The notes beneath the pieces are model-generated. The model had not been told where the DNA came from and ran no database searches. It saw nothing but the letters and a program-made list of their open reading frames with translations. 64,000 nt of DNA. Source: an uncultured Clostridia bacterium (GTDB lineage Bacteria > Bacillota > Clostridia > Christensenellales > Borkfalkiaceae). Location of the stretch: contig CALVMH010000006.1 in assembly GCA_944343275.1 (NCBI GenBank), positions 29,435 through 93,434 on the forward strand, written 5' to 3'. This document shows positions 1-64,000 of the stretch, in pieces (the first letter of the stretch is position 1; every line of letters starts with the position of its first letter). The position numbers and the translations under genes are program-made.

Positions 1-2
1 TC

Positions 3-149
3 AACGGTTGGCGGGTAAACGGCGGGTACGACTTCGACGCCCCGCCCGCAGAGGACGTGCAGGTATGTTCCTATTGCAGGCAATCCTATCTCGACTACTA
101 TCACCGCGCCGAGGAAAGCGCTGCGGACTATCTGGAAGAACATGACTGA
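3..149 (+). CDS. C-terminal end of an unrecognised protein (5' truncated)
   Basis: Only the last 48 codons are in the window, and the reading frame is open from the left edge to the TGA at 147-149. The residues include a Cys-x-x-Cys pair (CSYCRQSY) and an acidic end (ADYLEEHD). The frame has the same GC-rich codon use as the genes around it. It ends 14 bases before cysK, whose AAAGGAG ribosome site overlaps its stop, so the two are probably co-transcribed. The family cannot be named from this tail; a small metal-binding or redox protein would fit the Cys pair, but that is a guess. Confidence 0.55.
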   Translation, partial: NGWRVNGGYDFDAPPAEDVQVCSYCRQSYLDYYHRAEESAADYLEEHD

Positions 150-163
150 AAGGAGAACACGGT

Positions 164-1087
164 ATGTATTATTTTGACAACGTCGCAGACATGGTGGGGG
201 GAACGCCCCTTCTGGAACTGCGCCGTTTCACCGCGGAACGCGCCCTGAAAGGGCGCATTTTCGCCAAGCTGGAAATGCGCAATCCGGCGGGGTCCGTCAA
301 GGACCGCGTCGCCAAATACATGATCGAGGACGCCGAGCGCACGGGAAAATTGCGTGCGGGCGGCACCATCGTGGAACCCACTTCGGGCAACACGGGCATC
401 GGGCTTGCCGCCATTGCCCGCAAAAAGGGGTACCGCGTCATCCTCACCATGCCGTCGAGCATGAGCATCGAGCGGCGGAAACTGCTTACCGCCTACGGCG
501 CGGAAGTCGTTCTGACGGACGCCGCGAAGGGAATGTCGGGCGCCGTTGCCGAGGCGGAACGCATCGCCAGAGAGACGGGCGCCTTTCTTGCGGGACAGTT
601 CACCAACCCCGCCAATCCCCGCGCGCATTACGAGACGACGGGTCCTGAGATCTTTGCAGCCCTCGGCGGCAAGGCGGACGCCTTTGTCTCCGCCGTCGGT
701 ACGGGCGGCACGCTGACGGGCGCGGGAAAATTCCTCAAAGAGCGCTGCCCCGCCCTGCACATCGCCGCAGTCGAACCCGCAGCCTCCCCCGTGCTTTCGG
801 GCGGCAAGGCGGGCGCGCACGCCATTCAGGGCATCGGCGCGGGATTTGTGCCCGCCGTCCTCGATACCTCCCTCTATGACGAAGTCATCCCCGTCTCCAA
901 TGAAGATGCCTTTGCCTATGCCCGCGCCGTCGGAGCAAGCGACGCGGTGCTCGCGGGCATCTCCTCGGGCGCGGCACTGTGCGCCGCCGCGCAGCTCGCC
1001 GCGCGGGAGGAATTTGCGGGGAAGAACATCGTCGTCATCTTCCCCGACGGCGCCGACCGCTATCTCTCCACCCCCCTCTTCGGCTGA
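164..1087 (+). CDS. cysK: cysteine synthase (O-acetylserine sulfhydrylase)
   Basis: This 307-residue PLP enzyme makes cysteine from O-acetylserine and sulfide in the cytoplasm. The PLP lysine is K46 in NPAGSVKDR, the substrate-binding TSGNTG loop is at 73-78, the phosphate-binding GTGGT loop lies near 180, and GISSGA is near 265. The length is normal for a CysK/CysM-type protein without extra domains. It starts 14 bases after the preceding partial gene behind AAAGGAG. Serine acetyltransferase, which supplies its substrate, is encoded far away at 28524-29219 under a cysteine T-box. No T-box is visible in front of cysK here. CysM or another beta-replacement enzyme is possible, but the motifs fit CysK well. 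Confidence 0.93.
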   Translation: MYYFDNVADMVGGTPLLELRRFTAERALKGRIFAKLEMRNPAGSVKDRVAKYMIEDAERTGKLRAGGTIVEPTSGNTGIGLAAIARKKGYRVILTMPSSMSIERRKLLTAYGAEVVLTDAAKGMSGAVAEAERIARETGAFLAGQFTNPANPRAHYETTGPEIFAALGGKADAFVSAVGTGGTLTGAGKFLKERCPALHIAAVEPAASPVLSGGKAGAHAIQGIGAGFVPAVLDTSLYDEVIPVSNEDAFAYARAVGASDAVLAGISSGAALCAAAQLAAREEFAGKNIVVIFPDGADRYLSTPLFG

Positions 1088-1120
1088 ACACGCGCGCCGT
1101 CCCCCTCAAACGCCAAAAAT

Positions 1121-1144
1121 CGCGGCAAACGCCGCGGTTTTTTG
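1121..1144 (+). terminator. Rho-independent terminator of cysK
   Basis: A CGCGGC/GCCGCG stem with an AAAC loop is followed by TTTTTT, 33 bases after the cysK stop. Confidence 0.8.
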
Positions 1145-1166
1145 ATTTTTCCGCACAAAAACGGGG

Positions 1167-1195
1167 TTGACAATCGGGCGCGGGCATGATACAAT
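1167..1195 (+). promoter_or_regulatory. Promoter of the SecB-like gene
   Basis: TTGACA (1167-1172) and TACAAT (1190-1195) are 17 bp apart. The start codon is 27 bases downstream behind GAGGTGG. Confidence 0.85.
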
Positions 1196-1222
1196 AGAAA
1201 AAGACATTATCGAGGTGGAACC

Positions 1223-1672
1223 ATGATCGAATATTCCCTGAAAGCTCTGACCGCGGAGGAACTCTCCTTCAAGGTCAATCCCATCAAGGCGCGCCCGGAC
1301 ACCAAGTTCGAGATCAAGCCCCTGTTCTCCCGCCAGATCCGTCACGCGAACGAGAACCCCAAGATCAACATCGTCATGCTCGAATGCAAGATCGAGAGCA
1401 CGGAAGAATCCCCCAAGCCCTTCAACCTCACGGCGCGCTTCGTCGGCGTGTTTGAAGTGCAGAACATGGAGACGGACGAGGACAAGCGCTTCTTCGCCAT
1501 CAACGCGACGGAGACCATGTTCCCCTACCTCAGGGCGGCGGTCTCCAACCTGACGGCGGACGCGCTCATCAATCCTCTGACGCTGCCCGTCGTTCCCGGC
1601 TCGACCATCTTCCCCGATGACAGGGGCGGCTCGCAGTACACGCTCAATCTCGACCCGAAGATCGTCAACTGA
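1223..1672 (+). CDS. SecB-like protein-export chaperone
   Basis: This 149-residue cytoplasmic protein resembles the SecB-like chaperones of Clostridia, which hold unfolded clients before export. The best signature is near residues 95-125, where ETMFPYLRAAVSNLT is followed by NPLTLPVV; this matches the SecB pattern of FPY-R, then a Leu/Thr-rich helix, then PPL-LP. The middle has the usual beta pattern with a PKPFNL segment and GVFEV. It has its own promoter and is flanked by terminators on both sides, so it is monocistronic. Whether it works with SecA, or as an antitoxin-type chaperone as some SecB-like proteins do, cannot be told here; no toxin gene lies next to it. Confidence 0.75.
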   Translation: MIEYSLKALTAEELSFKVNPIKARPDTKFEIKPLFSRQIRHANENPKINIVMLECKIESTEESPKPFNLTARFVGVFEVQNMETDEDKRFFAINATETMFPYLRAAVSNLTADALINPLTLPVVPGSTIFPDDRGGSQYTLNLDPKIVN

Positions 1673-1718
1673 CCTGCGGGACGAACACGACGACATCTTC
1701 CCACACACTTTTTCCTCC

Positions 1719-1756
1719 GTGCCGACGCGCCGCTGTGCGCGTCGGCACGCGTTTTT
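1719..1756 (+). terminator. Terminator of the SecB-like gene
   Basis: An 11-bp GC-rich stem (arms 1719-1729 and 1738-1748) is followed by GCGTTTTT. Confidence 0.85.
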
Positions 1757-1784
1757 AAGGGGTGCAGCCCTGCAACCACGGAAA

Positions 1785-1820
1785 CGGCGGACGCCGCGTC
1801 GGATGACGCGGCGTCCGCCG
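1785..1820. terminator. Perfect 16-bp hairpin between convergent genes
   Basis: Arms 1785-1800 and 1805-1820 are perfectly complementary with a GGAT loop. TCCTTTTT follows on the plus strand and a shorter T run on the minus strand, so it probably stops transcription from both sides, mainly the minus-strand hydrolase gene. Confidence 0.75.
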
Positions 1821-1856
1821 TCCTTTTTATGGATGTATGGCGCCGCCCCGCGCGCC

Positions 1857-2771
1857 TCAGCCGTCCGCGCCCTTCTCCGGCGCGACGCATGCCCGGAAAA
1901 ACGCAAGCACCGTTCCCCACTTCTCGTCGCGGTCCGTCTGCTCGTTGAGGAACTCATGACGGGAGCCCTCGAAGAGCTTCATCGACACGCGGCGCATCCC
2001 CGCCTTCCGCGTATAGAAATCATACAGTTTTTTCACGCCCTTTCCCATGTTCCCCACGGGATCCTGCGCGCCCGAAACGAGCAGGACGGGCAGATCTTTT
2101 TGCAGCGCCGCGCGGTACTTTTTGGTATACAGCCCGCGCAGTCCGCGGAAAAAGTCCGCATAAAACCGAAAAGAACAGGTGAACCCGCAGAAGGGATCGG
2201 CGTGATATGCCGCATTGTTCCGCGCATCGGCGCTCAGCCATTCGCCGTCCGCAAACTTCTTGGAATATGCGCCGAAGGAGAGCTTTTCGATGAACTTCGC
2301 GGGCTTTTTCTCCCCGCAGAAGACGCATCCGAGCGCCGCCACGAGGGAACCGAGATATACCTCAAAATCCTTTTTATAGCTGCTGCCCGCAATGACCGCG
2401 CCCGCAAGCCGTTCGGGAAAGGCGGCGATGCAGCGCTGCGCCAGAAAGGAGCCGTAGGAAAACCCGAACAGGATGACGGGCACCTTGTACCGCTCGGAGA
2501 GCAGCTTGCAGATGACCTCTTCGTCGCGCACGGTGTCCGCGAACATGTCCCCCGCGCACCAGCCGGGCGTATCCTTGTCCGTCTGTCCGTGTCCACGGTG
2601 GTCGTCCGCCGCCACGGTGAACCCGTGCCCGCACAGCCACTGTGCGAACGCGGCATAGCGCGCCGCATGCTCCGTCATGCCGTGCACGATCTGCACGACG
2701 GCGACGGGATGCTCCGCCTCCCATACATGCAGGGCAACGGGCTTGTTGTCAAAACTTACGATCTGTTCCAT
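1857..2771 (-). CDS. alpha/beta hydrolase (monoacylglycerol lipase / serine aminopeptidase S33 type)
   Basis: This 304-residue cytoplasmic esterase-like protein resembles lysophospholipase/monoacylglycerol lipase enzymes. Visible signatures are the oxyanion segment VQIVHGMTEH near 26-35, DDHRGHGQTD near 56-65, the nucleophile elbow GFSYGS with S105, an acid candidate D237 (SGAQDPVG) and a base candidate H272 (GSRHEFLNE). The triad is complete and in the expected order, with an alpha-helical cap between about 135 and 210. It has no signal peptide. It is convergent with the SecB-like gene and transcribed alone. The natural substrate cannot be predicted. Confidence 0.85.
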   Translation of the reverse strand: MEQIVSFDNKPVALHVWEAEHPVAVVQIVHGMTEHAARYAAFAQWLCGHGFTVAADDHRGHGQTDKDTPGWCAGDMFADTVRDEEVICKLLSERYKVPVILFGFSYGSFLAQRCIAAFPERLAGAVIAGSSYKKDFEVYLGSLVAALGCVFCGEKKPAKFIEKLSFGAYSKKFADGEWLSADARNNAAYHADPFCGFTCSFRFYADFFRGLRGLYTKKYRAALQKDLPVLLVSGAQDPVGNMGKGVKKLYDFYTRKAGMRRVSMKLFEGSRHEFLNEQTDRDEKWGTVLAFFRACVAPEKGADG

Positions 2772-2873
2772 GCCTCACCTCGCGGCATATTGTACCACAC
2801 CGCGCGTCCGCCGTCAAGCCCCTTTTTTTCCAACCCCTTCCGCCCTTTCCAATACCCCACCTGTATCAGATCC

Positions 2874-2903
2874 TTGTATCCGCCCGCGCGCATCTGCTAC
2901 AAT
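2874..2903 (+). promoter_or_regulatory. Promoter of the NlpC/P60 lipoprotein gene
   Basis: TTGTAT (2874-2879) and TACAAT (2898-2903) are separated by 18 bp. AAGGAGG follows at 2921-2927. Confidence 0.7.
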
Positions 2904-2938
2904 ACGGACCGTAATACGATAAGGAGGTCCTGACGACC

Positions 2939-3853
2939 ATGAAAAAACACCGCATCACGGCGCTCGCGCTCTGCGCCCTGTTCGCCGTCCTCCCCCTTGC
3001 CGCCGCATGCTCCCCCGCGGACATGCCCGCGGCAGACGTTCCCGCAGGGGACGTGCTCCCCGACGTGCCGTCCCCCGAAACGCCCCTTCCCGACGTCCCG
3101 GAGACGTCCGATCCCCCCGCCATGCCCGAAGCTCCCCCCGCACAGACGCCGGATCCCGAAGCGCCCGAAGACGTTCCGGAACCGCCCGCGCCCGAACCGC
3201 CGCCCACCGTCAGCGTCAGGGCGCAGTACGTCCTCTCCCGCGCGGACGGACTCAACGTCCGCACGGGGGCGGGCACGGGTTACGCCTCGCTCGGACATGT
3301 GAACGCGGGCGACATGCTGCACTTCGTCCGCCGCACGGACGGCTGGTACGAGACGCGCTACCGCGGCAGGACCGCCTATGTCAGCGCGAACGAGGCGTAC
3401 ACCGACGTCGCCTTCCTCGATAAGGCGGACGACGGCATCGAACGGGTGATCGCGGAGGGTCTGGAACTGCTGGGCGTCCCATACGTCTACGGCGCGGTGC
3501 GCCTGCACGACGGGAAGGGGAACTTCCTCAAAAACTTCACGACGAACGCCTTCGACTGTTCCTCCCTCATGCAGTATATCTTTTACAAGGGGGCGGGCAT
3601 CCTGCTGGACGTGACGACGCGCACGCAGGTAAAACAGGGCGTCCCCGTCGCATGGAAGGACATCGCGCGCGGCGACCTGCTCTTTTACACCAACGCGCAG
3701 CGCTACAACAAGACGGGCGTGGAGCGCATCGGACACGTTGCGCTCTATCTCGGCGACAACTATATCCTGCACACGGCAAGCGACTATGCCGTCATCGAAC
3801 AGATGTCGGCAACGAGGCGCAGCTATTTTGTGACGGCGCGCCGCTTTCTGTAA
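2939..3853 (+). CDS. Lipoprotein with SH3 and NlpC/P60 peptidase domains
   Basis: This is a predicted cell-wall hydrolase anchored outside the membrane. A basic start and hydrophobic stretch end in ALAAAC-like text with lipid-accepting C24. A Pro/Glu/Asp-rich linker covers about 25-93. A bacterial SH3 domain follows at about 98-158 (LNVRTGAGTGYASLG), then an NlpC/P60 domain from about 170 to the end. The catalytic Cys is C207 in AFDCSSLM, with H266 (IGHVALY) and H278 (ILHTAS) as base and third residue. The family cuts peptidoglycan stem peptides, often at the gamma-D-Glu-diamino acid bond. The gene has its own promoter and an AAGGAGG site. Confidence 0.9.
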   Translation: MKKHRITALALCALFAVLPLAAACSPADMPAADVPAGDVLPDVPSPETPLPDVPETSDPPAMPEAPPAQTPDPEAPEDVPEPPAPEPPPTVSVRAQYVLSRADGLNVRTGAGTGYASLGHVNAGDMLHFVRRTDGWYETRYRGRTAYVSANEAYTDVAFLDKADDGIERVIAEGLELLGVPYVYGAVRLHDGKGNFLKNFTTNAFDCSSLMQYIFYKGAGILLDVTTRTQVKQGVPVAWKDIARGDLLFYTNAQRYNKTGVERIGHVALYLGDNYILHTASDYAVIEQMSATRRSYFVTARRFL

Positions 3854-3870
3854 CATCGCCGCGCGGCAGG

Positions 3871-3899
3871 TTGACAAACCGCGGCGGGCGTGCTATCAT
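3871..3899 (+). promoter_or_regulatory. Promoter giving a probable leaderless mRNA
   Basis: TTGACA (3871-3876) and TATCAT (3894-3899) are 17 bp apart. The ATG at 3906 sits exactly seven bases after the -10 element, so transcription should start at or within a base of the start codon. Confidence 0.75.
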
Positions 3900-3905
3900 A
3901 AAGGC

Positions 3906-4730
3906 ATGCAGCTCACCGACGTTCACACCCACAGCGCCTTTTCCGCCGACGGCAGGGCGCCCCTTGCGGACATGCTTGCCCGCGCAAGGGCGCTCGGCAT
4001 GCGCTGGTACGGCGTCTCCGAACACTTCGATTACGACTATCTTGCGGAGGGCATCCTTGCGGAAGGGCAGCCCGTGCGCATGATCGACGCGCCCCGATAC
4101 TTTGCGGAGGCGCGCCGCCTGCAGGCGCAGTACGCGCAGGAGATGCGCGTGCTCGTTGGGGGGGAATTCGGGTTCTCCGCCCACCCCGAAGCACAGCGCC
4201 TGTACCGCGAGATCATCGCGCGGTTTCACCCCGATTTTGTGGTGAACAGCACCCATTCGGTGGACGGCAAAGACGTCTGGTTCGGCGAATATTTTGCGGG
4301 GAAGCAAAAGCGCGAAGCATACCGCCGCTACCTCGAACGGGTGCGCGAGAGCCTCGATGCGCCCTACCCTTACGACATCGTGGCGCACCTCGGATACGTC
4401 GCCCGCAACGCCCCCTATGCGGACAAGGCGCTGCGCTATGAGGACTTCCCCGCCCTCCTCGACGACATTTTCCGCACGATCGCGGCGAAAGACAAGATCC
4501 TCGAAGTCAATTCCTCGGCGCGCGGCGCGGGCGACTTTTTGCCCTCCGAAGAGCTGCTCGGGCGCTACTATGCGCTGGGCGGAAGAAAGGTCTCCTTCGC
4601 CTCGGACGCCCACGACACGGATGCCGTCGGGCGGGGCAGGGAGCACATCGTCGGCGTGCTTGCCGCCATCGGGTTTGCGGGCGTCACCGTTCCGCAGAAC
4701 GGACGGCACATCCTCGTTCCGTTTGACTGA
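3906..4730 (+). CDS. PHP-domain phosphatase (histidinol-phosphatase HisJ/HisK family)
   Basis: This 274-residue enzyme of the polymerase-and-histidinol-phosphatase superfamily hydrolyses phosphoesters with a metal cluster. Metal-binding motifs are in order: DVHTHSAFS (residues 5-13), GVSEHFDYDY, GGEFGF, NSTHSVDG, AHLGYV and FASDAHDTD. The first motif is needed for activity and begins at residue 5, so the ATG at 3906 must be the start even though no ribosome site fits between it and the -10 box. No other histidine-pathway genes are nearby, so the substrate may be histidinol phosphate or another small phosphoester. It is convergent with rsmI. Confidence 0.85.
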   Translation: MQLTDVHTHSAFSADGRAPLADMLARARALGMRWYGVSEHFDYDYLAEGILAEGQPVRMIDAPRYFAEARRLQAQYAQEMRVLVGGEFGFSAHPEAQRLYREIIARFHPDFVVNSTHSVDGKDVWFGEYFAGKQKREAYRRYLERVRESLDAPYPYDIVAHLGYVARNAPYADKALRYEDFPALLDDIFRTIAAKDKILEVNSSARGAGDFLPSEELLGRYYALGGRKVSFASDAHDTDAVGRGREHIVGVLAAIGFAGVTVPQNGRHILVPFD

Positions 4731-4754
4731 CGGGAAACATCTCCCTCCGGCATG

Positions 4755-4802
4755 ATGATATTGGAGCGCGCCGCCCTCTCGGGCGGCGCGCTCCAATATC
4801 AT
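4755..4802. terminator. Perfect 22-bp hairpin between convergent genes
   Basis: Arms 4755-4776 and 4781-4802 are perfect complements with a TCTC loop. It separates the PHP gene from rsmI. The T tracts on either side are weak, so the length of the stem probably does the work. Confidence 0.7.
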
Positions 4803-4845
4803 TTCCCTGTTTTCCGTGCGGCGAACGGACGCCGCCGCCCGCCGC

Positions 4846-5643
4846 TCAAAGCATCTCCTTGTAAATTTCGCTCTTGGAGACCCCCCTGTCGCGCGCGGTC
4901 TGTTTGAGCGCCTCTTTCTTGTCCATGCCCTGCGCCATGTATGCCTCCACATGCGCGCGCACGGGCAGTGCGTTGAGGGGATTTTCCGCCTGCGCCGCCC
5001 CCGCGACGACGAGCACGTATTCCCCGCGCTTTTCCCCCGCAAGCCCCTCCGAGAGCAGGAAGGGGCGCGCCTCCTCGTGCAGTTTTGTGATCTCCCTGAC
5101 GGCGCAGGCGCGGCGTTCGCCGAACACGGCATACAGGCTTGCGACGTCCCTGTCCACGTCCTGCGGGGCGCTGTGGAAGAGCAGCGTCTCCGTGCGCGCC
5201 CGGTACTGCGCGAGCAGCGCCTCCCGTTCCCCCTTTTTGTCGGGCAGAAAGCCGACGAAGGAAAACCGATCGGCGGGCAGGGCGGAGAGCACCAGCGCGC
5301 ACAGCGCGGCGTTCGCCCCCGGAAGCACGGTGTAGTCTTCGCCCGCCTCGCGCAGGATGCGGCACACCTCGCGCCCCGGATCGGAGACGACGGGCATGCC
5401 GGCGTCCGAGACGACGCACACCGCCTTCCCCTCCCGCGAGAGGGCGAGGATGCGCTCCGCCGCCTCCCGTTCGTTGAACTTATGGCAGGCAAAGAGGGGT
5501 TTTTTCATGCCGTAGGCGTTGAGCAGTTTCAGCGTATGGCGGGTGTCCTCGCAGAACACGGCGTCCGCCTCTTTGAGCGCGTCGAGCGCCCGCAGCGTGA
5601 TGTCTTTCAGGTTGCCGATGGGCGTTGCGACAAACGTTACCAT
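4846..5643 (-). CDS. rsmI: 16S rRNA 2'-O-ribose C1402 methyltransferase
   Basis: This 265-residue SAM-dependent enzyme methylates the ribose of C1402 in the decoding centre of 16S rRNA. The tetrapyrrole-methylase fold is shown by VATPIGNLKDIT at the start, EDTRHT near 32-37, VVSDAGMPVVSDPG near 78-91, and FVGFLP near 128. The start ATG overlaps the end of the upstream trmN6 gene by 7 bases, so the two are translationally coupled. The same pairing (yabB with yabC) is known in Bacillus. The C-terminal helical part with MDKKEALKQTARDRG is a typical RsmI tail. Confidence 0.95.
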   Translation of the reverse strand: MVTFVATPIGNLKDITLRALDALKEADAVFCEDTRHTLKLLNAYGMKKPLFACHKFNEREAAERILALSREGKAVCVVSDAGMPVVSDPGREVCRILREAGEDYTVLPGANAALCALVLSALPADRFSFVGFLPDKKGEREALLAQYRARTETLLFHSAPQDVDRDVASLYAVFGERRACAVREITKLHEEARPFLLSEGLAGEKRGEYVLVVAGAAQAENPLNALPVRAHVEAYMAQGMDKKEALKQTARDRGVSKSEIYKEML

Positions 5644-6314
5644 GCCTCCCCCTTTTCGTTGACGAGCGTCGGCGTCAGCTCGACGCCGGGTCTGCCCCCC
5701 TTGACCGCCGCGACGAGCACGGCATACGGTTTTGCGCCCGCCTTTCCCGCAACGGGCGTGATCTTTTTGACTTCAAACGCGCGCTCGTGCAGCGCCCGTA
5801 TGACCTCTGCCAGCCTGTCCGCCCGATGCACGAGGGCGAACCTGCCGCCGAATTTCAGGCAGCGCGCCGCCGCGGCGCAAAGTTCGGGGAGCGTTAAAAA
5901 CAGCTCCTTGCGGCACATCGCCTTCCGCGCGTCCGCCGCCGCAAACCCGCCCCGTTCATAGGGAGGATTGGCAAGGACGAGCGAAAATGCCTCCGTATAG
6001 CGCGCGGGGATGTCCTGCACGCGCACGTTTTCCACCGTGAACGCCCCCTCCAGCCCGTTGAGGGCGACGGTGCGTGCGCTCATGGCGGCAAGTTCGGGCT
6101 GCATTTCGAACAGGGTGACGTGCTCCACGCCGCGGTTCTCCGCATAAAAATGTAACCCGACGACGCCGCTGCCCGCACAAAAATCGGCGACGCGCTCCCC
6201 CTTTTTGGCTTTGAGAAAGCGCGCCAGAAGCACCGCGTCCGACGTAAAGCGGTAGAGCGCGGTGTCCTGCAAAATGCGGTAATTCCCGATGAGCAGCGTT
6301 TCTTCGACCTGCAT
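5637..6314 (-). CDS. trmN6: tRNA1(Val) (adenine37-N6)-methyltransferase family protein
   Basis: This 225-residue class I methyltransferase belongs to the TrmN6/YabB family that modifies A37 of tRNA. Motif I is FCAGSGVVGLHF at about 45-56, and the adenine-N6 signature NPPY is at 116-119. A GGAGGG site lies 6 bases before the start. It forms a coupled pair with rsmI downstream (7-base overlap). The GIY-YIG gene that sits between the two in Bacillus is missing here. Specificity for tRNA-Val is assumed from the family. Confidence 0.88.
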   Translation of the reverse strand: MQVEETLLIGNYRILQDTALYRFTSDAVLLARFLKAKKGERVADFCAGSGVVGLHFYAENRGVEHVTLFEMQPELAAMSARTVALNGLEGAFTVENVRVQDIPARYTEAFSLVLANPPYERGGFAAADARKAMCRKELFLTLPELCAAAARCLKFGGRFALVHRADRLAEVIRALHERAFEVKKITPVAGKAGAKPYAVLVAAVKGGRPGVELTPTLVNEKGEAW

Positions 6315-6342
6315 GCCATCCCTCCGTCCCCGAAGGGCGTTC

Positions 6343-6543
6343 TCACCAATCCTGTTTTTTCAGGCTCTTGTCCTTGACGTCGTCGTACTTTTCAAAGTAA
6401 GCGCGCTTCCACTCCGCGGGGGATGCCTGCTCCCGCCCGCCGCATTCCGCAAGGCGGGCTTCCAGCTCTTCGGGCGTGAAGTCGCCCTCGTCCGCCTCGC
6501 TGTCATAGCGGGAGAACAATTTCATGAGATCGTACTGCGACAT
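6343..6543 (-). CDS. Small hypothetical protein, 66 residues
   Basis: This short, charged, soluble protein is rich in Glu, Asp and Lys and has no membrane segment. A GGAGGGG site lies just before its ATG, and it sits 28 bases upstream of trmN6 on the same strand, so it is likely the first gene of the trmN6-rsmI unit. I do not recognise the family. The ribosome site and codon use make it a believable gene rather than a chance frame. Confidence 0.6.
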   Translation of the reverse strand: MSQYDLMKLFSRYDSEADEGDFTPEELEARLAECGGREQASPAEWKRAYFEKYDDVKDKSLKKQDW

Positions 6544-6561
6544 AGCCCCTCCGTGCGCAAG

Positions 6562-6585
6562 TTGTCCACATCTTTGTGTGGATAA
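6562..6585. other. Inverted pair of DnaA-box-like sequences
   Basis: TTGTCCACA (6562-6570) faces TGTGGATAA (6577-6585), the exact complement of TTATCCACA. They sit in the short gap between two small genes, about 34 kb from the probable origin. Confidence 0.5.
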
Positions 6586-6594
6586 GTGGAAAAA

Positions 6595-6765
6595 TCAGCA
6601 ATAGCGGTTGCCCGCGGCGTCGTAGCAAACGCCGAGCGCCGCCAGGCGCGCATCGAGTTCCGCCCGTTCCCAGCCGAGTTCTTCACACAGTTCATCGGGC
6701 GAAGCCGCCCCGTCGCGCAGTTTCATGTTGACGTAACTCAGCAGCATGGCGCCGTCCTGCATCAT
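6595..6765 (-). CDS. DUF4250-family small protein
   Basis: This 56-residue protein matches the DUF4250 pattern known from Clostridia: a start of the type AMLLSYVNMKLRD, then LDELCEEL-like text and a C-terminal DAAGNRY segment. The function of the family is unknown. A longer frame opens at 6789, but that ATG lies upstream of the -10 box at 6778-6783, so the ATG at 6765 (or the adjacent one at 6762) is the real start. Only about 5-6 bases would precede it in the mRNA and no ribosome site is visible, so it is nearly leaderless. Confidence 0.72.
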   Translation of the reverse strand: MMQDGAMLLSYVNMKLRDGAASPDELCEELGWERAELDARLAALGVCYDAAGNRYC

Positions 6766-6777
6766 TTCTATATCCGC

Positions 6778-6806
6778 ATTATACCACATCCCCCCGAAAA
6801 AGGCAA
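6778..6806 (-). promoter_or_regulatory. Promoter of the DUF4250 gene
   Basis: On the minus strand TTGCCT (6806-6801) and TATAAT (6783-6778) are 17 bp apart, with TGG making an extended -10. Confidence 0.7.
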
Positions 6807-6841
6807 CTGCCTTGCGCCTCCTGCCGCGCGCCGTGCAAAAC

Positions 6842-7213
6842 TCATGCCCGCACGCATTTTTTGAGGGCGGACAGGATGCGAAACAGCGCCAAAGCGATGA
6901 GAAAGACGCCGAAGCCGCGTTCCAGCGCGGCGCCGGGGAGGTGGGCGGCGAGCAGCGAAAACAGCGCCGAGGAGACGAGGGCGGAGAGCACGAGGGGCAG
7001 CAGCCCTTCCCCCTTCAGCAGCCCGCTTTTGGCATGCACGGGCAGGGCAAGCGCCGCCATCGGCAAAAAGGCGACGAGGTTGACGCCCTGCGCCGCCGCC
7101 TGATCCACGCCGAAGAGCGTCAGGAGCGGGATGAGTGCCGTGCCGCCGCCCATGCCCATGCCGCCCAGCACGCCGCCCGCGACCCCGCACAAAAAGAGCA
7201 CTAAAAACGCCAT
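6842..7213 (-). CDS. TauE/SafE permease, second half
   Basis: This 123-residue membrane protein has about four helices and one copy of the glycine-rich TauE/SafE repeat (GGVLGGMGMGGGTALIPLL near 13-31). Family members export sulfite, sulfoacetate or related organic anions and usually carry two such repeats in about 250 residues. Here the second repeat is a separate gene that overlaps the first half by 13 bases. A longer frame exists upstream, but its extra text is Arg-rich noise, so the ATG at 7213 was chosen. The two halves probably form a heterodimeric pore. Confidence 0.8.
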   Translation of the reverse strand: MAFLVLFLCGVAGGVLGGMGMGGGTALIPLLTLFGVDQAAAQGVNLVAFLPMAALALPVHAKSGLLKGEGLLPLVLSALVSSALFSLLAAHLPGAALERGFGVFLIALALFRILSALKKCVRA

Positions 7214-7569
7214 GCCGCCACCGCCTTGACGCCCGCGAGCAGCATGAGCGCGGAGAACGCGAGATCGAGCGCGCGGGGCGGGAGAAGGGGCAGCAGTTTT
7301 GCGCCGAGCAATCCGCCCGCCAACACGCCGATGGCAACGGGCAGCAGCACCTGCCACGGAACAAGCCCCCACAAAAGATAGACGACGGCGCTTGTAAAGG
7401 AGGCGGGCAGGATGCACGCGATGGCGGTGGCGTGCGCCGCTGCCGTCCCGCGCCCTTCGATGCGCTCCAAAAGGGGCACGGCGATCATGCCGCCGCCCCC
7501 GCCGAAGATGCCGTTTGCCGCGCCCACCGCGCCGCCGCCCGCAATGCGTGCCCAAATCTTTGTTTGCAT
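7201..7569 (-). CDS. TauE/SafE permease, first half
   Basis: This 122-residue membrane protein holds the first TauE/SafE repeat, with GAANGIFGGGGGMIAVPLL near 14-32 followed by about three more helices. It starts behind GAGGGG and its 3' end overlaps the start of the second half-gene, which suggests coupled synthesis in equal amounts. Split TauE/SafE pairs of about 120 residues are seen in other Clostridia, so this is probably not a recent frameshift. The substrate is unknown; no sulfonate genes are adjacent. Confidence 0.82.
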   Translation of the reverse strand: MQTKIWARIAGGGAVGAANGIFGGGGGMIAVPLLERIEGRGTAAAHATAIACILPASFTSAVVYLLWGLVPWQVLLPVAIGVLAGGLLGAKLLPLLPPRALDLAFSALMLLAGVKAVAAWRF

Positions 7570-7661
7570 ATTCCCCTCTCTTCTTCCACGTTCATTTTGT
7601 GCAGCGCCGTGAAATTTTTTCGCTTTCCCACGAAATCATAACGATTTTCACGCGGAATTGC

Positions 7662-7690
7662 TTGCGTCCGCGCGCGTTTTATATTAAAAT
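7662..7690 (+). promoter_or_regulatory. Probable promoter of the giant lipoprotein gene
   Basis: TTGCGT (7662-7667) and TAAAAT (7685-7690) are 17 bp apart, 65 bases before the start codon. Confidence 0.55.
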
Positions 7691-7754
7691 AGAGAAGTAT
7701 TTCAATGCGAGAACTGCAAGGGGCGGCAGCCCCTTGTCGGAAAAAGGAAAACGT

Positions 7755-10700
7755 ATGGCAATCGATCGCAAACTTTTCAGACGCCGCTCGCTTGCGGCGA
7801 TCACGCTCGCGCTGTCGGCGTCGCTCGCCGTAAGCGCCCTTGCCGCCTGCGCGACGACGACAACGAACCCGGACGACGAGGAGGAGGAGTCCACCTCCAC
7901 CCGCACGGACACCCAGACGCTGCGCAACGGCAACTTCGAGTTTTACCCCGAAATGGACGAGGAAACGAGCGAAAAGCGCGACCTCATCAACACGCCCGAC
8001 AGCTGGTCGTTCACGTCCGGCTCCCCCACGTCCGACACCAAGTCGGGCGTCGTCGACGTGACGGAGTGGAGCCACCTTTCCAAATCGGGCAGCGCGTTTT
8101 TTGCGGGACTGAAATCCTTTGAGGACGACGAGGACGACGAGCGCGCCGACTACTTCGACAGCATTGTAAGCGACGTCGTCGCCCATTGGGAAGACGACGA
8201 CGTGACCGCCTACGACCGCCTGAAATTTTTTGACATGTTCGAAGAGGAGATCGACGATCTGGCGAGCGACTCCGAAGCGGCGGAACTGTTTGCGGACTAC
8301 GACTATACCGTGGATTTCAACGACGTCGAATACCTCTCCGAGGTCACGCCCGCCGTGCGCGAAGGCCGCGGCGAGGACGTTGCCGACGAGACGAGCATGC
8401 TCATGATCCACAACCACCGCACGGAGAGCAACGTGGAGGGCACGGGACAGTACTACACCTCCTCGACGAGCATCTCCCTCGATGCGGGCACGGCGGCGAA
8501 GGTCTCCGTGTGGGTGCGGACGGACAAGCTCACGCACTATTATGCCCCCGAAGAGGGCAAGGACCCCGTGGAAGTCGCAGGCAATGCGGGCGCCTATGTG
8601 CGCGTCAACCGCACGGCGGGCGGCGGCACGCTCGACCCCTTCTACATGGAGAACATCAACACGAAGGGCACATGGCAGGAATACACCTTCTGGGTGCGCG
8701 CCAACTCCTTTACCGCCTCCTCGTTCACCGTGGTACTCGGTTTGGGACAGGGCTCTTCCGACCAGCGCGAACACTATGTGAACGGCTACGCCTTCTTTGA
8801 CGACATCACCTGCGAGATCGTCTCCGAAGCGGAATACGAAAGTGCCGTCGCGTCGATCTCCGCCAAGTGCGACCTCGACAGCAAGGATCAGGCGCTGCGC
8901 ACGACGGACATAACGGCGGCGATCGACCTCGACGCCGACTTCGGGCAGGCGGCAGACCTGACCGGGAAGATCGACGATACGATGACCGTCGGCATCACCA
9001 AGGACCCCGACGGCGGCAAGTCCAACGTCAAATACGAGGACACGTATTCCGACGACTATGCCCAAGCCGTCACGTTCGGCACCTTAAAAAGCAACAACAA
9101 CAGCTATCTTAAAAACGTCATCAACGGATGGGACGACAGCTTCCCCTTCAATGAGGCGGACGCCGACAATATGCTTGCCGTCATGCTGATGTCCGTCTCC
9201 GGCGCGCCCTACACGGCAAAGTCGGGCAACTTCACGCTGGATCCCGACAAACACATGATCGTCTCCTTCTGGGTCAAGACGAGCGAGATCGGCGGCACGG
9301 GCGCTTCCGCCACGGTGGTGGACGGCAGCAACCGCACGCAGATCGCCGCGTTCGACACGACGACGGCGGACCCCGTGGACATCGACGACGACACGAAGGA
9401 CATCTACAACGGCTGGGTGCGCTGCTTCTTCTTCATCTCCAACAACACGGACAGCGCAAAGACGTTCCATCTGGAATTCTCCTACGGTCCCACCGACGTG
9501 GCGACCGCCGAGGCATCCGCCTATGACGACGGCTATGCGGCGTTCACGGACTTTGAGGTGTACAAGGACGTCGCCAAGAAGCACATCGACCGCGCCGAGT
9601 CGGGCACCTACGCGCAGAAGGTGACGCTGACGGGCGCCGTGGACAACGATTCCGCCTTTGACACCGAGGGCGTCGGCAGCAGCCTTTCCGAAGGGCTTGC
9701 ACACCCGCACAGCTTCCGCCCTCTTGCAAACGGCAGCAGCTCCATCATTGCGGGCAGCAGCATCGAAAACACCCTGCCCGCGGGGCTGTATACGGGGCTT
9801 CTGAGCTACAAGTATGCGGAAAATTACAAAACCGCCGCAGAACAGACGGGTGCCGCGGCATGGGCAACGGCGCTGAACACCATCGCCAACCCCGCCGGCA
9901 CCGCATCGACGGCCGACGAATGGTGGACGAACATCTTCGGCGACAGTGCATTCCCCAACACGGCAAACCAGCCGCTCGTCTTCCTCAACACGTCGAACAG
10001 TGCCGTCAACGCCTACGGCTATCAGACGCTGGAGCACTTCACGGTGGCGGCGGATTCCTATCAGCGCATCTCCATGCGCGTCAAGCTCTCCGAAGGCGCA
10101 ACGGCGACCATCTATCTTCTGGACACGTCGGACGTCAAGAAGGGCTACAACGATCGGCTCACCCCTACCCTTCCCGCCGTCACGTTCTGGTATGACGACA
10201 ACGGCAACATCTTAAAGGGCGATCCCGACAAGGCGGCTTCCGCCCGCGACAATGTTCTGTTCTACCGCGAGGACAACGGACTGTTCACCAAGGCGGGCGC
10301 AAACGACGGAACATATTACGCCAACCTGCAAAATTACGACAAGGACGACGCGGGCAACCTCGTCGCCGTGGATGCGGACGGCAACACGACCATCGCCTTC
10401 TATGCCGACAACGGCAAGTTCTATGCCTACCGCGAGGAGGTGCGCCGCGGCGAATACAAGTATTCGCAGGAAGTCACGGACATCTTTACAAGCCTCTCCG
10501 ACGAAGAAAAAGGCTGCGTGCGCTACAACTACCCCAAAACGAGCATGACGCCGTATGAGAGCGCCATTCGGGTGACGGGCACCAAAGACAATGCGGGAAG
10601 GTGGATCGACGTCTCCTTCTACATCCACACGGGCAACACCGCCAAAAACTATCTGCTCGAAGTGTGGGCGGGCTCGCGCGATTACGAGGTCGAACGGAAC

Positions 10701-11399
10701 GAAAAAGGCGAGGTGACGAATGTCACGCCGACGGGCACACAGATCCCCGCGAGCGGCTATGTGTTCTTCGACAACTACACCTCGACGGACGTCTCCGAAA
10801 CCTATGCGGACCTGCTCGCCGAGAAAGAGGACGAACTCAAACGCGCAACTTCCACCGCGGCGGATAAAAACCTTTCCTCCGAATACGCCCTCTATTACAC
10901 GTTCACCTTCTACGACGCTAAGGACTACCTGCGCTACGACGCCTCGCTCGACGAAGACGGGCTGGGCGATCCCTACGGTTCGTACACGCAGTCCTCTTAC
11001 AGCGAGAGCCTTGCGGCGCTGCGCTTCTCGTCGTCGGAAGCCTATGGCACCGATCTCTCGGGGAGATTCCTTGAAGAGAGCCTGTTCCTCGACTATGCGA
11101 CGGCGGACGTCACGGTCACGGCGGACGACCTCACCGAGGACGACGACACCGAGACCGACGAAGAGACGCCCGCGGGCGATACCAACGTCTGGCTGATCGT
11201 CTCGTCGAGCCTGCTCGCCTTTGCCCTCGTGTTTGCGATCGTCGCCATCATCGTGCGCCGCATCCTCAAAAAGACGGGCCGCCACGCAAAAATCAAGCCC
11301 GCCAAGGAAAAGCGCGTGCGCAAAAAGAAGGACGCTCCCGCCGAAACGCCCGTGAAGGAAGAGGCGCCCGAGGACGAGAACGACCCCTATAACGAATAA
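7755..11399 (+). CDS. Giant surface lipoprotein with repeated carbohydrate-binding-like domains and C-terminal membrane helix
   Basis: This 1214-residue protein begins with a basic signal peptide ending in a lipobox (ALAAC, C32), followed by an acidic Thr/Asp/Glu linker. The body carries several beta-sandwich units of about 150-200 residues. They share patterns such as KVSVWVRTDKL, MIVSFWVKTSEI, RISMRVKLS and WIDVSFYIHTG, each followed by a segment like YAFFDDITCE or YVFFDNYTST; these resemble galactose-binding or CBM-type domains. A hydrophobic helix (about 1146-1168) and a Lys-rich cytoplasmic tail close the protein. The longer open frame upstream lacks a ribosome site, while AAAAGG precedes this ATG. 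It may bind glycans at the cell surface. The gene at 20410-22851 has the same end-to-end design. Confidence 0.82.
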   Translation: MAIDRKLFRRRSLAAITLALSASLAVSALAACATTTTNPDDEEEESTSTRTDTQTLRNGNFEFYPEMDEETSEKRDLINTPDSWSFTSGSPTSDTKSGVVDVTEWSHLSKSGSAFFAGLKSFEDDEDDERADYFDSIVSDVVAHWEDDDVTAYDRLKFFDMFEEEIDDLASDSEAAELFADYDYTVDFNDVEYLSEVTPAVREGRGEDVADETSMLMIHNHRTESNVEGTGQYYTSSTSISLDAGTAAKVSVWVRTDKLTHYYAPEEGKDPVEVAGNAGAYVRVNRTAGGGTLDPFYMENINTKGTWQEYTFWVRANSFTASSFTVVLGLGQGSSDQREHYVNGYAFFDDITCEIVSEAEYESAVASISAKCDLDSKDQALRTTDITAAIDLDADFGQAADLTGKIDDTMTVGITKDPDGGKSNVKYEDTYSDDYAQAVTFGTLKSNNNSYLKNVINGWDDSFPFNEADADNMLAVMLMSVSGAPYTAKSGNFTLDPDKHMIVSFWVKTSEIGGTGASATVVDGSNRTQIAAFDTTTADPVDIDDDTKDIYNGWVRCFFFISNNTDSAKTFHLEFSYGPTDVATAEASAYDDGYAAFTDFEVYKDVAKKHIDRAESGTYAQKVTLTGAVDNDSAFDTEGVGSSLSEGLAHPHSFRPLANGSSSIIAGSSIENTLPAGLYTGLLSYKYAENYKTAAEQTGAAAWATALNTIANPAGTASTADEWWTNIFGDSAFPNTANQPLVFLNTSNSAVNAYGYQTLEHFTVAADSYQRISMRVKLSEGATATIYLLDTSDVKKGYNDRLTPTLPAVTFWYDDNGNILKGDPDKAASARDNVLFYREDNGLFTKAGANDGTYYANLQNYDKDDAGNLVAVDADGNTTIAFYADNGKFYAYREEVRRGEYKYSQEVTDIFTSLSDEEKGCVRYNYPKTSMTPYESAIRVTGTKDNAGRWIDVSFYIHTGNTAKNYLLEVWAGSRDYEVERNEKGEVTNVTPTGTQIPASGYVFFDNYTSTDVSETYADLLAEKEDELKRATSTAADKNLSSEYALYYTFTFYDAKDYLRYDASLDEDGLGDPYGSYTQSSYSESLAALRFSSSEAYGTDLSGRFLEESLFLDYATADVTVTADDLTEDDDTETDEETPAGDTNVWLIVSSSLLAFALVFAIVAIIVRRILKKTGRHAKIKPAKEKRVRKKKDAPAETPVKEEAPEDENDPYNE

Positions 11400-11542
11400 G
11401 ACAACGCAATAGAACGGCAGCGCCACCGGGTGCTGCAAATGCCGAGCGGCATTCCTGCCCCCTTCGTCAGGTCTTGGAAGAAGGGGAACGGGGATGCCGC
11501 TTTTGCTTGCCCCCCCCCGCAAGGGGGAGTCGTGCGCCGTTG

Positions 11543-11586
11543 GATTCTCACGCTCCGCGGCTTGCGCCGCTGTGCCCGGAATGACC
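11543..11586 (+). repeat. Dispersed repeat, copy 1
   Basis: These 44 bases begin GATTCTCACGCTCCGCGGC and end CGGAATGAC. They match an inverted copy at 45249-45292 at roughly 38 of 44 positions. It lies in the 235-base gap before pnuC, in sequence that looks non-coding. Confidence 0.6.
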
Positions 11587-11634
11587 GTCGGGACGCGGTT
11601 GCGTCGCTTTACTCAGAATGACATGAGGTACGCC

Positions 11635-12366
11635 ATGAAATTTTTCAGAAAATGTTTTTCCGTTCTGTCCCCTGTGGAGTGGGGACTGTATCTTGCATCC
11701 GTCGCGGCGATCCTGACCGCCTTTTTTGCCTGCCGCTGTACGCAGTATCTCTACCTTGCCGGCTCCCTTCTGGGCGCGACGTCCCTCATCTTTCTTGCGC
11801 GCGGCAATCCCGCGGGGCAGGTCCTCACCATCCTGTTCAGCTGTTTTTACGGCTATGTCTCCTTTACGTTCCGCTACTACGGCGAGATGATCACCTACCT
11901 CGGCATGACCGCCCCCATCGCAGCCGCCGCCCTCGTCAGCTGGCTGCGCCACCCCTTCGGCGGCAACCGCGCCGAAGTGACCGTCAACCGTCCGCCCCGC
12001 AGGGAATACCTCATCATCTTCGCATCGGGCGGCGCCGTCACCGCCGCGTTCTTCTTCCTGCTGCGCGCTCTGGACACCGCCATGCTGCCGCTGAGCACTC
12101 TCTCCGTGTTCACAAGCTGGGTCGCCGTATGTCTGACCGTGCGCCGCAGCCCCTTCTATGCGCTCGGCTACGCCGCAAACGACATCGTGCTCGTCGCGCT
12201 CTGGGTCTTCGCCGCCGCGCAGGAACGCGAATACATCTGCATGGTCATCTGTTTCGCCGTCTTCCTGCTCAACGACCTGTACGGATTTTGGAGCTGGCGG
12301 CGCATGCAGAAGCGTCAGGCAGCCGCGGAACGGGCAGCGGAGGCGGGACCGTCCGACGCATGCTGA
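11635..12366 (+). CDS. pnuC: Nicotinamide riboside / nicotinamide mononucleotide transporter family
   Basis: This 243-residue membrane protein has about seven helices and the PnuC ending LNDLYGFWSWRRMQKR. PnuC proteins bring nicotinamide riboside into the cell by facilitated diffusion, trapped by phosphorylation. The start at 11635 was chosen because TGAGG sits 6 bases before it; an ATG twelve bases upstream lacks a site. No NAD-related riboswitch or NrtR-type operator is obvious upstream, and no NadR kinase gene is adjacent. Some PnuC relatives carry thiamine or riboflavin instead. Confidence 0.85.
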   Translation: MKFFRKCFSVLSPVEWGLYLASVAAILTAFFACRCTQYLYLAGSLLGATSLIFLARGNPAGQVLTILFSCFYGYVSFTFRYYGEMITYLGMTAPIAAAALVSWLRHPFGGNRAEVTVNRPPRREYLIIFASGGAVTAAFFFLLRALDTAMLPLSTLSVFTSWVAVCLTVRRSPFYALGYAANDIVLVALWVFAAAQEREYICMVICFAVFLLNDLYGFWSWRRMQKRQAAAERAAEAGPSDAC

Positions 12367-12381
12367 TCTTCCGCAAGATAC

Positions 12382-12423
12382 GGCGCGCGGCTTGCTTTGC
12401 AGCAAGCCGCGCGCCCTTTTTTA
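12382..12423. terminator. Bidirectional terminator between pnuC and rsmF
   Basis: A 15-bp stem (arms 12382-12396 and 12401-12415) with a TTGC loop is followed by CTTTTTT on the plus strand. It overlaps the rsmF stop codon. Confidence 0.85.
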
Positions 12424-13701
12424 AGGTTCCCGCAGTCCCTTCGGATAGTGATTTTTGAGAACGCCGCCCGCCGCCTTGGCGAGCGAAAGCGGAAAGCCGC
12501 GCCATGCGGCGATGCCCCAGCCCGCTTCAAACGCCGCAGGCAGCGTCTCGCCCCTGAGCCAGCGGACACAGTCGTCGTCCGAGAGCGCCTGCACCCTGCG
12601 CACGTTCTGCGTGCATGCGCCCGCTGCAAGGGCGTGGGCGGGCACAAACCGCCTGCCGTCGAAACTGCCGAGTTCCAGCCCCGTCCGCAGCCATTTTGCG
12701 TTCACGGCGGGAAAGGCACAGGGCAGCAAGAACAGCCTGCCCTGCGCGGTGACGGTCACCTCGCCTGCGGGAGGCCGCAAAAAGAAGTCCCGCGCGAACG
12801 CCTCGTATGCCCTCTCCGCCGCCGCATCGCGCCGCAGGGAGAGGCGGGGCGCCTCCCTGCGCTCCCCCGCGCGCTTTTTGAGCCGCGCCGCAAAGTGTCC
12901 TTCGCCGCGCACCTCGTGCGGAAGAAGCAGCCGCGTCTCTTCGAGCGTAAATTCGGGATGTCGGGCGAGGAAGGCGGAAATCTGCCCCTCGTTTTCGCCC
13001 TCCTCGAAGGTGCAGGTGGAATAGACGAGCGTGCCGCCCCCCGCAAGAAGGCACGCGGCGGCATCGAGGATGTCCCGCTGGCGGGCAATGCAGCGCTCCA
13101 CGTTCTGCACGCTCCATTCGGTGACGGCGGCGGGGGTCTTACGGAACATCCCCTCCCCCGAACAGGGCGCATCGACGAGCACCCTGTCAAAATAACAAGG
13201 CAGCGCGCGGGCGAGCGAAGCAAGGTCCGTGCTGACGACGGCGCAGTTTGTTATCCCCAGCCGCTCAACGTTCTGCGAGAGGATGCGCGCGCGGTCGGGG
13301 ACATATTCGTTGGCGACGAGCACCCCTTCCCCGCGCATGGCGGCGGCGAGCTGCCCCGTCTTTCCGCCCGGCGCGGCGCAGGCGTCGAGCACCCGTTCCC
13401 CCGGCTGCGCCCCGACAAGGGGCGCGGCGGACATGGCGGACGGCTCCTGCACATAGAAGAGCCCCGCGTGGTGGGCGGGCGTGTGCCCCAATCCCTCCGC
13501 CGCCGTATAAAATCCCCCTTCCGCCCATGCAACGCGCTCCCCCGCAAAGGGGGCGAGGGCGGAAAATTCCTCCGCCGTGAGCTTCAGCAGGTTTGCACGC
13601 ACGCCCTTCACGGGCGCCTGCTCATAACAACGCAAAAAGGCGGGGTACGCCGCGCCCAGCCTTTTTTGCATGCGTTCTGAAAATTCTGCGGGCAGGTTCA
13701 T
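12421..13701 (-). CDS. rsmF: 16S rRNA m5C methyltransferase, NOL1/NOP2/Sun family
   Basis: This 426-residue RsmB/RsmF-type enzyme makes 5-methylcytosine in 16S rRNA. The SAM site DACAAPGGKTGQLA is at about 106-119, the two conserved cysteines are C180 (DAPCSGEGMF) and C230 (VYSTCTFEEGE), and the C-terminal 120 residues look like the RNA-binding domain of RsmF/YebU-type proteins. The true start at 13701 overlaps the stop of the exonuclease gene by 4 bases (ATGA). The frame continues upstream, but only as a shadow of that gene. It is the last gene of a serS-exonuclease-rsmF operon. Confidence 0.9.
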   Translation of the reverse strand: MNLPAEFSERMQKRLGAAYPAFLRCYEQAPVKGVRANLLKLTAEEFSALAPFAGERVAWAEGGFYTAAEGLGHTPAHHAGLFYVQEPSAMSAAPLVGAQPGERVLDACAAPGGKTGQLAAAMRGEGVLVANEYVPDRARILSQNVERLGITNCAVVSTDLASLARALPCYFDRVLVDAPCSGEGMFRKTPAAVTEWSVQNVERCIARQRDILDAAACLLAGGGTLVYSTCTFEEGENEGQISAFLARHPEFTLEETRLLLPHEVRGEGHFAARLKKRAGERREAPRLSLRRDAAAERAYEAFARDFFLRPPAGEVTVTAQGRLFLLPCAFPAVNAKWLRTGLELGSFDGRRFVPAHALAAGACTQNVRRVQALSDDDCVRWLRGETLPAAFEAGWGIAAWRGFPLSLAKAAGGVLKNHYPKGLREP

Positions 13702-14657
13702 GACTGTAACAGCGCGCCCTCCAGCCGTTCGAGCGGAACGAACGCCGCGCCCGCGTTCACCGCATTCTGATAGCGGACACCGCCCTGTCCGCGCGCAATA
13801 TAGACGTTGCACTCGCCGGGATGGGAGGTGTACTTTCCCCCCGATGCAAAGATGGCGGCGACGAGGTGCACCGAAAGGGGCACTTCCTCCTCCACTTCCT
13901 TGGCGAAGCAGAACACCTTGCCTTCGAGCGAGCCGCCCTTGGCGCGGCGGTGCATGTGCTTGTTGACGAAGCGGTAGAATTCGTCGTGCGCGCGGGCGCG
14001 TTTCTCGCGCTCCTCGTCGCGTTCCGCCAGGTAGGAACGCAGCCCGAGCGAGGCGAGCGGCGTGATCTTGTGCCCCGCGATCTGCCCTGCGCGGATGTTG
14101 TAGTGCGCAACGAACGCGGGCACCGTGTCCGCATCGGAACGGCGCACGAGCGCCTCGCACACGCGCATGGTGGCATAGGCGTCGTCCACGGCGCGGTGGG
14201 GCGTGAACTCGATGCCCAGCTCCTCCGCCATGGCGCCAAGCCCGAGCTGGCGGGAAAAATCATGCCGGACGTTCATGTAAAAGAACTGCGTATCGTAAAA
14301 GCGGAATTGAAACGACGGGAGCTTATAGCGCTTGGTTTCCAGATTGAGATAGTTGACGTCGTTGAGCGTGGCATGCCCCAGAACGATATGCTCCTTGTTT
14401 TCGAGCAGCCGCTTGATGCGGCCGTATGCGGCGGGAAAGACCGGATACTTCTTGAAATCCTCATACACATAGGGCAGCACCAGCCCCTCTTTGCCCTTCC
14501 GGTCGGTCAGATGGAACTTCCCTTTGGGGTTGAGGAGGATGTCCTCGCGTTCGAGGACGTTGAAGCGTTCATCGGTCAGGACATATCCGAAGGCGCAGAT
14601 CTTGGCGACGCTCTTGTAGACGCAGGCGCACTCGATGTCGAAAAAGACGTACTTCAT
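13698..14657 (-). CDS. DnaQ-like 3'-5' exonuclease
   Basis: This 319-residue DEDD-type exonuclease has motif I FFDIE (D7, E9), motif II LGHATLNDVNYL (D100) and motif III PHRAVDDAYAT (H154, D158/D159). The family includes the proofreading subunit of DNA polymerase III and several RNases. The C-terminal 70-80 residues (KVFCFAKEVEEE to CNVYIA) look like a small alpha/beta domain, perhaps BRCT-like, as in some Firmicutes exonucleases. It overlaps serS upstream and rsmF downstream by 4 bases each, so the three are tightly coupled. Confidence 0.85.
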   Translation of the reverse strand: MKYVFFDIECACVYKSVAKICAFGYVLTDERFNVLEREDILLNPKGKFHLTDRKGKEGLVLPYVYEDFKKYPVFPAAYGRIKRLLENKEHIVLGHATLNDVNYLNLETKRYKLPSFQFRFYDTQFFYMNVRHDFSRQLGLGAMAEELGIEFTPHRAVDDAYATMRVCEALVRRSDADTVPAFVAHYNIRAGQIAGHKITPLASLGLRSYLAERDEEREKRARAHDEFYRFVNKHMHRRAKGGSLEGKVFCFAKEVEEEVPLSVHLVAAIFASGGKYTSHPGECNVYIARGQGGVRYQNAVNAGAAFVPLERLEGALLQS

Positions 14658-15940
14658 GAACGGGGCATGAGCTTCTGCGTGCCGCCCATGTACGGACGCA
14701 GCACCTCGGGAATGTCCACGCTGCCGTCCGCGTTGAGGTGATTTTCCAAAAAGGCGATGAGCATCCTGGGAGGCGCCGCCACCGTGTTGTTGAGGGTGTG
14801 TGCAAATGCCGTTCCCTTCTCGCCCTTGTAGCGGATGCCCAGCCTCCTCGCCTGCGCGTCCGTGAGGTTGGAACACGACCCCACTTCGAAATACTTCTTC
14901 TGGCGGGGCGACCACGCTTCGACGTCCACGCTGCGGTATTTGAGGTCGGCAAGATCGCCCGAACAGCATTCCAGCGTGCGCACGGGGATCCCCATGGAGA
15001 CAAACAGCTCCACGGTGTAGCGCCACATCTTATCGTACCACATCTCGCTCTCTTCGGGCTTGCAGATGACGATCATCTCCTGCTTTTCAAATTGATGGAT
15101 GCGGTAGATGCCGCGCTCTTCCAGCCCGTGCGCGCCCTTTTCCTTGCGGAAACAGGGGGAATAGCTGGTGAGCGTTAAGGGGAGCTGCGCGGCGGGGAGC
15201 GTCGTGTTCATGAACCTGCCGATCATGGAGTGCTCGCTCGTGCCGATGAGATAGAGGTCCTCCCCCTCGATCTTGTACATCATACCGTCCATCTCTTCAA
15301 AGCTCATGACGCCCGACACGACGTCCGAACGGATCATGAAGGGCGGGATGCAGTAGGTGAATCCCTTGCCGATCATGAAGTCGCGCGCATAGGCGAGCAC
15401 GGCGGAATGCAGGCGGGCGACGTCGCCCAACAGATAATAAAAGCCCTGCCCGCTCGTCCGCCTTGCGCTGTCGAGGTCGATGCCTGCAAGTTTTTCCAAG
15501 ATGTCCACATGATAGGGAACTTCGAAATCGGGCACCTTCGGTTCGAGAAAGCGTTCCCGTTCGACGTTCTGCGTGTCGTTCTCGCCGATAGGCGTCTCGT
15601 CGGAGATGAAGTTGGGGATGCGCATCATGACGGCTTTGAGGCGCGCGCCTGCGTCCTCCGCCTCCTTTTCGACCTCTGCGAGACGGGCGGCGTCCGCCGT
15701 GACCTGCGCCTTCACCTTCTCCGCTTCGTCCGCCTTTTTCTCACGCATCAAGAGCCCGATCTGCTTGGAGAGCGCGTTGCGGGAGGCGCGCAGGGCGTCC
15801 CCCTCCGTTTGCAGCGCGCGGCGCTTTTCGTCGAGGGCGAGCGCCTCGTCCACCAAGGGGAGCTTGCTGTCTTGAAATTTCTTCCGGATGTTTTCGCGCA
15901 CGCGGTCGGGGTCGGCGCGCAGAACGGCGATGTCGATCAT
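14654..15940 (-). CDS. serS: Seryl-tRNA synthetase
   Basis: This 428-residue class II synthetase charges tRNA-Ser. The N-terminal 100 residues form the long helical arm that binds the tRNA variable loop. Motif 2 is FRKEKGAHGLEERGIYRIHQFEK-like around 265-285, and motif 3 is near HTLNNTVAAPPRMLIAFLENH. The start at 15940 follows GAGG; a frame from 15997 would begin upstream of the promoter. There is no T-box in the 170-base gap, unlike cysE-cysS. The gene leads an operon with an exonuclease and rsmF. Confidence 0.96.
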   Translation of the reverse strand: MIDIAVLRADPDRVRENIRKKFQDSKLPLVDEALALDEKRRALQTEGDALRASRNALSKQIGLLMREKKADEAEKVKAQVTADAARLAEVEKEAEDAGARLKAVMMRIPNFISDETPIGENDTQNVERERFLEPKVPDFEVPYHVDILEKLAGIDLDSARRTSGQGFYYLLGDVARLHSAVLAYARDFMIGKGFTYCIPPFMIRSDVVSGVMSFEEMDGMMYKIEGEDLYLIGTSEHSMIGRFMNTTLPAAQLPLTLTSYSPCFRKEKGAHGLEERGIYRIHQFEKQEMIVICKPEESEMWYDKMWRYTVELFVSMGIPVRTLECCSGDLADLKYRSVDVEAWSPRQKKYFEVGSCSNLTDAQARRLGIRYKGEKGTAFAHTLNNTVAAPPRMLIAFLENHLNADGSVDIPEVLRPYMGGTQKLMPRS

Positions 15941-15968
15941 ACAAATGCCTCTTGTCCTGTTTTTTTCA

Positions 15969-15997
15969 ATTATACACTTTTTTTCCGCGGATTGCAA
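15969..15997 (-). promoter_or_regulatory. Promoter of serS
   Basis: TTGCAA (15997-15992) and TATAAT (15974-15969) on the minus strand are 17 bp apart. Confidence 0.85.
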
Positions 15998-16046
15998 CCT
16001 TCCCCGTGCGGCGGCGGGAAAAAAAGCAAAACTCTTTGCTTATTTT

Positions 16047-16075
16047 TTGACTTTTGCGCGCATACAGTGTATAAT
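16047..16075 (+). promoter_or_regulatory. Promoter of the P-type ATPase gene
   Basis: TTGACT (16047-16052) and TATAAT (16070-16075) are 17 bp apart. It is divergent from the serS promoter. Confidence 0.85.
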
Positions 16076-16110
16076 ACTGTTGTATCGTTTGTATACGGGA
16101 GAACCTGAAC

Positions 16111-18735
16111 TTGAAAAAGACGACCGCAAAATCGCAGCCGCAGCCCGCGGAAGAGACGGAAGACGTGCCTACCATGTCCGAAGAGATGCCTGAGGACGCG
16201 CCCGAACAGGCGCCCGACGCGCCGAAAAAGCGCTTCTCCGACCGCGTGACGGGCGGCGGCGCCGTGCAAAAAGAAGGACAGACGCGCAAAAAACTCCTGA
16301 AGGCGTTCCGCCGCGCAAAGCACATTCCTTCCGCCGAGGACGTGGAGCGCTTTACGCCCGACCCCGACATGGGGCTTTCCGCCAAGCAAGCGGAGCTGCG
16401 CATGGAGCAGTTCCTGTTCAACGACGTCAATAAAAAATACAGCAAATCCTACGCGAGCATCTTCGTCGGGAACATCTGCACCTTCTTCAACCTTTTGTGC
16501 CTTCTGGTGGCGCTCGCCCTCGCGTATGCGGGAGCGCCCCTCTCGCAGTTCCTGTTCGTCGCCATCTTCGGCGCCAACCTGCTCATCGGCATCGTGCAGG
16601 AGATCATCGCAAAAAAGCAGGTCGACAAACTCTCCGTCCTCATTTCCGCGACGGCGAAGGTGATGCGCGACGGGGTGAAACAGGAGATCGGCGTCAGGGA
16701 CATCGTGCTCGACGACATCATCCTCCTCGAAACGGGACAGCAGATCCCCGCCGACTGCGTGCTGCTCGACGGGAACGTGGAGATCAACGAATCCCTGTTA
16801 ACGGGCGAATCCGTCCCCGTCAAAAAGGCGCCCGGCGAGACGCTGTACGCGGGCTCCTATGTGGCGAGCGGCAATTGCCGCGTGCGCGCCGACAAGGTGG
16901 GCAAGGCGACCTATCTCAATTCCCTCACCGCCAAGGCGAAAAAGTATAAAAAACCGCGTTCGGAGATCATGAACTCCATCCGCCTGTTCATTCGCGTCAT
17001 CGGCGTGCTCATCCCCTTTGTGGCGGCGGCGATGGCATGGATCAATTGGCGCGCGACGGGCGACGTCTCGCAGACCATCCAATTCACGGGCGCGGTGGTC
17101 ATCGGCATGATCCCCTCCGGGCTCTTGCTGCTCACTTCGTTTGCGATGGCGATCGGCGTCATGCGGCTTGCCAAGAAGCGGACGCTCGTGCAGGACCTTT
17201 ATTCCCTCGAAATGCTCGCCCGCGTCAACGTCCTGTGCCTCGACAAGACGGGCACCATCACGGACGGCAGGATGACCGTGAGCGACGTGATGATCCTGAA
17301 CAACTTTGTCGACAACCCGTTGGAGGAAGTGATGGGGAGCATGCTCTCCGCCCTTGACGACAACAATCAGACCTCCATCGCCCTCTATAACCGCTTCGGT
17401 CACTCGAACGCGCTGCGCGCGACGGCGATCGTTCCCTTTTCCAGCAAGCGCAAGCTCTCCGCCGTCACCTTCGGCGAGACGGGGACGTTTGCGATGGGCG
17501 CGCCCGAATTTGTGCTGCGCCCCATGCCCCCCAAGATCGACAAGATCGTCAAGCAATACGCGGCGGCGGGCATGCGCGTTCTGCTGCTTGCCTACTCCCC
17601 TTCACCCATCTCCGGCGGGCGGCTGCCCTCCCTCTTCCGCCCGGCAGCCATCATCACCCTTGCCGACAACATCCGTTCGGACGCCATCGACACCATCAAG
17701 TGGTTCCGCGAGAACGACGTGGACATCCGCATCATCTCCGGCGACAACCCCGTCACCGTCTCGGAAGTGGCGCGCCGCGTGGGAGTGCAGAACGCGGGAA
17801 AATACATCTCCCTCGACGGGCTCACCGATCTGGAAGTGGAAAACGTTGCCAACCAATACACCGTGTTCGGGCGGGTCACCCCCGAACAGAAGGCGATCCT
17901 GGTGCGCACCATCAAAAAGCAGGGCAATACCGTCGCCATGACGGGGGACGGCGTCAACGACATCCTTGCCCTGAAAGAGGCGGACTGCGCCGTGTCCGTC
18001 GCCTCGGGCAGCGAGGCGGCGCGCAACGTCTCCCACCTCGTCCTCATGGACAACAACTTTCTGAACCTGCCCAACGTCGTCTACGAAGGCAGGCGGGTCA
18101 TCAACAACATCAAATCCTCTGCGGCGCTCTATATCATGAAGACGCTCTTCACGGTGCTGCTTGCCGCCTTCTGCTTTATCTTGCAGACGCAGTACTTCTT
18201 TACGACCAACAACATGCTGCTCTTCGAGACGCTCGTCACCGCCCTTCCCTCGGTGGTGCTCGCGCTGCAACCCAACGGCGAACGGGTCAAGGGGAAATTC
18301 ATCCCATACGTCCTGTCACGATCGATCCCCGGCTCCGTCACATTGTTTTTGTGCGTGCTCGCCGTCTATGTGGGCGTCAGCGTCGCCCCGTCCGACTTCG
18401 GCAGCATGCAGATCGCCGTCACGGCGGACGGCGCCGCGCAGGAGCTCATCAACCCGCTCTTCGTGCTTGCCGTCTCCTTCGGCGGGCTTGTGATGCTCTC
18501 GCGCATCCTCAAACCCTTCAACCTGCTGCGCGCAGCCGTCTACGCCGTTTCGGTGGGCGTGAGCATCCTGGTCCTTGCCGTGCCCTTCCTCGGCGAACTC
18601 GTGTACACGGGCTGGTCAACGATGGAGCCGATGTCCCTCACGCAGATTTTGTACATCGTGTGCATCGTGCTTGCCGCCTTCCCCGTGTCCAACCTGCTTG
18701 TGAAACTTTGCGATCTGATGAATCCGTCCGAATAA
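16111..18735 (+). CDS. P-type cation ATPase, CtpE-like
   Basis: This 874-residue membrane pump uses a TTG start behind GGGAG. An acidic cytoplasmic N-terminus is followed by two helices, the actuator TGES (231-234), two helices, the phosphorylation site D378 in DKTGTIT, the hinge TGDGVND (611-617), and six C-terminal helices. The overall pattern, including the M4 text IGMIPSGLLLLTS and the lack of metal-binding N-terminal domains, is closest to CtpE-type ATPases, for which calcium uptake has been shown in mycobacteria. The M4 helix reads PSG where PEG is usual in this group. The transported ion is therefore uncertain. Confidence 0.85.
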   Translation: MKKTTAKSQPQPAEETEDVPTMSEEMPEDAPEQAPDAPKKRFSDRVTGGGAVQKEGQTRKKLLKAFRRAKHIPSAEDVERFTPDPDMGLSAKQAELRMEQFLFNDVNKKYSKSYASIFVGNICTFFNLLCLLVALALAYAGAPLSQFLFVAIFGANLLIGIVQEIIAKKQVDKLSVLISATAKVMRDGVKQEIGVRDIVLDDIILLETGQQIPADCVLLDGNVEINESLLTGESVPVKKAPGETLYAGSYVASGNCRVRADKVGKATYLNSLTAKAKKYKKPRSEIMNSIRLFIRVIGVLIPFVAAAMAWINWRATGDVSQTIQFTGAVVIGMIPSGLLLLTSFAMAIGVMRLAKKRTLVQDLYSLEMLARVNVLCLDKTGTITDGRMTVSDVMILNNFVDNPLEEVMGSMLSALDDNNQTSIALYNRFGHSNALRATAIVPFSSKRKLSAVTFGETGTFAMGAPEFVLRPMPPKIDKIVKQYAAAGMRVLLLAYSPSPISGGRLPSLFRPAAIITLADNIRSDAIDTIKWFRENDVDIRIISGDNPVTVSEVARRVGVQNAGKYISLDGLTDLEVENVANQYTVFGRVTPEQKAILVRTIKKQGNTVAMTGDGVNDILALKEADCAVSVASGSEAARNVSHLVLMDNNFLNLPNVVYEGRRVINNIKSSAALYIMKTLFTVLLAAFCFILQTQYFFTTNNMLLFETLVTALPSVVLALQPNGERVKGKFIPYVLSRSIPGSVTLFLCVLAVYVGVSVAPSDFGSMQIAVTADGAAQELINPLFVLAVSFGGLVMLSRILKPFNLLRAAVYAVSVGVSILVLAVPFLGELVYTGWSTMEPMSLTQILYIVCIVLAAFPVSNLLVKLCDLMNPSE

Positions 18736-18753
18736 ACGGGCGCAAAAATGACC

Positions 18754-18789
18754 GCGGCACGCGCCGCCCTTTCGGGCGGCGCGTGCCGC
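18754..18789 (+). terminator. Terminator of the P-type ATPase gene
   Basis: A perfect 16-bp GC-rich stem (18754-18769 with 18774-18789) and a TTTC loop are followed by ATTTTG. Confidence 0.75.
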
Positions 18790-18899
18790 ATTTTGCGGAC
18801 CGCATCACAAAACGGCTGCCGCATGGTGCCGCGGAAGGCGCGTTCCGCAAAAAAATCCGACTATTTTGATATTTTTTTGCCAAACGCATAAAAAAACGG

Positions 18900-18928
18900 T
18901 TTACAAAAAAAATAAATACTAATATAAT
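18900..18928 (+). promoter_or_regulatory. Promoter of the acidic zinc-ribbon gene
   Basis: TTTACA (18900-18905) and TATAAT (18923-18928) are 17 bp apart. The surrounding sequence is very A-rich, and AAGGAGGGA precedes the ATG. Confidence 0.8.
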
Positions 18929-18978
18929 TTATTAGCTTGTAAGTCGGGACACCGTTCCGAGGCATAAGGAGGGAGAAC

Positions 18979-19470
18979 ATGGTGCGTTATATCAAATGCC
19001 CGCGCTGCGAACTCAATTACATCGACGCGGAAAAACAGGAGTACTGCGACGTCTGCCTGAAAGAGATGAGCGGACTTTCCACGTCCGACGACATCGACGA
19101 GACGGAGGACGACATCGCCACCGAACTTTGCCCCATCTGCGGCGAGAACATGATGCGCGCGGGCGAGAAGATGTGCGAAGAGTGCCGCAAGAAGGCGGAG
19201 TACGAGGAGGAAGAACCCGATCCCGACGAGGACGACGAATGGCGCGAATACCTCGACGACGATGCGGACGCCGACCTCGACCAGGAGATGGACGAACTCG
19301 GCGAGGCGTTCGGCGAGGAATTCGAGGACGACGACGCGGACGAGCAGGAAGAGGACTATCACGACGACGCGGACGACGAGGACATGGACTACGTCACGGG
19401 CGACGAGATCTACTCGCTCGGCGACGATGACGACGATGACGACGACGAAAAAGAGGATGACGATTTCTGA
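18979..19470 (+). CDS. Two-zinc-ribbon protein with a hyper-acidic tail
   Basis: This 163-residue soluble protein begins with CPRC and CDVC (residues 8-30), then CPIC and CEEC (about 51-69), which look like two zinc ribbons or one treble-clef pair. From about 74 to the end it is mostly Asp and Glu, including an eight-Asp run near the C-terminus. Such a tail is likely disordered and could mimic DNA or bind basic proteins. I do not recognise a family. It has a strong promoter, an AAGGAGG site and a terminator, and sits just before comFC, which has similar zinc fingers. Confidence 0.75.
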   Translation: MVRYIKCPRCELNYIDAEKQEYCDVCLKEMSGLSTSDDIDETEDDIATELCPICGENMMRAGEKMCEECRKKAEYEEEEPDPDEDDEWREYLDDDADADLDQEMDELGEAFGEEFEDDDADEQEEDYHDDADDEDMDYVTGDEIYSLGDDDDDDDDEKEDDDF

Positions 19471-19483
19471 TCGCAGCCTTGGG

Positions 19484-19516
19484 GGGCGGCGGGCGCTTTG
19501 CGCCCGCCGCCCTTTT
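19484..19516 (+). terminator. Terminator between the zinc-ribbon gene and comFC
   Basis: A 12-bp stem GGGCGGCGGGCG with its complement and a CTTTG loop is followed by TTTT. comFC starts only 14 bases later, so some read-through is likely. Confidence 0.75.
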
Positions 19517-19530
19517 GAAGAGGATGCCGC

Positions 19531-20256
19531 ATGAAGTTCTTTGCCCGCCTTGCAGCGTGGTTCAAAAACTATGAACGCACGCACAACTACACCTGCGACG
19601 TCTGCGGGAGGGAGGTGTTTGCGGGGGAGCGCATCTGCGAACGCTGCATGCGGGAACTCCCCTTCATCCGCACGCGCTGCCCCGTCTGCGGCCGCAGGGT
19701 GAAGGAGGAGGGCGTCTGCGCCGCCTGCAAGCAGCGCCGCCCCGTGGTGCACGCGGCGCGTTCCGCCATGACGCACGACGGGGACGCCGCGCGCCTTGTA
19801 TGGCGCTTCAAGCGCGGGCAGCGCTATCTCGCCCGCACGCTTGCACAGCTGCTCCTGCCCCCGCTGCGCGCCCTTCCCGCGGCGGACGCGCTCGTTCCCG
19901 TTCCCATGACCGCCCGCGCAAGACGCAGGCGCGGTTACGACCAGGCGCTGCTGCTTGCCGAGGAGCTCTCCGCGCTGAGCGGCGTGCCGCTGCTTTGCGC
20001 CGCCGAAAAGCGCAAGGAGACCGCGCAGCAAAAGTCACTCACCCGCGCGGAACGGGCAAAAAACCTGGAAGGATGCTTTCATGTGACGCTCCGCAAAGAG
20101 GTGAAGGGCAAGGCGCTCGTCATTGTGGACGACACCTATACGACGGGCGCCACGGCAGACGAACTTGCCGCCGCCCTGCTGCGCGCGGGCGCCAAAGCCG
20201 TGTATGCCGTCACCGTGACGAGCGTCGAGGACAAGCACCCGTTCGGCAGGAAGTGA
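19531..20256 (+). CDS. comFC: ComF-family phosphoribosyltransferase-like protein
   Basis: This 241-residue cytoplasmic protein needed for DNA uptake in competent bacteria has an N-terminal four-cysteine finger (CDVCGREVF...CERCMRELPF), a second CPVCGRR...CAACK set, and a phosphoribosyltransferase domain with the PRPP loop LVIVDDTYTTGATADE near 195-210. The length is normal. GAAGAGG precedes the start. Neither comFA nor other competence genes are in the window, so competence itself cannot be claimed. Confidence 0.9.
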   Translation: MKFFARLAAWFKNYERTHNYTCDVCGREVFAGERICERCMRELPFIRTRCPVCGRRVKEEGVCAACKQRRPVVHAARSAMTHDGDAARLVWRFKRGQRYLARTLAQLLLPPLRALPAADALVPVPMTARARRRRGYDQALLLAEELSALSGVPLLCAAEKRKETAQQKSLTRAERAKNLEGCFHVTLRKEVKGKALVIVDDTYTTGATADELAAALLRAGAKAVYAVTVTSVEDKHPFGRK

Positions 20257-20321
20257 CCGCCGCGCGCCCGCTTCCCGCCCCGCATTGCAAGCCCCCCGAC
20301 CACCGCACGGGAGGACAAGGA

Positions 20322-20383
20322 AAAATCCCATCGCGAACAGCCGCCGTGCATCACTGCATCCGACTGTCTGCGATGGGATTCTC
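20322..20383 (-). terminator. Long hairpin at the end of the DUF5050-like lipoprotein gene
   Basis: AATCCCATCGC (from 20325) pairs with GCGATGGGATT around a loop of about 35 bases. On the minus strand the stem is followed by TTTTTCC, which fits a terminator. Confidence 0.55.
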
Positions 20384-20409
20384 GCACTTTGCCGCCTTTT
20401 GGAAAGGCG

Positions 20410-22851
20410 TTATTCGTCCTTGTTCTCGCTCTCGGCGGGCGCTTCGGCAGCGTCTGCCGCCGCGGGCGCGGCGGGCTCCTCTTCCGCGGGTGCTTCCGCC
20501 ATCTCCGCGGACTCCGCTTCCACGGGAACGCCGAGTTTTTGCGCCTCTTCTGCGGGAGCTTCCGTCGCTTCCTCCGCCTCGGCAGGAGTCAGCTCCTCGC
20601 GCACGCCCTCTGCCTGCGTATAGACGTCCACGTCCCTGTCGTCCGTGGTATCCACCGCCATGAGGTGCTTGTCGGGCTTTTCGCCGCCCTTCTTCCTGCT
20701 GCGCAGGACAAAGAACACGGCAACCCCCGCACCGATGACGACCAAGCCGATGCCGACGCCGATGAGCGCCCATGCCCATGCGGGAAGCCCCTCGTCGTCC
20801 GTATCCGTTACGACATAGCGTTCGAGGCTGCTCTGCCAATAATCGTCGAGCGCTTCCGCGTCCTCCTCCGTCATGACGCCCAGAAGGCGGGTGAAGTAGG
20901 AGCGCTGCGACGTTTTAAGATACTCCTCTCCAAGCGCCTTCTTTGCGTCCTCGCTCGTGCCGTCGGCGAACGCCTTGAACGCCTTCTGCTCGTCCTCGCT
21001 GTAAAGATAGGTCGCGCTCTTGCCGTTCTCCTTGGCTTCGTCGATGTTGTCATAGAACTGCTGCGTCTCACCCGTATAGAAGAAATAACGCAGCGCGGAG
21101 GAGAGCTTGCTGTCGCCGTCGTCGGTGAGCTTGGCAAGATAGCCGTCCTCTTCGCCCATCATCTTGTCGTACAGGTCGTTGAACGCGGCGATCTCCGAAT
21201 TGTCCATGAGCCCGTCTGCGCCGTTCAGGTTGACCGTCCAGAGATAGCTGTACGCGGTGGAGCTGAACGTCTCCGCATTGGCGTAGAACACGACGCCGTC
21301 CACCACCTCAAAGTTGTACCACCCCGAAACATGCTCCGCGTCGAGGATGCGCGCCGCTTTGTACGCGTCGGCGTCCGTCTCCGGCAGGAAACAGTCGTTG
21401 AGATAGTTTTCCCACGTTCCGTTGAAGACGGCGCGCTCCACAGAGAGCCCGTTATCCGTCGTGGACGTGTAATACACATAGTCATACGCCGCATCCGACG
21501 TCATGTCGAGCGCGACGAGCACGGAATCGGTCGACGCCTTGGCGATGCGCAGGGTGTCCCCGCCGTCCTTGCCGATGGCAGCGCGCGTGCCCTTGCCGTC
21601 GTTGACGACGTCCGCGCGGCAGATCTCGCCCGCGTCGTTGACGAAAAGATAGTGATGTCTGCCCGCGCCCTCGGTCGAGGTGAAATCCTCAATATAGAAG
21701 TACGCGGCGCTGTCCGCATCCGCCTTATCGGTCGCGGAGGCGACCATTTCCAGCGCATCGCCCGCATTGCCCGTGACGGAGTTCCGGCCTTCGTCGGCAA
21801 TGGTGTCGGCGGAGAGATAGTACAGCTCGCCCTCCGTCCCGACGGAACTGCCCGCGCTTGGCGTCCTTGTGCGGGAGAAATAGACGCCGCCGTTCGTATA
21901 CGATTGCAGCGTGTAGTTGTAGCGCCATTCGGAACGGTTGTCGCTGTCCGTCCCCGCGTTCTCCACGTCGTGGTTGAATTGGCTGGCGATGTCACTTTCC
22001 GCAATGCCGTCGAGGACGATCTCGCCGAGGTTCCAATAGGGAACTTCGCCGTCGTTGTTCTCTTCCAGCCATTCCTCGTCCCAGGTATAGTCGTAGGGCG
22101 CTTTGGTGGCGTCGGCGCGCACGCGGTAGAGTTGATTGTACTTCTCTTCCACAGGCGCATCGCTGTCCGCATTCCGCGTGACGCCCATCGTGTAATAGAC
22201 GTAGGGATCGGTCTTGTCCGAACCGTTGAAGGAATACGCCGTGACGTCGCGCGCAAGGTCGACGCTCTCACCGCTGGCGGTGTTGTAGGACGTGAGCGTG
22301 TCGTCCATTTCATACACGACGTACACGGTGTTCTGATCGCCCGCCTGCACAAAGCGGTAGAGCGCGGCATTGTCGGAAATGCGGAAGTAGCTGCGCATGT
22401 CCGAACCGTCCAGCCGCACGCTCTTAAAATCGAGATAGGTGTTGTCCACCGTGCCTTCCGTGTTCCCCACGTTGTTGGGCGTGGCATAGTAGATGCGGTC
22501 GCCGTAGATATAGATGCCCGACGTATAGTCCGCCGCGACCATCAGCGAAGGGATGACCGTCTCCGCCTCGTTCTTGCCCGCCTTGACGTCCGCCATCTTT
22601 GCCCGCATGAGCGCACCCTTGACGGGAGTGCCGTAGGTGTTGTCCGAGGTGTACGTCTCCACGCCGTTGATGAAGTAGACGTAGTCCCCCTTCTGCACGA
22701 CAAATCCGCCCTGCGAAGAGACCGCCGCATCCGAAGCGGGGTTGTCCGTAAGGGGCGTAAACTCATAGCCGCAGGCGGAGAGCGCCGCAGCCGAGACCGC
22801 CAGCGTTGCCGCGGCGGTGAACACGCCGATTTTTTTGAAAAGATTACGCAT
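20410..22851 (-). CDS. Large lipoprotein with beta-propeller-like repeats and C-terminal membrane helix
   Basis: This 813-residue protein starts with a signal peptide ending in the lipobox ALSAC (C27). The body has short beta repeats such as GDYVYFINGVETY, GDRIYYATPN, YDYVYYTSTTDNG and VVYEMDDTL, similar to DUF5050/propeller-type domains of Firmicutes surface proteins. A hydrophobic helix at about 692-715 is followed by a cytoplasmic tail of about 95 residues rich in Ala, Glu and Pro. A frame opening at 22905 was rejected because that ATG overlaps the -10 box; the chosen ATG has GAGGA before it. It shares the lipobox-plus-helix design with the protein at 7755-11399. The role is unknown; sensing or scaffold functions are possible. 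Confidence 0.8.
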   Translation of the reverse strand: MRNLFKKIGVFTAAATLAVSAAALSACGYEFTPLTDNPASDAAVSSQGGFVVQKGDYVYFINGVETYTSDNTYGTPVKGALMRAKMADVKAGKNEAETVIPSLMVAADYTSGIYIYGDRIYYATPNNVGNTEGTVDNTYLDFKSVRLDGSDMRSYFRISDNAALYRFVQAGDQNTVYVVYEMDDTLTSYNTASGESVDLARDVTAYSFNGSDKTDPYVYYTMGVTRNADSDAPVEEKYNQLYRVRADATKAPYDYTWDEEWLEENNDGEVPYWNLGEIVLDGIAESDIASQFNHDVENAGTDSDNRSEWRYNYTLQSYTNGGVYFSRTRTPSAGSSVGTEGELYYLSADTIADEGRNSVTGNAGDALEMVASATDKADADSAAYFYIEDFTSTEGAGRHHYLFVNDAGEICRADVVNDGKGTRAAIGKDGGDTLRIAKASTDSVLVALDMTSDAAYDYVYYTSTTDNGLSVERAVFNGTWENYLNDCFLPETDADAYKAARILDAEHVSGWYNFEVVDGVVFYANAETFSSTAYSYLWTVNLNGADGLMDNSEIAAFNDLYDKMMGEEDGYLAKLTDDGDSKLSSALRYFFYTGETQQFYDNIDEAKENGKSATYLYSEDEQKAFKAFADGTSEDAKKALGEEYLKTSQRSYFTRLLGVMTEEDAEALDDYWQSSLERYVVTDTDDEGLPAWAWALIGVGIGLVVIGAGVAVFFVLRSRKKGGEKPDKHLMAVDTTDDRDVDVYTQAEGVREELTPAEAEEATEAPAEEAQKLGVPVEAESAEMAEAPAEEEPAAPAAADAAEAPAESENKDE

Positions 22852-22903
22852 GCTCTGTTTCCTCAGATCCGCATGGGATTTTCGTTCTAACGATACGTCT
22901 TTC

Positions 22904-22932
22904 ATTATATACTAAAACAGGGGTTTTTGCAA
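22904..22932 (-). promoter_or_regulatory. Promoter of the DUF5050-like lipoprotein gene
   Basis: TTGCAA (22932-22927) and TATAAT (22909-22904) on the minus strand are 17 bp apart, the same hexamers as at serS. Confidence 0.8.
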
Positions 22933-22993
22933 TCAAAAACCCGCGCCGCATGCGCTTTTCTTTGAGAAAATTTGCGGAAAAGGGGATAAAAAA

Positions 22994-23248
22994 ATGGAAA
23001 AATTCGGGATATTTGAACTGCTCGACGCGCTCGCGGCACTCACGGCGCACCCTGCGAACCATGCGCAGACCGCTCCCGAAGAGAACGGGGCGAAAAGGAG
23101 CGCTCCCCCGGCGGCGCACGGCGGTGGGGACGATGCGCCCGCCGCCGATGCACGGAGCAAACCGGAAGCCGACGGGCACGCCGCCGAAGCGGACGCCCTT
23201 GCCGCCTTCCTCGCGCGGCACGACGCAATGAGCCGCCGCATCAAATAG
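22994..23248 (+). CDS. Small hypothetical protein, 84 residues
   Basis: This soluble protein has a hydrophobic start (MEKFGIFELLDALAAL), a low-complexity Ala/Pro/Gly middle and a helical end (ALAAFLARHDAMSRRIK). The conserved-looking ends with a variable middle resemble small uncharacterised proteins of gut Clostridia. AAAAGGGG precedes the ATG by 6 bases. It is divergent from the large lipoprotein gene. No clear promoter was found for it, so the call is tentative. Confidence 0.5.
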   Translation: MEKFGIFELLDALAALTAHPANHAQTAPEENGAKRSAPPAAHGGGDDAPAADARSKPEADGHAAEADALAAFLARHDAMSRRIK

Positions 23249-23450
23249 TTCCCCGCCTCCGAACACGGCGCCGCCAAACCTGCGGCGCGAAGTGACGGAT
23301 GAGGAGCTATGCTCGGAACGCGTTTCTTTTCCATCCCCCTCATCCCCGCCTTTGGCGGCCCCCCAAGGGGAAGCCTCCGCCCTGCTCACTTGCCTCTCTT
23401 GCAACATCCCACAAAAATGTTTCATATTTTTGCGGGAACTTTGCGGGGTG

Positions 23451-23481
23451 AAAAAATCCGCTGCCGAAGCAGCGGATTTTT
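23451..23481 (-). terminator. Terminator of rplM-rpsI
   Basis: AAAAATCCGCTGC pairs with GCAGCGGATTTTT around CGAA, giving a classic hairpin with a T run on the minus strand. Confidence 0.88.
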
Positions 23482-23489
23482 GCCGTTGT

Positions 23490-23903
23490 TTAACGCTTGG
23501 AGAACTGCGGAGCACGGCGCGCTTTTTTGAGACCGTACTTCTTGCGCTCCTTGGCGCGGGGGTCACGCGTCAGGAAGCCCGCCTTTTTGAGCGCGGGACG
23601 CGTTTCGGGTTCCGCCTGCAAGAGCGCGCGGGCGATGCCGAGACGGATGGCGCCCGCCTGACCCGTATAACCGCCGCCGATGACGTTGACGAACACATCA
23701 TACTTGCCTTCCGCGGCAACTTCCGCGAGGGGCTGTTTGACGACGTATTGGCTGGTGCCCATGGGGAAATAATCTTCCAGCGCGCGGTCATTGATGACGA
23801 TGGCGCCCGTTCCCGAAGGGATGAGGCGGACGCGGGCGATCGCCTTCTTGCGGCGGCCCGTTCCCCAGAACTGCAATTTCTTTTTTGCGTTTGCCTTAGC
23901 CAT
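23490..23903 (-). CDS. rpsI: Ribosomal protein S9
   Basis: This 137-residue small-subunit protein has the S9 hallmarks [14 protein letters not shown] near the start, [19 protein letters not shown] in the middle, and the basic tail [14 protein letters not shown] that reaches the P-site tRNA. It lies 14 bases after rplM, the usual rplM-rpsI pair, and ends in a strong terminator. Confidence 0.98.
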
Positions 23904-23917
23904 ATTCCCACCTTACC

Positions 23918-24349
23918 TCAGAAAATTTTCAGCGGCTCGGGTTTCTGCGCCGCATGGTTTTGGTTCTCGTCCTTATAGACGCGCAGCTTTTTGATCATCT
24001 GCCTGCCGAGGGAATTTTTGGGAAGCATGCCCCGCACCGCCTCGTAGACGGCGAGGTCGCTCCGTTCCGCCATCAGCTTGCCATAGGGAACTTCTTTCAG
24101 TCCGCCGATGTAACCCGTGTGATAGCGGTAGAACTTGGTTTCGAGCTTCTTGCCCGTGAGCAGCGCCTTGTCGCTGTTGATGACGATAACATAGTCGCCC
24201 GTATCTGCATTGGGCGTGAACACAGGCTTGTTTTTGCCGCGCAGAACGGATGCGACCTTGGACGCAAGCCTGCCGAGCGGAACGTTCGTCGCATCGACGA
24301 TGTACCACTTTCTTTCAACCGTCCGGGCGTTTGCCATGTAGGTTTTCAT
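23918..24349 (-). CDS. rplM: Ribosomal protein L13
   Basis: This 143-residue large-subunit protein shows the L13 pattern: [16 protein letters not shown] near 16-31, [13 protein letters not shown], and [17 protein letters not shown]. The start at 24349 gives the normal length; the frame extends 21 codons upstream into leader sequence and was trimmed. It is followed by rpsI. A leader of about 107 nucleotides precedes it and may carry L13 autoregulation. Confidence 0.98.
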
Positions 24350-24491
24350 AAGTCTTTGGACTCCTTCATTTCTCGGTGATCTCAAAAAGATCGGTGTTCG
24401 GCGGCTCCGCAAAACGGGGAAGCGGACGGGGAATGCGCCCCTTTCCGACCGATTACTTCATCATTATAGGACTTCCGAAAAATTCCGTCAA
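24350..24491 (-). promoter_or_regulatory. rplM promoter and leader (possible L13-type leader RNA)
   Basis: TTGACG (24491-24486) and TATAAT (24468-24463) on the minus strand are 17 bp apart. The leader runs from about 24456 to the start codon. L13 leaders are known in Firmicutes; structure was not verified here. Confidence 0.6.
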
Positions 24492-24560
24492 GCTGTTTTG
24501 CATGACGAAAACAAGATTTTTTTGCAAATTCCGAAATTTTTTATCGCCCGTCCGACGGGC

Positions 24561-24585
24561 AAAAAATGCCGTCCGGCGGGACGGC
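24561..24585 (-). terminator. Terminator of the acetyltransferase gene
   Basis: GCCGTCC and GGACGGC pair around CGCC on the minus strand, followed by ATTTTTT. Confidence 0.8.
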
Positions 24586-24594
24586 AGAACGGCA

Positions 24595-25170
24595 TTATCC
24601 GCGCGGCGCGCTGCGCGGCGCAAGTTTTTTCACGACGCGCGCGGGATTGCCCGCCGCCACGCAGTCGGAAGGGATGTCCCGCACGACGACGCTGCCCGCG
24701 CCGATGACGACGTTGTCGCCGATGGTCACGCCCGGGCACACCGTGACGCTTCCGCCGAACCAGACGCTGCTGCCCACCGTGATGGGGATGCCCGTCTCCA
24801 CGCCGCTGTCGCGCAGGGCGGCGTCAACGGGATGATTGACGGCATAAAAGCCGCACTGCGGTCCGATAAAGACATTGTCGCCGAAGGTAATGCGCCCCGT
24901 GTCGAGGAATTTGCAGTCATAATTGGCAAAGAAATTGTCCCCGACCGTCAGATTGAAGCCGTAATCGACATAGAGATTTTTTTCGATGACGGGATGCTTT
25001 CCGACGGACGCAAAGAGTTTGCGCAAGAGCCTTTCACGGCGGCGCGCCTGCGAACGCTTGGTCGCGTTGTATCGGTCGCACAGCGCTACGGCGCGCACAT
25101 GCAGCGCCGCCACCTCGGGGTCGGCAATGCGGTACTGCTGCCCCGCCTTCATCTTTTCAAGTTCGGTCAT
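24595..25170 (-). CDS. maa: Maltose/galactoside O-acetyltransferase family
   Basis: This 191-residue trimeric left-handed beta-helix enzyme transfers acetyl from acetyl-CoA to sugars. The N-terminal MTELEKMKAGQQYRIADPEV is the maltose acetyltransferase cap, the hexapeptide repeats run from about 70 to 170, and the catalytic His is in YAVNHPVDAALR near 114. The ending AGNPARVVKKL is typical. It lies 51 bases after alaS on the same strand behind AAAGGAG. Its physiological sugar is unknown. Confidence 0.88.
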   Translation of the reverse strand: MTELEKMKAGQQYRIADPEVAALHVRAVALCDRYNATKRSQARRRERLLRKLFASVGKHPVIEKNLYVDYGFNLTVGDNFFANYDCKFLDTGRITFGDNVFIGPQCGFYAVNHPVDAALRDSGVETGIPITVGSSVWFGGSVTVCPGVTIGDNVVIGAGSVVVRDIPSDCVAAGNPARVVKKLAPRSAPRG

Positions 25171-25221
25171 GATCTGCTCCTTTCTGTATTTCGTTTTGCC
25201 TGAAAGATTTTGTTAAACCGC

Positions 25222-27039
25222 TTATTCCAACACCGCCTTGATCCTTCTCACCCCTGCCGAGGAGGACTGCTCCTTGACGATCCTGAAGTGTCCCAGCTCG
25301 CCCGTGTGCGCGACGTGGGGACCGCCGCACATCTCCTTGGAAAATTCGCCGATGGAGTACGTCTTGACGACGTCGCCGTACTTGCTGTCGAACACGCCCA
25401 CGAAGTGCTCGGCACGCGCCTCTTCCAACGACATTTCGCGGTAGACGACGGGGAGATCGGCAGCAATTTTTTCGTTGACGAGCGCCTCCACCGCCTGCAC
25501 CTCTTCGGGCGTCATGGCGCGGGGGAAGTTGAAGTCGAAGCGCATCCGCTCATCGGTGATGTTGCTGCCCTTTTGATTGACGTCGGGCGAGAGCACCTGT
25601 TTTAAGGCGGCGTTGAGAAGGTGCGTGGCGGTATGATACTTGATCGCCTGTGCGGAGTGGCTCTCCAATCCGCCCTTCGCCTCGCCCGCGTGAACGTCGC
25701 CGCGGCTCTTTTCCTGATGCTCCTTAAAGGCGGCGTCGAAGCCCTCTTTATCCACCGTAAGGGCGCGCTCCGCCGCCATCTCCTCGGTGAGTTCGAGGGG
25801 GAACCCGTAGGTATCGTACAGACGGAACGCCTGCTTGCCGCCGATGACCGTTTCGGCGACATAAGCAGGGTCCTTTTGCGCCATGAAGGCGTTTTTGCGC
25901 GCGATGCCCGCGACGCACTTTTCAAATTCCGCCATGCCCTTTTCGAGCATCGCCTCGAAGCGCTCCGCCTCCTTTTTGATCTCGTCGAGGATGTACGCCT
26001 TTTTCTCGGCGAGAAGGGGGTATGCCTCGCCGTACACGTCGTCGATGAACACTTCCGCGACGGCGGACATGGCAGAGGCGGGCTCGACGCCCAGCTGGCG
26101 GCAGTAACGGATGGCGCGGCGCATGAGACGACGCAGGATATAGCCCGCGCCCGTGTTGGAGGGCAGGATGCCGTTGACGTCGCCGATGAGCATGACGGTG
26201 GTGCGGGTGTGGTCGGCGACGATGCGCATCGCCTTGCGCGCGGACGCGTCCGAATCGTAGCGCTTGCCCGTGAGCGATTCGAGCTTTGCGATGGCGCCCG
26301 CGAAGAGGTCGGTCTTGTAGCCGTCGTGCAGCCCGTTCAGAAAGAGCAGCATTCTGTCCAGCCCGAAGCCCGTATCCACGTTCTTGTGTTCGAGGGGGAC
26401 GTACCCCCCTTCCGTCTTGCGGTACTGCATGTAGACGTCGTTTCCGATCTCCACATAGTCCTCGGGGAACTTGGGGGCGGGATTTTCGGGATCGATGGGA
26501 TAGAACCACTCGTTATCGGGTCCGCAGGGGGTGCCGACGGTGCCCTCGAGCTCCCACCAATTGTCCGATTTGGGAAGATAGAAGATGTGCTCTTCGCGGA
26601 TGCCGAGCGCCTTCAGAAAGCCCGCCGTCTCCTCGTCGCGCGGGGCGGCGTCGTTGCCCTCGAACACGGTGGAACACAGCTTGTCCTGTTCCAGCCCGTA
26701 CACCTTGGTGAGAAGCTCGAACGTCCACGCCGTCTTTTCCTTCTTGAAATAGTCGCCCAGCGACCAATTGCCCATCATCTCGAAGAAGGTGAAGTGCGAG
26801 GCGTCGCCCACCGACTCGATGTCCACCGTCCTGACGCAGCCCTGCACGTTGCACAGGCGCTTGCCGAGGGGGTGCGGCTTGCCCAGAAGATAGGGCATGA
26901 GCGGCTGCATGCCCGCCACGTTGAACATGACGCCCGTCGTTCCGTCGCCGATGAGGGACACCGCACCGACGTTGACGTGCCCCTTGCCTTCGTAGAATCT
27001 GAGCCAGCTCTCGCGGAGCTGTTTGGAAGTGATTTTCAT
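25222..27039 (-). CDS. alaS: Alanyl-tRNA synthetase lacking the C-terminal (DHHA1) domain
   Basis: This 605-residue class II synthetase charges tRNA-Ala. The catalytic part has FNVAGMQPLMPYLLG, THFTFFEMMGNWSLGDYF-like text and GFGLDRML. The editing (SAD) domain is present with HTATHLL near 475 and CGGPHVAHTGELG near 580. Typical bacterial AlaRS is about 870 residues; this one ends right after the SAD domain, so the C-Ala oligomerisation domain is missing. The stop is followed by a normal intergenic gap, not a decayed remnant. Promoter-side trimming places the start at 27039. Short AlaRS forms may be normal in this lineage. Confidence 0.93.
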   Translation of the reverse strand: MKITSKQLRESWLRFYEGKGHVNVGAVSLIGDGTTGVMFNVAGMQPLMPYLLGKPHPLGKRLCNVQGCVRTVDIESVGDASHFTFFEMMGNWSLGDYFKKEKTAWTFELLTKVYGLEQDKLCSTVFEGNDAAPRDEETAGFLKALGIREEHIFYLPKSDNWWELEGTVGTPCGPDNEWFYPIDPENPAPKFPEDYVEIGNDVYMQYRKTEGGYVPLEHKNVDTGFGLDRMLLFLNGLHDGYKTDLFAGAIAKLESLTGKRYDSDASARKAMRIVADHTRTTVMLIGDVNGILPSNTGAGYILRRLMRRAIRYCRQLGVEPASAMSAVAEVFIDDVYGEAYPLLAEKKAYILDEIKKEAERFEAMLEKGMAEFEKCVAGIARKNAFMAQKDPAYVAETVIGGKQAFRLYDTYGFPLELTEEMAAERALTVDKEGFDAAFKEHQEKSRGDVHAGEAKGGLESHSAQAIKYHTATHLLNAALKQVLSPDVNQKGSNITDERMRFDFNFPRAMTPEEVQAVEALVNEKIAADLPVVYREMSLEEARAEHFVGVFDSKYGDVVKTYSIGEFSKEMCGGPHVAHTGELGHFRIVKEQSSSAGVRRIKAVLE

Positions 27040-27068
27040 ACTGCAATACCCTCTTTTGGTTTCCCACA

Positions 27069-27097
27069 ATTTTACTTTGTGCGGGAGAAATTGTCAA
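27069..27097 (-). promoter_or_regulatory. Promoter of alaS
   Basis: TTGACA (27097-27092) and TAAAAT (27074-27069) on the minus strand are 17 bp apart. Confidence 0.82.
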
Positions 27098-27151
27098 ATG
27101 ATTTTTCAGGCGGAACGCGCCGCGGCGCAGGGCGGGCGGCGCACGAAACAA

Positions 27152-28537
27152 TCAGAGCTTTGTGAGCGTATATCCCTCTTTTCCGTCCTTGACGGCGTAC
27201 CCCATTGCTTTCAGCCTTTCGCGCAGTTCGTCCGATTTCGCCCAATCCTTCCGCGCGCGGGCAGCCTTGCGCTCCTCGGCGACGGCGAGCACGTCTGCGG
27301 GGACTTCCTCCCGCTTTGCATACCGCCCGGCATATTCCGCGGGCGTTCTGCAAAACAGCCCCAGAAGGGAATACGTCTTCTGCACCTGGTTGGTGATGCG
27401 GCGGGCGCGCGCATCGCCCGCATCCGCAAGGCGGGACGCCTCCTTGAAATATCCGAAGAGGTCGGCGAGGGCGAGCGCCGTGTTGAAGTCGTCCGACATG
27501 GCGGCATCGAACTTTTTGTCGATCTCCTCCTCCCCGCCGTGCTCGTCGGGGAACAGCGCTTCCGTCCTTTGGATGACGGCGTAAAAGCGCGCGACGTGCG
27601 CCTCGGCGGAGGGAAACAGCTCGTCCGTCACGTTGACGTCGCCGCGGTAATTGCTTGAAAGCAGCGCGAATTTCAAAGCGTCGGGCGAGAACTTGTCCAT
27701 GAGGTCGTCGAGAAGAAGGCTGTTGCCCAGCGACTTGCTCATTTTCTGCCCGTTCACCTTGATGAGCCCGTTGTGCATCCAATATTTTACGAACGGCTTG
27801 CCCGTGAGCGCCTCCGACTGCGCGATCTCGTTCTCGTGATGGGGGAAGATGAGGTCCCTGCCGCCGCCGTGGATGTCGATCTGTTCGCCGAACGCGGCGC
27901 GGATCATGGCGGAGCATTCGATGTGCCAGCCGGGGCGCCCCTTGCCCCACGGCGAATCCCAGCAGATCTCCCCTTCCTTTGCCGCCTTCCAGAGCGCGAA
28001 GTCGTAAGGGTGGCGCTTTTCGCCGTCGTTTTCGACGCGCACGCCATCGAGCATGTCCTCCTTGTCCCTGCCCGAAAGCTGCCCGTAAGCGGGGAAGGTG
28101 TCGACGTCGAAATACACGTCGCCGCATGCTGCGGGATAGGCATGTCCGCGATCGATGAGCTCTCCGACGAAGGAGATGATGTTCCCGATGTTCTGCGTCG
28201 CCTTGAGCCAGAGGGTGGGTTCGCCCACCTCGGCGCGCGCCATGGAGGCGTCGATCTTTGCGATCATCCTCTTTGCGTACTCGTCGGCGGGGACGCCCGT
28301 CTCCTTGGAGCGGGCGATGATCTTGTCGTCCACATCCGTATAGTTGCGGGCGTATGTCACCTCAAACCCCTGCTTTTCGAGGAACTTGCGGAAGATGTCG
28401 TACAAGATCGCCTGAAACGCGTGCCCGATGTGCGCCTCGCCCGATACGGTGATGCCGCACGCATACATCTTCACCTTTCCCGCTTCGAGCGGGACGAACT
28501 CCTCTTTTCTTCTTGTCAGCGAATTATAAATCTTCAT
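27152..28537 (-). CDS. cysS: Cysteinyl-tRNA synthetase
   Basis: This 461-residue class I synthetase charges tRNA-Cys. The HIGH-type motif is GEAHIGHAF near 33-41, with the zinc-ligand Cys just before it (YACGITVSG). KMSKSLGNS is near 265-273. The helical C-terminal domain is complete. Its start overlaps the end of cysE by 14 bases, so the pair is translated together under the upstream cysteine T-box. This lets the cell raise both cysteine synthesis and its charging when uncharged tRNA-Cys builds up. Confidence 0.97.
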   Translation of the reverse strand: MKIYNSLTRRKEEFVPLEAGKVKMYACGITVSGEAHIGHAFQAILYDIFRKFLEKQGFEVTYARNYTDVDDKIIARSKETGVPADEYAKRMIAKIDASMARAEVGEPTLWLKATQNIGNIISFVGELIDRGHAYPAACGDVYFDVDTFPAYGQLSGRDKEDMLDGVRVENDGEKRHPYDFALWKAAKEGEICWDSPWGKGRPGWHIECSAMIRAAFGEQIDIHGGGRDLIFPHHENEIAQSEALTGKPFVKYWMHNGLIKVNGQKMSKSLGNSLLLDDLMDKFSPDALKFALLSSNYRGDVNVTDELFPSAEAHVARFYAVIQRTEALFPDEHGGEEEIDKKFDAAMSDDFNTALALADLFGYFKEASRLADAGDARARRITNQVQKTYSLLGLFCRTPAEYAGRYAKREEVPADVLAVAEERKAARARKDWAKSDELRERLKAMGYAVKDGKEGYTLTKL

Positions 28538-29219
28538 GTTCCGGTTCCTCGCTTTGTTCCTGTACGCGGTCTTCCTCCCGCGCGAGCCGCCGCGTCACGC
28601 TCTCCAGACGGTCCTCCAATTCGTAGACGCGCTCCCGCAGGGCGCACACTTCGCGCAGGATGGGGTCGTCCTTGTCGGGGAGCAGGTCCTGCGTCTTTTC
28701 GCCGTTGATGCGCACGACGCGCCCCGGCACGCCCACGACGGTGGCATAGGGCGGGACCTCTTTTAAGACGACCGCCCCCGCGCCGATGCGCGCGCCTTCG
28801 CCCACGGTGAAGCCGCCCAGCACCTTTGCCCCGCTCGAAATGACCGCGTTCCGTTTGATGGTGGGATGGCGCTTGCCCTTTTCCTTGCCCGTGCCGCCCA
28901 GCGTCACGCCCTGATAGATGACGACGCCCTCCTCTACCTCGGCGGTCTCGCCGATGACGACGCCCGCGCCGTGGTCGATGAACACGCCCGGCGCGATCTT
29001 CGCGGCGGGATGGATCTCGATGCCCGTCAAAAACTTGGCGAACTGCGACGTCATGCGGGCAAGAAGTTTTAAGTGCATCCTGTAAAGCCTGTTCGCCCAG
29101 CGGTGCCACGAGAGCGCGTGCACACCCGAATAGGTGAGCCAGATCTCAAATTTGTTGCGCGCGGCGGGGTCGTTCTTCTTTGCCGCGGCGATGTCCTTGC
29201 GGAGCCTTGAAAAAAACAT
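28524..29219 (-). CDS. cysE: Serine O-acetyltransferase
   Basis: This 231-residue enzyme makes O-acetylserine, the substrate of CysK. A helical N-terminal part (WLTYSGVHALSWHRWANRLY) is followed by hexapeptide repeats with the signatures HPAAKIAPGVFIDHGAGVVIG and GVTLGGTGKEKGKRHPTI, then a charged coiled-coil tail rich in Glu and Arg (about 180-231) that is longer than in many homologues. The start at 29219 follows AAAGGGGG; the upstream frame extension lies in the T-box. It is the first gene of the cysE-cysS operon. Confidence 0.95.
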   Translation of the reverse strand: MFFSRLRKDIAAAKKNDPAARNKFEIWLTYSGVHALSWHRWANRLYRMHLKLLARMTSQFAKFLTGIEIHPAAKIAPGVFIDHGAGVVIGETAEVEEGVVIYQGVTLGGTGKEKGKRHPTIKRNAVISSGAKVLGGFTVGEGARIGAGAVVLKEVPPYATVVGVPGRVVRINGEKTQDLLPDKDDPILREVCALRERVYELEDRLESVTRRLAREEDRVQEQSEEPEHEDL

Positions 29220-29281
29220 TGCTCGCCCCCTTTGTTGTTCTTGGTTCGTCTGTTTGCGCTTGCCGCACGCATGCGCGGCGG

Positions 29282-29531
29282 AAAAAAGCGCCCTTACGCA
29301 ATACCTTCGTACAACGTAAAGGCGCCCGTAAGCGCTGTTCCACTTTACTTCGGGGAAACTCCCCCTCGTTGTGCCCGGTAACGGCGGGCTGCCGCGGGCA
29401 TTGCCCCGCGCCTTGGCAAACGGACGCACCTTCCTCCCTCCGTTCCGCAGGCGGCTTTCAGCCCGTGACCGCCCTCTCTTTGGCGGAAAAGAAAAAGTAC
29501 TCTTTCCGTTTTTCGGCAAATCTTTTTATTT
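29282..29531 (-). promoter_or_regulatory. Cysteine-specific T-box riboswitch of cysE-cysS
   Basis: The leader RNA from about 29531 contains the T-box sequence AAGTGGAACAGCGC (29345-29332 on the minus strand), whose UGGA would pair with the UCCA end of tRNA-Cys. In stem I an AGTA loop-E-like element faces an internal loop holding TGC (29428-29426), a Cys specifier codon. A terminator with GGCGCCTTTACG pairing to CGTAAGGGCGC and six Ts ends at 29282. Uncharged tRNA-Cys should stabilise the antiterminator and switch on cysE-cysS. Confidence 0.88.
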
Positions 29532-29537
29532 ATCTTC

Positions 29538-29566
29538 ATTCTATCCGTATTGTATGCAAATGTCAA
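29538..29566 (-). promoter_or_regulatory. Promoter of the cysE-cysS T-box operon
   Basis: TTGACA (29566-29561) and TAGAAT (29543-29538) on the minus strand are 17 bp apart. The -35 box overlaps the stop codon of the preceding gene. Confidence 0.85.
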
Positions 29567-30195
29567 GCGTTTTGCGCACGGCGGATGGGAAGTGCGTCAA
29601 GGCGGTACTCCGCAAGACATGCGTCGCGCATCGTTTCGTTGAAAATGCTCTTTTCGATGAGATGGCGCACCACGACGTCGCGCACTTCGTCCGCGCGGAA
29701 CTCAAACCCGCCGACGGCGAGCAAATTCAAAACGTCCTGCCACTGCATGCGGCACACCAGCGCGAGCGCAAGAATGGTGTTCTTTTCGGGATACAGCTTC
29801 CCCTTGACGATCTTTGCCCAGAAGCGCGGCTCGATGGCGAGCTTTTCCCCCGCCGACTCCGCCGTCTCCCCGCAGTGGCGCAGCGCTTCGGGCAGCAGTT
29901 TTGCAAACGTCACCTTTTTGAACGGATCGGCAAGGCGCTCCCGCAGCGTGGGGAAGGAAAAGGAGAAGGTGAACGACGTATCCGCCAGCGTGCTTTTGAG
30001 CTTTTCGAGCAGGGCGGCGCAGTCCTTCTGATGGCACAGCCGCATGCAGGACGCCTCGCGGCGGGCAACGTTCCCGTCCGGAGCGACATACAAAACATCG
30101 GGCATCACATAGCCCTCGATGGCGCTCAGGCGCACATAATCGGAATAATTCGCGCAAAAATATTCATCCAGCGCCGTAAGATATTCGCTCTTCAT
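29563..30195 (-). CDS. Unknown protein with XRE-like helical C-terminal region
   Basis: This 210-residue soluble protein has an N-terminal half with no family I can name. The C-terminal part (EPRFWAKIVKGKLYPEKNT, then ILALALVCRMQWQDVLNLL and a short tail) resembles the small Cro/XRE-like helical region found at the end of various Firmicutes proteins. Trimming to the ATG at 30195 removes an unlikely hydrophobic start. Its stop codon lies inside the -35 box of the cysE T-box promoter. A regulatory or nucleic-acid role is possible but not shown. Confidence 0.65.
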   Translation of the reverse strand: MKSEYLTALDEYFCANYSDYVRLSAIEGYVMPDVLYVAPDGNVARREASCMRLCHQKDCAALLEKLKSTLADTSFTFSFSFPTLRERLADPFKKVTFAKLLPEALRHCGETAESAGEKLAIEPRFWAKIVKGKLYPEKNTILALALVCRMQWQDVLNLLAVGGFEFRADEVRDVVVRHLIEKSIFNETMRDACLAEYRLDALPIRRAQNA

Positions 30196-30365
30196 GCGGC
30201 GATGATACCACACCGCGCAAAAAAAAGCAAGCGTTCTTGCACGCATCGGGAAACTTTGCGAACAATTTTTTCATATCGGCGCGCCGCCCCGTCGGCATTC
30301 TGAATAAAAATGACAGGGCATTTTGTACAAACTGCAAAATTTATGAAAATATATTTTCCCGCCGC

Positions 30366-30394
30366 TTGCCTTTTTTATGAAGATGTGTTAAAAT
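30366..30394 (+). promoter_or_regulatory. Promoter of the DeoR-family gene
   Basis: TTGCCT (30366-30371) and TAAAAT (30389-30394) are 17 bp apart. Confidence 0.7.
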
Positions 30395-30426
30395 TTTACA
30401 TAGAGAAAAATTTTGGAGGAACACAC

Positions 30427-31185
30427 ATGAAACGGGAACGCATCGAAGAGATCGCAGAACTTTTGGACAAACGCGGCAAGCTGACGCTGGAACAGCTGGA
30501 CGAACAGTTTCCCAACGTCTCGCAGATGACGCTGCGGCGCGATCTTTTTCAGCTCGAACAGGAGGGGCGCATCATCCGCGTGCGCGGCGGCGCGATGTCC
30601 GTCAAGGAAGTGCAGAAGGTTTCGGGCGAGCCGTATACGAAAAAGACGACCATCCACACGGATGAAAAGATCAAGATCGCCCAGAAGGCGGCGAGCCTCA
30701 TCGACGAAAACTGCTCGCTCTTTATCGACGGCGGCACCACGGCGATGTACCTTGCAAAGGAGATGCCCGACAGGAACCTGCACGTCTTCACCAACGGGCT
30801 TGCCGTCGCCATCGAACTTTCGCAGAAGAAGAACCTGCACGTCACCATGCTGGGCGGTCAGGTGATGAAGGACAATCTTTCCACCGCTTCCCCCGTCGCC
30901 AAGGCGTATTTCGACAACACGAATTTTGAACTCGCCATCATCTCGGCTTCCGCCTTCACCCCCGAAAACGGGTTCTCCTGCGGGGCGCAGATCGAGGCGG
31001 ACCTTTTGAAGCTCGTCCGCGCCAAGGCAAAGGCGACGTACATGATGCTGGACAGCTCCAAGATCGGAAAGATCATGCCCTACACCTTTGCACACATCGA
31101 CGACATCGACGTGCTCATCACCGACGACAACTTCCCCGCCGACCTCAAAGAACTCTTTACGCAGCGCGACATCGTCGTAATGTGA
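30427..31185 (+). CDS. DeoR-family transcriptional regulator
   Basis: This 252-residue sugar-type repressor has an N-terminal winged helix-turn-helix (LTLEQLDEQFPNVSQMTLRRDLFQLEQEG, about 18-45) and a sugar-phosphate-binding domain with the signatures FIDGGTTAMYLA and NGLAVAIEL. DeoR proteins usually control sugar or nucleoside use and respond to a phosphorylated sugar. Here no kinase or transporter is adjacent, so the target is elsewhere or only itself. GGAGGA precedes the ATG; the open frame upstream contains the promoter and was trimmed. Confidence 0.92.
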   Translation: MKRERIEEIAELLDKRGKLTLEQLDEQFPNVSQMTLRRDLFQLEQEGRIIRVRGGAMSVKEVQKVSGEPYTKKTTIHTDEKIKIAQKAASLIDENCSLFIDGGTTAMYLAKEMPDRNLHVFTNGLAVAIELSQKKNLHVTMLGGQVMKDNLSTASPVAKAYFDNTNFELAIISASAFTPENGFSCGAQIEADLLKLVRAKAKATYMMLDSSKIGKIMPYTFAHIDDIDVLITDDNFPADLKELFTQRDIVVM

Positions 31186-31202
31186 CGGCGCGCCCGCAAG
31201 CA

Positions 31203-31230
31203 AAAAAGCGCCCCGCAGGGGGCGCTTTTT
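31203..31230. terminator. Bidirectional terminator between the DeoR and LOR genes
   Basis: AAAAAGCGCCCC and GGGGCGCTTTTT pair around GCAG. A and T runs on both sides serve both strands. Confidence 0.88.
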
Positions 31231-31240
31231 GCGTGCCGTT

Positions 31241-31735
31241 TTACTTTGTTCTTTTATCGACGATGTTGTCGATGGCGATGACGAGCGCGATGAGGAAGGG
31301 AATGTCCCGCTCGTCCGCTTCCAGCTCGAAGGAATCGGCAAAGAACGTGCGCGCGCCCTCGAACATGCGCCGCAGGGTGCCCATGGGCTGCCCGTCGCGC
31401 AGAATGGCGGACGTCGCGCTGAACAGCTTGCCTTCCACCTTGATCTCGTGCTGATAGCCGACAACGAAGAACTGCGAACGCATGGTAAAAAACTTGTCTT
31501 TGACGGTGGCGATCTTGTTGTTTCCGGCGTCGTAGATGTATGCCTTGTGCACGAAGAAGTTCAGCCACTTATTGCGCACCTTGTAAAGGCGGTTGCCCGC
31601 CATATCGCAGACGAACTTGACGCGCGTCGGGCTGAACACCCTTCCCTTGACCTGAAACGCGGGCGCGCCGGTTTCGTCCACGACCGCCGAACCGTCCCCG
31701 AACGAGATGAGCTTGTTCTTCACATAGACTTTCAT
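31241..31735 (-). CDS. LURP-one-related (tubby-like) domain protein
   Basis: This 164-residue protein has the LOR/YxjI pattern of short alternating beta strands: MKVYVKNKLISFGDGSAVVDE, VKGRVFSPTRVKFVCDMAG, KATVKDKFFTMRSQFFV-like text and a final hydrophobic helix (IPFLIALVIAIDNIV). Related proteins fold as a beta barrel around a central helix; their bacterial role is unknown, perhaps membrane or phosphoinositide-like ligand binding. It is the third gene of an operon with two membrane proteins. The final helix suggests it may dock to them or to the membrane. Confidence 0.75.
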   Translation of the reverse strand: MKVYVKNKLISFGDGSAVVDETGAPAFQVKGRVFSPTRVKFVCDMAGNRLYKVRNKWLNFFVHKAYIYDAGNNKIATVKDKFFTMRSQFFVVGYQHEIKVEGKLFSATSAILRDGQPMGTLRRMFEGARTFFADSFELEADERDIPFLIALVIAIDNIVDKRTK

Positions 31736-31759
31736 GGTTTTCCTCCGTAAAACACCCTC

Positions 31760-32254
31760 TCAGATGAGGACGACACACACGATGATCGCCGCGGCGACCC
31801 AAGATATGAGCTTGACGGCAAGCCACACGGCAAACCGCCTGCGCGCCGTTTTGTCCACAAAATATTCGTTGCGCACCATGACGGCGTCCGCGCCCGTGAC
31901 GGCGGCGGCTTCGCCCGTTTGGGCAGGCGTGTTCAGGGCGATCTGCACGGACGTCTCCCCCTCCGTCCGCACGCGGAACGCGCAGACGGGCACGATGCAC
32001 TTCCTGTCATAGGGCGGCTCGAAGATGCCGAGAATGCTCACGAGGAAGGAGAGGATCGCATACAGCCACCAGAGCTTTGCGCGCAGCTCCAGCTCGCGCG
32101 TGAACACGATCTCCGCTTCCTGCGCGTTCGTCTGCACGTCGGCGCTGTAACTGCCGAACTCGTTGCGTTTCAGGTTCACCCGCTGCCCCGCGACGTAGAG
32201 GGCGGGCGTGTGCCCGTCGGGCACATTGACGGCTTTCAGATGCAAAACGTTCAT
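31760..32254 (-). CDS. Membrane protein of unknown family, 164 residues
   Basis: An N-terminal soluble part of about 60 residues (including QRVNLKRNEFGSYSADVQT) is followed by a helix (LWWLYAILSFLVSILGIF), a second soluble region and a final helix (LISWVAAAIIVCVVLI). I do not recognise a family. Its start overlaps the end of the 144-residue gene by 4 bases (ATGA), and the LOR gene follows after 24 bases, so the three are one operon and may form a complex. Confidence 0.7.
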   Translation of the reverse strand: MNVLHLKAVNVPDGHTPALYVAGQRVNLKRNEFGSYSADVQTNAQEAEIVFTRELELRAKLWWLYAILSFLVSILGIFEPPYDRKCIVPVCAFRVRTEGETSVQIALNTPAQTGEAAAVTGADAVMVRNEYFVDKTARRRFAVWLAVKLISWVAAAIIVCVVLI

Positions 32255-32685
32255 GCGGCACCCCCAAAAAAGACGATGATCCCGATGATGACGAGCGCCA
32301 CAATGCAGCCCGAAACGACCAGCCGCGCAACGTGCTTGTGCTGCTTGTCAAGCAGCAGCAGGACAAACGCGACGACCGCGCCCCCGATGGCGATGCCCGC
32401 AAGCAGCATAAAATGCTGCAAGAGAAAATTCCCGACCTGCCCCGTGATCTCCGCGACGTTGAGAAGCCGCGAGAAGTAATCGGGAATGAACCCAAAGACC
32501 GTTCCGAAGGACAGGATGATGAAAACAAACCCGAAGAGCAGGACGATCGCCATCGTCATGAAGGACGCGAACGTGCAGAAGCACAGGGCGGCGCAGACCA
32601 CGGAAAGATTGAACGCGATCTTTCCGATCCGCACCAAAAATGTATTTCCGCTTCCCGCCGCGGGCACAGACACTTCTTTTTGCAT
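32251..32685 (-). CDS. Four-helix membrane protein of unknown family, 144 residues
   Basis: After a short polar start come about four hydrophobic helices (IAFNLSVVCAALCFCTF, MTMAIVLLFGFVFIILSF, FMLLAGIAIGGAVVAFVLLL, LVVSGCIVALVIIGIIVFF). No catalytic motif is visible. It leads the operon 32251-31241, with its own promoter. Function cannot be assigned. Confidence 0.7.
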   Translation of the reverse strand: MQKEVSVPAAGSGNTFLVRIGKIAFNLSVVCAALCFCTFASFMTMAIVLLFGFVFIILSFGTVFGFIPDYFSRLLNVAEITGQVGNFLLQHFMLLAGIAIGGAVVAFVLLLLDKQHKHVARLVVSGCIVALVIIGIIVFFGGAA

Positions 32686-32722
32686 ATCTCTCCTTTATCG
32701 CCGCATGCGCGGATATGTAAGG

Positions 32723-32751
32723 ATTATAACAAAATTTTCAGCAAAAGTCAA
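32723..32751 (-). promoter_or_regulatory. Promoter of the membrane/LOR operon
   Basis: TTGACT (32751-32746) and TATAAT (32728-32723) on the minus strand are 17 bp apart. Confidence 0.85.
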
Positions 32752-32802
32752 TACCCTTCTTGAAAATTCCCGTTCGGGACCGTCTGCCCTTCTTTCGCAC
32801 GC

Positions 32803-33015
32803 TCAGTATCCTTTGAGCCCGAGCACAAAATCGCTCTCCACGTCGAGCACGCTGCACAGCCTGGCAAAGGTGTCGAGCGCTGGAAAAACATCCTGCTTCA
32901 TATACTTTGAAACCGTCTGTGCCGACACCCCCACCCTGCGCGCGATCTCCTTTTGCGGAAGTCCGCTCTCCCGGATACATTCCCGCATCCTCTTTTGTAT
33001 ATCCTGTAACTCCAT
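32803..33015 (-). CDS. Minimal XRE-family repressor
   Basis: This 70-residue protein is little more than one helix-turn-helix: LPQKEIARRVGVSAQTVSKYMKQ at about 19-41, then two helices (PALDTFARLCSVLDVESDFVLGL). It has no sensor domain. GGGAGGA precedes the ATG at 33015; the 23 extra codons upstream cover its own control region. Two related 17-bp operator-like sites lie just upstream, one over its likely -10 (CATAAT, 33060-33055) and one inside a divergent promoter, so it probably represses itself and the small plus-strand transcript. Confidence 0.88.
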   Translation of the reverse strand: MELQDIQKRMRECIRESGLPQKEIARRVGVSAQTVSKYMKQDVFPALDTFARLCSVLDVESDFVLGLKGY

Positions 33016-33047
33016 GTCTTCCTCCCAATATATCGCCCCACAAAAAT

Positions 33048-33064
33048 ATCGTGCATTATGCGAT
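33048..33064. promoter_or_regulatory. Operator-like site A for the XRE repressor
   Basis: ATCGTGCATTATGCGAT shares 13 of 17 bases with site B and covers the probable -10 of the repressor gene. Centre-to-centre distance to B is 30 bp, about three helical turns. Confidence 0.65.
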
Positions 33065-33071
33065 GTTTTGC

Positions 33072-33100
33072 TTGACAATCGCACATTGTACGATTATAAT
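33072..33100 (+). promoter_or_regulatory. Divergent promoter with an operator as its spacer
   Basis: TTGACA (33072-33077) and TATAAT (33095-33100) are both perfect consensus hexamers, 17 bp apart. The spacer is exactly operator-like site B. Confidence 0.85.
33078..33094. promoter_or_regulatory. Operator-like site B for the XRE repressor
   Basis: ATCGCACATTGTACGAT is a near-perfect palindrome that fills the whole spacer between -35 and -10 of the plus-strand promoter. A bound repressor here would block RNA polymerase. Confidence 0.7.
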
Positions 33101-33106
33101 ATCCAT

Positions 33107-33217
33107 AAGCTATGTGAAAACATGGTCAGTGAACAAAAGACAAAGTCTTCCCCCCAATAAGACAGCTGCTTTTCTGTTCACGGAAAAGGCGCACGGCATC
33201 CGCCATGCGCCTTTTTT
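33107..33217 (+). ncRNA. Predicted small RNA of about 110 nucleotides under XRE control
   Basis: Transcription from the consensus promoter should start near 33107 and stop at the terminator ending at 33217. Within it GTGAACA (33129-33135) can pair with TGTTCAC (33175-33181), giving one hairpin before the terminator. The only open frame with an ATG is 12 codons (33122-33160) and has no good ribosome site, so a regulatory RNA is more likely than a peptide gene. Possible roles are a target-pairing RNA, or a toxic peptide/RNA silenced by the repressor. Confidence 0.5.
33188..33217 (+). terminator. Terminator of the predicted small RNA
   Basis: GGCGCA pairs with TGCGCC, with an inner GGC/GCC and an ATCC loop, followed by TTTTTT. 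Confidence 0.8.
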
Positions 33218-33244
33218 ATGTTGTCTGAGAGGGAAGAAGCCCAC

Positions 33245-33271
33245 AAAAAAAGCGGCTTTCGCCGCGTTTTT
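33245..33271. terminator. Weak hairpin at the end of the TIR operon
   Basis: GCGGC and GCCGC pair around TTTC, flanked by an A run and a T run, right at the stop codon of the 118-residue gene. Confidence 0.6.
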
Positions 33272-33627
33272 CAAAGAGTGATCCCGAACAAGGTCCCCGT
33301 CTGCGCGAGGTCGTGCCGCGCAAGGTCGGCGGCAAGTTTCCAACGGTCGTTCCGTTCGGAGGAGAACAGGCGGCGCAGTTTCCATTTGCGGACGAAGCCC
33401 GCATATCTGCGCAGGGACGGGAACTTCTTTTGCCCGTTCACGCAGACGAGCAGCGTGCGCTCGCATTCGCTCAGGACGCGGTATTCGAGATAGTTGCCCG
33501 CATCCTTGCGGAAACGGTATATCTGCGTACAGGTGGAATCGGTGCCCTTTGAATAGTCGCGCTCGAAGAGAAATCCCCGTTCCGTCAGAAAGGAAAATAA
33601 TTGTACGATCGATTCATCCTCGGTCAT
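33271..33627 (-). CDS. Unknown 118-residue partner of the TIR-methyltransferase
   Basis: This soluble alpha/beta-looking protein is rich in Arg, Phe and Tyr, with LFSFLTERGFLFERDY at the start, YLEYRVLSECERTLLVCVNG in the middle and a basic end (RKWKLRRLFSSERND). I know no family for it. AGGAGG precedes its ATG, and only 18 bases separate it from the end of the TIR-methyltransferase gene, so the two are one operon. It could be a cofactor, an inhibitor or an immunity protein of the TIR enzyme; nothing in the sequence decides. Confidence 0.75.
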   Translation of the reverse strand: MTEDESIVQLFSFLTERGFLFERDYSKGTDSTCTQIYRFRKDAGNYLEYRVLSECERTLLVCVNGQKKFPSLRRYAGFVRKWKLRRLFSSERNDRWKLAADLARHDLAQTGTLFGITL

Positions 33628-33645
33628 GGCTGCCTCCTTTTACGT

Positions 33646-34953
33646 TTACTTCTTTGCCGTGTACAGCATGAATCCGAGCGAGAAGAAGAAGTCCTCGTTC
33701 ATGAACTCGTCCTCCATCTCCTCATAGTGTTTGTGCATCCATTCGGCACTCTCGCGGTAGAGCGCGTTGTCGGGCGACTGCGCGGCAAGGATGGCGAAGT
33801 CCCCGCGGATAAAGGAAAAGTAGATGTGGAACATCGCCTCGCGCTCGTCAAAATCCATATCGAGCGTGTTGAGCCCGGAGCGCACTAGGCGGATGTCGCA
33901 GTAGCCCGACTTGTGCAGAAGGTACGGAATCTGCCTTCCGCTCGCGCGGAAACCGCCGAGCGGATTTTTGGCGCACAGACCGATGGCGTATTCGAAATAC
34001 CCCTTCTGGTCGGGATATGCCAGATTGAGCCCGTCGTCGATATCCTTGATGACGATGGTGGCGCCGCTCCGGACAAATTTGCGGATGCGCTTGAGCAGGC
34101 GGACAGGGTTCTTGAGGTGCAGAATGAGCATGGAGATATTTACCACGTTGAAGCCGTCGATACCGTATTTTTCGCACGCGTCCCCGATAACTTTTTCCAC
34201 GTCTTCCCCTTCCAGATCGCACTGTGCAAAGAGGGTGCGTTCGTTCCCGTACGCCACATTGGCGCGCTCCACCGCCTCGCTGTTGAACTCGATACCCAGA
34301 AAGAAGGCGAGGTTTTTGCGGCTGCCGAAACGGCTCATCGCAAAGCTGCCGTTCGCCGAACCAAGATCGAGCACATACATATTCTCGCGCTCCGCCGCGA
34401 CGGCGTCGTACAGTTCGCCGTCAAACTTTTCCAGCAGGCGCTGCTGAATGAGCAAACGGGCGCGTTCCTTCTCGTCGCTCTCCTCATAATAGGCGTTGGA
34501 ATGACGTTCCTGCTGCGCGGCGCCGCGTTCGCGCGCGGGCCTTAAGATGGTGAGGATCTTGGTCTTGAGCTCGAGAATGGCGTTTTCGATGCCCTGCGTG
34601 CTCGCGTCGATCCAGTGCAGACGCTTGATATAATATTCCATCGCCTTGGACAGGTCCTCGCCGTCCAGTTTGAAGGGAAGGATGGTGAGCTCGCCCTCCT
34701 TTTCGATGATACGCTTGTAGGCGATCTCCACTTCATTGAGCACGTGCACGGACTTGGATGCCGCGTTGTTGAGGACAACCACGAAGATGCTCGCCTCGTC
34801 GATGGCGTTCACGATGCTTGTCGCATAGTCGCCGCTGACGTCGCGCGGGGCATACCAGCAGCGGATCCCCTCCGCCTCGAGCACGGAACAGATATGATCC
34901 ACGACCGACTTCATGTTGTGCTCGTAACTTAAAAAGACATCAACCTTGTTCAT
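33646..34953 (-). CDS. TIR domain fused to a SAM-dependent methyltransferase
   Basis: Residues 4-136 are a TIR domain: DVFLSYEHN at the start, GIRCWYAPRD, SIFVVVLNNAASKS, and NEVEIAYKR, where E74 aligns with the catalytic glutamate of NAD-cleaving TIR enzymes. A charged linker leads to a class I methyltransferase from about 170, with motif I VLDLGSANG at 194-202, an acidic strand end (LGIEFN) and VNISMLILHLKNP. The start at 34953 was chosen because the ATG at 34980 lies only two bases after the -10 box. A weak CAGGCGG is 12 bases upstream. TIR enzymes often act in phage defence or as NAD-consuming effectors; a fused methyltransferase is unusual. Confidence 0.85.
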   Translation of the reverse strand: MNKVDVFLSYEHNMKSVVDHICSVLEAEGIRCWYAPRDVSGDYATSIVNAIDEASIFVVVLNNAASKSVHVLNEVEIAYKRIIEKEGELTILPFKLDGEDLSKAMEYYIKRLHWIDASTQGIENAILELKTKILTILRPARERGAAQQERHSNAYYEESDEKERARLLIQQRLLEKFDGELYDAVAAERENMYVLDLGSANGSFAMSRFGSRKNLAFFLGIEFNSEAVERANVAYGNERTLFAQCDLEGEDVEKVIGDACEKYGIDGFNVVNISMLILHLKNPVRLLKRIRKFVRSGATIVIKDIDDGLNLAYPDQKGYFEYAIGLCAKNPLGGFRASGRQIPYLLHKSGYCDIRLVRSGLNTLDMDFDEREAMFHIYFSFIRGDFAILAAQSPDNALYRESAEWMHKHYEEMEDEFMNEDFFFSLGFMLYTAKK

Positions 34954-34982
34954 TGTTTTTTTGTCCGCCTGTTTTTTCATTT

Positions 34983-35011
34983 ATTTTAACACATTCGGGC
35001 GATTTGCGCAA
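34983..35011 (-). promoter_or_regulatory. Promoter of the TIR-methyltransferase operon
   Basis: TTGCGC (35011-35006) and TAAAAT (34988-34983) on the minus strand are 17 bp apart. No copy of the XRE operator is visible here. Confidence 0.65.
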
Positions 35012-35189
35012 CCCCTACCCCGTAAAATATTTTTATTGCGTCCCTCTTTCCTGCAAAAATTTTTCTGCTTGTCCCCTTTCCCGCAAAGCTCTTTCGATCC
35101 GTCCCTTTCCCTCCGGCATTCTTTCTCGTTCCCCTTCCCGTCGGAGAGGGGGATACGGGGGGATTGGAACACAGAAAAAATGCAAACAC

Positions 35190-35220
35190 AAAAAAACGAC
35201 GGTTTGCTTCATGCAAACCG
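35190..35220 (-). terminator. Terminator downstream of the DUF4234 gene
   Basis: CGGTTTGC and GCAAACCG pair around ATGAA on the minus strand, followed by seven Ts. It follows the duplicated pckG tail. Confidence 0.75.
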
Positions 35221-35234
35221 CCGCACAATCTTTA

Positions 35235-35260
35235 TTTTACGCTTCGCAGTTCTTTTTGAG
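35235..35260 (-). repeat. Duplicated 3' end of pckG (copy)
   Basis: These 26 bases are identical to 36158-36183, which encode the last residues of PckG (LKKNCEA and stop). Similarity continues past the stop, where a later 18-base block matches at 16 positions with the same spacing. It lies 108 bases past the end of the DUF4234 gene. Confidence 0.7.
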
Positions 35261-35368
35261 ACGAGCAACGAAGTTTCGCGTTCGGCGGAAAAGTTCGCGC
35301 CGAATGGTTTGCAGACCGATCCCGCCGACCCTTTTATCCGGCACGGCGGCTGTCCCGCGCGTCCTCTT

Positions 35369-35866
35369 TCAGCCGTTGACGTTGAAATCCGCGGACAAAA
35401 GATTCATTGCCTTCAACAGCTTGTGAATGTACACGAACGGTCCGACAAGAATGAGCGTGCCGAGAACATTCCATCCCCAATAACTGCCCGCACCAAAGGA
35501 ATAGCCGATATTGCGGCGGGCAAGTTCTCTGCCGATCCTTGCGCTGACCCTGTGATACCAGACGAGCATTCCGATCCCCAGCGTGAGCCAGCTGAAAACA
35601 AAGAGCAGTAGGCAGAAGTGCATCGTTTTCTTTCCGTCGTACCGGGAAGCGATGGTGTTGATGTCCGTGCTCACCGCCGACAAAACAACCAAAGCGTAGA
35701 TGCCGATGGTGATGATGGATAGCAAAATAAACTTGACGAGCCCACGGTTGGTTTTGAGCTGTACGACGGGCGCGGCGGGATGTGCGGACTGTACGGCGCT
35801 ACCGCAGTTCGGGCAGACATCGGCATTATCGTCGATCTCATGCCCACATTTTGTGCAATACTTCAT
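35369..35866 (-). CDS. Zinc-ribbon DUF4234 membrane protein
   Basis: This 165-residue protein begins with a zinc ribbon (MKYCTKCGHEIDDNADVCPNCGS), then a short linker, then a DUF4234 membrane domain with about four helices: LVKFILLSIITIGIYALVVLSAV, TMHFCLLLFVFSWLTLGIGMLVWYH, a conserved-looking RRNIGYSFGAGSYWGW, and LGTLILVGPFVYIHKLL. The function of the family is unknown. It lies between the two copies of the pckG tail and may have arrived or duplicated with them. Confidence 0.85.
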   Translation of the reverse strand: MKYCTKCGHEIDDNADVCPNCGSAVQSAHPAAPVVQLKTNRGLVKFILLSIITIGIYALVVLSAVSTDINTIASRYDGKKTMHFCLLLFVFSWLTLGIGMLVWYHRVSARIGRELARRNIGYSFGAGSYWGWNVLGTLILVGPFVYIHKLLKAMNLLSADFNVNG

Positions 35867-36082
35867 AATTTCTCTCCTGATGATTTATTTGTATGACGAT
35901 GTTGTGATTCATCGTTCATGCACAAGAAGCAGATCCTGCCGGCAAAGAGGACAAATAATCGCGCCGACAATTCTTCGGACATTTCTCTTCGTTTCAGAAA
36001 AATAAAATTATCTGAATGTTTCTATATTCTATTATACACCTCCCCCCCCATTGTCAAGAAAAAATAAAGTGATTTCCGACAA

Positions 36083-36132
36083 AAATATATAAAAATCGGC
36101 GGCTTGTACAAGCCGCCGATTTTTATATATTT
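36083..36132 (-). terminator. Perfect 50-bp palindrome: terminator of pckG
   Basis: Arms of 25 bp are perfectly complementary, centred on GTAC at 36106-36109. The GC core (TCGGCGGCTTG) is flanked by A/T runs, so it ends in a T-rich tail on both strands. It lies 27 bases after the pckG stop. Confidence 0.85.
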
Positions 36133-36157
36133 CATGTAAACTGCCGCATCCTGTCCG

Positions 36158-36183
36158 TTTTACGCTTCGCAGTTCTTTTTGAG
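36158..36183 (-). repeat. 3' end of pckG (original of the duplicated tail)
   Basis: Matches 35235-35260 at all 26 bases; it includes the pckG stop codon. Confidence 0.7.
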
Positions 36184-37929
36184 GGTCGCAAGGTTTTCCG
36201 AAAGTTCCTTGGGCAGCTTGTCGCCGAACTGCTTGTAGAACTCCTTGATCTCGTCCGCTTCCTTGCTCCAACGCGCCTTGTCGATGTAGAGGATGCTTTC
36301 GAGCGTCTCACGCGGGTAGTCCAACCCTTCGAGGTCGATATCCTTCGCATAGGGAACATAGCCGATGGCGGTCTCCCGCGCGTCCACAGCTTTCTCACAG
36401 CGCTTTAAGATCCATTCCAAAACGCGCATGTTGTCGCCGAAGCCGGGCCAGAGGAATTCGCCGTTTTCGTCCTGACGGAACCAATTGACGTTGAAGATCT
36501 TGGGCGGGTTCTTGACCTTCTTGCCCATCTCGATCCAATGTGCGAAGTAGTCGCCCATGTGATAGCCGCAGAAGGGCTTCATCGCCATGGGGTCATGGCG
36601 CAGAACGCCCGTGGCGCCCGTGGCGGCAGCCGTCGTCTCGCTCGACATGATGGAGCCGACGAACACGCCGTGATCCCAATCGCGCGACTGGTAGACGAGG
36701 GGCGTCGTCGTTGCGCGGCGTCCGCCGAAGATGATGGCGTCAAGCGGCACGCCTTCCTTGGAGTTGAACGCCTCCGAAAGGCAGGGGCAGCCCGTGGCGG
36801 GCGCGGTGAAGCGGGAGTTGGGGTGCGCAGCCTTGGTGCCTGCATCGGGCGTCCATTCGTTGCCGAGCCAATCGATAAGGTGTGCGGGCGCCTGCTTGGT
36901 GAGCCCTTCCCACCACACGGTGTTGTCCGAGGGGTCGATGGCGACGTTGGTGAAGATGGTGCCCTTCCGCGTTGCCGCAAGCGCGTTGGGGTTGCTCTTT
37001 TCGTTGGTGCCGGGGGCGACGCCGAAGAAGCCGTTTTCGGGGTTGACCGCCCAGAGCCTTCCGTCCTCGCCGACGCGGATCCATGCGATGTCGTCGCCGA
37101 CGGTCTCCACCTTATAGCCCTTTTCCAGATAGTGTTTGGGGGGGATGAGCATGGCGAGGTTGGTCTTGCCGCATGCGGACGGGAACGCCGCCGCGACGTA
37201 CTTCTTTCTGCCGTCGGGGAAGGTGACGCCCAGAATGAGCATGTGTTCCGCCATCCAGCCCTCTTGTCTTCCGAGGTAGGACGCAATGCGCAGCGCGAAG
37301 CACTTTTTGCCGAGCAGCACGTTTCCGCCGTAGCCGGAGTTCACCGACATGATGGTATCGTCCTCCGGGAAGTGCATGATGTAGCGCTTCTCCTGATCGA
37401 TGTCGCACTTGGCGTGGAATCCCTTGATAAAGTCGCCGTCTTTGCCGAGCTGCGCATAGCACTCCTTGCCGACGCGCGTCATGATCGCCATGTTGAGAAC
37501 GACGTAGATGGAGTCGGTGACCTCGATGCCGATCTTGGAGAAGGGGGAGCCGACGACGCCCATCGAATAGGGGATGACGTACATGGTGCGCCCCTTCATC
37601 TTGCCGCGGGCGATGTCGGCGCACATCTTATAGGCTTCCTTGGGGTCCATCCAATTGTTGGTGGGACCCGCGTTCTCCTTCTCGCGGCAGCAGATGAACG
37701 TTCTGTCCTCCACGCGGGCGACGTCGTTCTTTGCCGTGCGGTGGTAGTAGCAGCCGGGGAGCTTTTCCTGGTTGAGTGCCATCATCTCGCCCGTGGCGCA
37801 CGCCTCGCTGCGGAGCGCGTCGAGCTGCTCCTTGCTGCCGTCGATCCAGACGATGTTGTCCGGGCAGGCGAGCTTGGCGCTCTCCTCGACGAACGCGATG
37901 ACCTTCTTGTTGTTGGTCGGATATGCCAT
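36160..37929 (-). CDS. pckG: Phosphoenolpyruvate carboxykinase (GTP)
   Basis: This 589-residue enzyme interconverts oxaloacetate and phosphoenolpyruvate using GTP/GDP. The P-loop is FPSACGKTNLAMLIPP, with the reactive Cys typical of the GTP class, followed by VGDDIAWIR and GCPCLSEAFNSKEGVPLDAIIFGGRR. The ending PKELSENLATLKKNCEA is complete. AGGAGG precedes the ATG at 37929; the open frame further upstream covers the promoter. In anaerobes the enzyme often fixes CO2 toward oxaloacetate. It is monocistronic, between its own promoter and a perfect palindromic terminator. Confidence 0.96.
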   Translation of the reverse strand: MAYPTNNKKVIAFVEESAKLACPDNIVWIDGSKEQLDALRSEACATGEMMALNQEKLPGCYYHRTAKNDVARVEDRTFICCREKENAGPTNNWMDPKEAYKMCADIARGKMKGRTMYVIPYSMGVVGSPFSKIGIEVTDSIYVVLNMAIMTRVGKECYAQLGKDGDFIKGFHAKCDIDQEKRYIMHFPEDDTIMSVNSGYGGNVLLGKKCFALRIASYLGRQEGWMAEHMLILGVTFPDGRKKYVAAAFPSACGKTNLAMLIPPKHYLEKGYKVETVGDDIAWIRVGEDGRLWAVNPENGFFGVAPGTNEKSNPNALAATRKGTIFTNVAIDPSDNTVWWEGLTKQAPAHLIDWLGNEWTPDAGTKAAHPNSRFTAPATGCPCLSEAFNSKEGVPLDAIIFGGRRATTTPLVYQSRDWDHGVFVGSIMSSETTAAATGATGVLRHDPMAMKPFCGYHMGDYFAHWIEMGKKVKNPPKIFNVNWFRQDENGEFLWPGFGDNMRVLEWILKRCEKAVDARETAIGYVPYAKDIDLEGLDYPRETLESILYIDKARWSKEADEIKEFYKQFGDKLPKELSENLATLKKNCEA

Positions 37930-38015
37930 ATTCTTTCCTCCTGAAAAAAGAATTCTTCGGTAAGCGGGCATGCGGGCGGAAATGCAAAGAACATGCCGCT
38001 CGCGTCCCACGATAC

Positions 38016-38044
38016 AGTATATCACGCGGAACGCAATTTGTAAA
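38016..38044 (-). promoter_or_regulatory. Promoter of pckG
   Basis: TTTACA (38044-38039) and TATACT (38021-38016) on the minus strand are 17 bp apart. Confidence 0.75.
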
Positions 38045-38157
38045 GCGTTTGCAGCCAAAAAGCGGGGGGAGGATTTTCGGCAAAACAAGACCTCCGCCCT
38101 GCTTTTCCGACAATCCCCGCCCCGCAAACCCGCATACAATATGCCGTGAGGTGGAAT

Positions 38158-39099
38158 ATGGCTTATGAAAAACGGGTGTGCGTGCTGCGGCAGGTGCGCA
38201 AGGGATTTTCGGCGGACGGCAGCGCCCTGACGGGCGCCGTCTATGCGGAACGGTTGGGAGACGAGCTCACGATCACGCCGCGCATTGCGGCGCTCTCCCC
38301 CTTAAAGGACGGCAGATACGCGCTCTTCGTCTGGGCGGGCGGCAAGACGTATTGTCTGGAACTCAAAGGGACGTCCCCCCTGCACATCCCGTCCGCCCCT
38401 TCCGTTGCGGGCGGGTTTGCGGCGCTCCTTTGTTTTATCCGCGGGGACGTGCAGCCCGTCGCCTTCGGCAGGTGCGGCGGCGCGCCCGAACGGTATGGCG
38501 TGCTGCTGGAAGAGGGACCGGGGAAAAAACGGCGCATCCCCGTTCCCCTTCCCCCCGTTCAGACGCCTGCGCCCGCGCCCAACGTGCCGCTCTCTCCCGG
38601 CGTGCCCCTTCCGGATGCGTCCCCACACGAGGAGCGCGCCGCCGCGCGCTACGATGACGACGCGATCGCCGCAAGCGACTATTTCCATCACGCGGGCAAT
38701 GACGATGAAAAAACTGCTGCTCCGCCTGAAAAAACGAACGGGGCGGCGGCTCCCGGCGATGCGGCAGATCTTTTACTGCGCCCGCGCGGCACGCTTACAT
38801 ACTACAACAGCATCCGGGAAAAACTGCTTTCCGCCTTCCGCGAAGGCGAGCGCTGCGAAGGGCTGCGCGCCATCTTTCCCCGTTCCGAATGGGTGAAACG
38901 CGGCGACGCCCTGCTGGGCATCGTCTATGAAGAGGGCGTGCCGCGTTACTTGTGCGTCGCCGCCGCGGGGGAACGCCCCGCCGTCATGGGCGAACATGCC
39001 GTGTTCGTTCCCAAGACGCACTTTTCGGACGATGCGGGATATTGGGTGGTGTTTCAGGACGCCGACACGGGAGAATATGTCCGCGTCGGCGAACAATGA
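38158..39099 (+). CDS. Unknown 313-residue two-domain protein
   Basis: The N-terminal domain (about 1-120, MAYEKRVCVLRQVRKGFSADG then TGAVYAERLGDEL) resembles an uncharacterised domain of gut Clostridia proteins that begin with a similar VLRQV-KGFS pattern. A Pro/Ala linker (about 125-215) leads to a C-terminal beta-rich domain (RSEWVKRGDALLGIVYEEGVPRYLCVAAAG, ending YWVVFQDADTGEYVRVGEQ). No catalytic motif or signal peptide is visible. GAGGTGG precedes the ATG at 38158. It sits alone between pckG and the SLOG gene. Confidence 0.7.
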   Translation: MAYEKRVCVLRQVRKGFSADGSALTGAVYAERLGDELTITPRIAALSPLKDGRYALFVWAGGKTYCLELKGTSPLHIPSAPSVAGGFAALLCFIRGDVQPVAFGRCGGAPERYGVLLEEGPGKKRRIPVPLPPVQTPAPAPNVPLSPGVPLPDASPHEERAAARYDDDAIAASDYFHHAGNDDEKTAAPPEKTNGAAAPGDAADLLLRPRGTLTYYNSIREKLLSAFREGERCEGLRAIFPRSEWVKRGDALLGIVYEEGVPRYLCVAAAGERPAVMGEHAVFVPKTHFSDDAGYWVVFQDADTGEYVRVGEQ

Positions 39100-39132
39100 A
39101 CTTGCCGCGGCAGAATGCCGCGGCAAGTTCAT
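39096..39132 (+). terminator. Perfect 16-bp hairpin over the stop codon
   Basis: Arms 39096-39111 and 39117-39132 include the TGA of the 313-residue gene in the stem. There is no T run, so it may protect or pause rather than terminate. Confidence 0.55.
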
Positions 39133-39168
39133 GATATGATCGGCTGCGTGCTGCAGCTCCCCTTTGAT

Positions 39169-39193
39169 AAGCACCCCTGCGGGTGCTTTTTTA
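39169..39193. terminator. Terminator between convergent genes
   Basis: AAGCACCC and GGGTGCTT pair around CTGC, followed by TTTTTT. It overlaps the stop of the SLOG gene. Confidence 0.8.
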
Positions 39194-39646
39194 TTCCTCG
39201 TACAAGACGACTTTTACGCCCTTTTTGCGCGCATACGAGACGGTATACGCCGCACCCCCTTCCGTGCGCGTACAATACGCATAGACCACGTCCGCCCTGT
39301 CCGCCATATACCTGTCGCGCGCCAAAAGGCAGCCTGCGCGGTATTCTTCGCAGAGCACGATTTTTTCGTCGCACGCGTCCAGCAGGCGCAGATATTCCCG
39401 CCTGTCCCGTTCGCAAAAACCCCGTTCCTGTCCCGCAAACGGGATGCACGCAACGAGCGAAATTTTATATTTTTCTTTCAGATCGGCAAGACAGGCGAGC
39501 GCCGTCAGGTCGAACCCCCGCGCCATGCCGCACAAAAAACGGTCGCAGCCGCCGCGGATGAGTTCTTCCAACCCGTCATACAATCTGTTGCGATCAAACG
39601 CCGCGGGCAGTTCCCTGTGCCCCGTCAGTGCACACGTCTTTCTCAT
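39191..39646 (-). CDS. SLOG-family (DUF1273/YpsA-like) protein
   Basis: This 151-residue protein with a Rossmann-like fold has MRKTCALTGHRELP at the start, GMARGFDLTALA for the ligand loop, and ADVVYAYCTRTEGGAAYTVSYARKKG near the end. SLOG proteins bind nucleotide-derived ligands; YpsA of Bacillus affects cell division. It follows rsmG after 9 bases, so both are in one unit reading away from the origin. Confidence 0.85.
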   Translation of the reverse strand: MRKTCALTGHRELPAAFDRNRLYDGLEELIRGGCDRFLCGMARGFDLTALACLADLKEKYKISLVACIPFAGQERGFCERDRREYLRLLDACDEKIVLCEEYRAGCLLARDRYMADRADVVYAYCTRTEGGAAYTVSYARKKGVKVVLYEE

Positions 39647-39655
39647 GGCTCCCCC

Positions 39656-40348
39656 TTATACAATGGGCGATTTGCGCTCTTTTCCCTGTCCGCGCGGATA
39701 CCCGGACGGCGTCGGACGCATCTTTTTACAGGTGACGAGCATCCGTTCTCCGTAGCCTTCGGGCAGCGCATAGCGCACGGCTTCCCACGTTCCGCCCCCC
39801 AACACCGTTGCGGCACGGCGGGCGGCGGGACGTTCGTCCTCGCTCCCCTTCCACGCGATCATCTCTCCCCCCACCCGCACCAGGGGCAGACAGTACTCCG
39901 CAAGGGCGGGCAGCGGCGCAACGGCACGGGCGATGACGGCATCGAACGTCTCCCGCATGGACGCATCTCTCCCCGCATCCTCCGCGCGCATCGTCACGAC
40001 TTCGGCATGCAGTCCCAGCGCGCCGACGACCTTTTTCAAAAACGCGCATTTTTTGGATGTGCTCTCGATGAGGGTGAATAAAAGATCGCTGCGGACGATG
40101 GCAAGCGGAAGGGACGGGAAGCCCGCGCCCGAACCTACTTCCGCCACGCGCGCTCCCTTCCCCAAAAGATGTTCTCCCGCAAGCGAATCGAGGAAATGTT
40201 TGTGGAAAACTTCCCGCTCTTCCACGATCGCCGTCAGATTATATGCCGCGTTCTCCCGCACGAGCATGCGGTAAAATTCTTCGAACAGGGCTCTTTTTTC
40301 CGAAATGAGCGCCGTTAACCGCACAAAATCGGGCTTTTTGTTCTCCAT
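39656..40348 (-). CDS. rsmG: 16S rRNA m7G527 methyltransferase
   Basis: This 230-residue RsmG (GidB) methylates G527 in 16S rRNA. HFLDSLAGEHLL is followed by the SAM site VAEVGSGAGFPSLPLAIVR and by ARAVAPLPALAEYCLPLV. It is a typical origin-linked gene. Here its neighbours mnmE and mnmG are missing, and it reads leftward from the origin gap while dnaN reads rightward. Confidence 0.96.
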   Translation of the reverse strand: MENKKPDFVRLTALISEKRALFEEFYRMLVRENAAYNLTAIVEEREVFHKHFLDSLAGEHLLGKGARVAEVGSGAGFPSLPLAIVRSDLLFTLIESTSKKCAFLKKVVGALGLHAEVVTMRAEDAGRDASMRETFDAVIARAVAPLPALAEYCLPLVRVGGEMIAWKGSEDERPAARRAATVLGGGTWEAVRYALPEGYGERMLVTCKKMRPTPSGYPRGQGKERKSPIV

Positions 40349-40400
40349 ATCCCGATTATATCACACATCCTTTTTCTTTTCAACCGTTTGTCGGAATCCC

Positions 40401-40720
40401 GTCCGCGCTTTTTCCACAATGTTTGCCGTTTGGTGGACAACTTTTCCCCCGTTCCCTTTTTCAGACCTTTTCGGGTGCACTCTCTTTTTTTTTCTTTCCA
40501 CATCCCTTTTTTTGTACACATTCCGTAAACAGCCTGTCCACATCCGTGTCCACCGCGTGAAAATTTTTCTGTTTCGCAAAAACACGCCAAATCGCTTGAA
40601 ATTTCCCCTCTTTTTCGCTATAATAAGGGTATGCGTGCGGACAGGCTTTTGTCCCGAACGGCTTGTCCACATTTCCACAGAAATTACTATTACTATTATT
40701 ATTTTTACTTTATTATATTC
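40401..40720. other. Probable replication origin (oriC) with DnaA boxes and DnaA-trios
   Basis: Boxes near the DnaA consensus occur at 40410 (TTTTCCACA), 40432 (complement of TTGTCCACC), 40494 (CTTTCCACA), 40512 (TTGTACACA), 40534 (CTGTCCACA), 40546 (GTGTCCACC), 40663 (TTGTCCACA) and 40671 (ATTTCCACA). Four bases after the last box come triplets TTA CTA TTA CTA TTA TTA (40684-40701), then TTT and TTA, which on the other strand are the DnaA-trio repeat 3'-(G/A)AT-5'. An AT-rich stretch follows to the dnaN ribosome site. Gene direction flips here. The order boxes, trios, AT-rich, dnaN is that of the Bacillus unwinding region. Confidence 0.8.
40596..40624 (+). promoter_or_regulatory. Promoter of dnaN inside the origin region
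   Basis: TTGAAA (40596-40601) and TATAAT (40619-40624) are 17 bp apart. The resulting leader of about 110 nucleotides runs through the last DnaA boxes and the trios. Confidence 0.82.
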
Positions 40721-40742
40721 TACCCAACAAGGAGGAGCGCGG

Positions 40743-41840
40743 ATGAAATTCGTATGTGACGGACTGTCCCTTTCGGAGGCGGTCATCAAAGTCAGCAAGG
40801 CGTGCGCCGTGCGCACGACGGCACCCGTCATGGAGTGCATCAAACTTTCGGCATTCGGGGAGGAAGTTACCTTGCTTGCAACGGACGGGGAACTCTCTAT
40901 CCGCAAGAGCGTCAGGGCAGAGATCTTCGAAGAAGGAGAAATCTGTGTTCCCGGAAAGCTGTTTTCCGATTTTATCGGAAAACTTTCCGATGAAGAGGTC
41001 TCCATTGCGACGAGCGAAAAGGGCGTGGAGATCAAGTACCGCGACGCGGGGACGTTCATGCAGAGCCTGCCCGCGGAGGAATTTCCGAAGATCGATTTTT
41101 CGGCGCAGGAAAATTCCTTTACGATGAAGCAGTCCGATCTCAAAAAGATCATTGCGGAGACGACGTTCTGCTGCGCGCAGGACGATTCCCGCCCCGTGTT
41201 GAAGGGGTGTCTCATGGAGTTCGGGGAAAAACTCGAAGTGACCGCGCTGGACGGATACCGCCTTGCCATCGCAAGCGCGCCCATCCTTGCAAAGAGCGGC
41301 GAAAAGAGCATCATCTGCCCCGCGCGCACCCTCTCGGAGATCGCGCGGATGCTGGAAAAAGAGGACGAAGAGATCACGCTCTACACGCAGGGTGGCATGC
41401 TGTTGGTGCAGTCCGAGGGAACGACGGTGGTCTCCCGCCTCTATCAGGGGGAGTTCATCAAGAAAGAGAACGTGGTCCCCTCCGCATTCTCCACCAAGGT
41501 GACGATCCGCCGGGCGGAGCTCATCGATTCCGCAGAGCGCGCCGCCATCCTCATCCGCGGGGACAAGAACAACCTCGTCACCCTCGATATCGATCCCGAA
41601 AGCGTGAAAATTTCCTCCGTCTCCGACTTCGGAAACGTGGCGGAAGTGGTGAAGGCTGCAACGGAAGGCATGGAGATGACCATTTCCATGAACGCGAAAT
41701 ATCTGCTCGATGCACTGCGCGCGCTCGGAGAAGAGGAGGTGACCATCTCCTTCAACGGCGCGGTTTCCCCCTTCATTTTGCAGAATGCGCAGCAAAAAGA
41801 GAGCCTGTATCTCATTTTGCCCGTCAGAAACGCCGCATAA
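40743..41840 (+). CDS. dnaN: DNA polymerase III beta sliding clamp
   Basis: This 365-residue ring subunit tethers the replicative polymerase to DNA. The three-fold repeated clamp fold is seen from MKFVCDGLSLSEAV through KLSDEEVSIATSEKG, TALDGYRLAIAS and the end YLILPVRNA. The upstream open frame is origin sequence. AGGAG precedes the ATG. dnaA, normally just upstream, is absent from the window, while the origin-like sequence remains in place. Confidence 0.96.
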   Translation: MKFVCDGLSLSEAVIKVSKACAVRTTAPVMECIKLSAFGEEVTLLATDGELSIRKSVRAEIFEEGEICVPGKLFSDFIGKLSDEEVSIATSEKGVEIKYRDAGTFMQSLPAEEFPKIDFSAQENSFTMKQSDLKKIIAETTFCCAQDDSRPVLKGCLMEFGEKLEVTALDGYRLAIASAPILAKSGEKSIICPARTLSEIARMLEKEDEEITLYTQGGMLLVQSEGTTVVSRLYQGEFIKKENVVPSAFSTKVTIRRAELIDSAERAAILIRGDKNNLVTLDIDPESVKISSVSDFGNVAEVVKAATEGMEMTISMNAKYLLDALRALGEEEVTISFNGAVSPFILQNAQQKESLYLILPVRNAA

Positions 41841-41844
41841 TCGC

Positions 41845-41873
41845 TTGACGGACGGGGATAAATAACATATAAT
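41845..41873 (+). promoter_or_regulatory. Promoter of rpmH-rnpA-yidD-yidC-khpB
   Basis: TTGACG (41845-41850) and TATAAT (41868-41873) are 17 bp apart, immediately after the dnaN stop. Confidence 0.88.
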
Positions 41874-41902
41874 CAAACAACAAGCAAAAAAAGGAGCAGG
41901 TT

Positions 41903-42037
41903 ATGAAGAGGACCTATCAGCCCAAGAAGCGTCAGAGAAGCAAGGTGCACGGTTTCAGAAAGCGCATGGCGACGCAGGGCGGAAGAAAGACGCTGAAAAG
42001 AAGAAGAAACAAGGGCAGAAAGCATATTTCCGCCTGA
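41903..42037 (+). CDS. rpmH: Ribosomal protein L34
   Basis: This 44-residue, very basic protein starts [18 protein letters not shown] and ends in GRKHISA, the standard L34 sequence. AAGGAG precedes the ATG. It is the first gene of the origin-linked operon and ends three bases before rnpA. Confidence 0.98.
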
Positions 42038-42040
42038 GTC

Positions 42041-42433
42041 ATGAAGTCCCTGCGGATCAAGAAAAAGAAGGACTTTACAAGAATCCTGCGGGTGGGAAAA
42101 CGGGCGCATGCGGAGAGTCTGACCATCGTCTGGACCCCGTCCGACGTCATGCGGTATGCCGTGTGCGTCGGAAAAAAGTACGGCAAGAGCGTCGTGCGCA
42201 ACCGCCTGAAACGACTTTTGCGTGAAGCATTCCGCTCCAAGGCGGAATGTTTCGGCATACCTTGCGCCGTTCTGCTCATCCCGCGGGAGGCGAAGGAATA
42301 TTCGTATGCCGCATTTGCAAGAGATCTCGGAAAGATCATCCGGAAAGAAAAACTTCTCGCCGCCCGCCCTGCGGACGATGTGGAAGGATTGCCTGCAAAC
42401 GGCGGGACGCTTTCTGAAAAAGAAGGTGTTTAA
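42041..42433 (+). CDS. rnpA: Ribonuclease P protein component
   Basis: This 130-residue protein cofactor of RNase P helps mature tRNA 5' ends. The central KKYGKSVVRNRLKRLLREAFR is the conserved RNR motif helix. The C-terminal tail after LGKIIRKEKLL is about 15 residues longer than usual. It follows rpmH directly and overlaps the likely yidD start. Confidence 0.95.
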   Translation: MKSLRIKKKKDFTRILRVGKRAHAESLTIVWTPSDVMRYAVCVGKKYGKSVVRNRLKRLLREAFRSKAECFGIPCAVLLIPREAKEYSYAAFARDLGKIIRKEKLLAARPADDVEGLPANGGTLSEKEGV

Positions 42434-42671
42434 GCCCCGTCTGCGGGGACTGTGCATCCGCATGATCACATGGTATCAGAAGTATCTCTCGCGCGGGACG
42501 TGCCTCTATACGCCGACCTGTTCGGAGTACACCAAACGGAGCATCAACAATCTGGGCGTCGTCCGCGGGATCGCCTGCGGGATATGGCGCATCCTGCGGT
42601 GCAATCCCCTCTCCAAAGGAGGGATCGACCCCGCACCCGAAGCCTATTTCAAAAAGAGATGGCTTTTGTAA
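42426..42671 (+). CDS. yidD: Membrane protein insertion efficiency factor
   Basis: This protein of about 81 residues has the YidD core YQKYLSRGTCLYTPTCSEYTKRSI, GIACGIWRILRCNP and GGIDP. The three conserved cysteines are present. The best start is the GTG at 42426, which overlaps the rnpA end by 8 bases and gives the usual distance to YQKYLS; an ATG at 42378 or 42462 is also possible. It assists YidC, encoded 12 bases downstream. Confidence 0.88.
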   Translation: MFKPRLRGLCIRMITWYQKYLSRGTCLYTPTCSEYTKRSINNLGVVRGIACGIWRILRCNPLSKGGIDPAPEAYFKKRWLL

Positions 42672-42683
42672 AAGGCTGAAACT

Positions 42684-44198
42684 ATGCAAGTTACGTCGTT
42701 ATTGAGCGTGGGGATCACGCTGCTCGAACAAGGATATGAAATAGGGCTGGACTGGCTGGGACAGTTCGTCCGGGCGATCATCGAGAGCGTCGGCATCATC
42801 GGTGTCGGCATCATTTGCTTTACGCTCATCTTAAAGGCGATCACCCTTCCGTTCGACGTGTATCAGCGCGTCAAGATGCGCAAACAGACGCTCATCATGC
42901 GGGCGATGAAGGACGACCTCGACAAATTGCAGCAGCAATACGCGAACGACAAGACGATGTACAATCAGAAGATGATGGAGCTGTATAAAAAGAACGGCTA
43001 TTCCATCTTCGGGGCTTGTCTGCCCATGATCATCTCGCTTGTGGTCATCATCATCGCATTCCAGGCGTTCAACGCCTATTCGCGCTATGCGAACCTCGAC
43101 TTCTTTGTGGAGATGGCGGGCGATTATAATGCCGCCATTCTCGCCAACGGAACGGAAGGGACGGACATGGTGCTCGCACGCGGAGAGGACGGCGTCATCC
43201 TTGTGGACGGGGATTCTTACACCCTTGTCTGGACAAACGAAGCGGGCGAAGAACAGAAAAAACCCATCAAAGACGGGGAAACCTTTTCCCTCGGCGGAAA
43301 CGGCTATACCTTCACCGTGAAGCAGGGCAGCGGGAGCGAAGAAAAAGAATACTTTTTGAGAGCCGTTCCCGAAGATACGAAGAAGTACCTCTTCTATGAA
43401 GACTCCCTCGGCGCGACCAAAGTGCAGCGCAATTATTATATCGACACGCAGCGGCTGACAACCGTCCTTCAGGAGACGGACAAGGAAATGTACGACAAAA
43501 TTGCGGCTGCCAAGAACGACAAAGAAGCGGAGAATCTCTGCCGCGACTACGTCAAGGGACTTGGCGCAACGGCTGCAAAGACCTGGTACGACGGGCACCG
43601 CGCAAACTTTTTGTGGGTGGAAAACGTATGGTATCCGGACGTCTCTTACAATCACCCCATCCCCGAAACGTATGAAAAGTTCAAGGAGAATTTCGGGAAT
43701 ACCAACGTCGTGCTGGAAGACGGGACGAACGCGCAGCTTCAGAACATCTTCGACGCCAACGATTACGAGGCGCTGACGGCAAAACTTTCCGACGAAAAAG
43801 CGGCGCCAAACGGATATTTCGGGCTCATCATCCTCTCCATCGGACTCATGGTGCTGTCACAGTTCGTGATGATGCGTTCGCAAAAAGAGAGCAACCAATA
43901 TCAGACGGTGGACGGTCAGGGCGCGCGCACGCAGAAGATCATGCTCATCATGATGCCCATCATCTATGCGATCTTCGCGTTCATGTACAGTGCGGCGTTC
44001 ACCATCTACATGCTCATTTCCAGCCTTTTCTCGCTGATCGTGACGCTCACTTCCAACCTGATCCTGGGAAGGATCTTCAAGAAGAAGGAAGAAAAGCAGG
44101 TCATTGAAGTGAACACCAACAAACCCAAGTGGCTTTTGGAGCGCGAGGCGCGCGAGAAGGAACAAAAAAAGAAGGACCGGAAAAACAAGGACCGCTGA
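42684..44198 (+). CDS. yidC: YidC/Oxa1-family membrane insertase with a large extra domain
   Basis: This 504-residue protein inserts membrane proteins with or without the Sec channel. Helices lie at about 30-56, 107-130, 378-397 and 417-463. The first ends in LILKAITLPF, with Lys where many homologues have the groove Arg. The conserved FLWVENVWYPD segment is near 309-319. Between helix 2 and that segment are about 165 extra residues (about 140-305), acidic and beta-rich (GEDGVILVDGDSYTLVWTNE, FSLGGNGYTFTVKQG), probably outside the cell. Gram-positive YidC is usually about 260-300 residues. A Lys-rich tail ends the protein. Confidence 0.93.
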   Translation: MQVTSLLSVGITLLEQGYEIGLDWLGQFVRAIIESVGIIGVGIICFTLILKAITLPFDVYQRVKMRKQTLIMRAMKDDLDKLQQQYANDKTMYNQKMMELYKKNGYSIFGACLPMIISLVVIIIAFQAFNAYSRYANLDFFVEMAGDYNAAILANGTEGTDMVLARGEDGVILVDGDSYTLVWTNEAGEEQKKPIKDGETFSLGGNGYTFTVKQGSGSEEKEYFLRAVPEDTKKYLFYEDSLGATKVQRNYYIDTQRLTTVLQETDKEMYDKIAAAKNDKEAENLCRDYVKGLGATAAKTWYDGHRANFLWVENVWYPDVSYNHPIPETYEKFKENFGNTNVVLEDGTNAQLQNIFDANDYEALTAKLSDEKAAPNGYFGLIILSIGLMVLSQFVMMRSQKESNQYQTVDGQGARTQKIMLIMMPIIYAIFAFMYSAAFTIYMLISSLFSLIVTLTSNLILGRIFKKKEEKQVIEVNTNKPKWLLEREAREKEQKKKDRKNKDR

Positions 44199-44228
44199 GG
44201 CGGAAAATATAAGTGAAGGAATAAGGGT

Positions 44229-45137
44229 ATGGAAAACATTTTTACGGGTAAGACGGTGGAAGAAGCCGTCGGTGCGGGGCTGGAAGCGCTCGCGTGCAGG
44301 AAAGAGGACGTCGAAGTGGAAGTACTCGACGAAGGGAAGAAGGGGCTGCTGCGCTCCAAGCCCGCGCAGGTGCGGCTCACCCTGAAAGAGAAGAATTCGG
44401 ACGGCGAGCGCGCCGTTGTCTTTCTCGAAGGACTGCTGCCGCTGCTCGGCGCAGAAGCGGCGGTCCAATTGAAGAGCGAGGACGAAAAGATCGTCATCGA
44501 GCTGTCCTCCCCTTCCGCGCGCAGCATCATCGGCAGGCGCGGAGAGCTCATCGACGCCGTGCAGACGCTGGCGGGCGCCGTTGCCAACACGGGCAGGAAG
44601 GAGTATAAGCGCGTTGTGGTGGACTGCGAGAACTACCGCGAGGACCGCGAAGAGACCTTAAAGCGCGTGGCGCACAAGCTCGCGGCGAAGGCGGTCCGCC
44701 TCGGCAAGCGCGTCCGCCTGGAACCCATGAACCCCTATGAGCGGCGCATCATCCACTCCGCCCTCGTGGACGACCCGGAGGTCACCACCAAGAGCGAAGG
44801 CAAGGAGCCGCAGCGCTTCGTCGTCATCGTTCCCAATAATCTGAAACCTTACGAAAAGCGGGGCAGGTTCGACAACAGGGGCGAACACGGCGGCAGCCGC
44901 GGCAGGTTCAACCGTGACAGCCGCGAGGGCGGCTTCCGCGGCGGCAGGAACGACCGCGGCAGGTTCGGCGACAGGAAACCCTATCCCAAGCGCGAGCTCC
45001 CCGCAGAAGGGACGCCCGAATCGTCCGGAACGAGCTTTCAGCGCGGCGGCGCGGCGCCCGGCTACAAAAAGGGAAGTTTTTCGGGCTTTTTCGGGACCTA
45101 CCTCGGCAAGGACGAAGACGAAAACAAGGATGAATGA
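44229..45137 (+). CDS. khpB: RNA-binding protein KhpB (Jag), with Jag-N, KH and R3H domains
   Basis: This 302-residue RNA-binding protein pairs with KhpA in Firmicutes and influences division and envelope genes. Jag-N domain: 1-55 (IFTGKTVEEAVGAGLEAL). KH: about 80-150 (SIIGRRGELIDAVQTLAGAV). R3H: about 155-205 (NPYERRIIHSALVDDPEV). The last 90 residues are an RGG-like tail (RGRFNRDSREGGFRGGRNDRG), unusual in length, which could bind RNA or promote condensates. It closes the rpmH operon before a terminator. Confidence 0.93.
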   Translation: MENIFTGKTVEEAVGAGLEALACRKEDVEVEVLDEGKKGLLRSKPAQVRLTLKEKNSDGERAVVFLEGLLPLLGAEAAVQLKSEDEKIVIELSSPSARSIIGRRGELIDAVQTLAGAVANTGRKEYKRVVVDCENYREDREETLKRVAHKLAAKAVRLGKRVRLEPMNPYERRIIHSALVDDPEVTTKSEGKEPQRFVVIVPNNLKPYEKRGRFDNRGEHGGSRGRFNRDSREGGFRGGRNDRGRFGDRKPYPKRELPAEGTPESSGTSFQRGGAAPGYKKGSFSGFFGTYLGKDEDENKDE

Positions 45138-45140
45138 GAA

Positions 45141-45169
45141 AAAACCGACGGCATTGCCGTCGGTTTTTT
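45141..45169 (+). terminator. Terminator of the rpmH-khpB operon
   Basis: AAAACCGACGGC pairs with GCCGTCGGTTTT around ATT, followed by more Ts. Confidence 0.9.
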
Positions 45170-45248
45170 GCAGAAAAAATCATGACGCGCCTGCGCCGTT
45201 TCCCATGCGCGCCGCCCCTCTGCCCCGGCTGTCTGCAAGCCCCACATC

Positions 45249-45292
45249 TGTCATTCCGAGCGCAGCGGCGGATGCCGCAGAGCGTGAGAATC
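45249..45292 (-). repeat. Dispersed repeat, copy 2 (inverted)
   Basis: The complement of these 44 bases matches 11543-11586 at about 38 positions. It lies in the gap between khpB and a small gene. Confidence 0.6.
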
Positions 45293-45324
45293 GCATGGCA
45301 GACGGCGGCATCGGACGGTCACAA

Positions 45325-45352
45325 AAAAAGCAGCGGGATTCCGCTGCTTTTT
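45325..45352. terminator. Bidirectional terminator after the 76-residue gene
   Basis: AAAAAGCAGCGG and CCGCTGCTTTTT pair around GATT. Confidence 0.88.
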
Positions 45353-45368
45353 GATAGTGCTGCCTTGT

Positions 45369-45599
45369 TCAGTTCTCTTCCAGCCACTTCTTGGCATTTG
45401 CCTTGGTGTAGGAAGTGATCTTCTCTTCCGTGTATGCCGACTGCGCGCCGCCGTTGGTATACAGGAAGTAGTCTCCCTCCGGGGTCATGTACATCGTCAT
45501 TTCGTATCCGGTGGGATCGCCGAACGCGCCGGACGTCACCTTTTTGACGACGGTCGCCGTGTCGGTATCGAACGTCTTTTTGCTCGTCTTTTTGATCAT
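45369..45599 (-). CDS. Small conserved-looking protein, 76 residues
   Basis: This soluble protein has the pattern KTFDTDTATVV, then YEMTMYMTPEGDYFLYTNGGAQSAYTEEKI, and ends in AKKWLEEN. It resembles a family of small uncharacterised Firmicutes proteins with a beta meander (ETLY-TPEG-YFLY-NGG) and a final short helix. Function unknown. A strong promoter, AAGGAG and a terminator show an independently expressed gene, transcribed toward the origin. Confidence 0.72.
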   Translation of the reverse strand: MIKKTSKKTFDTDTATVVKKVTSGAFGDPTGYEMTMYMTPEGDYFLYTNGGAQSAYTEEKITSYTKANAKKWLEEN

Positions 45600-45632
45600 A
45601 GCCGTGTTTCTCCTTTTTCAAGATTTGTCATT

Positions 45633-45661
45633 ATTGTATACCCTGCGGCGCGGTTTGTCAA
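45633..45661 (-). promoter_or_regulatory. Promoter of the 76-residue gene
   Basis: TTGACA (45661-45656) and TACAAT (45638-45633) on the minus strand are 17 bp apart. Confidence 0.82.
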
Positions 45662-45724
45662 CCACTGTATGGAAAATAAAAAAATATTTGATAAACCGCC
45701 GTTTCGGACAGTGGCTGCCGACGT

Positions 45725-46285
45725 TCAAACGCATTTTTGTGAATCGTTCACAATTTCACGGAAGGAGAGGTCGGAAATGGCTGCGGCGACGGCTTCCGCC
45801 ATGGCGTACACCACGCCCAGCCGTGTGAGGTTGAACAGCGGATAGGCGAGCGGCGATTTTTTGGCGACGATGCCGAGCACGGAGACGTCCCCCACTTTCG
45901 GCAGCCGCTTGTTTGCGCCCGCGCCGGGGCGCAGGGAACCGGGCAGCACCTTCAAAAGCCCCACGTCCGACTCCTCCCCCACGGCGGCGTCCACGGCAAT
46001 GACGGGGCTTTTCGGGTGCGTCTTTTTCAGAAAGTCGCCGAGATACTTTGCCTCCTTTGCCGTGACGGGATTTTTCAGCGTTCCGTAGATGTAGCCGTCA
46101 AAGGCGCGGCGGCGCAGCATGGTCCCCGTGATGGGGCCGAGGCTGTCCCCCACCGCAAGATCGCTGCCGATGCACAGCACCACGGGCGGGCGTTCGGGGG
46201 TTCCGAGCAGCTTTTTCAGGGCAAGATATACGCCCGTTTCCGCCATCGCGTTGTTGAAGTGAAAGGCATATTCCGGCATGTTCAT
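45725..46285 (-). CDS. yyaC: Spore protease-like protein YyaC
   Basis: This 186-residue protein of the YyaC family is related to the germination protease Gpr. Key text: VVLCIGSDLAVGDSLGPITG (about 35-54), VIAVDAAVGEESDVG, and LRPGAGANKRLPKVGDVSVLGIVA. YyaC genes are often origin-linked in spore-formers, so its presence hints that the organism may sporulate, though no other spore gene is in the window. AAGGAG precedes the ATG at 46285. Confidence 0.88.
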   Translation of the reverse strand: MNMPEYAFHFNNAMAETGVYLALKKLLGTPERPPVVLCIGSDLAVGDSLGPITGTMLRRRAFDGYIYGTLKNPVTAKEAKYLGDFLKKTHPKSPVIAVDAAVGEESDVGLLKVLPGSLRPGAGANKRLPKVGDVSVLGIVAKKSPLAYPLFNLTRLGVVYAMAEAVAAAISDLSFREIVNDSQKCV

Positions 46286-46352
46286 GGCATCTCCTTGACA
46301 GGGAAAATGATTGCCCGCGGGCAAAATTTTTATAACTTGATTTGCGCAGAAC

Positions 46353-46381
46353 GTGACTTTTTCCGCAAAGTGTGGTATAAT
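46353..46381 (+). promoter_or_regulatory. Promoter of cvpA
   Basis: GTGACT (46353-46358) and TATAAT (46376-46381) are 17 bp apart, with TGG forming an extended -10. Confidence 0.72.
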
Positions 46382-46412
46382 ATGCGCACCGAAACCGATA
46401 AGGAGGGGCTTA

Positions 46413-46952
46413 GTGAATTTACTTGCATCGGGCACATGGGCGCTGGACGTCGCGTTTGTCGTCATATTGCTCCTCGGCATCCTCTTCGGCGCGTGGCGCG
46501 GCTTTATCAAAGGGCTGTGCAAGCTGGCGGGGACGTTCGTTGCCATCTTCGTTGCCTTTACCTTCTGCAATGCCTTCAAAAATACGTTGGAAAGCGCCTT
46601 CGGGCTGACGAGCGCGATGGCGGGCGGCATCGGCGAGACCGCCGCAAGCTGGGTGAGCATCATCATTTCCTTTCTTGCGCTTTTCCTCATCACCAAAGTC
46701 GGCGCATGGCTGCTGGGTACGATCGGCAAGCTCCTTGTCGACAAGGTGAAGGCGTTTGCGGCGATCGACCGCTTCCTCGGCGGACTGCTGGGGCTGGCGG
46801 AAGCGCTCGTTCTCATCTTCCTGCTGCTGAGCATCTGTACCTGGATCAACGTCGAAGCGGTCAATTCCTTTATCGGGGAAAGCTCGATTGTCAAGGCGAT
46901 CTATGAATGGGAATGGTTCCGCTGGGCTGCAAATTTCAACTTTTTGAAATAA
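46413..46952 (+). CDS. cvpA: CvpA-family membrane protein
   Basis: This 179-residue protein uses a GTG start behind AAGGAGGGG. It has four hydrophobic segments: LDVAFVVILLLGILFGAWRGFIKG (the CvpA signature), LAGTFVAIFVAFTFC, WVSIIISFLALFLITKVGAWLLG, and a last helix (LAEALVLIFLLLSICTWI). CvpA is linked to envelope homeostasis and, in E. coli, to colicin V production. Function in Firmicutes is unclear. Confidence 0.85.
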   Translation: MNLLASGTWALDVAFVVILLLGILFGAWRGFIKGLCKLAGTFVAIFVAFTFCNAFKNTLESAFGLTSAMAGGIGETAASWVSIIISFLALFLITKVGAWLLGTIGKLLVDKVKAFAAIDRFLGGLLGLAEALVLIFLLLSICTWINVEAVNSFIGESSIVKAIYEWEWFRWAANFNFLK

Positions 46953-46973
46953 AGTTAAGTACAAAACAATGCT

Positions 46974-47009
46974 CTGCGCCCCCACAAATGTGGGGGCGCA
47001 GATTTTTTA
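46974..47009 (+). terminator. Terminator of cvpA
   Basis: CTGCGCCCCCAC pairs with GTGGGGGCGCAG around AAAT, followed by ATTTTTT. Confidence 0.9.
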
Positions 47010-47604
47010 TGCGCCGCGCATTTTTGCAGACGCATCATAAATACGCGCCTGTATTCAAAACAGGCGCAACGCATGCTCCGCAATTGCAGAATTTTTTGCG
47101 GAACAGACTGCCGGAATACTCAAATTCACGCCCTTGCCATTTTTCGGTGCCGGAGGGAGGGTTGGAACGTCGAAAAAGCCCTTCGGACACATCCGAGGCA
47201 CACCTCTCCCCTGTCGCCGCCCGTTCGGGGAAAGAAAAAAACACGGATTTGTTCGCAGAAAGAGCAGGCATTTTTTGTATGACGCTCCCCACTTTTTCTG
47301 GTTTTATGGCGAAAGCCGCCGCGCCGCTTTGCAAGGCGGCGTTTGTTGTGCGGGTTTTTCAAAAAATTTCCGCGGACCTCCGCCGCTTGTCTGGTTCTGC
47401 GAAAAAATACGTTTTCGCAGCGGCAAAACCGCTTTTTCCGAAACTGACGCGGAACATGAGCAAAGAGATCGGCAGAAAAAACAGCCGCACAGCGGTATTT
47501 TGCGTGCGGTTTGCCGTCCGCGCGACCGCGCTTTGTGGACGGCTTTTTCGGATATCCGCATTTTGATAGCGATCATGCCGCAAAAAACTGCGCGCACAGG
47601 CAAG

Positions 47605-47613
47605 TTGTCCACA
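47605..47613 (+). other. DnaA box near parS
   Basis: TTGTCCACA, the same 9-mer as the last strong box of the origin region at 40663. Confidence 0.55.
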
Positions 47614-47734
47614 GGTTTTTGTGCAATGCGTGGAATTTGCACGGAATAATCCTCCACAAAAGGCGATGTCGGTACGTTCCGCACATCAGGGCTGTTGACA
47701 AGTGTTCGCACCTGTCTGAAAAATTTGCGTTCAT

Positions 47735-47750
47735 TGTTTCACGTGAAACA
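47735..47750. other. parS site 1
   Basis: TGTTTCACGTGAAACA, a perfect 16-bp match to the Firmicutes ParB-binding consensus, located 2.3 kb upstream of parA. Confidence 0.95.
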
Positions 47751-47777
47751 TGAAAAAATTGAAAAAATTCTGCGGAG

Positions 47778-47793
47778 TGTTTCACATGAAACA
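47778..47793. other. parS site 2 (one central mismatch)
   Basis: TGTTTCACATGAAACA differs from the consensus only by A for G at the centre. It is 43 bp from site 1, about four helical turns. Confidence 0.88.
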
Positions 47794-47892
47794 TTTTCGG
47801 GCAATTTTTGATGGGTGCAATGGCAAAAACGGGGCAAAATAAGGTCAAACAGTGATATTTATGAAAAATCGGAAAGATTTGCCGCCAAAGAC

Positions 47893-47921
47893 TTGAAATT
47901 ATTTGCGGTTCATGATACAAT
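47893..47921 (+). promoter_or_regulatory. Promoter of ftsH
   Basis: TTGAAA (47893-47898) and TACAAT (47916-47921) are 17 bp apart. Confidence 0.82.
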
Positions 47922-47982
47922 AGGAGCAGTATCATCGCTCATACTCTCTGTATGGACGATAATTCAAAAAAGGAGACCAAGA

Positions 47983-50028
47983 TTGAGTAAGACAGTCAAG
48001 ACGGTCATCATCATAGTGCTTGTTGCGATCCTCGGCGTCGCAGCGTACTTTGTGATCACCAATCAGATACGCAACTCGAAGAAGATCGATACGTCGCGCT
48101 TCGACGAATTGCTCTACGATCCCGACAACAAGATCGACGATAAGGAGCAGATCAAGTTCGTGTATGTGGACGGGTATGTGGTGTACGGCTATCTCAACAA
48201 GACGGACGCCACTTATACCTATTGGGCAAACTATAAGAGCCTCTATTCCGACGCAGGCGTCGATACGAGCGATGGCGGCATGATCCCGCAGGGAACGCTC
48301 GACTATTGGCGTTCGCTCGGGATCGGATACGATCTTTCCAATCCCAATGCGGGCAGCGGGTGGGGGAATATCCTCTATATTGCCGTGATGGTCGTGGGGC
48401 TTGTCGCCTTCTTCCTCATTCTCCGTTCCATGAACGGCGGAGGGGGAAAGGTGATGAACTTCGGCAAGACGAAGGCGAGGGTATCCACCAATATTAAAGT
48501 CCGGTTCTCCGACGTCGCCGGGGCGGAAGAGGAAAAAGAGGAATTGAAGGAAGTCGTCGAGTTTTTGAAGAGCCCCAAGAAGTTCGCCGACCTCGGAGCC
48601 AAGATTCCCAAGGGCGTGCTGCTTGTCGGCCCTCCCGGAACGGGAAAAACGCTCTTCGCCAAGGCGGTGGCGGGGGAGGCGGGCGTGCCCTTCTTCTCGG
48701 TCAGCGGTTCCGATTTCGTGGAGATGTACGTCGGCGTCGGGGCGTCGCGCGTGCGCGACTTGTTTGATATGGCGAAGCGCAATCAGCCCTGTATCATCTT
48801 CATCGATGAGATCGATGCGGTCGGCAGACAGAGGGGGGCGGGGCTCGGCGGCGGTCACGACGAACGCGAACAGACCCTCAACCAGATCCTCGTTCAGATG
48901 GACGGGTTTGAGACGAATGAAGGCGTCATCGTTATGGCGGCGACCAACCGTGCGGACATCCTCGACAGTGCCCTTCTTCGCCCTGGGCGGTTTGACAGGC
49001 AGATTTATGTCAACCTGCCCGACGTGAAGGGGCGGGAGGCGATCCTCAAAGTCCATGCCCGCAACAAACCGCTCGCTCCCGATGTCAATTTCAAAGTGAT
49101 CGCCCGCATGACGAGCGGATTCTCGGGGGCGGATCTTGCGAACCTGCTCAATGAAGCTGCCATTCTCGCCGCCCGCGAGGGGAAAAAGATGATCGGCAAC
49201 CTCGAACTGTACGAGGGCATCAACAAGGTCATCATGGGTCCGCAGAAAAAGAGCCGTGTCGTCACCGAGGCGGACAAGAAGTGTACCGCCTATCACGAAG
49301 CGGGACACGCCATCCTCGCCAAACTTTGCGAGCACACGGATAACGTGCATGAGGTGTCCATCATCCCCCGCGGGATGGCTGCGGGCTATACGCTCACCCG
49401 CCCCGAATCGGATGACAATGACATGACTGTTAATAAACTTAACGATTTTATCTGTATGGCGCTGGGCGGAAGGGTTGCCGAAGAGCTCGTCATCCACGAT
49501 GTTTCGGCGGGCGCTTCCAACGACATCCAGAAGGTCACGCAGATGGCGCGCAAGATGGTCACGGAGTGGGGCATGAGCGAAAAGGTGGGTCCCATCTGTT
49601 ACGGCAGCGATGGTCCCGTCTTTCTCGGCAGGGATTTTGAGGAGCGCAACAGTTACAGCGAGCAGACGGCGTCCGTCATCGACGGCGAAGTGCGCGCCAT
49701 TGTCGAACGGCAATACGAACGCGCGCGCACGCTGCTCAAAGACAACCGTCCCATTCTCGATAATATGGCGCGCGTGCTCGTCGAGCGCGAGACCATTTAC
49801 ACGGCGGAAGTGGATATGCTCATGCGGGGAGCGTCGTATACCGACGTGCTCGCCTACATGGAGCGGCACGACAAGGGCGAACCGGACGACCCGTTCGGGT
49901 TGAAGGGGTCGGCTGCCGCCAAGGAGAGCGCGCCCGCTGCCGACGCTGCCGCTGCCGCAGGCGACGCCGATGGCGCCGGAGACGCACCCGCCGCCGATGC
50001 AGAGGAAGAAAAATCCGATAAGGAGTGA
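47983..50028 (+). CDS. ftsH: ATP-dependent zinc metalloprotease FtsH
   Basis: This 681-residue membrane AAA+ protease degrades membrane and regulatory proteins. A first helix ([18 protein letters not shown]), an outside domain and a second helix near 120-145 precede the AAA module: Walker A GPPGTGKT at 216-223 and Walker [10 protein letters not shown]. The zinc site is H438-E-A-G-H442 with D514 as third ligand. An Ala/Asp-rich tail follows. The TTG at 47983 was chosen as start because AAAGGAG lies 7 bases before it and it directly precedes the first helix. Confidence 0.95.
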
Positions 50029-50033
50029 GAGAT

Positions 50034-50810
50034 ATGGGAAAGGTGATCTCCTTCTCCAACCAGAAGGGCGGGGTGGGAAAGACGACGACGTGCGTCAACA
50101 TGGCGGCATATCTTGCGCGTTCCGGCAAGCGCGTTCTGCTCATCGACCTTGACCCGCAGGGCAACGCCACGACGGGGCTGGGCTTTTCCAAGGGAACGCT
50201 CAAAAAGTCCGTCTATAACGTCATCATCGACGACGAGGACGTCAAGGACAACGTGCTTGCCACCGAGATCGAAGGGCTGTTCGTCCTGCCCTCCAACATC
50301 GACCTCGCGGGGGCGGAAGTCAGCCTCGTCTACAAAAAGAACCGTGACCGCGTTTTGAAGGCGGCGCTCGAAAAGGTGAAGGGGGAGTTTGACTTCATCC
50401 TCATCGACTGCCCGCCCTCTCTGGGGCTGCTGACCATCAACGCGCTCTCGGCGGCAGACAGCGCCATCATCCCCATCCAGAGCGAATATTACGCGCTCGA
50501 AGGGCTTTCGCAGCTCATGAACACCATCTCGCTCGTCCGTCAGCACCTCAACCGTTCGCTGAAAGTGGAGGGCGTGGTGCTCACGATGTACGACGGGCGT
50601 TCGCTCATCTCGCGGCAGATTGCCGCCGAGATCAAGAAGTATTTCTCCAAGAAGCTCTATGAGATCGTCATCCCGCGCAATATCCGCCTGTCCGAGGCGC
50701 CCAGCCACGGCAAGCCCATCTTGCTGCACGATCCCAAATGCATGGGCGCGCGGGCGTATGCCGCGCTCACCGAAGAATTTTTGAAAAAAACGCAAGGAAA
50801 GGGAGAATAA
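50034..50810 (+). CDS. parA: Chromosome-partitioning ATPase ParA/Soj
   Basis: This 258-residue ATPase separates new origins together with ParB. The deviant Walker A motif KGGVGKTTT is at 11-19, followed by LIDLDPQGNATTGLG and IDCPPSLGLLTINAL. AAGGAG lies 10 bases before the ATG at 50034; a GTG nine bases upstream overlaps the ftsH stop and has no spacing for a site. It is co-directional with ftsH (5-base gap) and parB (3-base gap). Confidence 0.96.
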   Translation: MGKVISFSNQKGGVGKTTTCVNMAAYLARSGKRVLLIDLDPQGNATTGLGFSKGTLKKSVYNVIIDDEDVKDNVLATEIEGLFVLPSNIDLAGAEVSLVYKKNRDRVLKAALEKVKGEFDFILIDCPPSLGLLTINALSAADSAIIPIQSEYYALEGLSQLMNTISLVRQHLNRSLKVEGVVLTMYDGRSLISRQIAAEIKKYFSKKLYEIVIPRNIRLSEAPSHGKPILLHDPKCMGARAYAALTEEFLKKTQGKGE

Positions 50811-50813
50811 GAC

Positions 50814-51707
50814 ATGGCAAAAGGACTCGGAAGGGGGCTTTCCGCCCTGTTCAGCGATACGGAAGAGGCTTACGAAAACGCGCGCACGGACCTCGGCGAG
50901 ACGGAGGGGGGAACGTCGGAAGTCGCCATCGAGGATATCTTCCCCAACCCGCACCAGCCGCGTAAGACGTTCGACGAGAACGCCATGAACGATCTTGCAA
51001 ACTCCGTCAGGGAGCACGGCATCATCAGCCCCATCGTCGTCAACAGGAGCGAAGGCGGCAAGTTCATGATCATCGCGGGCGAACGCCGCTACCGTGCCGC
51101 CGTCAAGGCAGGGCTTGCCAAGGTGCCCGTCATCATCAAGGAGCTTTCGGAGAAGGAGGTCCAGGAGATCTCCCTCATCGAGAACTTGCAGCGCGAGGAC
51201 CTCAACCCCATCGAAGCGGCGACGGGCATGAAGCGCCTCATGGACGACTTCGGACTGACGCAGGAGCAGCTCGCCGAGCGGCTCGGAAAATCCCGCCCCG
51301 CCATCGCCAACACCCTGCGCCTGCTCTCCCTTGCGGAGGATGTCATCGAATTCGTGCGCGAGGGGAAAATTTCTTCGGGGCACGCGCGCACGCTCGTTCC
51401 CGTGGCGAAGGAGGCGCAGACCTACCTTGCCAAGGAATGCGTGAAGAACGGGTGGTCGGTGCGTGAGATGGAGCGGGCGGTCAAACAGTACCTCAACCCG
51501 CCCGAAGTGCTTGCCAAGGACAAGGAACAAAAGAACGCCCTTGCCAATGCGGAACTCAAACATCTCGTCGAACGGCTGCGCGCCACGCTCAAAACCAAGG
51601 TGTCCCTCATCGGAACGGACAAGAAGGGGCGTATCTATATCGACTACTATACCCGCGACGACCTCGACCGCATCAGCGAACTTTTGGACATCATCGACAG
51701 GATGTGA
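50814..51707 (+). CDS. parB: Chromosome-partitioning protein ParB/Spo0J
   Basis: This 297-residue CTP-dependent clamp loads at parS. The N-terminal domain contains IFPNPHQPRKTF and the GERRYRAAVKAG box, then ENLQREDLNPIEAA. The helix-turn-helix that reads parS is LTQEQLAERLGKSRPAIANTLRLL. The C-terminal dimer domain follows from about 240. Its two sites at 47735 and 47778 are upstream of ftsH. Confidence 0.96.
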   Translation: MAKGLGRGLSALFSDTEEAYENARTDLGETEGGTSEVAIEDIFPNPHQPRKTFDENAMNDLANSVREHGIISPIVVNRSEGGKFMIIAGERRYRAAVKAGLAKVPVIIKELSEKEVQEISLIENLQREDLNPIEAATGMKRLMDDFGLTQEQLAERLGKSRPAIANTLRLLSLAEDVIEFVREGKISSGHARTLVPVAKEAQTYLAKECVKNGWSVREMERAVKQYLNPPEVLAKDKEQKNALANAELKHLVERLRATLKTKVSLIGTDKKGRIYIDYYTRDDLDRISELLDIIDRM

Positions 51708-51839
51708 CGCGCGCCCGTGCTGCGGGCAGACCGCGGACATGCTGCCCGCGGAAGGCGCGTCTTGCGGCGCCGCCGCAGACATGGCGGCGAAAGGAGCATT
51801 CGCCCGCAGGTCCTCTCGGGACATGCTGCGGGCAAAGGT

Positions 51840-53258
51840 ATGTTGACATTTTCTAAGACGAGCAAAGAGGATGTCGTCCGGTTTGCGCCCTACTTCGCGC
51901 GGCAGACGACGCATATCTCCGATTTTTCGCTGTGCTTTCAGTTCATGTGGCACAAGCATTTTACGCCCGAATACGCCGTCGTCGAGGACTGCCTCGTCTT
52001 AAAAGAGCGGTACGCGGGCAAGACGTGGTTTCACTATCCGCTCCCGAAGTCGGGGGATGCGGAGGCGGCGCGGCGCGCCGTCGCGCTGCTCGAAGAGGAC
52101 TGCCGCGACAATGAGGTGCGCCTGCATTTTACCAACGTTCCCGAAGAAGCCGTCCCGTGGCTCGTTCTGCGTTACGGCAGGGAGGTCTCCGTCACCAACA
52201 TCCGCCGTTGGCAGGATTACCTCTACGAGGCGGAGGCGTTCCGCACCTACGCGGGCGGGAAGTACGCGGGGCAGCGCAATCACGTCAACAAGTTCAAAAA
52301 GAACTTCCCCGATTGGTCGTTCGGCGTCTACACGCCCGCCATGGAGGCAGAACTTTTTGCCTTTTTACGGGAGTATGAGAGCACCCAGCGTGCCAAGGGC
52401 AGCCGCCTTGCCGACGAGGAGATGAACGAGGTCTACGAACTGATCCCCGAGATCGGCAGGTTCGGGCTGCTGTGCGGCGTCCTGCGCGCGGGCGGCAGGA
52501 TCGTCGCCTGTTCGGTGGGCGAGCGTTGCGGGGACATGGTCGTCGTTCACGTCGAGAAGGCGCTGCGCGGCTGCGAGGGGGCGTACCCCATGGTCGCACA
52601 GCAGTTCGCCCTCGCCTTTACGGACGGGGCGAAGTATATCAATCGCATGGACGACGCGGGCGACATGGGGCTCAGGAAGTCCAAATTGCAGTACCTTCCC
52701 TGCCGGCTGGTGGGAAAATACAACGTGACGCCGCGCCGCGCCATCGACGGCGTCTCCCGCCTGCCCCGCCTGAAAACGGAGCGGCTCGTCCTTGCGCCCG
52801 TACGGGACGAGGATGCGGCAGTGTATGCGCGCCTCGCGCGCGACATCCGGCGCAACCGCTGGTGGGGGTACGATTGGCGGGACGACGCCCCGCCCGAACC
52901 GCCGGACACATATTTTCTGAGCTTTGCGCGGGACTTGTTCCGCAGTAAGATGGAACTCTCCCTCGGCATTTACCGCGAAGGCGCGCTCGTCGGCGAGGCG
53001 GTGCTGCACCGCTTCGGCTATGTCGCGCAGGCGGAGGTCGGCGTCCGCCTGCTGCCCGAGGCGGAGGGGAACGGGTATGCCGCGGAAGCGGTCGCCGCAC
53101 TGTGCCGCTACGCCTTCGGACAGCTCGGATTGGAGCGCGTCGAGGCAAAGCACGTCTGTGAAAACGCGCCTTCGGGCAGGATGCTCCTGCATGCGGGGAT
53201 GCGGAAAACGGGCGAGGACGCCGCGTTCGTCTATTACGAAAAGACCGCCGCGATGTAG
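51840..53258 (+). CDS. DUF2156 domain fused to a RimJ/RimL-type acetyltransferase
   Basis: This 472-residue cytoplasmic protein has an N-terminal domain (about 1-300) that fits DUF2156, a GNAT-like fold related to lysylphosphatidylglycerol synthase tails: FSLCFQFMWHKHF, NHVNKFKKNFPDWSF, and YINRMDDAGDMGLRKSKLQYLP. The C-terminal domain (about 305-472) is a GNAT acetyltransferase (LKTERLVLAPVRDEDA, GVRLLPEAEGNGYAAEAVAAL, NAPSGRMLLHAG). AAAGG precedes the ATG. It follows parB after 132 bases of hairpin-rich sequence. A two-headed acyl- or aminoacyltransferase is likely; the substrate is unknown. Confidence 0.82.
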   Translation: MLTFSKTSKEDVVRFAPYFARQTTHISDFSLCFQFMWHKHFTPEYAVVEDCLVLKERYAGKTWFHYPLPKSGDAEAARRAVALLEEDCRDNEVRLHFTNVPEEAVPWLVLRYGREVSVTNIRRWQDYLYEAEAFRTYAGGKYAGQRNHVNKFKKNFPDWSFGVYTPAMEAELFAFLREYESTQRAKGSRLADEEMNEVYELIPEIGRFGLLCGVLRAGGRIVACSVGERCGDMVVVHVEKALRGCEGAYPMVAQQFALAFTDGAKYINRMDDAGDMGLRKSKLQYLPCRLVGKYNVTPRRAIDGVSRLPRLKTERLVLAPVRDEDAAVYARLARDIRRNRWWGYDWRDDAPPEPPDTYFLSFARDLFRSKMELSLGIYREGALVGEAVLHRFGYVAQAEVGVRLLPEAEGNGYAAEAVAALCRYAFGQLGLERVEAKHVCENAPSGRMLLHAGMRKTGEDAAFVYYEKTAAM

Positions 53259-53745
53259 GGCGGCGGCAGGCGCAGTGCGCCCGTCCGACAAATTGCGACA
53301 AAAAAGTTCACAAACACAACATCTTGTGCCGCTGCCCCGCGCAGCGGTCTTTTTTTGCGGAAAAACCGACGAATCGTTTGCCGATATGCCCGAAAACAGG
53401 CGAAAAAAAGAAGAAGTTTTCACGAAAAAATTTGCAAAATCCCATTGACAAACGTTTCCGCGCATGGTATATTATGTGCAGTACAAGCAGTGACATCGGG
53501 GGGAAGTCATGAACGTGAGGAGCGAACGGTAAAACATTCGCGCGCCTTTTTTGTGTTCCGCTTTGCGGCGGAAGACGGAAGGGGGCGGGGTTTTACCGTC
53601 GTTTTTCATTTTTGGGCGACCTTTCGGCGTTTCTGCCGTCGGGCGCTTTTTTCTGCACTTTTTTCCGCCGCCCCCGAAGGCGGAAGAGGACGCAAAGGGC
53701 GCGCCCGGCGCCGTGTGCGAAAAACTATATTCAGAGGTGTGAAAC
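53259..53745 (+). promoter_or_regulatory. Intergenic region and long leader of the sugar-uptake operon
   Basis: No full gene lies here. From the promoter at 53445 a leader of about 265 nucleotides runs to the binding-protein start. It contains a possible 7-codon peptide (53509-53532, preceded by GGGGGAAG), two T runs after GC-rich text (near 53550 and 53650) and a CCGCC/GGCGG hairpin near 53670. An attenuator or mRNA-stability element is possible. Confidence 0.5.
53445..53473 (+). promoter_or_regulatory. Promoter with overlapping LacI-type operator
   Basis: TTGACA (53445-53450) and TATATT (53468-53473) are 17 bp apart, with TGG as extended -10. The palindrome AAACGTTT (53450-53457) sits at the -35 edge, the usual core of LacI-family or CcpA-like operators. 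Confidence 0.8.
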
Positions 53746-56685
53746 ATGAAAAGAAAGCGTTGGATGCGGAACGCCGGGCTCGTTGCGCTCTCCGCCGTGC
53801 TGGTCGGCGGCGCGGCGATGGCGTTCACCGCCTGCGGCAAAGGAGGACGCGACGGCTATACGCTCAGCGTCTACATCTTCTGCGGCGAGGCGGACTCCTA
53901 CACGAACGAGAAGATCTGTCTGGATTGGGCGGAGGAATATTCCGCCGCGCATTCCGCCGAACTCGGCGGAAACAAGATCAAGATCAATTTCCGTTCCGAG
54001 CCCGACAAGCCCACCTATTTTGACGATATGGCGGACGACATCGGGACAAGCAGATGCCCCGATATCATCTATGTTTCGCCCGCGCAGACGCTCACCTATG
54101 CGGGACAGGGGCACATCCTTGACCTCACCGACTACATCCTTGCGGATCAGGCGATGACGGAAGCGGTCGGCAATGTCTGGAAGGACAGTCTCGCCTTCTA
54201 TGCGGGGTATGGCACGGCGCCCTTCCTGAACGGCGCCGACAGCGTCGAATACGATGCGCAGCGCGGCGCGTTCTACGATGCGGAGAACGACAAAGAACTG
54301 CGCTTTTACGGGCTGCCCAAGGACTATTCGAGCTTCGGGCTCGGCTATAACCGCAACTACTTCGACGACGTGATGAAGGCAGCGTACACAACGCTCAAAC
54401 CTTCGTCGGGCAGCGCGAACGGACGCAGCGTCACGACGCGCCTTTATGCGCAGAGCGGACCGGTGGAGACGGCGGGCAACCGCAAGGCGCCGACGCATGA
54501 GGGAAAGGATACGGCGTCGATCACTTATGCCGTGGACGTCAACGGCGTGACCAACAAGTATACGGGCGCCGCGATCTCCGCCAAGGCGGGCGAGCCCGCG
54601 TCCTTCATCAACGTCGGCATCCCCACCAGATACAAGCCCTTCAATTTCTATCGCTATGCGACGTTCCAGGAGGCCCTCAGTAAGGGTGATCCGCTTGCGG
54701 TCAGCACGCTGAACTTTACGGGCAGCCAGGGCTATATCATCACCATCCCCGGGTTCCCCGGCGAGACGTTCAGCCTGACGGACAACGGCGGCGAACCGTT
54801 GCCGAACACCGTCAACGACGATGCCGAATACGATGCGGCAAACGCCAACCTCGTGCTCACCTATGCGGAGTACGGCGCGCTCAATTGGGCGTGCGCCTAT
54901 CTGCTCAATTCCTTCTCCTGGGACGATAATTCGGATATCTATTCGGAGAACGTCAAGGATGAGGACAACATCGCCGCCGCGCTCAAAGCAAAGACCGTCA
55001 AGGAGAACACCTTCTCCGCGTGGTTCAAGGGCAGGGGCGGCGTCTACACGGCGGCGGGCGGCAACGCCGACGATCACGATGAGATCGGCGATTTCAACAA
55101 CGTCTACGGCGGCGAACAGAACGAGTGGGAGAACGGACAGAACCTGTATATTCTTCCCTGGCTGTTCTCCAACGATGCCGTCTTCATCAACGAGAGCAAC
55201 GAAAAATCCATCAACGAGAAGCGCGGCGACACCGTCATCGCGTCGAAAAATGCCAACAACGATTGGAGCTGGACGAGCGCTACGAGCGATTCCGACATCT
55301 TCTCCCGCGTCGGCACCGCTTCCGAACGCATTTCGAAGATCAACCTCGACGGCACGGAGCGCGAGGCGCTGGTGCAGTACGGCATCAACAGCGAAAACTT
55401 CATCGAGACCTACGGCGCGTTCCAGGAATACAGCGCAACGTGGAACGCGCACTACGGCGAGGCGGGCGACACGGCGGTCGGCTATGATAAGGGCGGCAAC
55501 GGACAGGGCGGATTTGTTTCGGGCGCGTCCATCTTCTACGGTGTCGGCACCTGGGACGTCTCCGAATATCAGGAAGTCCACCGCGCCGTGCTTGACCTCG
55601 GCGTCATGCCCACGGCGGTCTCCAACAAGCTCTCCCTCTATGCGCAGAGCCGCAGCGCCTATTACTATGCGAGCGAGACCGATCGGACGTTGAAGGCGGT
55701 CACCTACGCCAACGGCGCGACCCAAAAGGGCACGGGCGCCACGGCGGGCACGGCAACGGGCTCCACGGGCGACTATACGCAGCGCAAAGGGCTCAACGAC
55801 GGGGTGGCGGACACGCAGGAGCAGGGACTGAAAGTGTACACGGAGGCCGAGATCGCCTTCAATCAGGCGCTGCGTCAGGATAAATGGGCAGGCAGAATGG
55901 ATTCCGTCGGGTATGCGGTCAACGGAAAGCTTGCGGAGGACGCGGAGTGGGTGGCGCCCGCGGCGGCAAGCCTCGTCATGGCGCTCACCATCGGCGAGCA
56001 GGCGCAGGTCACGCTGACCTATGCGGGCGCACAGATCCCCAACGTGATGTCGCAGTGCAACGAGTATCTCAACTATAACACGACGGCGAAGGACGGCGCC
56101 TTCAAGGACATGATCACCCCCGAGGGCGATGCCGAAGGGCACGACGTCTGGGATGCGTATTACGAAGTTGCGCTGGAAATGGCGTCCGCCAACAATTCCA
56201 AGACCGTCAAGGAATTCCTTGCGGGCAAGCAGATCGAATATATGGACGAACAGGGGCAGAAGCAGACCATCCCGCTCGAATACGATACGCAGTATGACGG
56301 CGTCAAGCTCTCCGAGTTCTCCACCGCGACCACGTCCAAGACGAGGATCGCCTATGCGATGCGCGTTTTGCGCATGATCAACTACACCCGCGCCGAGCGC
56401 GACATCCTTATCCGCATGGTCACGGGCATGAACGCCGTCAAGGACCAGACGCTGTATACGCAGGGCACGCGCTGGATCAACACGCTGAACGCCGACGGCT
56501 CCGCGTCCAGCTTCCTTGCCTATATCAATCAGGTGGAACTGACGGATGCGCAAAAGAATTATACCGACAGCGTGGCGTTCCATCCTTCTCAGGTCAACAC
56601 GGCGGGGAGATCGTATATGACGCCGGCAGTCTTTGCCGTCCGTCAGGCATTGGCGTCGCAGAACTATCTCTCGGACGGTCAGTAA
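53746..56685 (+). CDS. Very long extracellular solute-binding lipoprotein (sugar ABC transporter)
   Basis: This 979-residue lipoprotein has a basic signal peptide ending in the lipobox AFTAC (C30). The N-terminal part has a family-1 binding-protein look (LSVYIFCGEADSYTNEKICLDWAEEYSA, TYFDDMADDIGTSRCPDIIYVSPAQTLTYA, KELRFYGLPKDYSSFGLGYNR), and the later part contains QEVHRAVLDLGVMPTAVSN and WVAPAAASLVMALT. Typical sugar-binding proteins have about 430-550 residues; here the chain is almost twice that through long inserts. It leads an operon with two permeases and two GH43 enzymes, so an arabinose-containing oligosaccharide is the likely ligand. Confidence 0.88.
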   Translation: MKRKRWMRNAGLVALSAVLVGGAAMAFTACGKGGRDGYTLSVYIFCGEADSYTNEKICLDWAEEYSAAHSAELGGNKIKINFRSEPDKPTYFDDMADDIGTSRCPDIIYVSPAQTLTYAGQGHILDLTDYILADQAMTEAVGNVWKDSLAFYAGYGTAPFLNGADSVEYDAQRGAFYDAENDKELRFYGLPKDYSSFGLGYNRNYFDDVMKAAYTTLKPSSGSANGRSVTTRLYAQSGPVETAGNRKAPTHEGKDTASITYAVDVNGVTNKYTGAAISAKAGEPASFINVGIPTRYKPFNFYRYATFQEALSKGDPLAVSTLNFTGSQGYIITIPGFPGETFSLTDNGGEPLPNTVNDDAEYDAANANLVLTYAEYGALNWACAYLLNSFSWDDNSDIYSENVKDEDNIAAALKAKTVKENTFSAWFKGRGGVYTAAGGNADDHDEIGDFNNVYGGEQNEWENGQNLYILPWLFSNDAVFINESNEKSINEKRGDTVIASKNANNDWSWTSATSDSDIFSRVGTASERISKINLDGTEREALVQYGINSENFIETYGAFQEYSATWNAHYGEAGDTAVGYDKGGNGQGGFVSGASIFYGVGTWDVSEYQEVHRAVLDLGVMPTAVSNKLSLYAQSRSAYYYASETDRTLKAVTYANGATQKGTGATAGTATGSTGDYTQRKGLNDGVADTQEQGLKVYTEAEIAFNQALRQDKWAGRMDSVGYAVNGKLAEDAEWVAPAAASLVMALTIGEQAQVTLTYAGAQIPNVMSQCNEYLNYNTTAKDGAFKDMITPEGDAEGHDVWDAYYEVALEMASANNSKTVKEFLAGKQIEYMDEQGQKQTIPLEYDTQYDGVKLSEFSTATTSKTRIAYAMRVLRMINYTRAERDILIRMVTGMNAVKDQTLYTQGTRWINTLNADGSASSFLAYINQVELTDAQKNYTDSVAFHPSQVNTAGRSYMTPAVFAVRQALASQNYLSDGQ

Positions 56686-56692
56686 CGGCTTG

Positions 56693-56733
56693 CCGCCGCC
56701 CGCCCCCGTTCTTCGGGCGGGGGCGGGCGGCGG
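56693..56733 (+). other. Intercistronic hairpin after the binding-protein gene
   Basis: A perfect 16-bp GC-only stem (56693-56708 with 56718-56733) without a T run. Such stems protect the upstream mRNA and raise binding-protein levels above the permeases. Confidence 0.75.
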
Positions 56734-56760
56734 GGCAGCCCAAGAAGGAGGAAACACAAC

Positions 56761-57984
56761 ATGATGGAAAAAAACGCCGCGGCGGTGCAAGAGACCGCGG
56801 CAGCCTCCGTCGCGGCGGAGGCGACGGTGCCGCAAAAGAAAAAGCGGCGCATCAATCAGCAGAAATTGCAGGATAATCTGTGGGGATGGCTGTTCTGCCT
56901 GCCCCTCATCGTGGGGACGGTGCTCTTTGTATACATTGCGCTCGTCATGGCGCTGCTGCTGTCCTTCACCACATACAGTTCGGTGCTGCACGGCGACGTC
57001 TGGGAATTTCTCGGCAAGATGTTCACGGGCGAGGCGGTCTCTCCCGGCGGGCTCAACGCCTTTCAGGACTTTGTGCAGACCGGGAACGGGGAGTACATCA
57101 TCCGTACCAATCCGTGGAGATGGTATGAATTCATCTTTACGAACAAGGACTTTTTGAGTTCGTACAGCGAGATGATGCCCGACGGCTCCAAGATCAGCAC
57201 GATGGGGGCGACGCTCTTCAACACAGTGTTCTATCTCATCGGCATCCCCATCGGCATGGTGCTCTCCATGTTCCTTGCCGTGTGCATGTCGCGCGACATC
57301 AAGGGCGGAAACGTCTTCCGCGTGCTCTACTACCTGCCCTGCGTCGCCAGCACCGTCTCCATCGTCTATACGTTCAGCAATCTCTTTGCGCCGAGCGGCG
57401 TCATCAATGCGCTGCTCAACCGTCTGGGCAACCCCATCCCGTGGTTCCGCCTGGTGGAAGGCACCTTCCCGCCGGGATATGAACAGGGCATCGATCCCTA
57501 TTGGACGCTGGGCATGATCAACAAGTGCGTCGTCGTCATCATGATGGTCTGGAAGGGGCTGGGCGGCACGATCATTTTGTATATTGCAGGGCTTTCGGGC
57601 GTCAACGCCGCCACCAAAGAGGCGGCGCAGATCGACGGCGCAAGCGGCTGGAAGATCTTCTGGAAGGTCACCATGCCCGATCTGTACCCCGTGATCTTCT
57701 ATAACGTGGTCACGGCGGTCATCGGCGGCATGCAGATCTACGCCGAACCCGAACTCTTCTTCCCGACGGGCGATCTTCCCAACTACTTTACGTCGGGCTA
57801 TGTCGCGCTCATCTGGTTCTGGGGACTTACGGGCACGGCGTCCCCCGGCAATTCCACCATCTTCCTCGGCGGCAACAGCGTTGCCTATCAGAGCCTCGGT
57901 GCCGCCTACGGAATGGTGCTTGCGGTCATCATTCTCGTTCTGACGCTCTTCCAATTCTGGTTGGACAGGCGCAGCAACGCATAA
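56761..57984 (+). CDS. Sugar ABC transporter permease, MalF-like
   Basis: This 407-residue membrane protein has a 40-residue polar start and about six to seven helices. The EAA loop that contacts the ATPase is EAAQIDGASGWKIFWKVTMPDLYP near 285-308. AAGGAGG precedes the ATG. A long extracellular loop with FTNKDFLSSYSEMMPDGS lies after the first helix. It forms a heterodimer with the next gene product. No ATPase gene is in the operon, so a shared MsiK/UgpC-type ATPase elsewhere must power it. Confidence 0.92.
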   Translation: MMEKNAAAVQETAAASVAAEATVPQKKKRRINQQKLQDNLWGWLFCLPLIVGTVLFVYIALVMALLLSFTTYSSVLHGDVWEFLGKMFTGEAVSPGGLNAFQDFVQTGNGEYIIRTNPWRWYEFIFTNKDFLSSYSEMMPDGSKISTMGATLFNTVFYLIGIPIGMVLSMFLAVCMSRDIKGGNVFRVLYYLPCVASTVSIVYTFSNLFAPSGVINALLNRLGNPIPWFRLVEGTFPPGYEQGIDPYWTLGMINKCVVVIMMVWKGLGGTIILYIAGLSGVNAATKEAAQIDGASGWKIFWKVTMPDLYPVIFYNVVTAVIGGMQIYAEPELFFPTGDLPNYFTSGYVALIWFWGLTGTASPGNSTIFLGGNSVAYQSLGAAYGMVLAVIILVLTLFQFWLDRRSNA

Positions 57985-57997
57985 GGAGGCGGATATC

Positions 57998-59047
57998 ATG
58001 GAAACAATGCAGACCAATCCCGCACCCGAAGAACAGCAGTATTCCCCGTTCCGCCGTGCGGTGGGGGCAGTGCTCGCCTTCTTCGGCATCTCCTCCAAGA
58101 CGCACCGCGGCAGCAAAAAGCGCGCCAAGCTCGTGGCGGACATTGCAACGTACATCGTGCTGCTGTTCGGCGCCTTCCTCATGGTCTATCCCTTCTGGTG
58201 GATGCTGGCTTCCGCGTTCACGGATACGTCCACGCCCATGCTTTCGGCGCAGGTGTCTTCCATGACGTGGTGGCCCGTCAACGCCCTTCCCACAATGACG
58301 CCCGCCGACGGACGGCACGGACTGTTCTACAATTACGAACAGCTCTTTACCAAGGGCATGAACGGCACGGGGATCAACGGGTTTGCCGCAGGGTATACCT
58401 ATTGGCGGGCGGTGCTCAACAATCTCATCTACTCCGTCGTGCCCGTCGTGGTGGGGGTCATCACGTCGGCGGCGGCGGCATTCTCCTTTGCCAAGATCGC
58501 ATGGAAGGGCAGGGGCGTCGTCTTTATGTTCCTGCTCGCCGCCGTCATGGTCCCCGGTCCCTCCATCATGACCACGCAGTATGCGATGTATGATTCCTTC
58601 GGCTGGCTGAGCGATGCCAACGCATGGATGACGCTCACCATCCCCGGCATGTTCGGCGCCATCATGACGGCGTTCTTCATCCGTCAGTTCCTCTTCGGGC
58701 TGCCCTCCTCCATCATCGAGGCGGCAAAGATCGACGGCGCGGGGTATTTCCGCATCTTTTGCAGCTTCATCCTCCCGCTGGCGATGCCCGCCATCGTCGC
58801 GCAGGGGCTCCTGTCCTTTATGGGCTGCTGGAACAACTACATGGCGTCCCTCGTCTTTATCCCGACTTCGTCGCTGTGGATCAACCTGCCGCACGCGATG
58901 ACCATCATGAGCAGCAGGGAATATGCGGACGACCTCGGTCCCGTCATGGCGGCAGCCGTCATGTGCGTGCTCCCCGTCGTCATCCTGTTCGCCGCGTTCC
59001 AGAAGATGATCATCGGTTCGCTCATGCTCACGGGGTCCAAGGAGTAA
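57998..59047 (+). CDS. Sugar ABC transporter permease, MalG-like
   Basis: This 349-residue partner permease has six helices. The EAA loop is EAAKIDGAGYFRIFCSFILPLAMPAIVAQ near 241-269, and MVYPFWWMLASAFTD marks the first helix. AAGGAGG lies before the ATG, 13 bases after the MalF-like gene. The loop between the first two helices is longer than usual and contains a methionine-rich part. Confidence 0.92.
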   Translation: METMQTNPAPEEQQYSPFRRAVGAVLAFFGISSKTHRGSKKRAKLVADIATYIVLLFGAFLMVYPFWWMLASAFTDTSTPMLSAQVSSMTWWPVNALPTMTPADGRHGLFYNYEQLFTKGMNGTGINGFAAGYTYWRAVLNNLIYSVVPVVVGVITSAAAAFSFAKIAWKGRGVVFMFLLAAVMVPGPSIMTTQYAMYDSFGWLSDANAWMTLTIPGMFGAIMTAFFIRQFLFGLPSSIIEAAKIDGAGYFRIFCSFILPLAMPAIVAQGLLSFMGCWNNYMASLVFIPTSSLWINLPHAMTIMSSREYADDLGPVMAAAVMCVLPVVILFAAFQKMIIGSLMLTGSKE

Positions 59048-59121
59048 GCTGCACGGAACAGGTCCGTCCGCTCCGCTTCGCGGGCGCGCGGACCGTTGCA
59101 ACATGAAAAGGAGTGATTGGT

Positions 59122-60636
59122 ATGAAAGGGAAATGGCTTTGCCCGACGCTTGCCGCAGTTCTTGCGCTCTCGGCGGGTATTTTGGGGGCATGCGCGCCCG
59201 ACGGCGAGACGTCGGGCGATTCCGGGAATTATGTTCTTCCGACGTGGAAGGACGTTCCGGAGGGGTGGGACGGCAAGGACAATCTTGCCATGGTGCACGA
59301 CCCGTCCGTCTTTTTCGACGAGGCGAGCGGCACCTACTATGCGTTCGGAACGCACTATGCGGTCGCTTCGTCCAAAGATCTCATGGCGTGGACGCAGGAG
59401 GTGGAGGACTATCATCCCGAAGACCTCTACGGCGACGGCACCGAAACGAGCTTCCCGTCCGCATTGTCCGCGACGGTCTCGCTGGTCAGCCCCGTTTCGT
59501 CGGGGGAAAATGCGGTCACGTCCACATGGGCGCCCGACGTCACGTATCACGACGGGAAGTACTACATGTACTACTCTCTCACGAAGGCGTTCGGCAGCGC
59601 GGAGTCTGCCATCGGCCGCGTCTCCTCCGAGAACGTCCTCGGTCCCTATTCGGACAACGAGCCCGTCATCGACAGCATGGGGAACACCGACAAACATGAT
59701 CCCAACTGCATCGACCCCGAACTCTTCACCGACAAGGACGGGAAGCTCTGGATGGTATACGGTTCCGCGGCGGGCGGCATCTATCTCCTCGAATTGGAAA
59801 ATTCCGGCGAGAATTGGGGGCTGCCCAAGGCAGGGCAGGGCTTCGGCAAGAAGCTCTGGTCGGGGACGAACAATCAGGAGGGCCCCTTCATCTTCTACAA
59901 CGAGGACACGGGGTATTACTATCTGATGGTCAGCTACGGCGACCTGAACACCAACTATAACATGCGCGTGGCGCGCAGCAAAACGCCCGACGGTCCCTAT
60001 CTGGACATCACGGGCGCGGACGTCGCCAAGGCGACGGGCGACGGCGGCGGCAACAAGATCGCAGGCAACTATGTGATGGGCGACAAAACCAAGGGCTATG
60101 CCGCACTCGGGCACAACTCCGTCATCGAGAAGGACGGGCAGTTCTTCGTTGCGGCGCACGTCCGCCGTCAGAGCGGCGGAACGGGCGTGAGCCCGGGGCA
60201 TAACCTGTACGTCTTCCGGCTCTACTTCAACAAGGACGGCTGGCCCGTGATGAGCCCCGAACGCTATGCCACGGAAAAGCCCGGGAAGGGGCTGACGGCG
60301 GAAAAGCTCGCGGGCGAATATGACGTCGTCGAACACACCGAGGGGACGACGGCAACATTTGCGCAGTCCGTTTCCTGCACCTTCAACGCGGACGGCACCG
60401 TCACGGACGGCGCAGATGCTAAGGTCGGTACATGGACGCTGACCGACGGGCAGTACGTCACCGTCACGCTGGGCAGCGTCACCTACGAAGGCGTCGCCGC
60501 ACCCGCCTATGACAGTCTGTATGAGGCGGACGAGGGCGCGATGCACCCCGCATTCGTCTTTACGGCGGTCTCGGCGGCGGGGCGCAGCCTGTGGGCGGTC
60601 GGCACGTTCGAGGCGCAGCCCGCAAGCGCGGAATAA
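59122..60636 (+). CDS. Secreted GH43 lipoprotein (arabinan-active type)
   Basis: This 504-residue enzyme is anchored outside by a lipobox (ILGAC, C24). The five-bladed GH43 propeller has the catalytic base D60 (MVHDPSVFF), the pKa-tuning D198 (CIDPELFTD) and the general acid E253 (NQEGPFIFY); TWAPDVTYHDGKYYMYYS is also typical. The C-terminal 110 residues form a small beta domain. The closest activity is endo-1,5-alpha-L-arabinanase or arabinofuranosidase. AAAAGGAG precedes the ATG at 59122. It would trim polymers for uptake by the adjacent transporter. Confidence 0.9.
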   Translation: MKGKWLCPTLAAVLALSAGILGACAPDGETSGDSGNYVLPTWKDVPEGWDGKDNLAMVHDPSVFFDEASGTYYAFGTHYAVASSKDLMAWTQEVEDYHPEDLYGDGTETSFPSALSATVSLVSPVSSGENAVTSTWAPDVTYHDGKYYMYYSLTKAFGSAESAIGRVSSENVLGPYSDNEPVIDSMGNTDKHDPNCIDPELFTDKDGKLWMVYGSAAGGIYLLELENSGENWGLPKAGQGFGKKLWSGTNNQEGPFIFYNEDTGYYYLMVSYGDLNTNYNMRVARSKTPDGPYLDITGADVAKATGDGGGNKIAGNYVMGDKTKGYAALGHNSVIEKDGQFFVAAHVRRQSGGTGVSPGHNLYVFRLYFNKDGWPVMSPERYATEKPGKGLTAEKLAGEYDVVEHTEGTTATFAQSVSCTFNADGTVTDGADAKVGTWTLTDGQYVTVTLGSVTYEGVAAPAYDSLYEADEGAMHPAFVFTAVSAAGRSLWAVGTFEAQPASAE

Positions 60637-60700
60637 CGCAAACACAAACGCACAAGGGGCGGGCGCATGCCCGCCTCTTTGTTTTCAAAGGAGGACCGTT

Positions 60701-62206
60701 ATGGCGGTCGTATATCCGAAAAACCCGCGGTTCAACCGCCTGCAAATGCGCTCGCCCGACTATGCCGCATGGCAGGAGGGCTGCGCGCACGACCCGTCCC
60801 TGCTCGAATGGGAGGGCAGATATTACGCCTATTCCACCGATACCGTCGGCGCGCCCGCGGGTTGTCAGATCCGCGTGAGCGACGATTTGCTGCATTGGGA
60901 ATATGCGGGCAGCGCCTTCCGCCTGACGGACGCGGCGCCCCTTTACAAGCGGGGTGCGGCGGGGGCGGAACAGGGAAATTTGCAGGCGGCGTTCGATTGG
61001 TGCGTGACGGACAAAAAGGAGGCGGGCGATAGCGTCTGCACGCATCCGGACGGCACCATGTCTTTATGGGCGCCCCACTGCGTGCGCGGAACGGACGGAA
61101 AATTCTGGCTGTATTTCAGCCTGACGGGCTATTTCGGCGGCTCCAAGTCGTGCATCGGTCTTGCCAAGTCGGACGCCCCGCTCGGACCCTTCGTGTGTGA
61201 AGGGCTGCTCGTGCAGTCGCCTGCGGGCTGGCGCACGCCCAACGCCATCGACCCGCAGGTGCTCTTCGCCGAAGGGAAGCTGTGGATGGTGTACGGTTCC
61301 TATGGGCTGGGGCTGTATCTTCTGGAACTCGACCCCGCAACGGGGCACAGGCGGGACGGGCTGACCTATGCCGACTTTGCGGCGGGCAGGGCGGCGTTTT
61401 CTTGCTACTACGGAACGCCCCTTGTGCGCGGTTCGGCGGAGGGCGGCGTGCTGCACTTTGAAAAGGACGTGCCCGTCTTCGAACACGGAACATGGACAAG
61501 GAAGAGCTATTATTATCTGATGTGCTCGTTCGGGTCGCTCTCCGCGGCGTACAACATGCGCTGCGCGCGCAGCGAGCGCCCCGACGGACCGTATACCGAC
61601 GTCAACGGCAATCCTGTCGTCTGTTCCACCGATATCGGCACGGGGAACAAGATGCTCGGCTCCTTTTGCTGGGAAGGAGATCCTGTTGACCGCTTCTGTC
61701 CGGGGCACAACGACATGTTCACGACGTCCGCGGGTGTGCGGCTCATCGCCTACCACTGCCGCACCCATTATTTCATCGAGAAGCGGCTCTCCCGTTCCAA
61801 CAATTTCCACTATCTCTATCTGGGACAGTACGACTTCAACGCGGAGGGGTGGCCTGTGATGAACGCCAACCGTTACGCGGGAGAGAGGCTCCGGGATGTG
61901 ACCGCGGACGAACTGCTGAACGTTTCGGCGGGCAAGTTCGAGGCGGTGCTTCTGCGGCAGGGCGTGGAGACCGTTGCCGCGCAGCGTGTCACGCTCCGGC
62001 AGGACGGCGTCATGGACGGCGCCCTGTACGGAACGTGGAAGATGTTCGGCGCGCGGTATATCCGTATCGAAACGCCGGAGGACGTCTATTCGGGTGTGGT
62101 GATGCCCGCGTGGATGGACCATCGGGGCGCGGCGGGGCTGTGCATCACGGCAATGGGGCTGCGCAGCGGCATGGCGCTGCACCTGAACAGCACCGACCGC
62201 ATCTGA
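60701..62206 (+). CDS. Cytoplasmic GH43 glycoside hydrolase
   Basis: This 501-residue enzyme lacks a signal peptide, so it acts on imported oligosaccharides. Candidate residues are D31 (CAHDPSLLEW), D184 (NAIDPQVLF) and E261 (VFEHGTW); the last is in a less usual context than the EGP motif of the secreted enzyme. SLWAPHCVRGTDGKFWLYFS and KLWMVYGSYGLGLYLLEL match the other GH43 blades. AAAGGAGG precedes the ATG, 64 bases after the secreted enzyme. The pair suggests outside trimming and inside finishing of the same substrate. Confidence 0.88.
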   Translation: MAVVYPKNPRFNRLQMRSPDYAAWQEGCAHDPSLLEWEGRYYAYSTDTVGAPAGCQIRVSDDLLHWEYAGSAFRLTDAAPLYKRGAAGAEQGNLQAAFDWCVTDKKEAGDSVCTHPDGTMSLWAPHCVRGTDGKFWLYFSLTGYFGGSKSCIGLAKSDAPLGPFVCEGLLVQSPAGWRTPNAIDPQVLFAEGKLWMVYGSYGLGLYLLELDPATGHRRDGLTYADFAAGRAAFSCYYGTPLVRGSAEGGVLHFEKDVPVFEHGTWTRKSYYYLMCSFGSLSAAYNMRCARSERPDGPYTDVNGNPVVCSTDIGTGNKMLGSFCWEGDPVDRFCPGHNDMFTTSAGVRLIAYHCRTHYFIEKRLSRSNNFHYLYLGQYDFNAEGWPVMNANRYAGERLRDVTADELLNVSAGKFEAVLLRQGVETVAAQRVTLRQDGVMDGALYGTWKMFGARYIRIETPEDVYSGVVMPAWMDHRGAAGLCITAMGLRSGMALHLNSTDRI

Positions 62207-62225
62207 AGGGGCTCTCCGAAAAAGC

Positions 62226-62256
62226 GCGCCGCCGCCCGGTATCCGGGCGGCGGCGC
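62226..62256 (+). terminator. Hairpin at the end of the GH43 operon
   Basis: A perfect 14-bp GC stem (62226-62239 with 62243-62256) with a TAT loop but no T run. Confidence 0.55.
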
Positions 62257-62293
62257 AAAAGTCTCCTATATCACGCTGCGGGCGCAAACGGAC

Positions 62294-62323
62294 GGCGCGG
62301 CGGCATATACTTGCCGCCGCGCC
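62294..62323. terminator. Second hairpin between convergent genes
   Basis: GGCGCGGCGGCA pairs with TGCCGCCGCGCC around TATACT, without a T run. It precedes the end of the 82-residue membrane gene. Confidence 0.5.
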
Positions 62324-62334
62324 GCGGAATGGCG

Positions 62335-62583
62335 TTATGGTTTGTCCTCCTCCTTTTTTTCGGCGGGAGGCGCGTTCATGAAGTCGGGGCGGTTCCTGCG
62401 CGCTTCCGCGTCTTCCCGCGCATTCGCGCGCGAGCGCACAAAAAACATCGCGCAGCCGAAGACGACTGCCCCCAACATCAGCCCCAACACAAGGGGTAAA
62501 TTCTGTACGAACGCGCCGACAATGGCTGCCGCCGCAACGCACGCACAGGACAGGATGCTCAAAACGATCTGTAATTTCCGCAT
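62335..62583 (-). CDS. Small two-helix membrane protein, 82 residues
   Basis: Two hydrophobic helices (LQIVLSILSCACVAAAAIVGAF and LVLGLMLGAVVFGCAMFFV) are followed by a charged tail rich in Arg, Glu and Lys. Similar in pattern to the 67-residue protein just upstream, with CVAAAA in both first helices, so the two are probably old duplicates. GGAG is only about 4 bases before the ATG. No known function. Confidence 0.65.
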   Translation of the reverse strand: MRKLQIVLSILSCACVAAAAIVGAFVQNLPLVLGLMLGAVVFGCAMFFVRSRANAREDAEARRNRPDFMNAPPAEKKEEDKP

Positions 62584-62615
62584 AAACTCCGTTCACGGGC
62601 GGTGCCCTATTACAT

Positions 62616-62645
62616 TATTATATATAATACTATTATATATAATAC
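62616..62645. repeat. Tandem 15-bp AT-only repeat with palindromic units
   Basis: TATTATATATAATAC occurs twice in a row (62616-62630 and 62631-62645). Each unit is nearly its own complement, so TATAAT can be read on both strands several times. It lies in the gap upstream of the 82-residue gene. Confidence 0.8.
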
Positions 62646-62656
62646 GGTCGCTTTGT

Positions 62657-62860
62657 TCAGTCGTGCCTGCCGTTGTCCTGCGCGGCGGAACGCTTTGCGT
62701 CGCGGCGCTTTTTCTCGGTGAACAGGACGAGCGCGCCAAACGCGAGCGCGCCCGCTCCGGGGATGAGGGCGAACCAGACACTGACGAGCAGTGCGACCAT
62801 TGCCGCCGCGGCGACGCATACGAGCGCCAGAAAGCAGAAAACAAATTGCAGCGCATTCAT
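62657..62860 (-). CDS. Small two-helix membrane protein, 67 residues
   Basis: Two helices (LQFVFCFLALVCVAAAAMVALLV and FALIPGAGALAFGALVLF) and a basic tail (TEKKRRDAKRSAAQDN). Related in pattern to the 82-residue neighbour downstream. The ATG at 62860 was chosen over one at 62878 because CGGAGAAA lies 5 bases before it. A TGG-extended TACAAT is at 62896-62901 on the minus strand. Function unknown. Confidence 0.65.
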   Translation of the reverse strand: MNALQFVFCFLALVCVAAAAMVALLVSVWFALIPGAGALAFGALVLFTEKKRRDAKRSAAQDNGRHD

Positions 62861-62950
62861 AAAAGTTTCTCCGAACATGGTATAAAACCATACCTATTGT
62901 ACCATACTGAGTACAAAAACACAACAGATTGTATACAAAAAATATTGCCG

Positions 62951-62998
62951 AAAAAAACCCGAAAAAAACCCGAAAAAATGCAAAAAAGTTGCGAAAAA
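62951..62998. other. Phased A-tracts upstream of the rRNA promoters
   Basis: A runs begin at 62951, 62962, 62973, 62982 and 62994, averaging about 10.7 bp apart, in step with the helix. This should give intrinsically bent DNA and UP-like activation of the promoter at 63002. Confidence 0.7.
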
Positions 62999-63001
62999 CA
63001 G

Positions 63002-63030
63002 TTGACTTTCCTTTTTTGGTGTGATAGAAT
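63002..63030 (+). promoter_or_regulatory. rRNA promoter P1
   Basis: TTGACT (63002-63007) and TAGAAT (63025-63030) are 17 bp apart. GCAAGCT follows directly. Confidence 0.82.
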
Positions 63031-63114
63031 AAGCAAGCTGTCCGAACGAGAGAACACCGCTTCGGCGCTTCGGAAAAATATTCCGAAAAAACCGAAAAAA
63101 GTGTTGAAAAACGC

Positions 63115-63144
63115 TTGACGCGGACAATATGAGTGTGCTATAAT
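63115..63144 (+). promoter_or_regulatory. rRNA promoter P2
   Basis: TTGACG (63115-63120) and TATAAT (63139-63144) are 18 bp apart. GCAAGCT again follows, and A-tracts lie upstream. A leader of about 205 nucleotides reaches the 16S start; nothing else is coded in 62902-63356. Confidence 0.85.
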
Positions 63145-63356
63145 AGGCAAGCTCTCTCCGCGAAGGGGACGGCAACCGGGCTGTTGCTCGGCAAACGCAG
63201 ATTAAAAATCGAATAAGAAAGAAACGATTTTTTGTAACACAAAAAGCAGTTTCTGTCAATTTTTTTGAGCATCAAAGTACTCAAAACAAAGTCAGCAAGA
63301 TAACGAATTTCGTTAGAGCCGTCGGTATGTTTAGCGCATATCGGCTTTAAACAATT

Positions 63357-64000
<644 letters not shown>

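What the first reader, a model, noticed from the sequence alone, without database searches (positions are those of the whole stretch)
33271..34953. TIR-methyltransferase fusion in an operon with an unknown 118-residue protein
The sequence shows a TIR domain with an apparently intact catalytic-type glutamate (E74) joined to a class I SAM methyltransferase, followed after 18 bases by a small basic protein of no known family. Bacterial TIR enzymes cleave NAD or make cyclic ADP-ribose signals in phage defence (Thoeris, CBASS-like and Pycsar-like effectors). A methyltransferase in the same chain could methylate a nucleotide signal, silence the TIR, or sense SAM. Neither partner matches a defence system I know.
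Basis: partly seen in the sequence, partly recalled or inferred. Interest (0 to 1): 0.82.

Follow-up and report, generated by a model that had tools for sequence, protein, structure and literature searches.

The report
TIR–methyltransferase proteins with swappable TIRs
A gut-bacterial order carries a family of proteins that join an immune-type NAD-cutting (TIR) domain to a methyltransferase-shaped domain; the small neighbouring protein looks like an unrelated chromosomal gene, and the comparison suggests that the methyltransferase part may act as a sensor for the TIR.

Summary
The fusion is real: a TIR_2 domain and a class I SAM methyltransferase in one frame. The 118-residue "partner" is not supported: in relatives it sits by PEPCK/DeoR without the fusion (0 of 19 places), and co-occurrence is at chance (5 genomes, 6.1 expected). 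I compared 65 proteins with this methyltransferase module, all from one bacterial order. The TIR glutamate is kept in 61 of 61 assessable members, while 9 of 65 lost SAM-binding residues, in two lineages. One TIR class sits on separate methyltransferase lineages (AU p 4e-46). GNAT genes abut 13 of 65. Three loci adjoin ryanodine-receptor-domain (RyR) genes; phage RyR proteins bind or cut cyclic ADP-ribose immune signals (PMC13232231). Best reading: a TIR enzyme whose methyltransferase fold is an input domain, working like a one-chain Thoeris-type sensor. No activity has been shown.

The parts
33646..34953 (-). TIR-methyltransferase CDS (435 aa; an in-frame Met at 34980 would give 444 aa)
   Evidence: most homologues start near the 34953 Met
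34594..34938 (-). TIR_2 domain (residues 15-129 of the 444-aa numbering)
   Evidence: PF13676 E 1.6e-17; structure model
34732..34734 (-). codon of the catalytic-type Glu (E74; E83 from the upstream Met)
   Evidence: Invariant in 26/26 and 61/61. That this Glu is the catalytic one is recalled from SARM1/ThsB work
33646..34497 (-). class I SAM methyltransferase module with C-terminal helices (residues 162-444)
   Evidence: PF13847 E 4.6e-10; Foldseek best 3mgg E 5.9e-15; family profile vs 3mgg E 1.2e-21
33271..33627 (-). 118-aa conserved chromosomal gene; physically downstream, probably not part of the system
   Evidence: Synteny with PEPCK/DeoR without the fusion; co-occurrence at chance
35369..35866 (-). 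zinc-ribbon + DUF4234 protein, the upstream neighbour; not taken as part of the system
   Evidence: PF14018 E 5.1e-21
35196..35224 (-). terminator-like stem-loop between DUF4234 and the TIR-methyltransferase gene
   Evidence: 12 pairs, 7 G-C, T-run; a consensus match only: 6 such sites found in the region, 4.3 expected in shuffles

Best explanation
The gene encodes a TIR enzyme whose methyltransferase-fold domain is its input (sensor) part. Shown: one chain; TIR glutamate kept in every assessable member; SAM-binding residues lost in some lineages; TIR classes exchanged onto the same module; repeated linkage to GNAT genes and, in three loci, to RyR-domain genes. Inferred: when the methyltransferase-fold domain binds or loses its ligand (a phage protein or metabolite, or SAM plus acceptor), the TIR domains cleave or cyclise NAD. 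The product or the NAD loss then stops growth during phage infection. In some relatives the signal would be read by RyR proteins; in the window's genome the one RyR match lies on another contig.
For: TIR Glu in 61 of 61 assessable members, against loss of the motif I Gly and/or the acidic residue of strand 2 in 9 of 65, in two lineages (one clade of 8, plus L114). Outside the SAM loop, E172 and D315 are kept in 65 of 65, R345 and R349 in 64 of 65, so the rest of the domain stays under constraint. TIR class T2 is one group on the TIR tree (SH-aLRT 94, quick tree with long-branch warnings) but is split on the methyltransferase tree (AU p 4.2e-46). Other TIRs of the same family of genomes carry partner domains that could be inputs: LRR, TPR with a sub-threshold NB-ARC, a glucosamine-6-phosphate-deaminase-like domain and a nitroreductase. 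Of the 21 loci with large RyR frames, 9 have a TIR gene beside them and 3 of these are TIR-methyltransferases. In L152 a nitroreductase-TIR fusion takes the place, next to a 62.5%-identical membrane-type protein, that the TIR-methyltransferase takes in L057.
Against: Both SAM residues are intact in 56 of 65, including the window's protein, so most may be active enzymes. Linkage to GNAT (13 of 65 genes) and RimK-type ATP-grasp genes (4 loci, one without TIR) suggests chemistry rather than sensing. The window's gene has none of these partners beside it. Only 3 loci adjoin RyR genes, and 6 of the 13 genomes with small RyR frames also have the fusion, so the genome-level association may reflect defence-rich genomes in general. 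Pfam put a partner domain over its cut-off in only 1 of the 10 other TIR proteins scanned; most partner readings are by eye. No background-controlled defence-island test was made. Almost nothing was found in phages, plasmids or viral contigs.
Confidence: 0.45

Rival explanations
1. The methyltransferase is catalytic and, with the GNAT or ATP-grasp partner, chemically decorates the TIR's ADP-ribose-type product, giving a private signal.
For: Both SAM residues intact in 56 of 65; GNAT next to 13 of 65 genes against about 0.8 expected; RimK-type ATP-grasp genes overlapping in 4 loci.
Against: 9 of 65 domains lost SAM residues while the TIR Glu stayed, and GNATs also lie beside three of those nine (L056, L116, L130). 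The window's gene has no such partner.
Confidence: 0.2
2. Toxin with enzymatic antidote: the TIR is the toxin, and the methyltransferase, GNAT or ATP-grasp modifies and restrains it.
For: Tightly coupled, exchangeable modifying-enzyme genes: GNAT gaps of 3-13 bp or overlaps, RimK overlaps.
Against: 52 of 65 genes have no abutting GNAT, the window's included; no modification site is known. Loss of SAM residues in 9 of 65 would remove restraint by methylation.
Confidence: 0.12
3. SAM-loss alarm: the domain holds SAM or SAH and the TIR fires when SAM falls, as during infection by phages that destroy SAM (recalled).
For: Both SAM residues intact in 56 of 65; one relative has LuxS, a gene of the SAM cycle, 17 bp downstream (L061).
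Against: Cannot hold for the 9 members without SAM residues; the LuxS case is one of 63 loci and may be chance.
Confidence: 0.1
4. Functional two-gene unit with the 118-aa protein.
For: 18-bp gap, same strand, no terminator-like site between, so the two may well be co-transcribed here.
Against: None of 19 other places with the 118-aa gene has the fusion beside it; the gene is syntenic with PEPCK/DeoR; overlap in genomes 5 against 6.1 expected.
Confidence: 0.03

Closest known systems
Thoeris ThsB (TIR signal generator)
   Same: TIR domain with catalytic-type Glu; predicted NAD-consuming signal maker; weak PADLOC ThsB matches (E 2.6e-4 and 3.5e-4).
   Different: Carries a methyltransferase domain; no SIR2 or SLOG domain came up in the seven neighbours scanned; the best PADLOC match is another family (SAVED_TIR, 5.1e-7).
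Bacterial TIR effectors with fused sensor domains (TIR-SAVED, TIR-pAgo, TIR-STAND, TIR-LRR; recalled)
   Same: N-terminal TIR plus a C-terminal domain that would set it off.
   Different: The second domain is a class I methyltransferase fold. I know of no described system with it (recalled); one search found no paper with the phrases, and the titles and abstract openings listed named none.
RyDEP and other RyR-domain proteins (PMC13232231; parts 1-2 of 6 read)
   Same: The HD-RyR proteins of this order share the H, W, H, D residues that contact the ligand in RyDEP; by motif and spacing they match H506, W509, H536, D553, invariant in 12 of 12.
   Different: Here they are large host proteins (HD-like region, or apparent membrane segments), in 9 of 21 loci beside TIR genes, not small phage evasion proteins; function untested.
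Methanosarcina mazei methyltransferase 3mgg
   Same: Nearest solved structure to the methyltransferase module.
   Different: The matched chain covers only the methyltransferase part; 18-19% identity in the Foldseek alignment; function unknown to me.

Membership tests
TIR NADase/cyclase superfamily | TIR domain by profile | tested here: met
   TIR_2 64.5 bits, cut-off 28
TIR NADase/cyclase superfamily | catalytic Glu at the conserved TIR position (position recalled) | tested here: met
   E83/E74 in 61 of 61
TIR NADase/cyclase superfamily | NAD cleavage or cyclisation | not testable with these tools
   needs an assay
Class I SAM methyltransferase | methyltransferase fold | tested here: met
   Methyltransf_31 over cut-off; Foldseek 3mgg
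Class I SAM methyltransferase | motif I Gly and acidic residue of strand 2 | tested here: met
   Met in the window's protein and in 56 of 65; not met in 9 of 65
Class I SAM methyltransferase | methyl transfer | not testable with these tools
   needs an assay
Thoeris | ThsB-type TIR by curated profile | tested here: inconclusive
   PADLOC ThsB E 2.6e-4, not the best match
Thoeris | adjacent ThsA-type effector | tested here: not met
   Pfam on seven neighbours between 29563 and 35866 and on the 118-aa gene gave no SIR2 or SLOG domain; PEPCK beyond them was named by eye
TIR + RyR neighbourhoods of this order | RyR-domain gene beside the TIR gene | tested here: not met
   The one RyR match of this genome is on contig C7, the window on C6 (L137). 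Met in relatives L056, L057, L124
Two-gene system with the 118-aa protein | conserved linkage | tested here: not met
   0 of 19 other places

The most novel reading that the evidence does not exclude
An order-wide bacterial immune repertoire in which interchangeable TIR domains are plugged onto metabolic-enzyme folds used as baits or sensors (methyltransferase, sugar-phosphate deaminase, nitroreductase), and in which some of the cyclic ADP-ribose-type signals open or switch RyR-domain membrane proteins. It would be a bacterial analogue both of plant receptors with integrated decoys and of animal cADPR-RyR signalling.
Probability: 0.15. Interest if true: 0.92.

Novelty: new variant of a known kind. 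Interest (0 to 1): 0.6.

Why it matters
If the methyltransferase fold is an input domain, what triggers a bacterial TIR becomes testable in a single compact protein. The natural members without SAM residues give ready-made controls. The host RyR-domain neighbours with conserved ligand residues would allow a direct test of whether bacteria use RyR domains as receivers of TIR signals, a question close to the one that the phage RyDEP paper raises for animal RyR channels.

Tried and rejected
118-aa gene as partner: rejected as a conserved unit. Its own model, folded from one sequence, is of middling confidence (mean pLDDT 74.1, the other four models 44-57) and I did not search with it. Housekeeping methyltransferase with decorative TIR: rejected, because the TIR Glu is the better kept feature. 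Thoeris membership: not claimed. Mobile-element origin: one weak TIR match among 50,697 phage records, one weak match of the methyltransferase part among 72,556 plasmid records, one TIR match in viral contigs. The viral-contig scan used only two TIR peptides, so it is a weak negative. SLOG identity of the C-terminus of the HD-RyR proteins: only weak DprA matches (E 0.028 and 0.2, below cut-off), so not claimed. GNAT-like, macro-like and V4R-like readings of some TIR partners were by eye; Pfam did not confirm them. A first GNAT count with profiles made from the neighbours themselves (16 of 916 genes, 12 of the 16 within two genes of a fusion) was circular, so I used PF00583 density instead. Module places found but not among the 65: G190:C20, G283:C72, G209:C11, G075:C11 (in pieces), G536:C40, and a 41-residue piece at G140:C25; also the weak G732 match.

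Full report
What is there. The minus strand carries one open frame, 33646-34980, with a better start at 34953. It holds a TIR_2 domain and a class I methyltransferase module, both over Pfam cut-offs, and models as two confident parts joined by a loose stretch (mean pLDDT 91.4, below 50 at 1-10 and 149-156). Foldseek and profile search both put the methyltransferase nearest to 3mgg. The 118-aa frame follows after 18 bases.

The neighbour is probably not a partner. In a sample of 301 genomes of the family, the 118-aa gene was found in 61 and the fusion's methyltransferase part in 30 (my reading). They meet in 5 genomes against 6.1 expected. Of the 61 places, the 19 best other than the window's own were compared by tblastn (25 stretches, six of them larger windows on the same places). 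None holds the fusion. Of the 11 in the same genus, 9 show PEPCK and/or DeoR within the 3.3-kb locus, and a tenth shows PEPCK in a larger window. In L039 and L040 only 192 and 236 bases separate the 118-aa gene from PEPCK. In the window 2532 bases do, and they hold the fusion and DUF4234. The fusion therefore looks like an addition in an old chromosomal neighbourhood. PEPCK was named by eye from its sequence.

The family. With the methyltransferase module as a profile (E at most 1e-15), 26 of 297 sampled genomes of the order matched (15 of 125 genera). In a phylum sample 2 of 398 matched: the window's own genome and one partial match at 8.4e-16. Two relatives lie in records named uncultured Christensenella sp. 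and uncultured Christensenellaceae bacterium, whose contig lengths equal those of G464:C1 and G377:C3. I analysed 65 distinct proteins from 63 loci. Sixty-one have an N-terminal part long enough to assess. Two lack a TIR (L088, L098; none found in their loci), one is cut by a contig end (L024), and one is split into two frames (L143).

What selection keeps. The TIR glutamate is E in 61 of 61. In the methyltransferase, nine of 65 have lost the motif I glycine and/or the acidic residue of strand 2 (L058, L059, L114, L116, L118, L119, L019, L130, L056:8186-9499). They form one clade of eight plus L114. E172 and D315 are kept in 65 of 65, R345 and R349 in 64 of 65. TIRs fall into five BLAST classes of 28, 11, 9, 7 and 6. 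On the TIR tree class T2 is one group (SH-aLRT 94; quick tree with long-branch warnings). On the methyltransferase tree it needs three changes, and one clade is rejected at p 4.2e-46. So the same module has been joined to different TIRs.

Partners. A GNAT gene abuts 13 of 65 genes (12 of 63 loci): L015, L062, L063, L064, L106, L112, L056 (both copies), L109, L115, L116, L018, L130. Pfam named GNAT domains in two of these neighbours and in four (one of the four, in L116, is the second gene away); PF00583 matched at the remaining places. PF00583 gave 114 matches in 12 genomes, 11 of which hold such a pair and were chosen for it. At that density, and with about 1600 genes per genome (my assumption), 0.8 of 65 would be expected. 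RimK-type ATP-grasp genes overlap the gene in four loci (L124, L139, L142 and the TIR-less L088; Pfam on L139 only, the rest by BLAST).

RyR. RyR domains were found in 34 of 301 genomes. I counted the 21 with large frames; five of these are below Pfam's cut-off (G013, G039, G121, G133, G170). Twelve of the 21 also have the fusion (2.1 expected, Fisher 1.6e-8). Of the 13 genomes with small RyR frames, which I left out of that count, 6 also have it (Fisher 6e-4). Neither test is corrected for kinship, and the second shows that the association is not confined to the large proteins. Of the 21 loci, nine have a TIR gene beside them: L150, L152, L155, L160, L161, L162 and, as TIR-methyltransferases, L056, L057, L124 (the TIR of L155 is below Pfam's cut-off). 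Gaps to the fusion are 13 bp in L056 and 47 bp in L124. In L057 the fusion is convergent, at 168 bp, with a gene whose RyR match is just below cut-off, and overlaps another apparent membrane-protein gene. The HD-RyR alignment A4 matches human RyR repeat domains (6uhi, E 5.3e-14). Its H506, W509, H536 and D553 are invariant in 12 of 12 and match by motif and spacing the ligand residues H75, W78, H100, D117 reported for phage RyDEP in PMC13232231 (parts 1-2 of 6 read). This residue mapping is mine and not structure-based.

Mechanism. The TIR glutamate was never seen to degrade, the SAM site sometimes does, and other residues of the domain stay fixed. I therefore read the methyltransferase fold as the input side and the TIR as the output side. 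The exchange of TIR classes fits this, and so do some other TIR fusions of these genomes (deaminase-like in the window's own genome; nitroreductase; LRR; TPR). The trigger, the activation step, the product and protection against phage are all inferred. That most members keep SAM residues, and that GNAT and ATP-grasp genes recur, keeps signal chemistry as the main rival.

Literature. No paper in the held open-access library has the phrases searched for a TIR-methyltransferase. Listings showed none by title or abstract opening. For RyR with TIR there were two papers; I read parts 1-2 of 6 of one (PMC13232231), which its listing marks as a preprint. PMC9503650 was seen as passages only. A 2015 survey by Burroughs and colleagues that I recall as relevant is not held, and subscription papers were not searchable, so the novelty claim is limited.

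Noticed in passing
window 35208-35260 and 36131-36183: A 53-nt direct repeat (83% identical) copies the last codons of PEPCK and its downstream region on the far side of DUF4234, as if that segment had been inserted at the PEPCK 3' end.
   Followed up: partly
L183:3271-4554 (window's own genome, contig C28): Another TIR protein of this genome: TIR fused to a glucosamine-6-phosphate-deaminase-like domain (phmmer 2ri0, E 9.8e-8); L062:4300-5598, L152:10972-12255, L185 and L189 look alike by eye.
   Followed up: partly
L137:7907-10177 and 5228-7396 (window's own genome, contig C7): RyR protein of 756 aa with an HD-like region (HD below cut-off), and a divergent 722-aa gene that looks like membrane segments plus nucleotide-binding folds by eye. 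A candidate receiver of TIR signals in trans.
   Followed up: partly
L063:8467-18517: Five same-strand genes with gaps of 8-68 bp: TIR-methyltransferase, GNAT, TIR with C-terminal HD_3, apparent membrane protein, 818-aa protein.
   Followed up: no
L152:13464-14588: Nitroreductase-TIR fusion (PF00881 E 2.5e-23, TIR_2 E 1.2e-10), overlapping a gene whose protein is 62.5% identical to the one beside the TIR-methyltransferase in L057.
   Followed up: no
L018:21-1376: The gene 13 bp upstream of a TIR-methyltransferase fuses a GNAT to a Trp/Tyr-tRNA-synthetase-like domain (PF00579 E 4.2e-33).
   Followed up: no
L061:5129-5596: LuxS (PF02664 E 1.8e-55), a SAM-cycle gene, 17 bp downstream of a TIR-methyltransferase.
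   Followed up: no
L072:4752-8929: Two genes with matches to PADLOC Orf5 models (the first also to HEC-06 and SspE; the second weak, E 5e-4) next to a TIR-methyltransferase.
   Followed up: no
L143:8758-10049: A TIR-methyltransferase relative split into two overlapping frames; described only.
   Followed up: no
window 33271-33627: The 118-aa gene belongs to a conserved family without a name in Pfam, NCBIfam or PADLOC; it also lies near PEPCK in another genus (L045-L047).
   Followed up: partly
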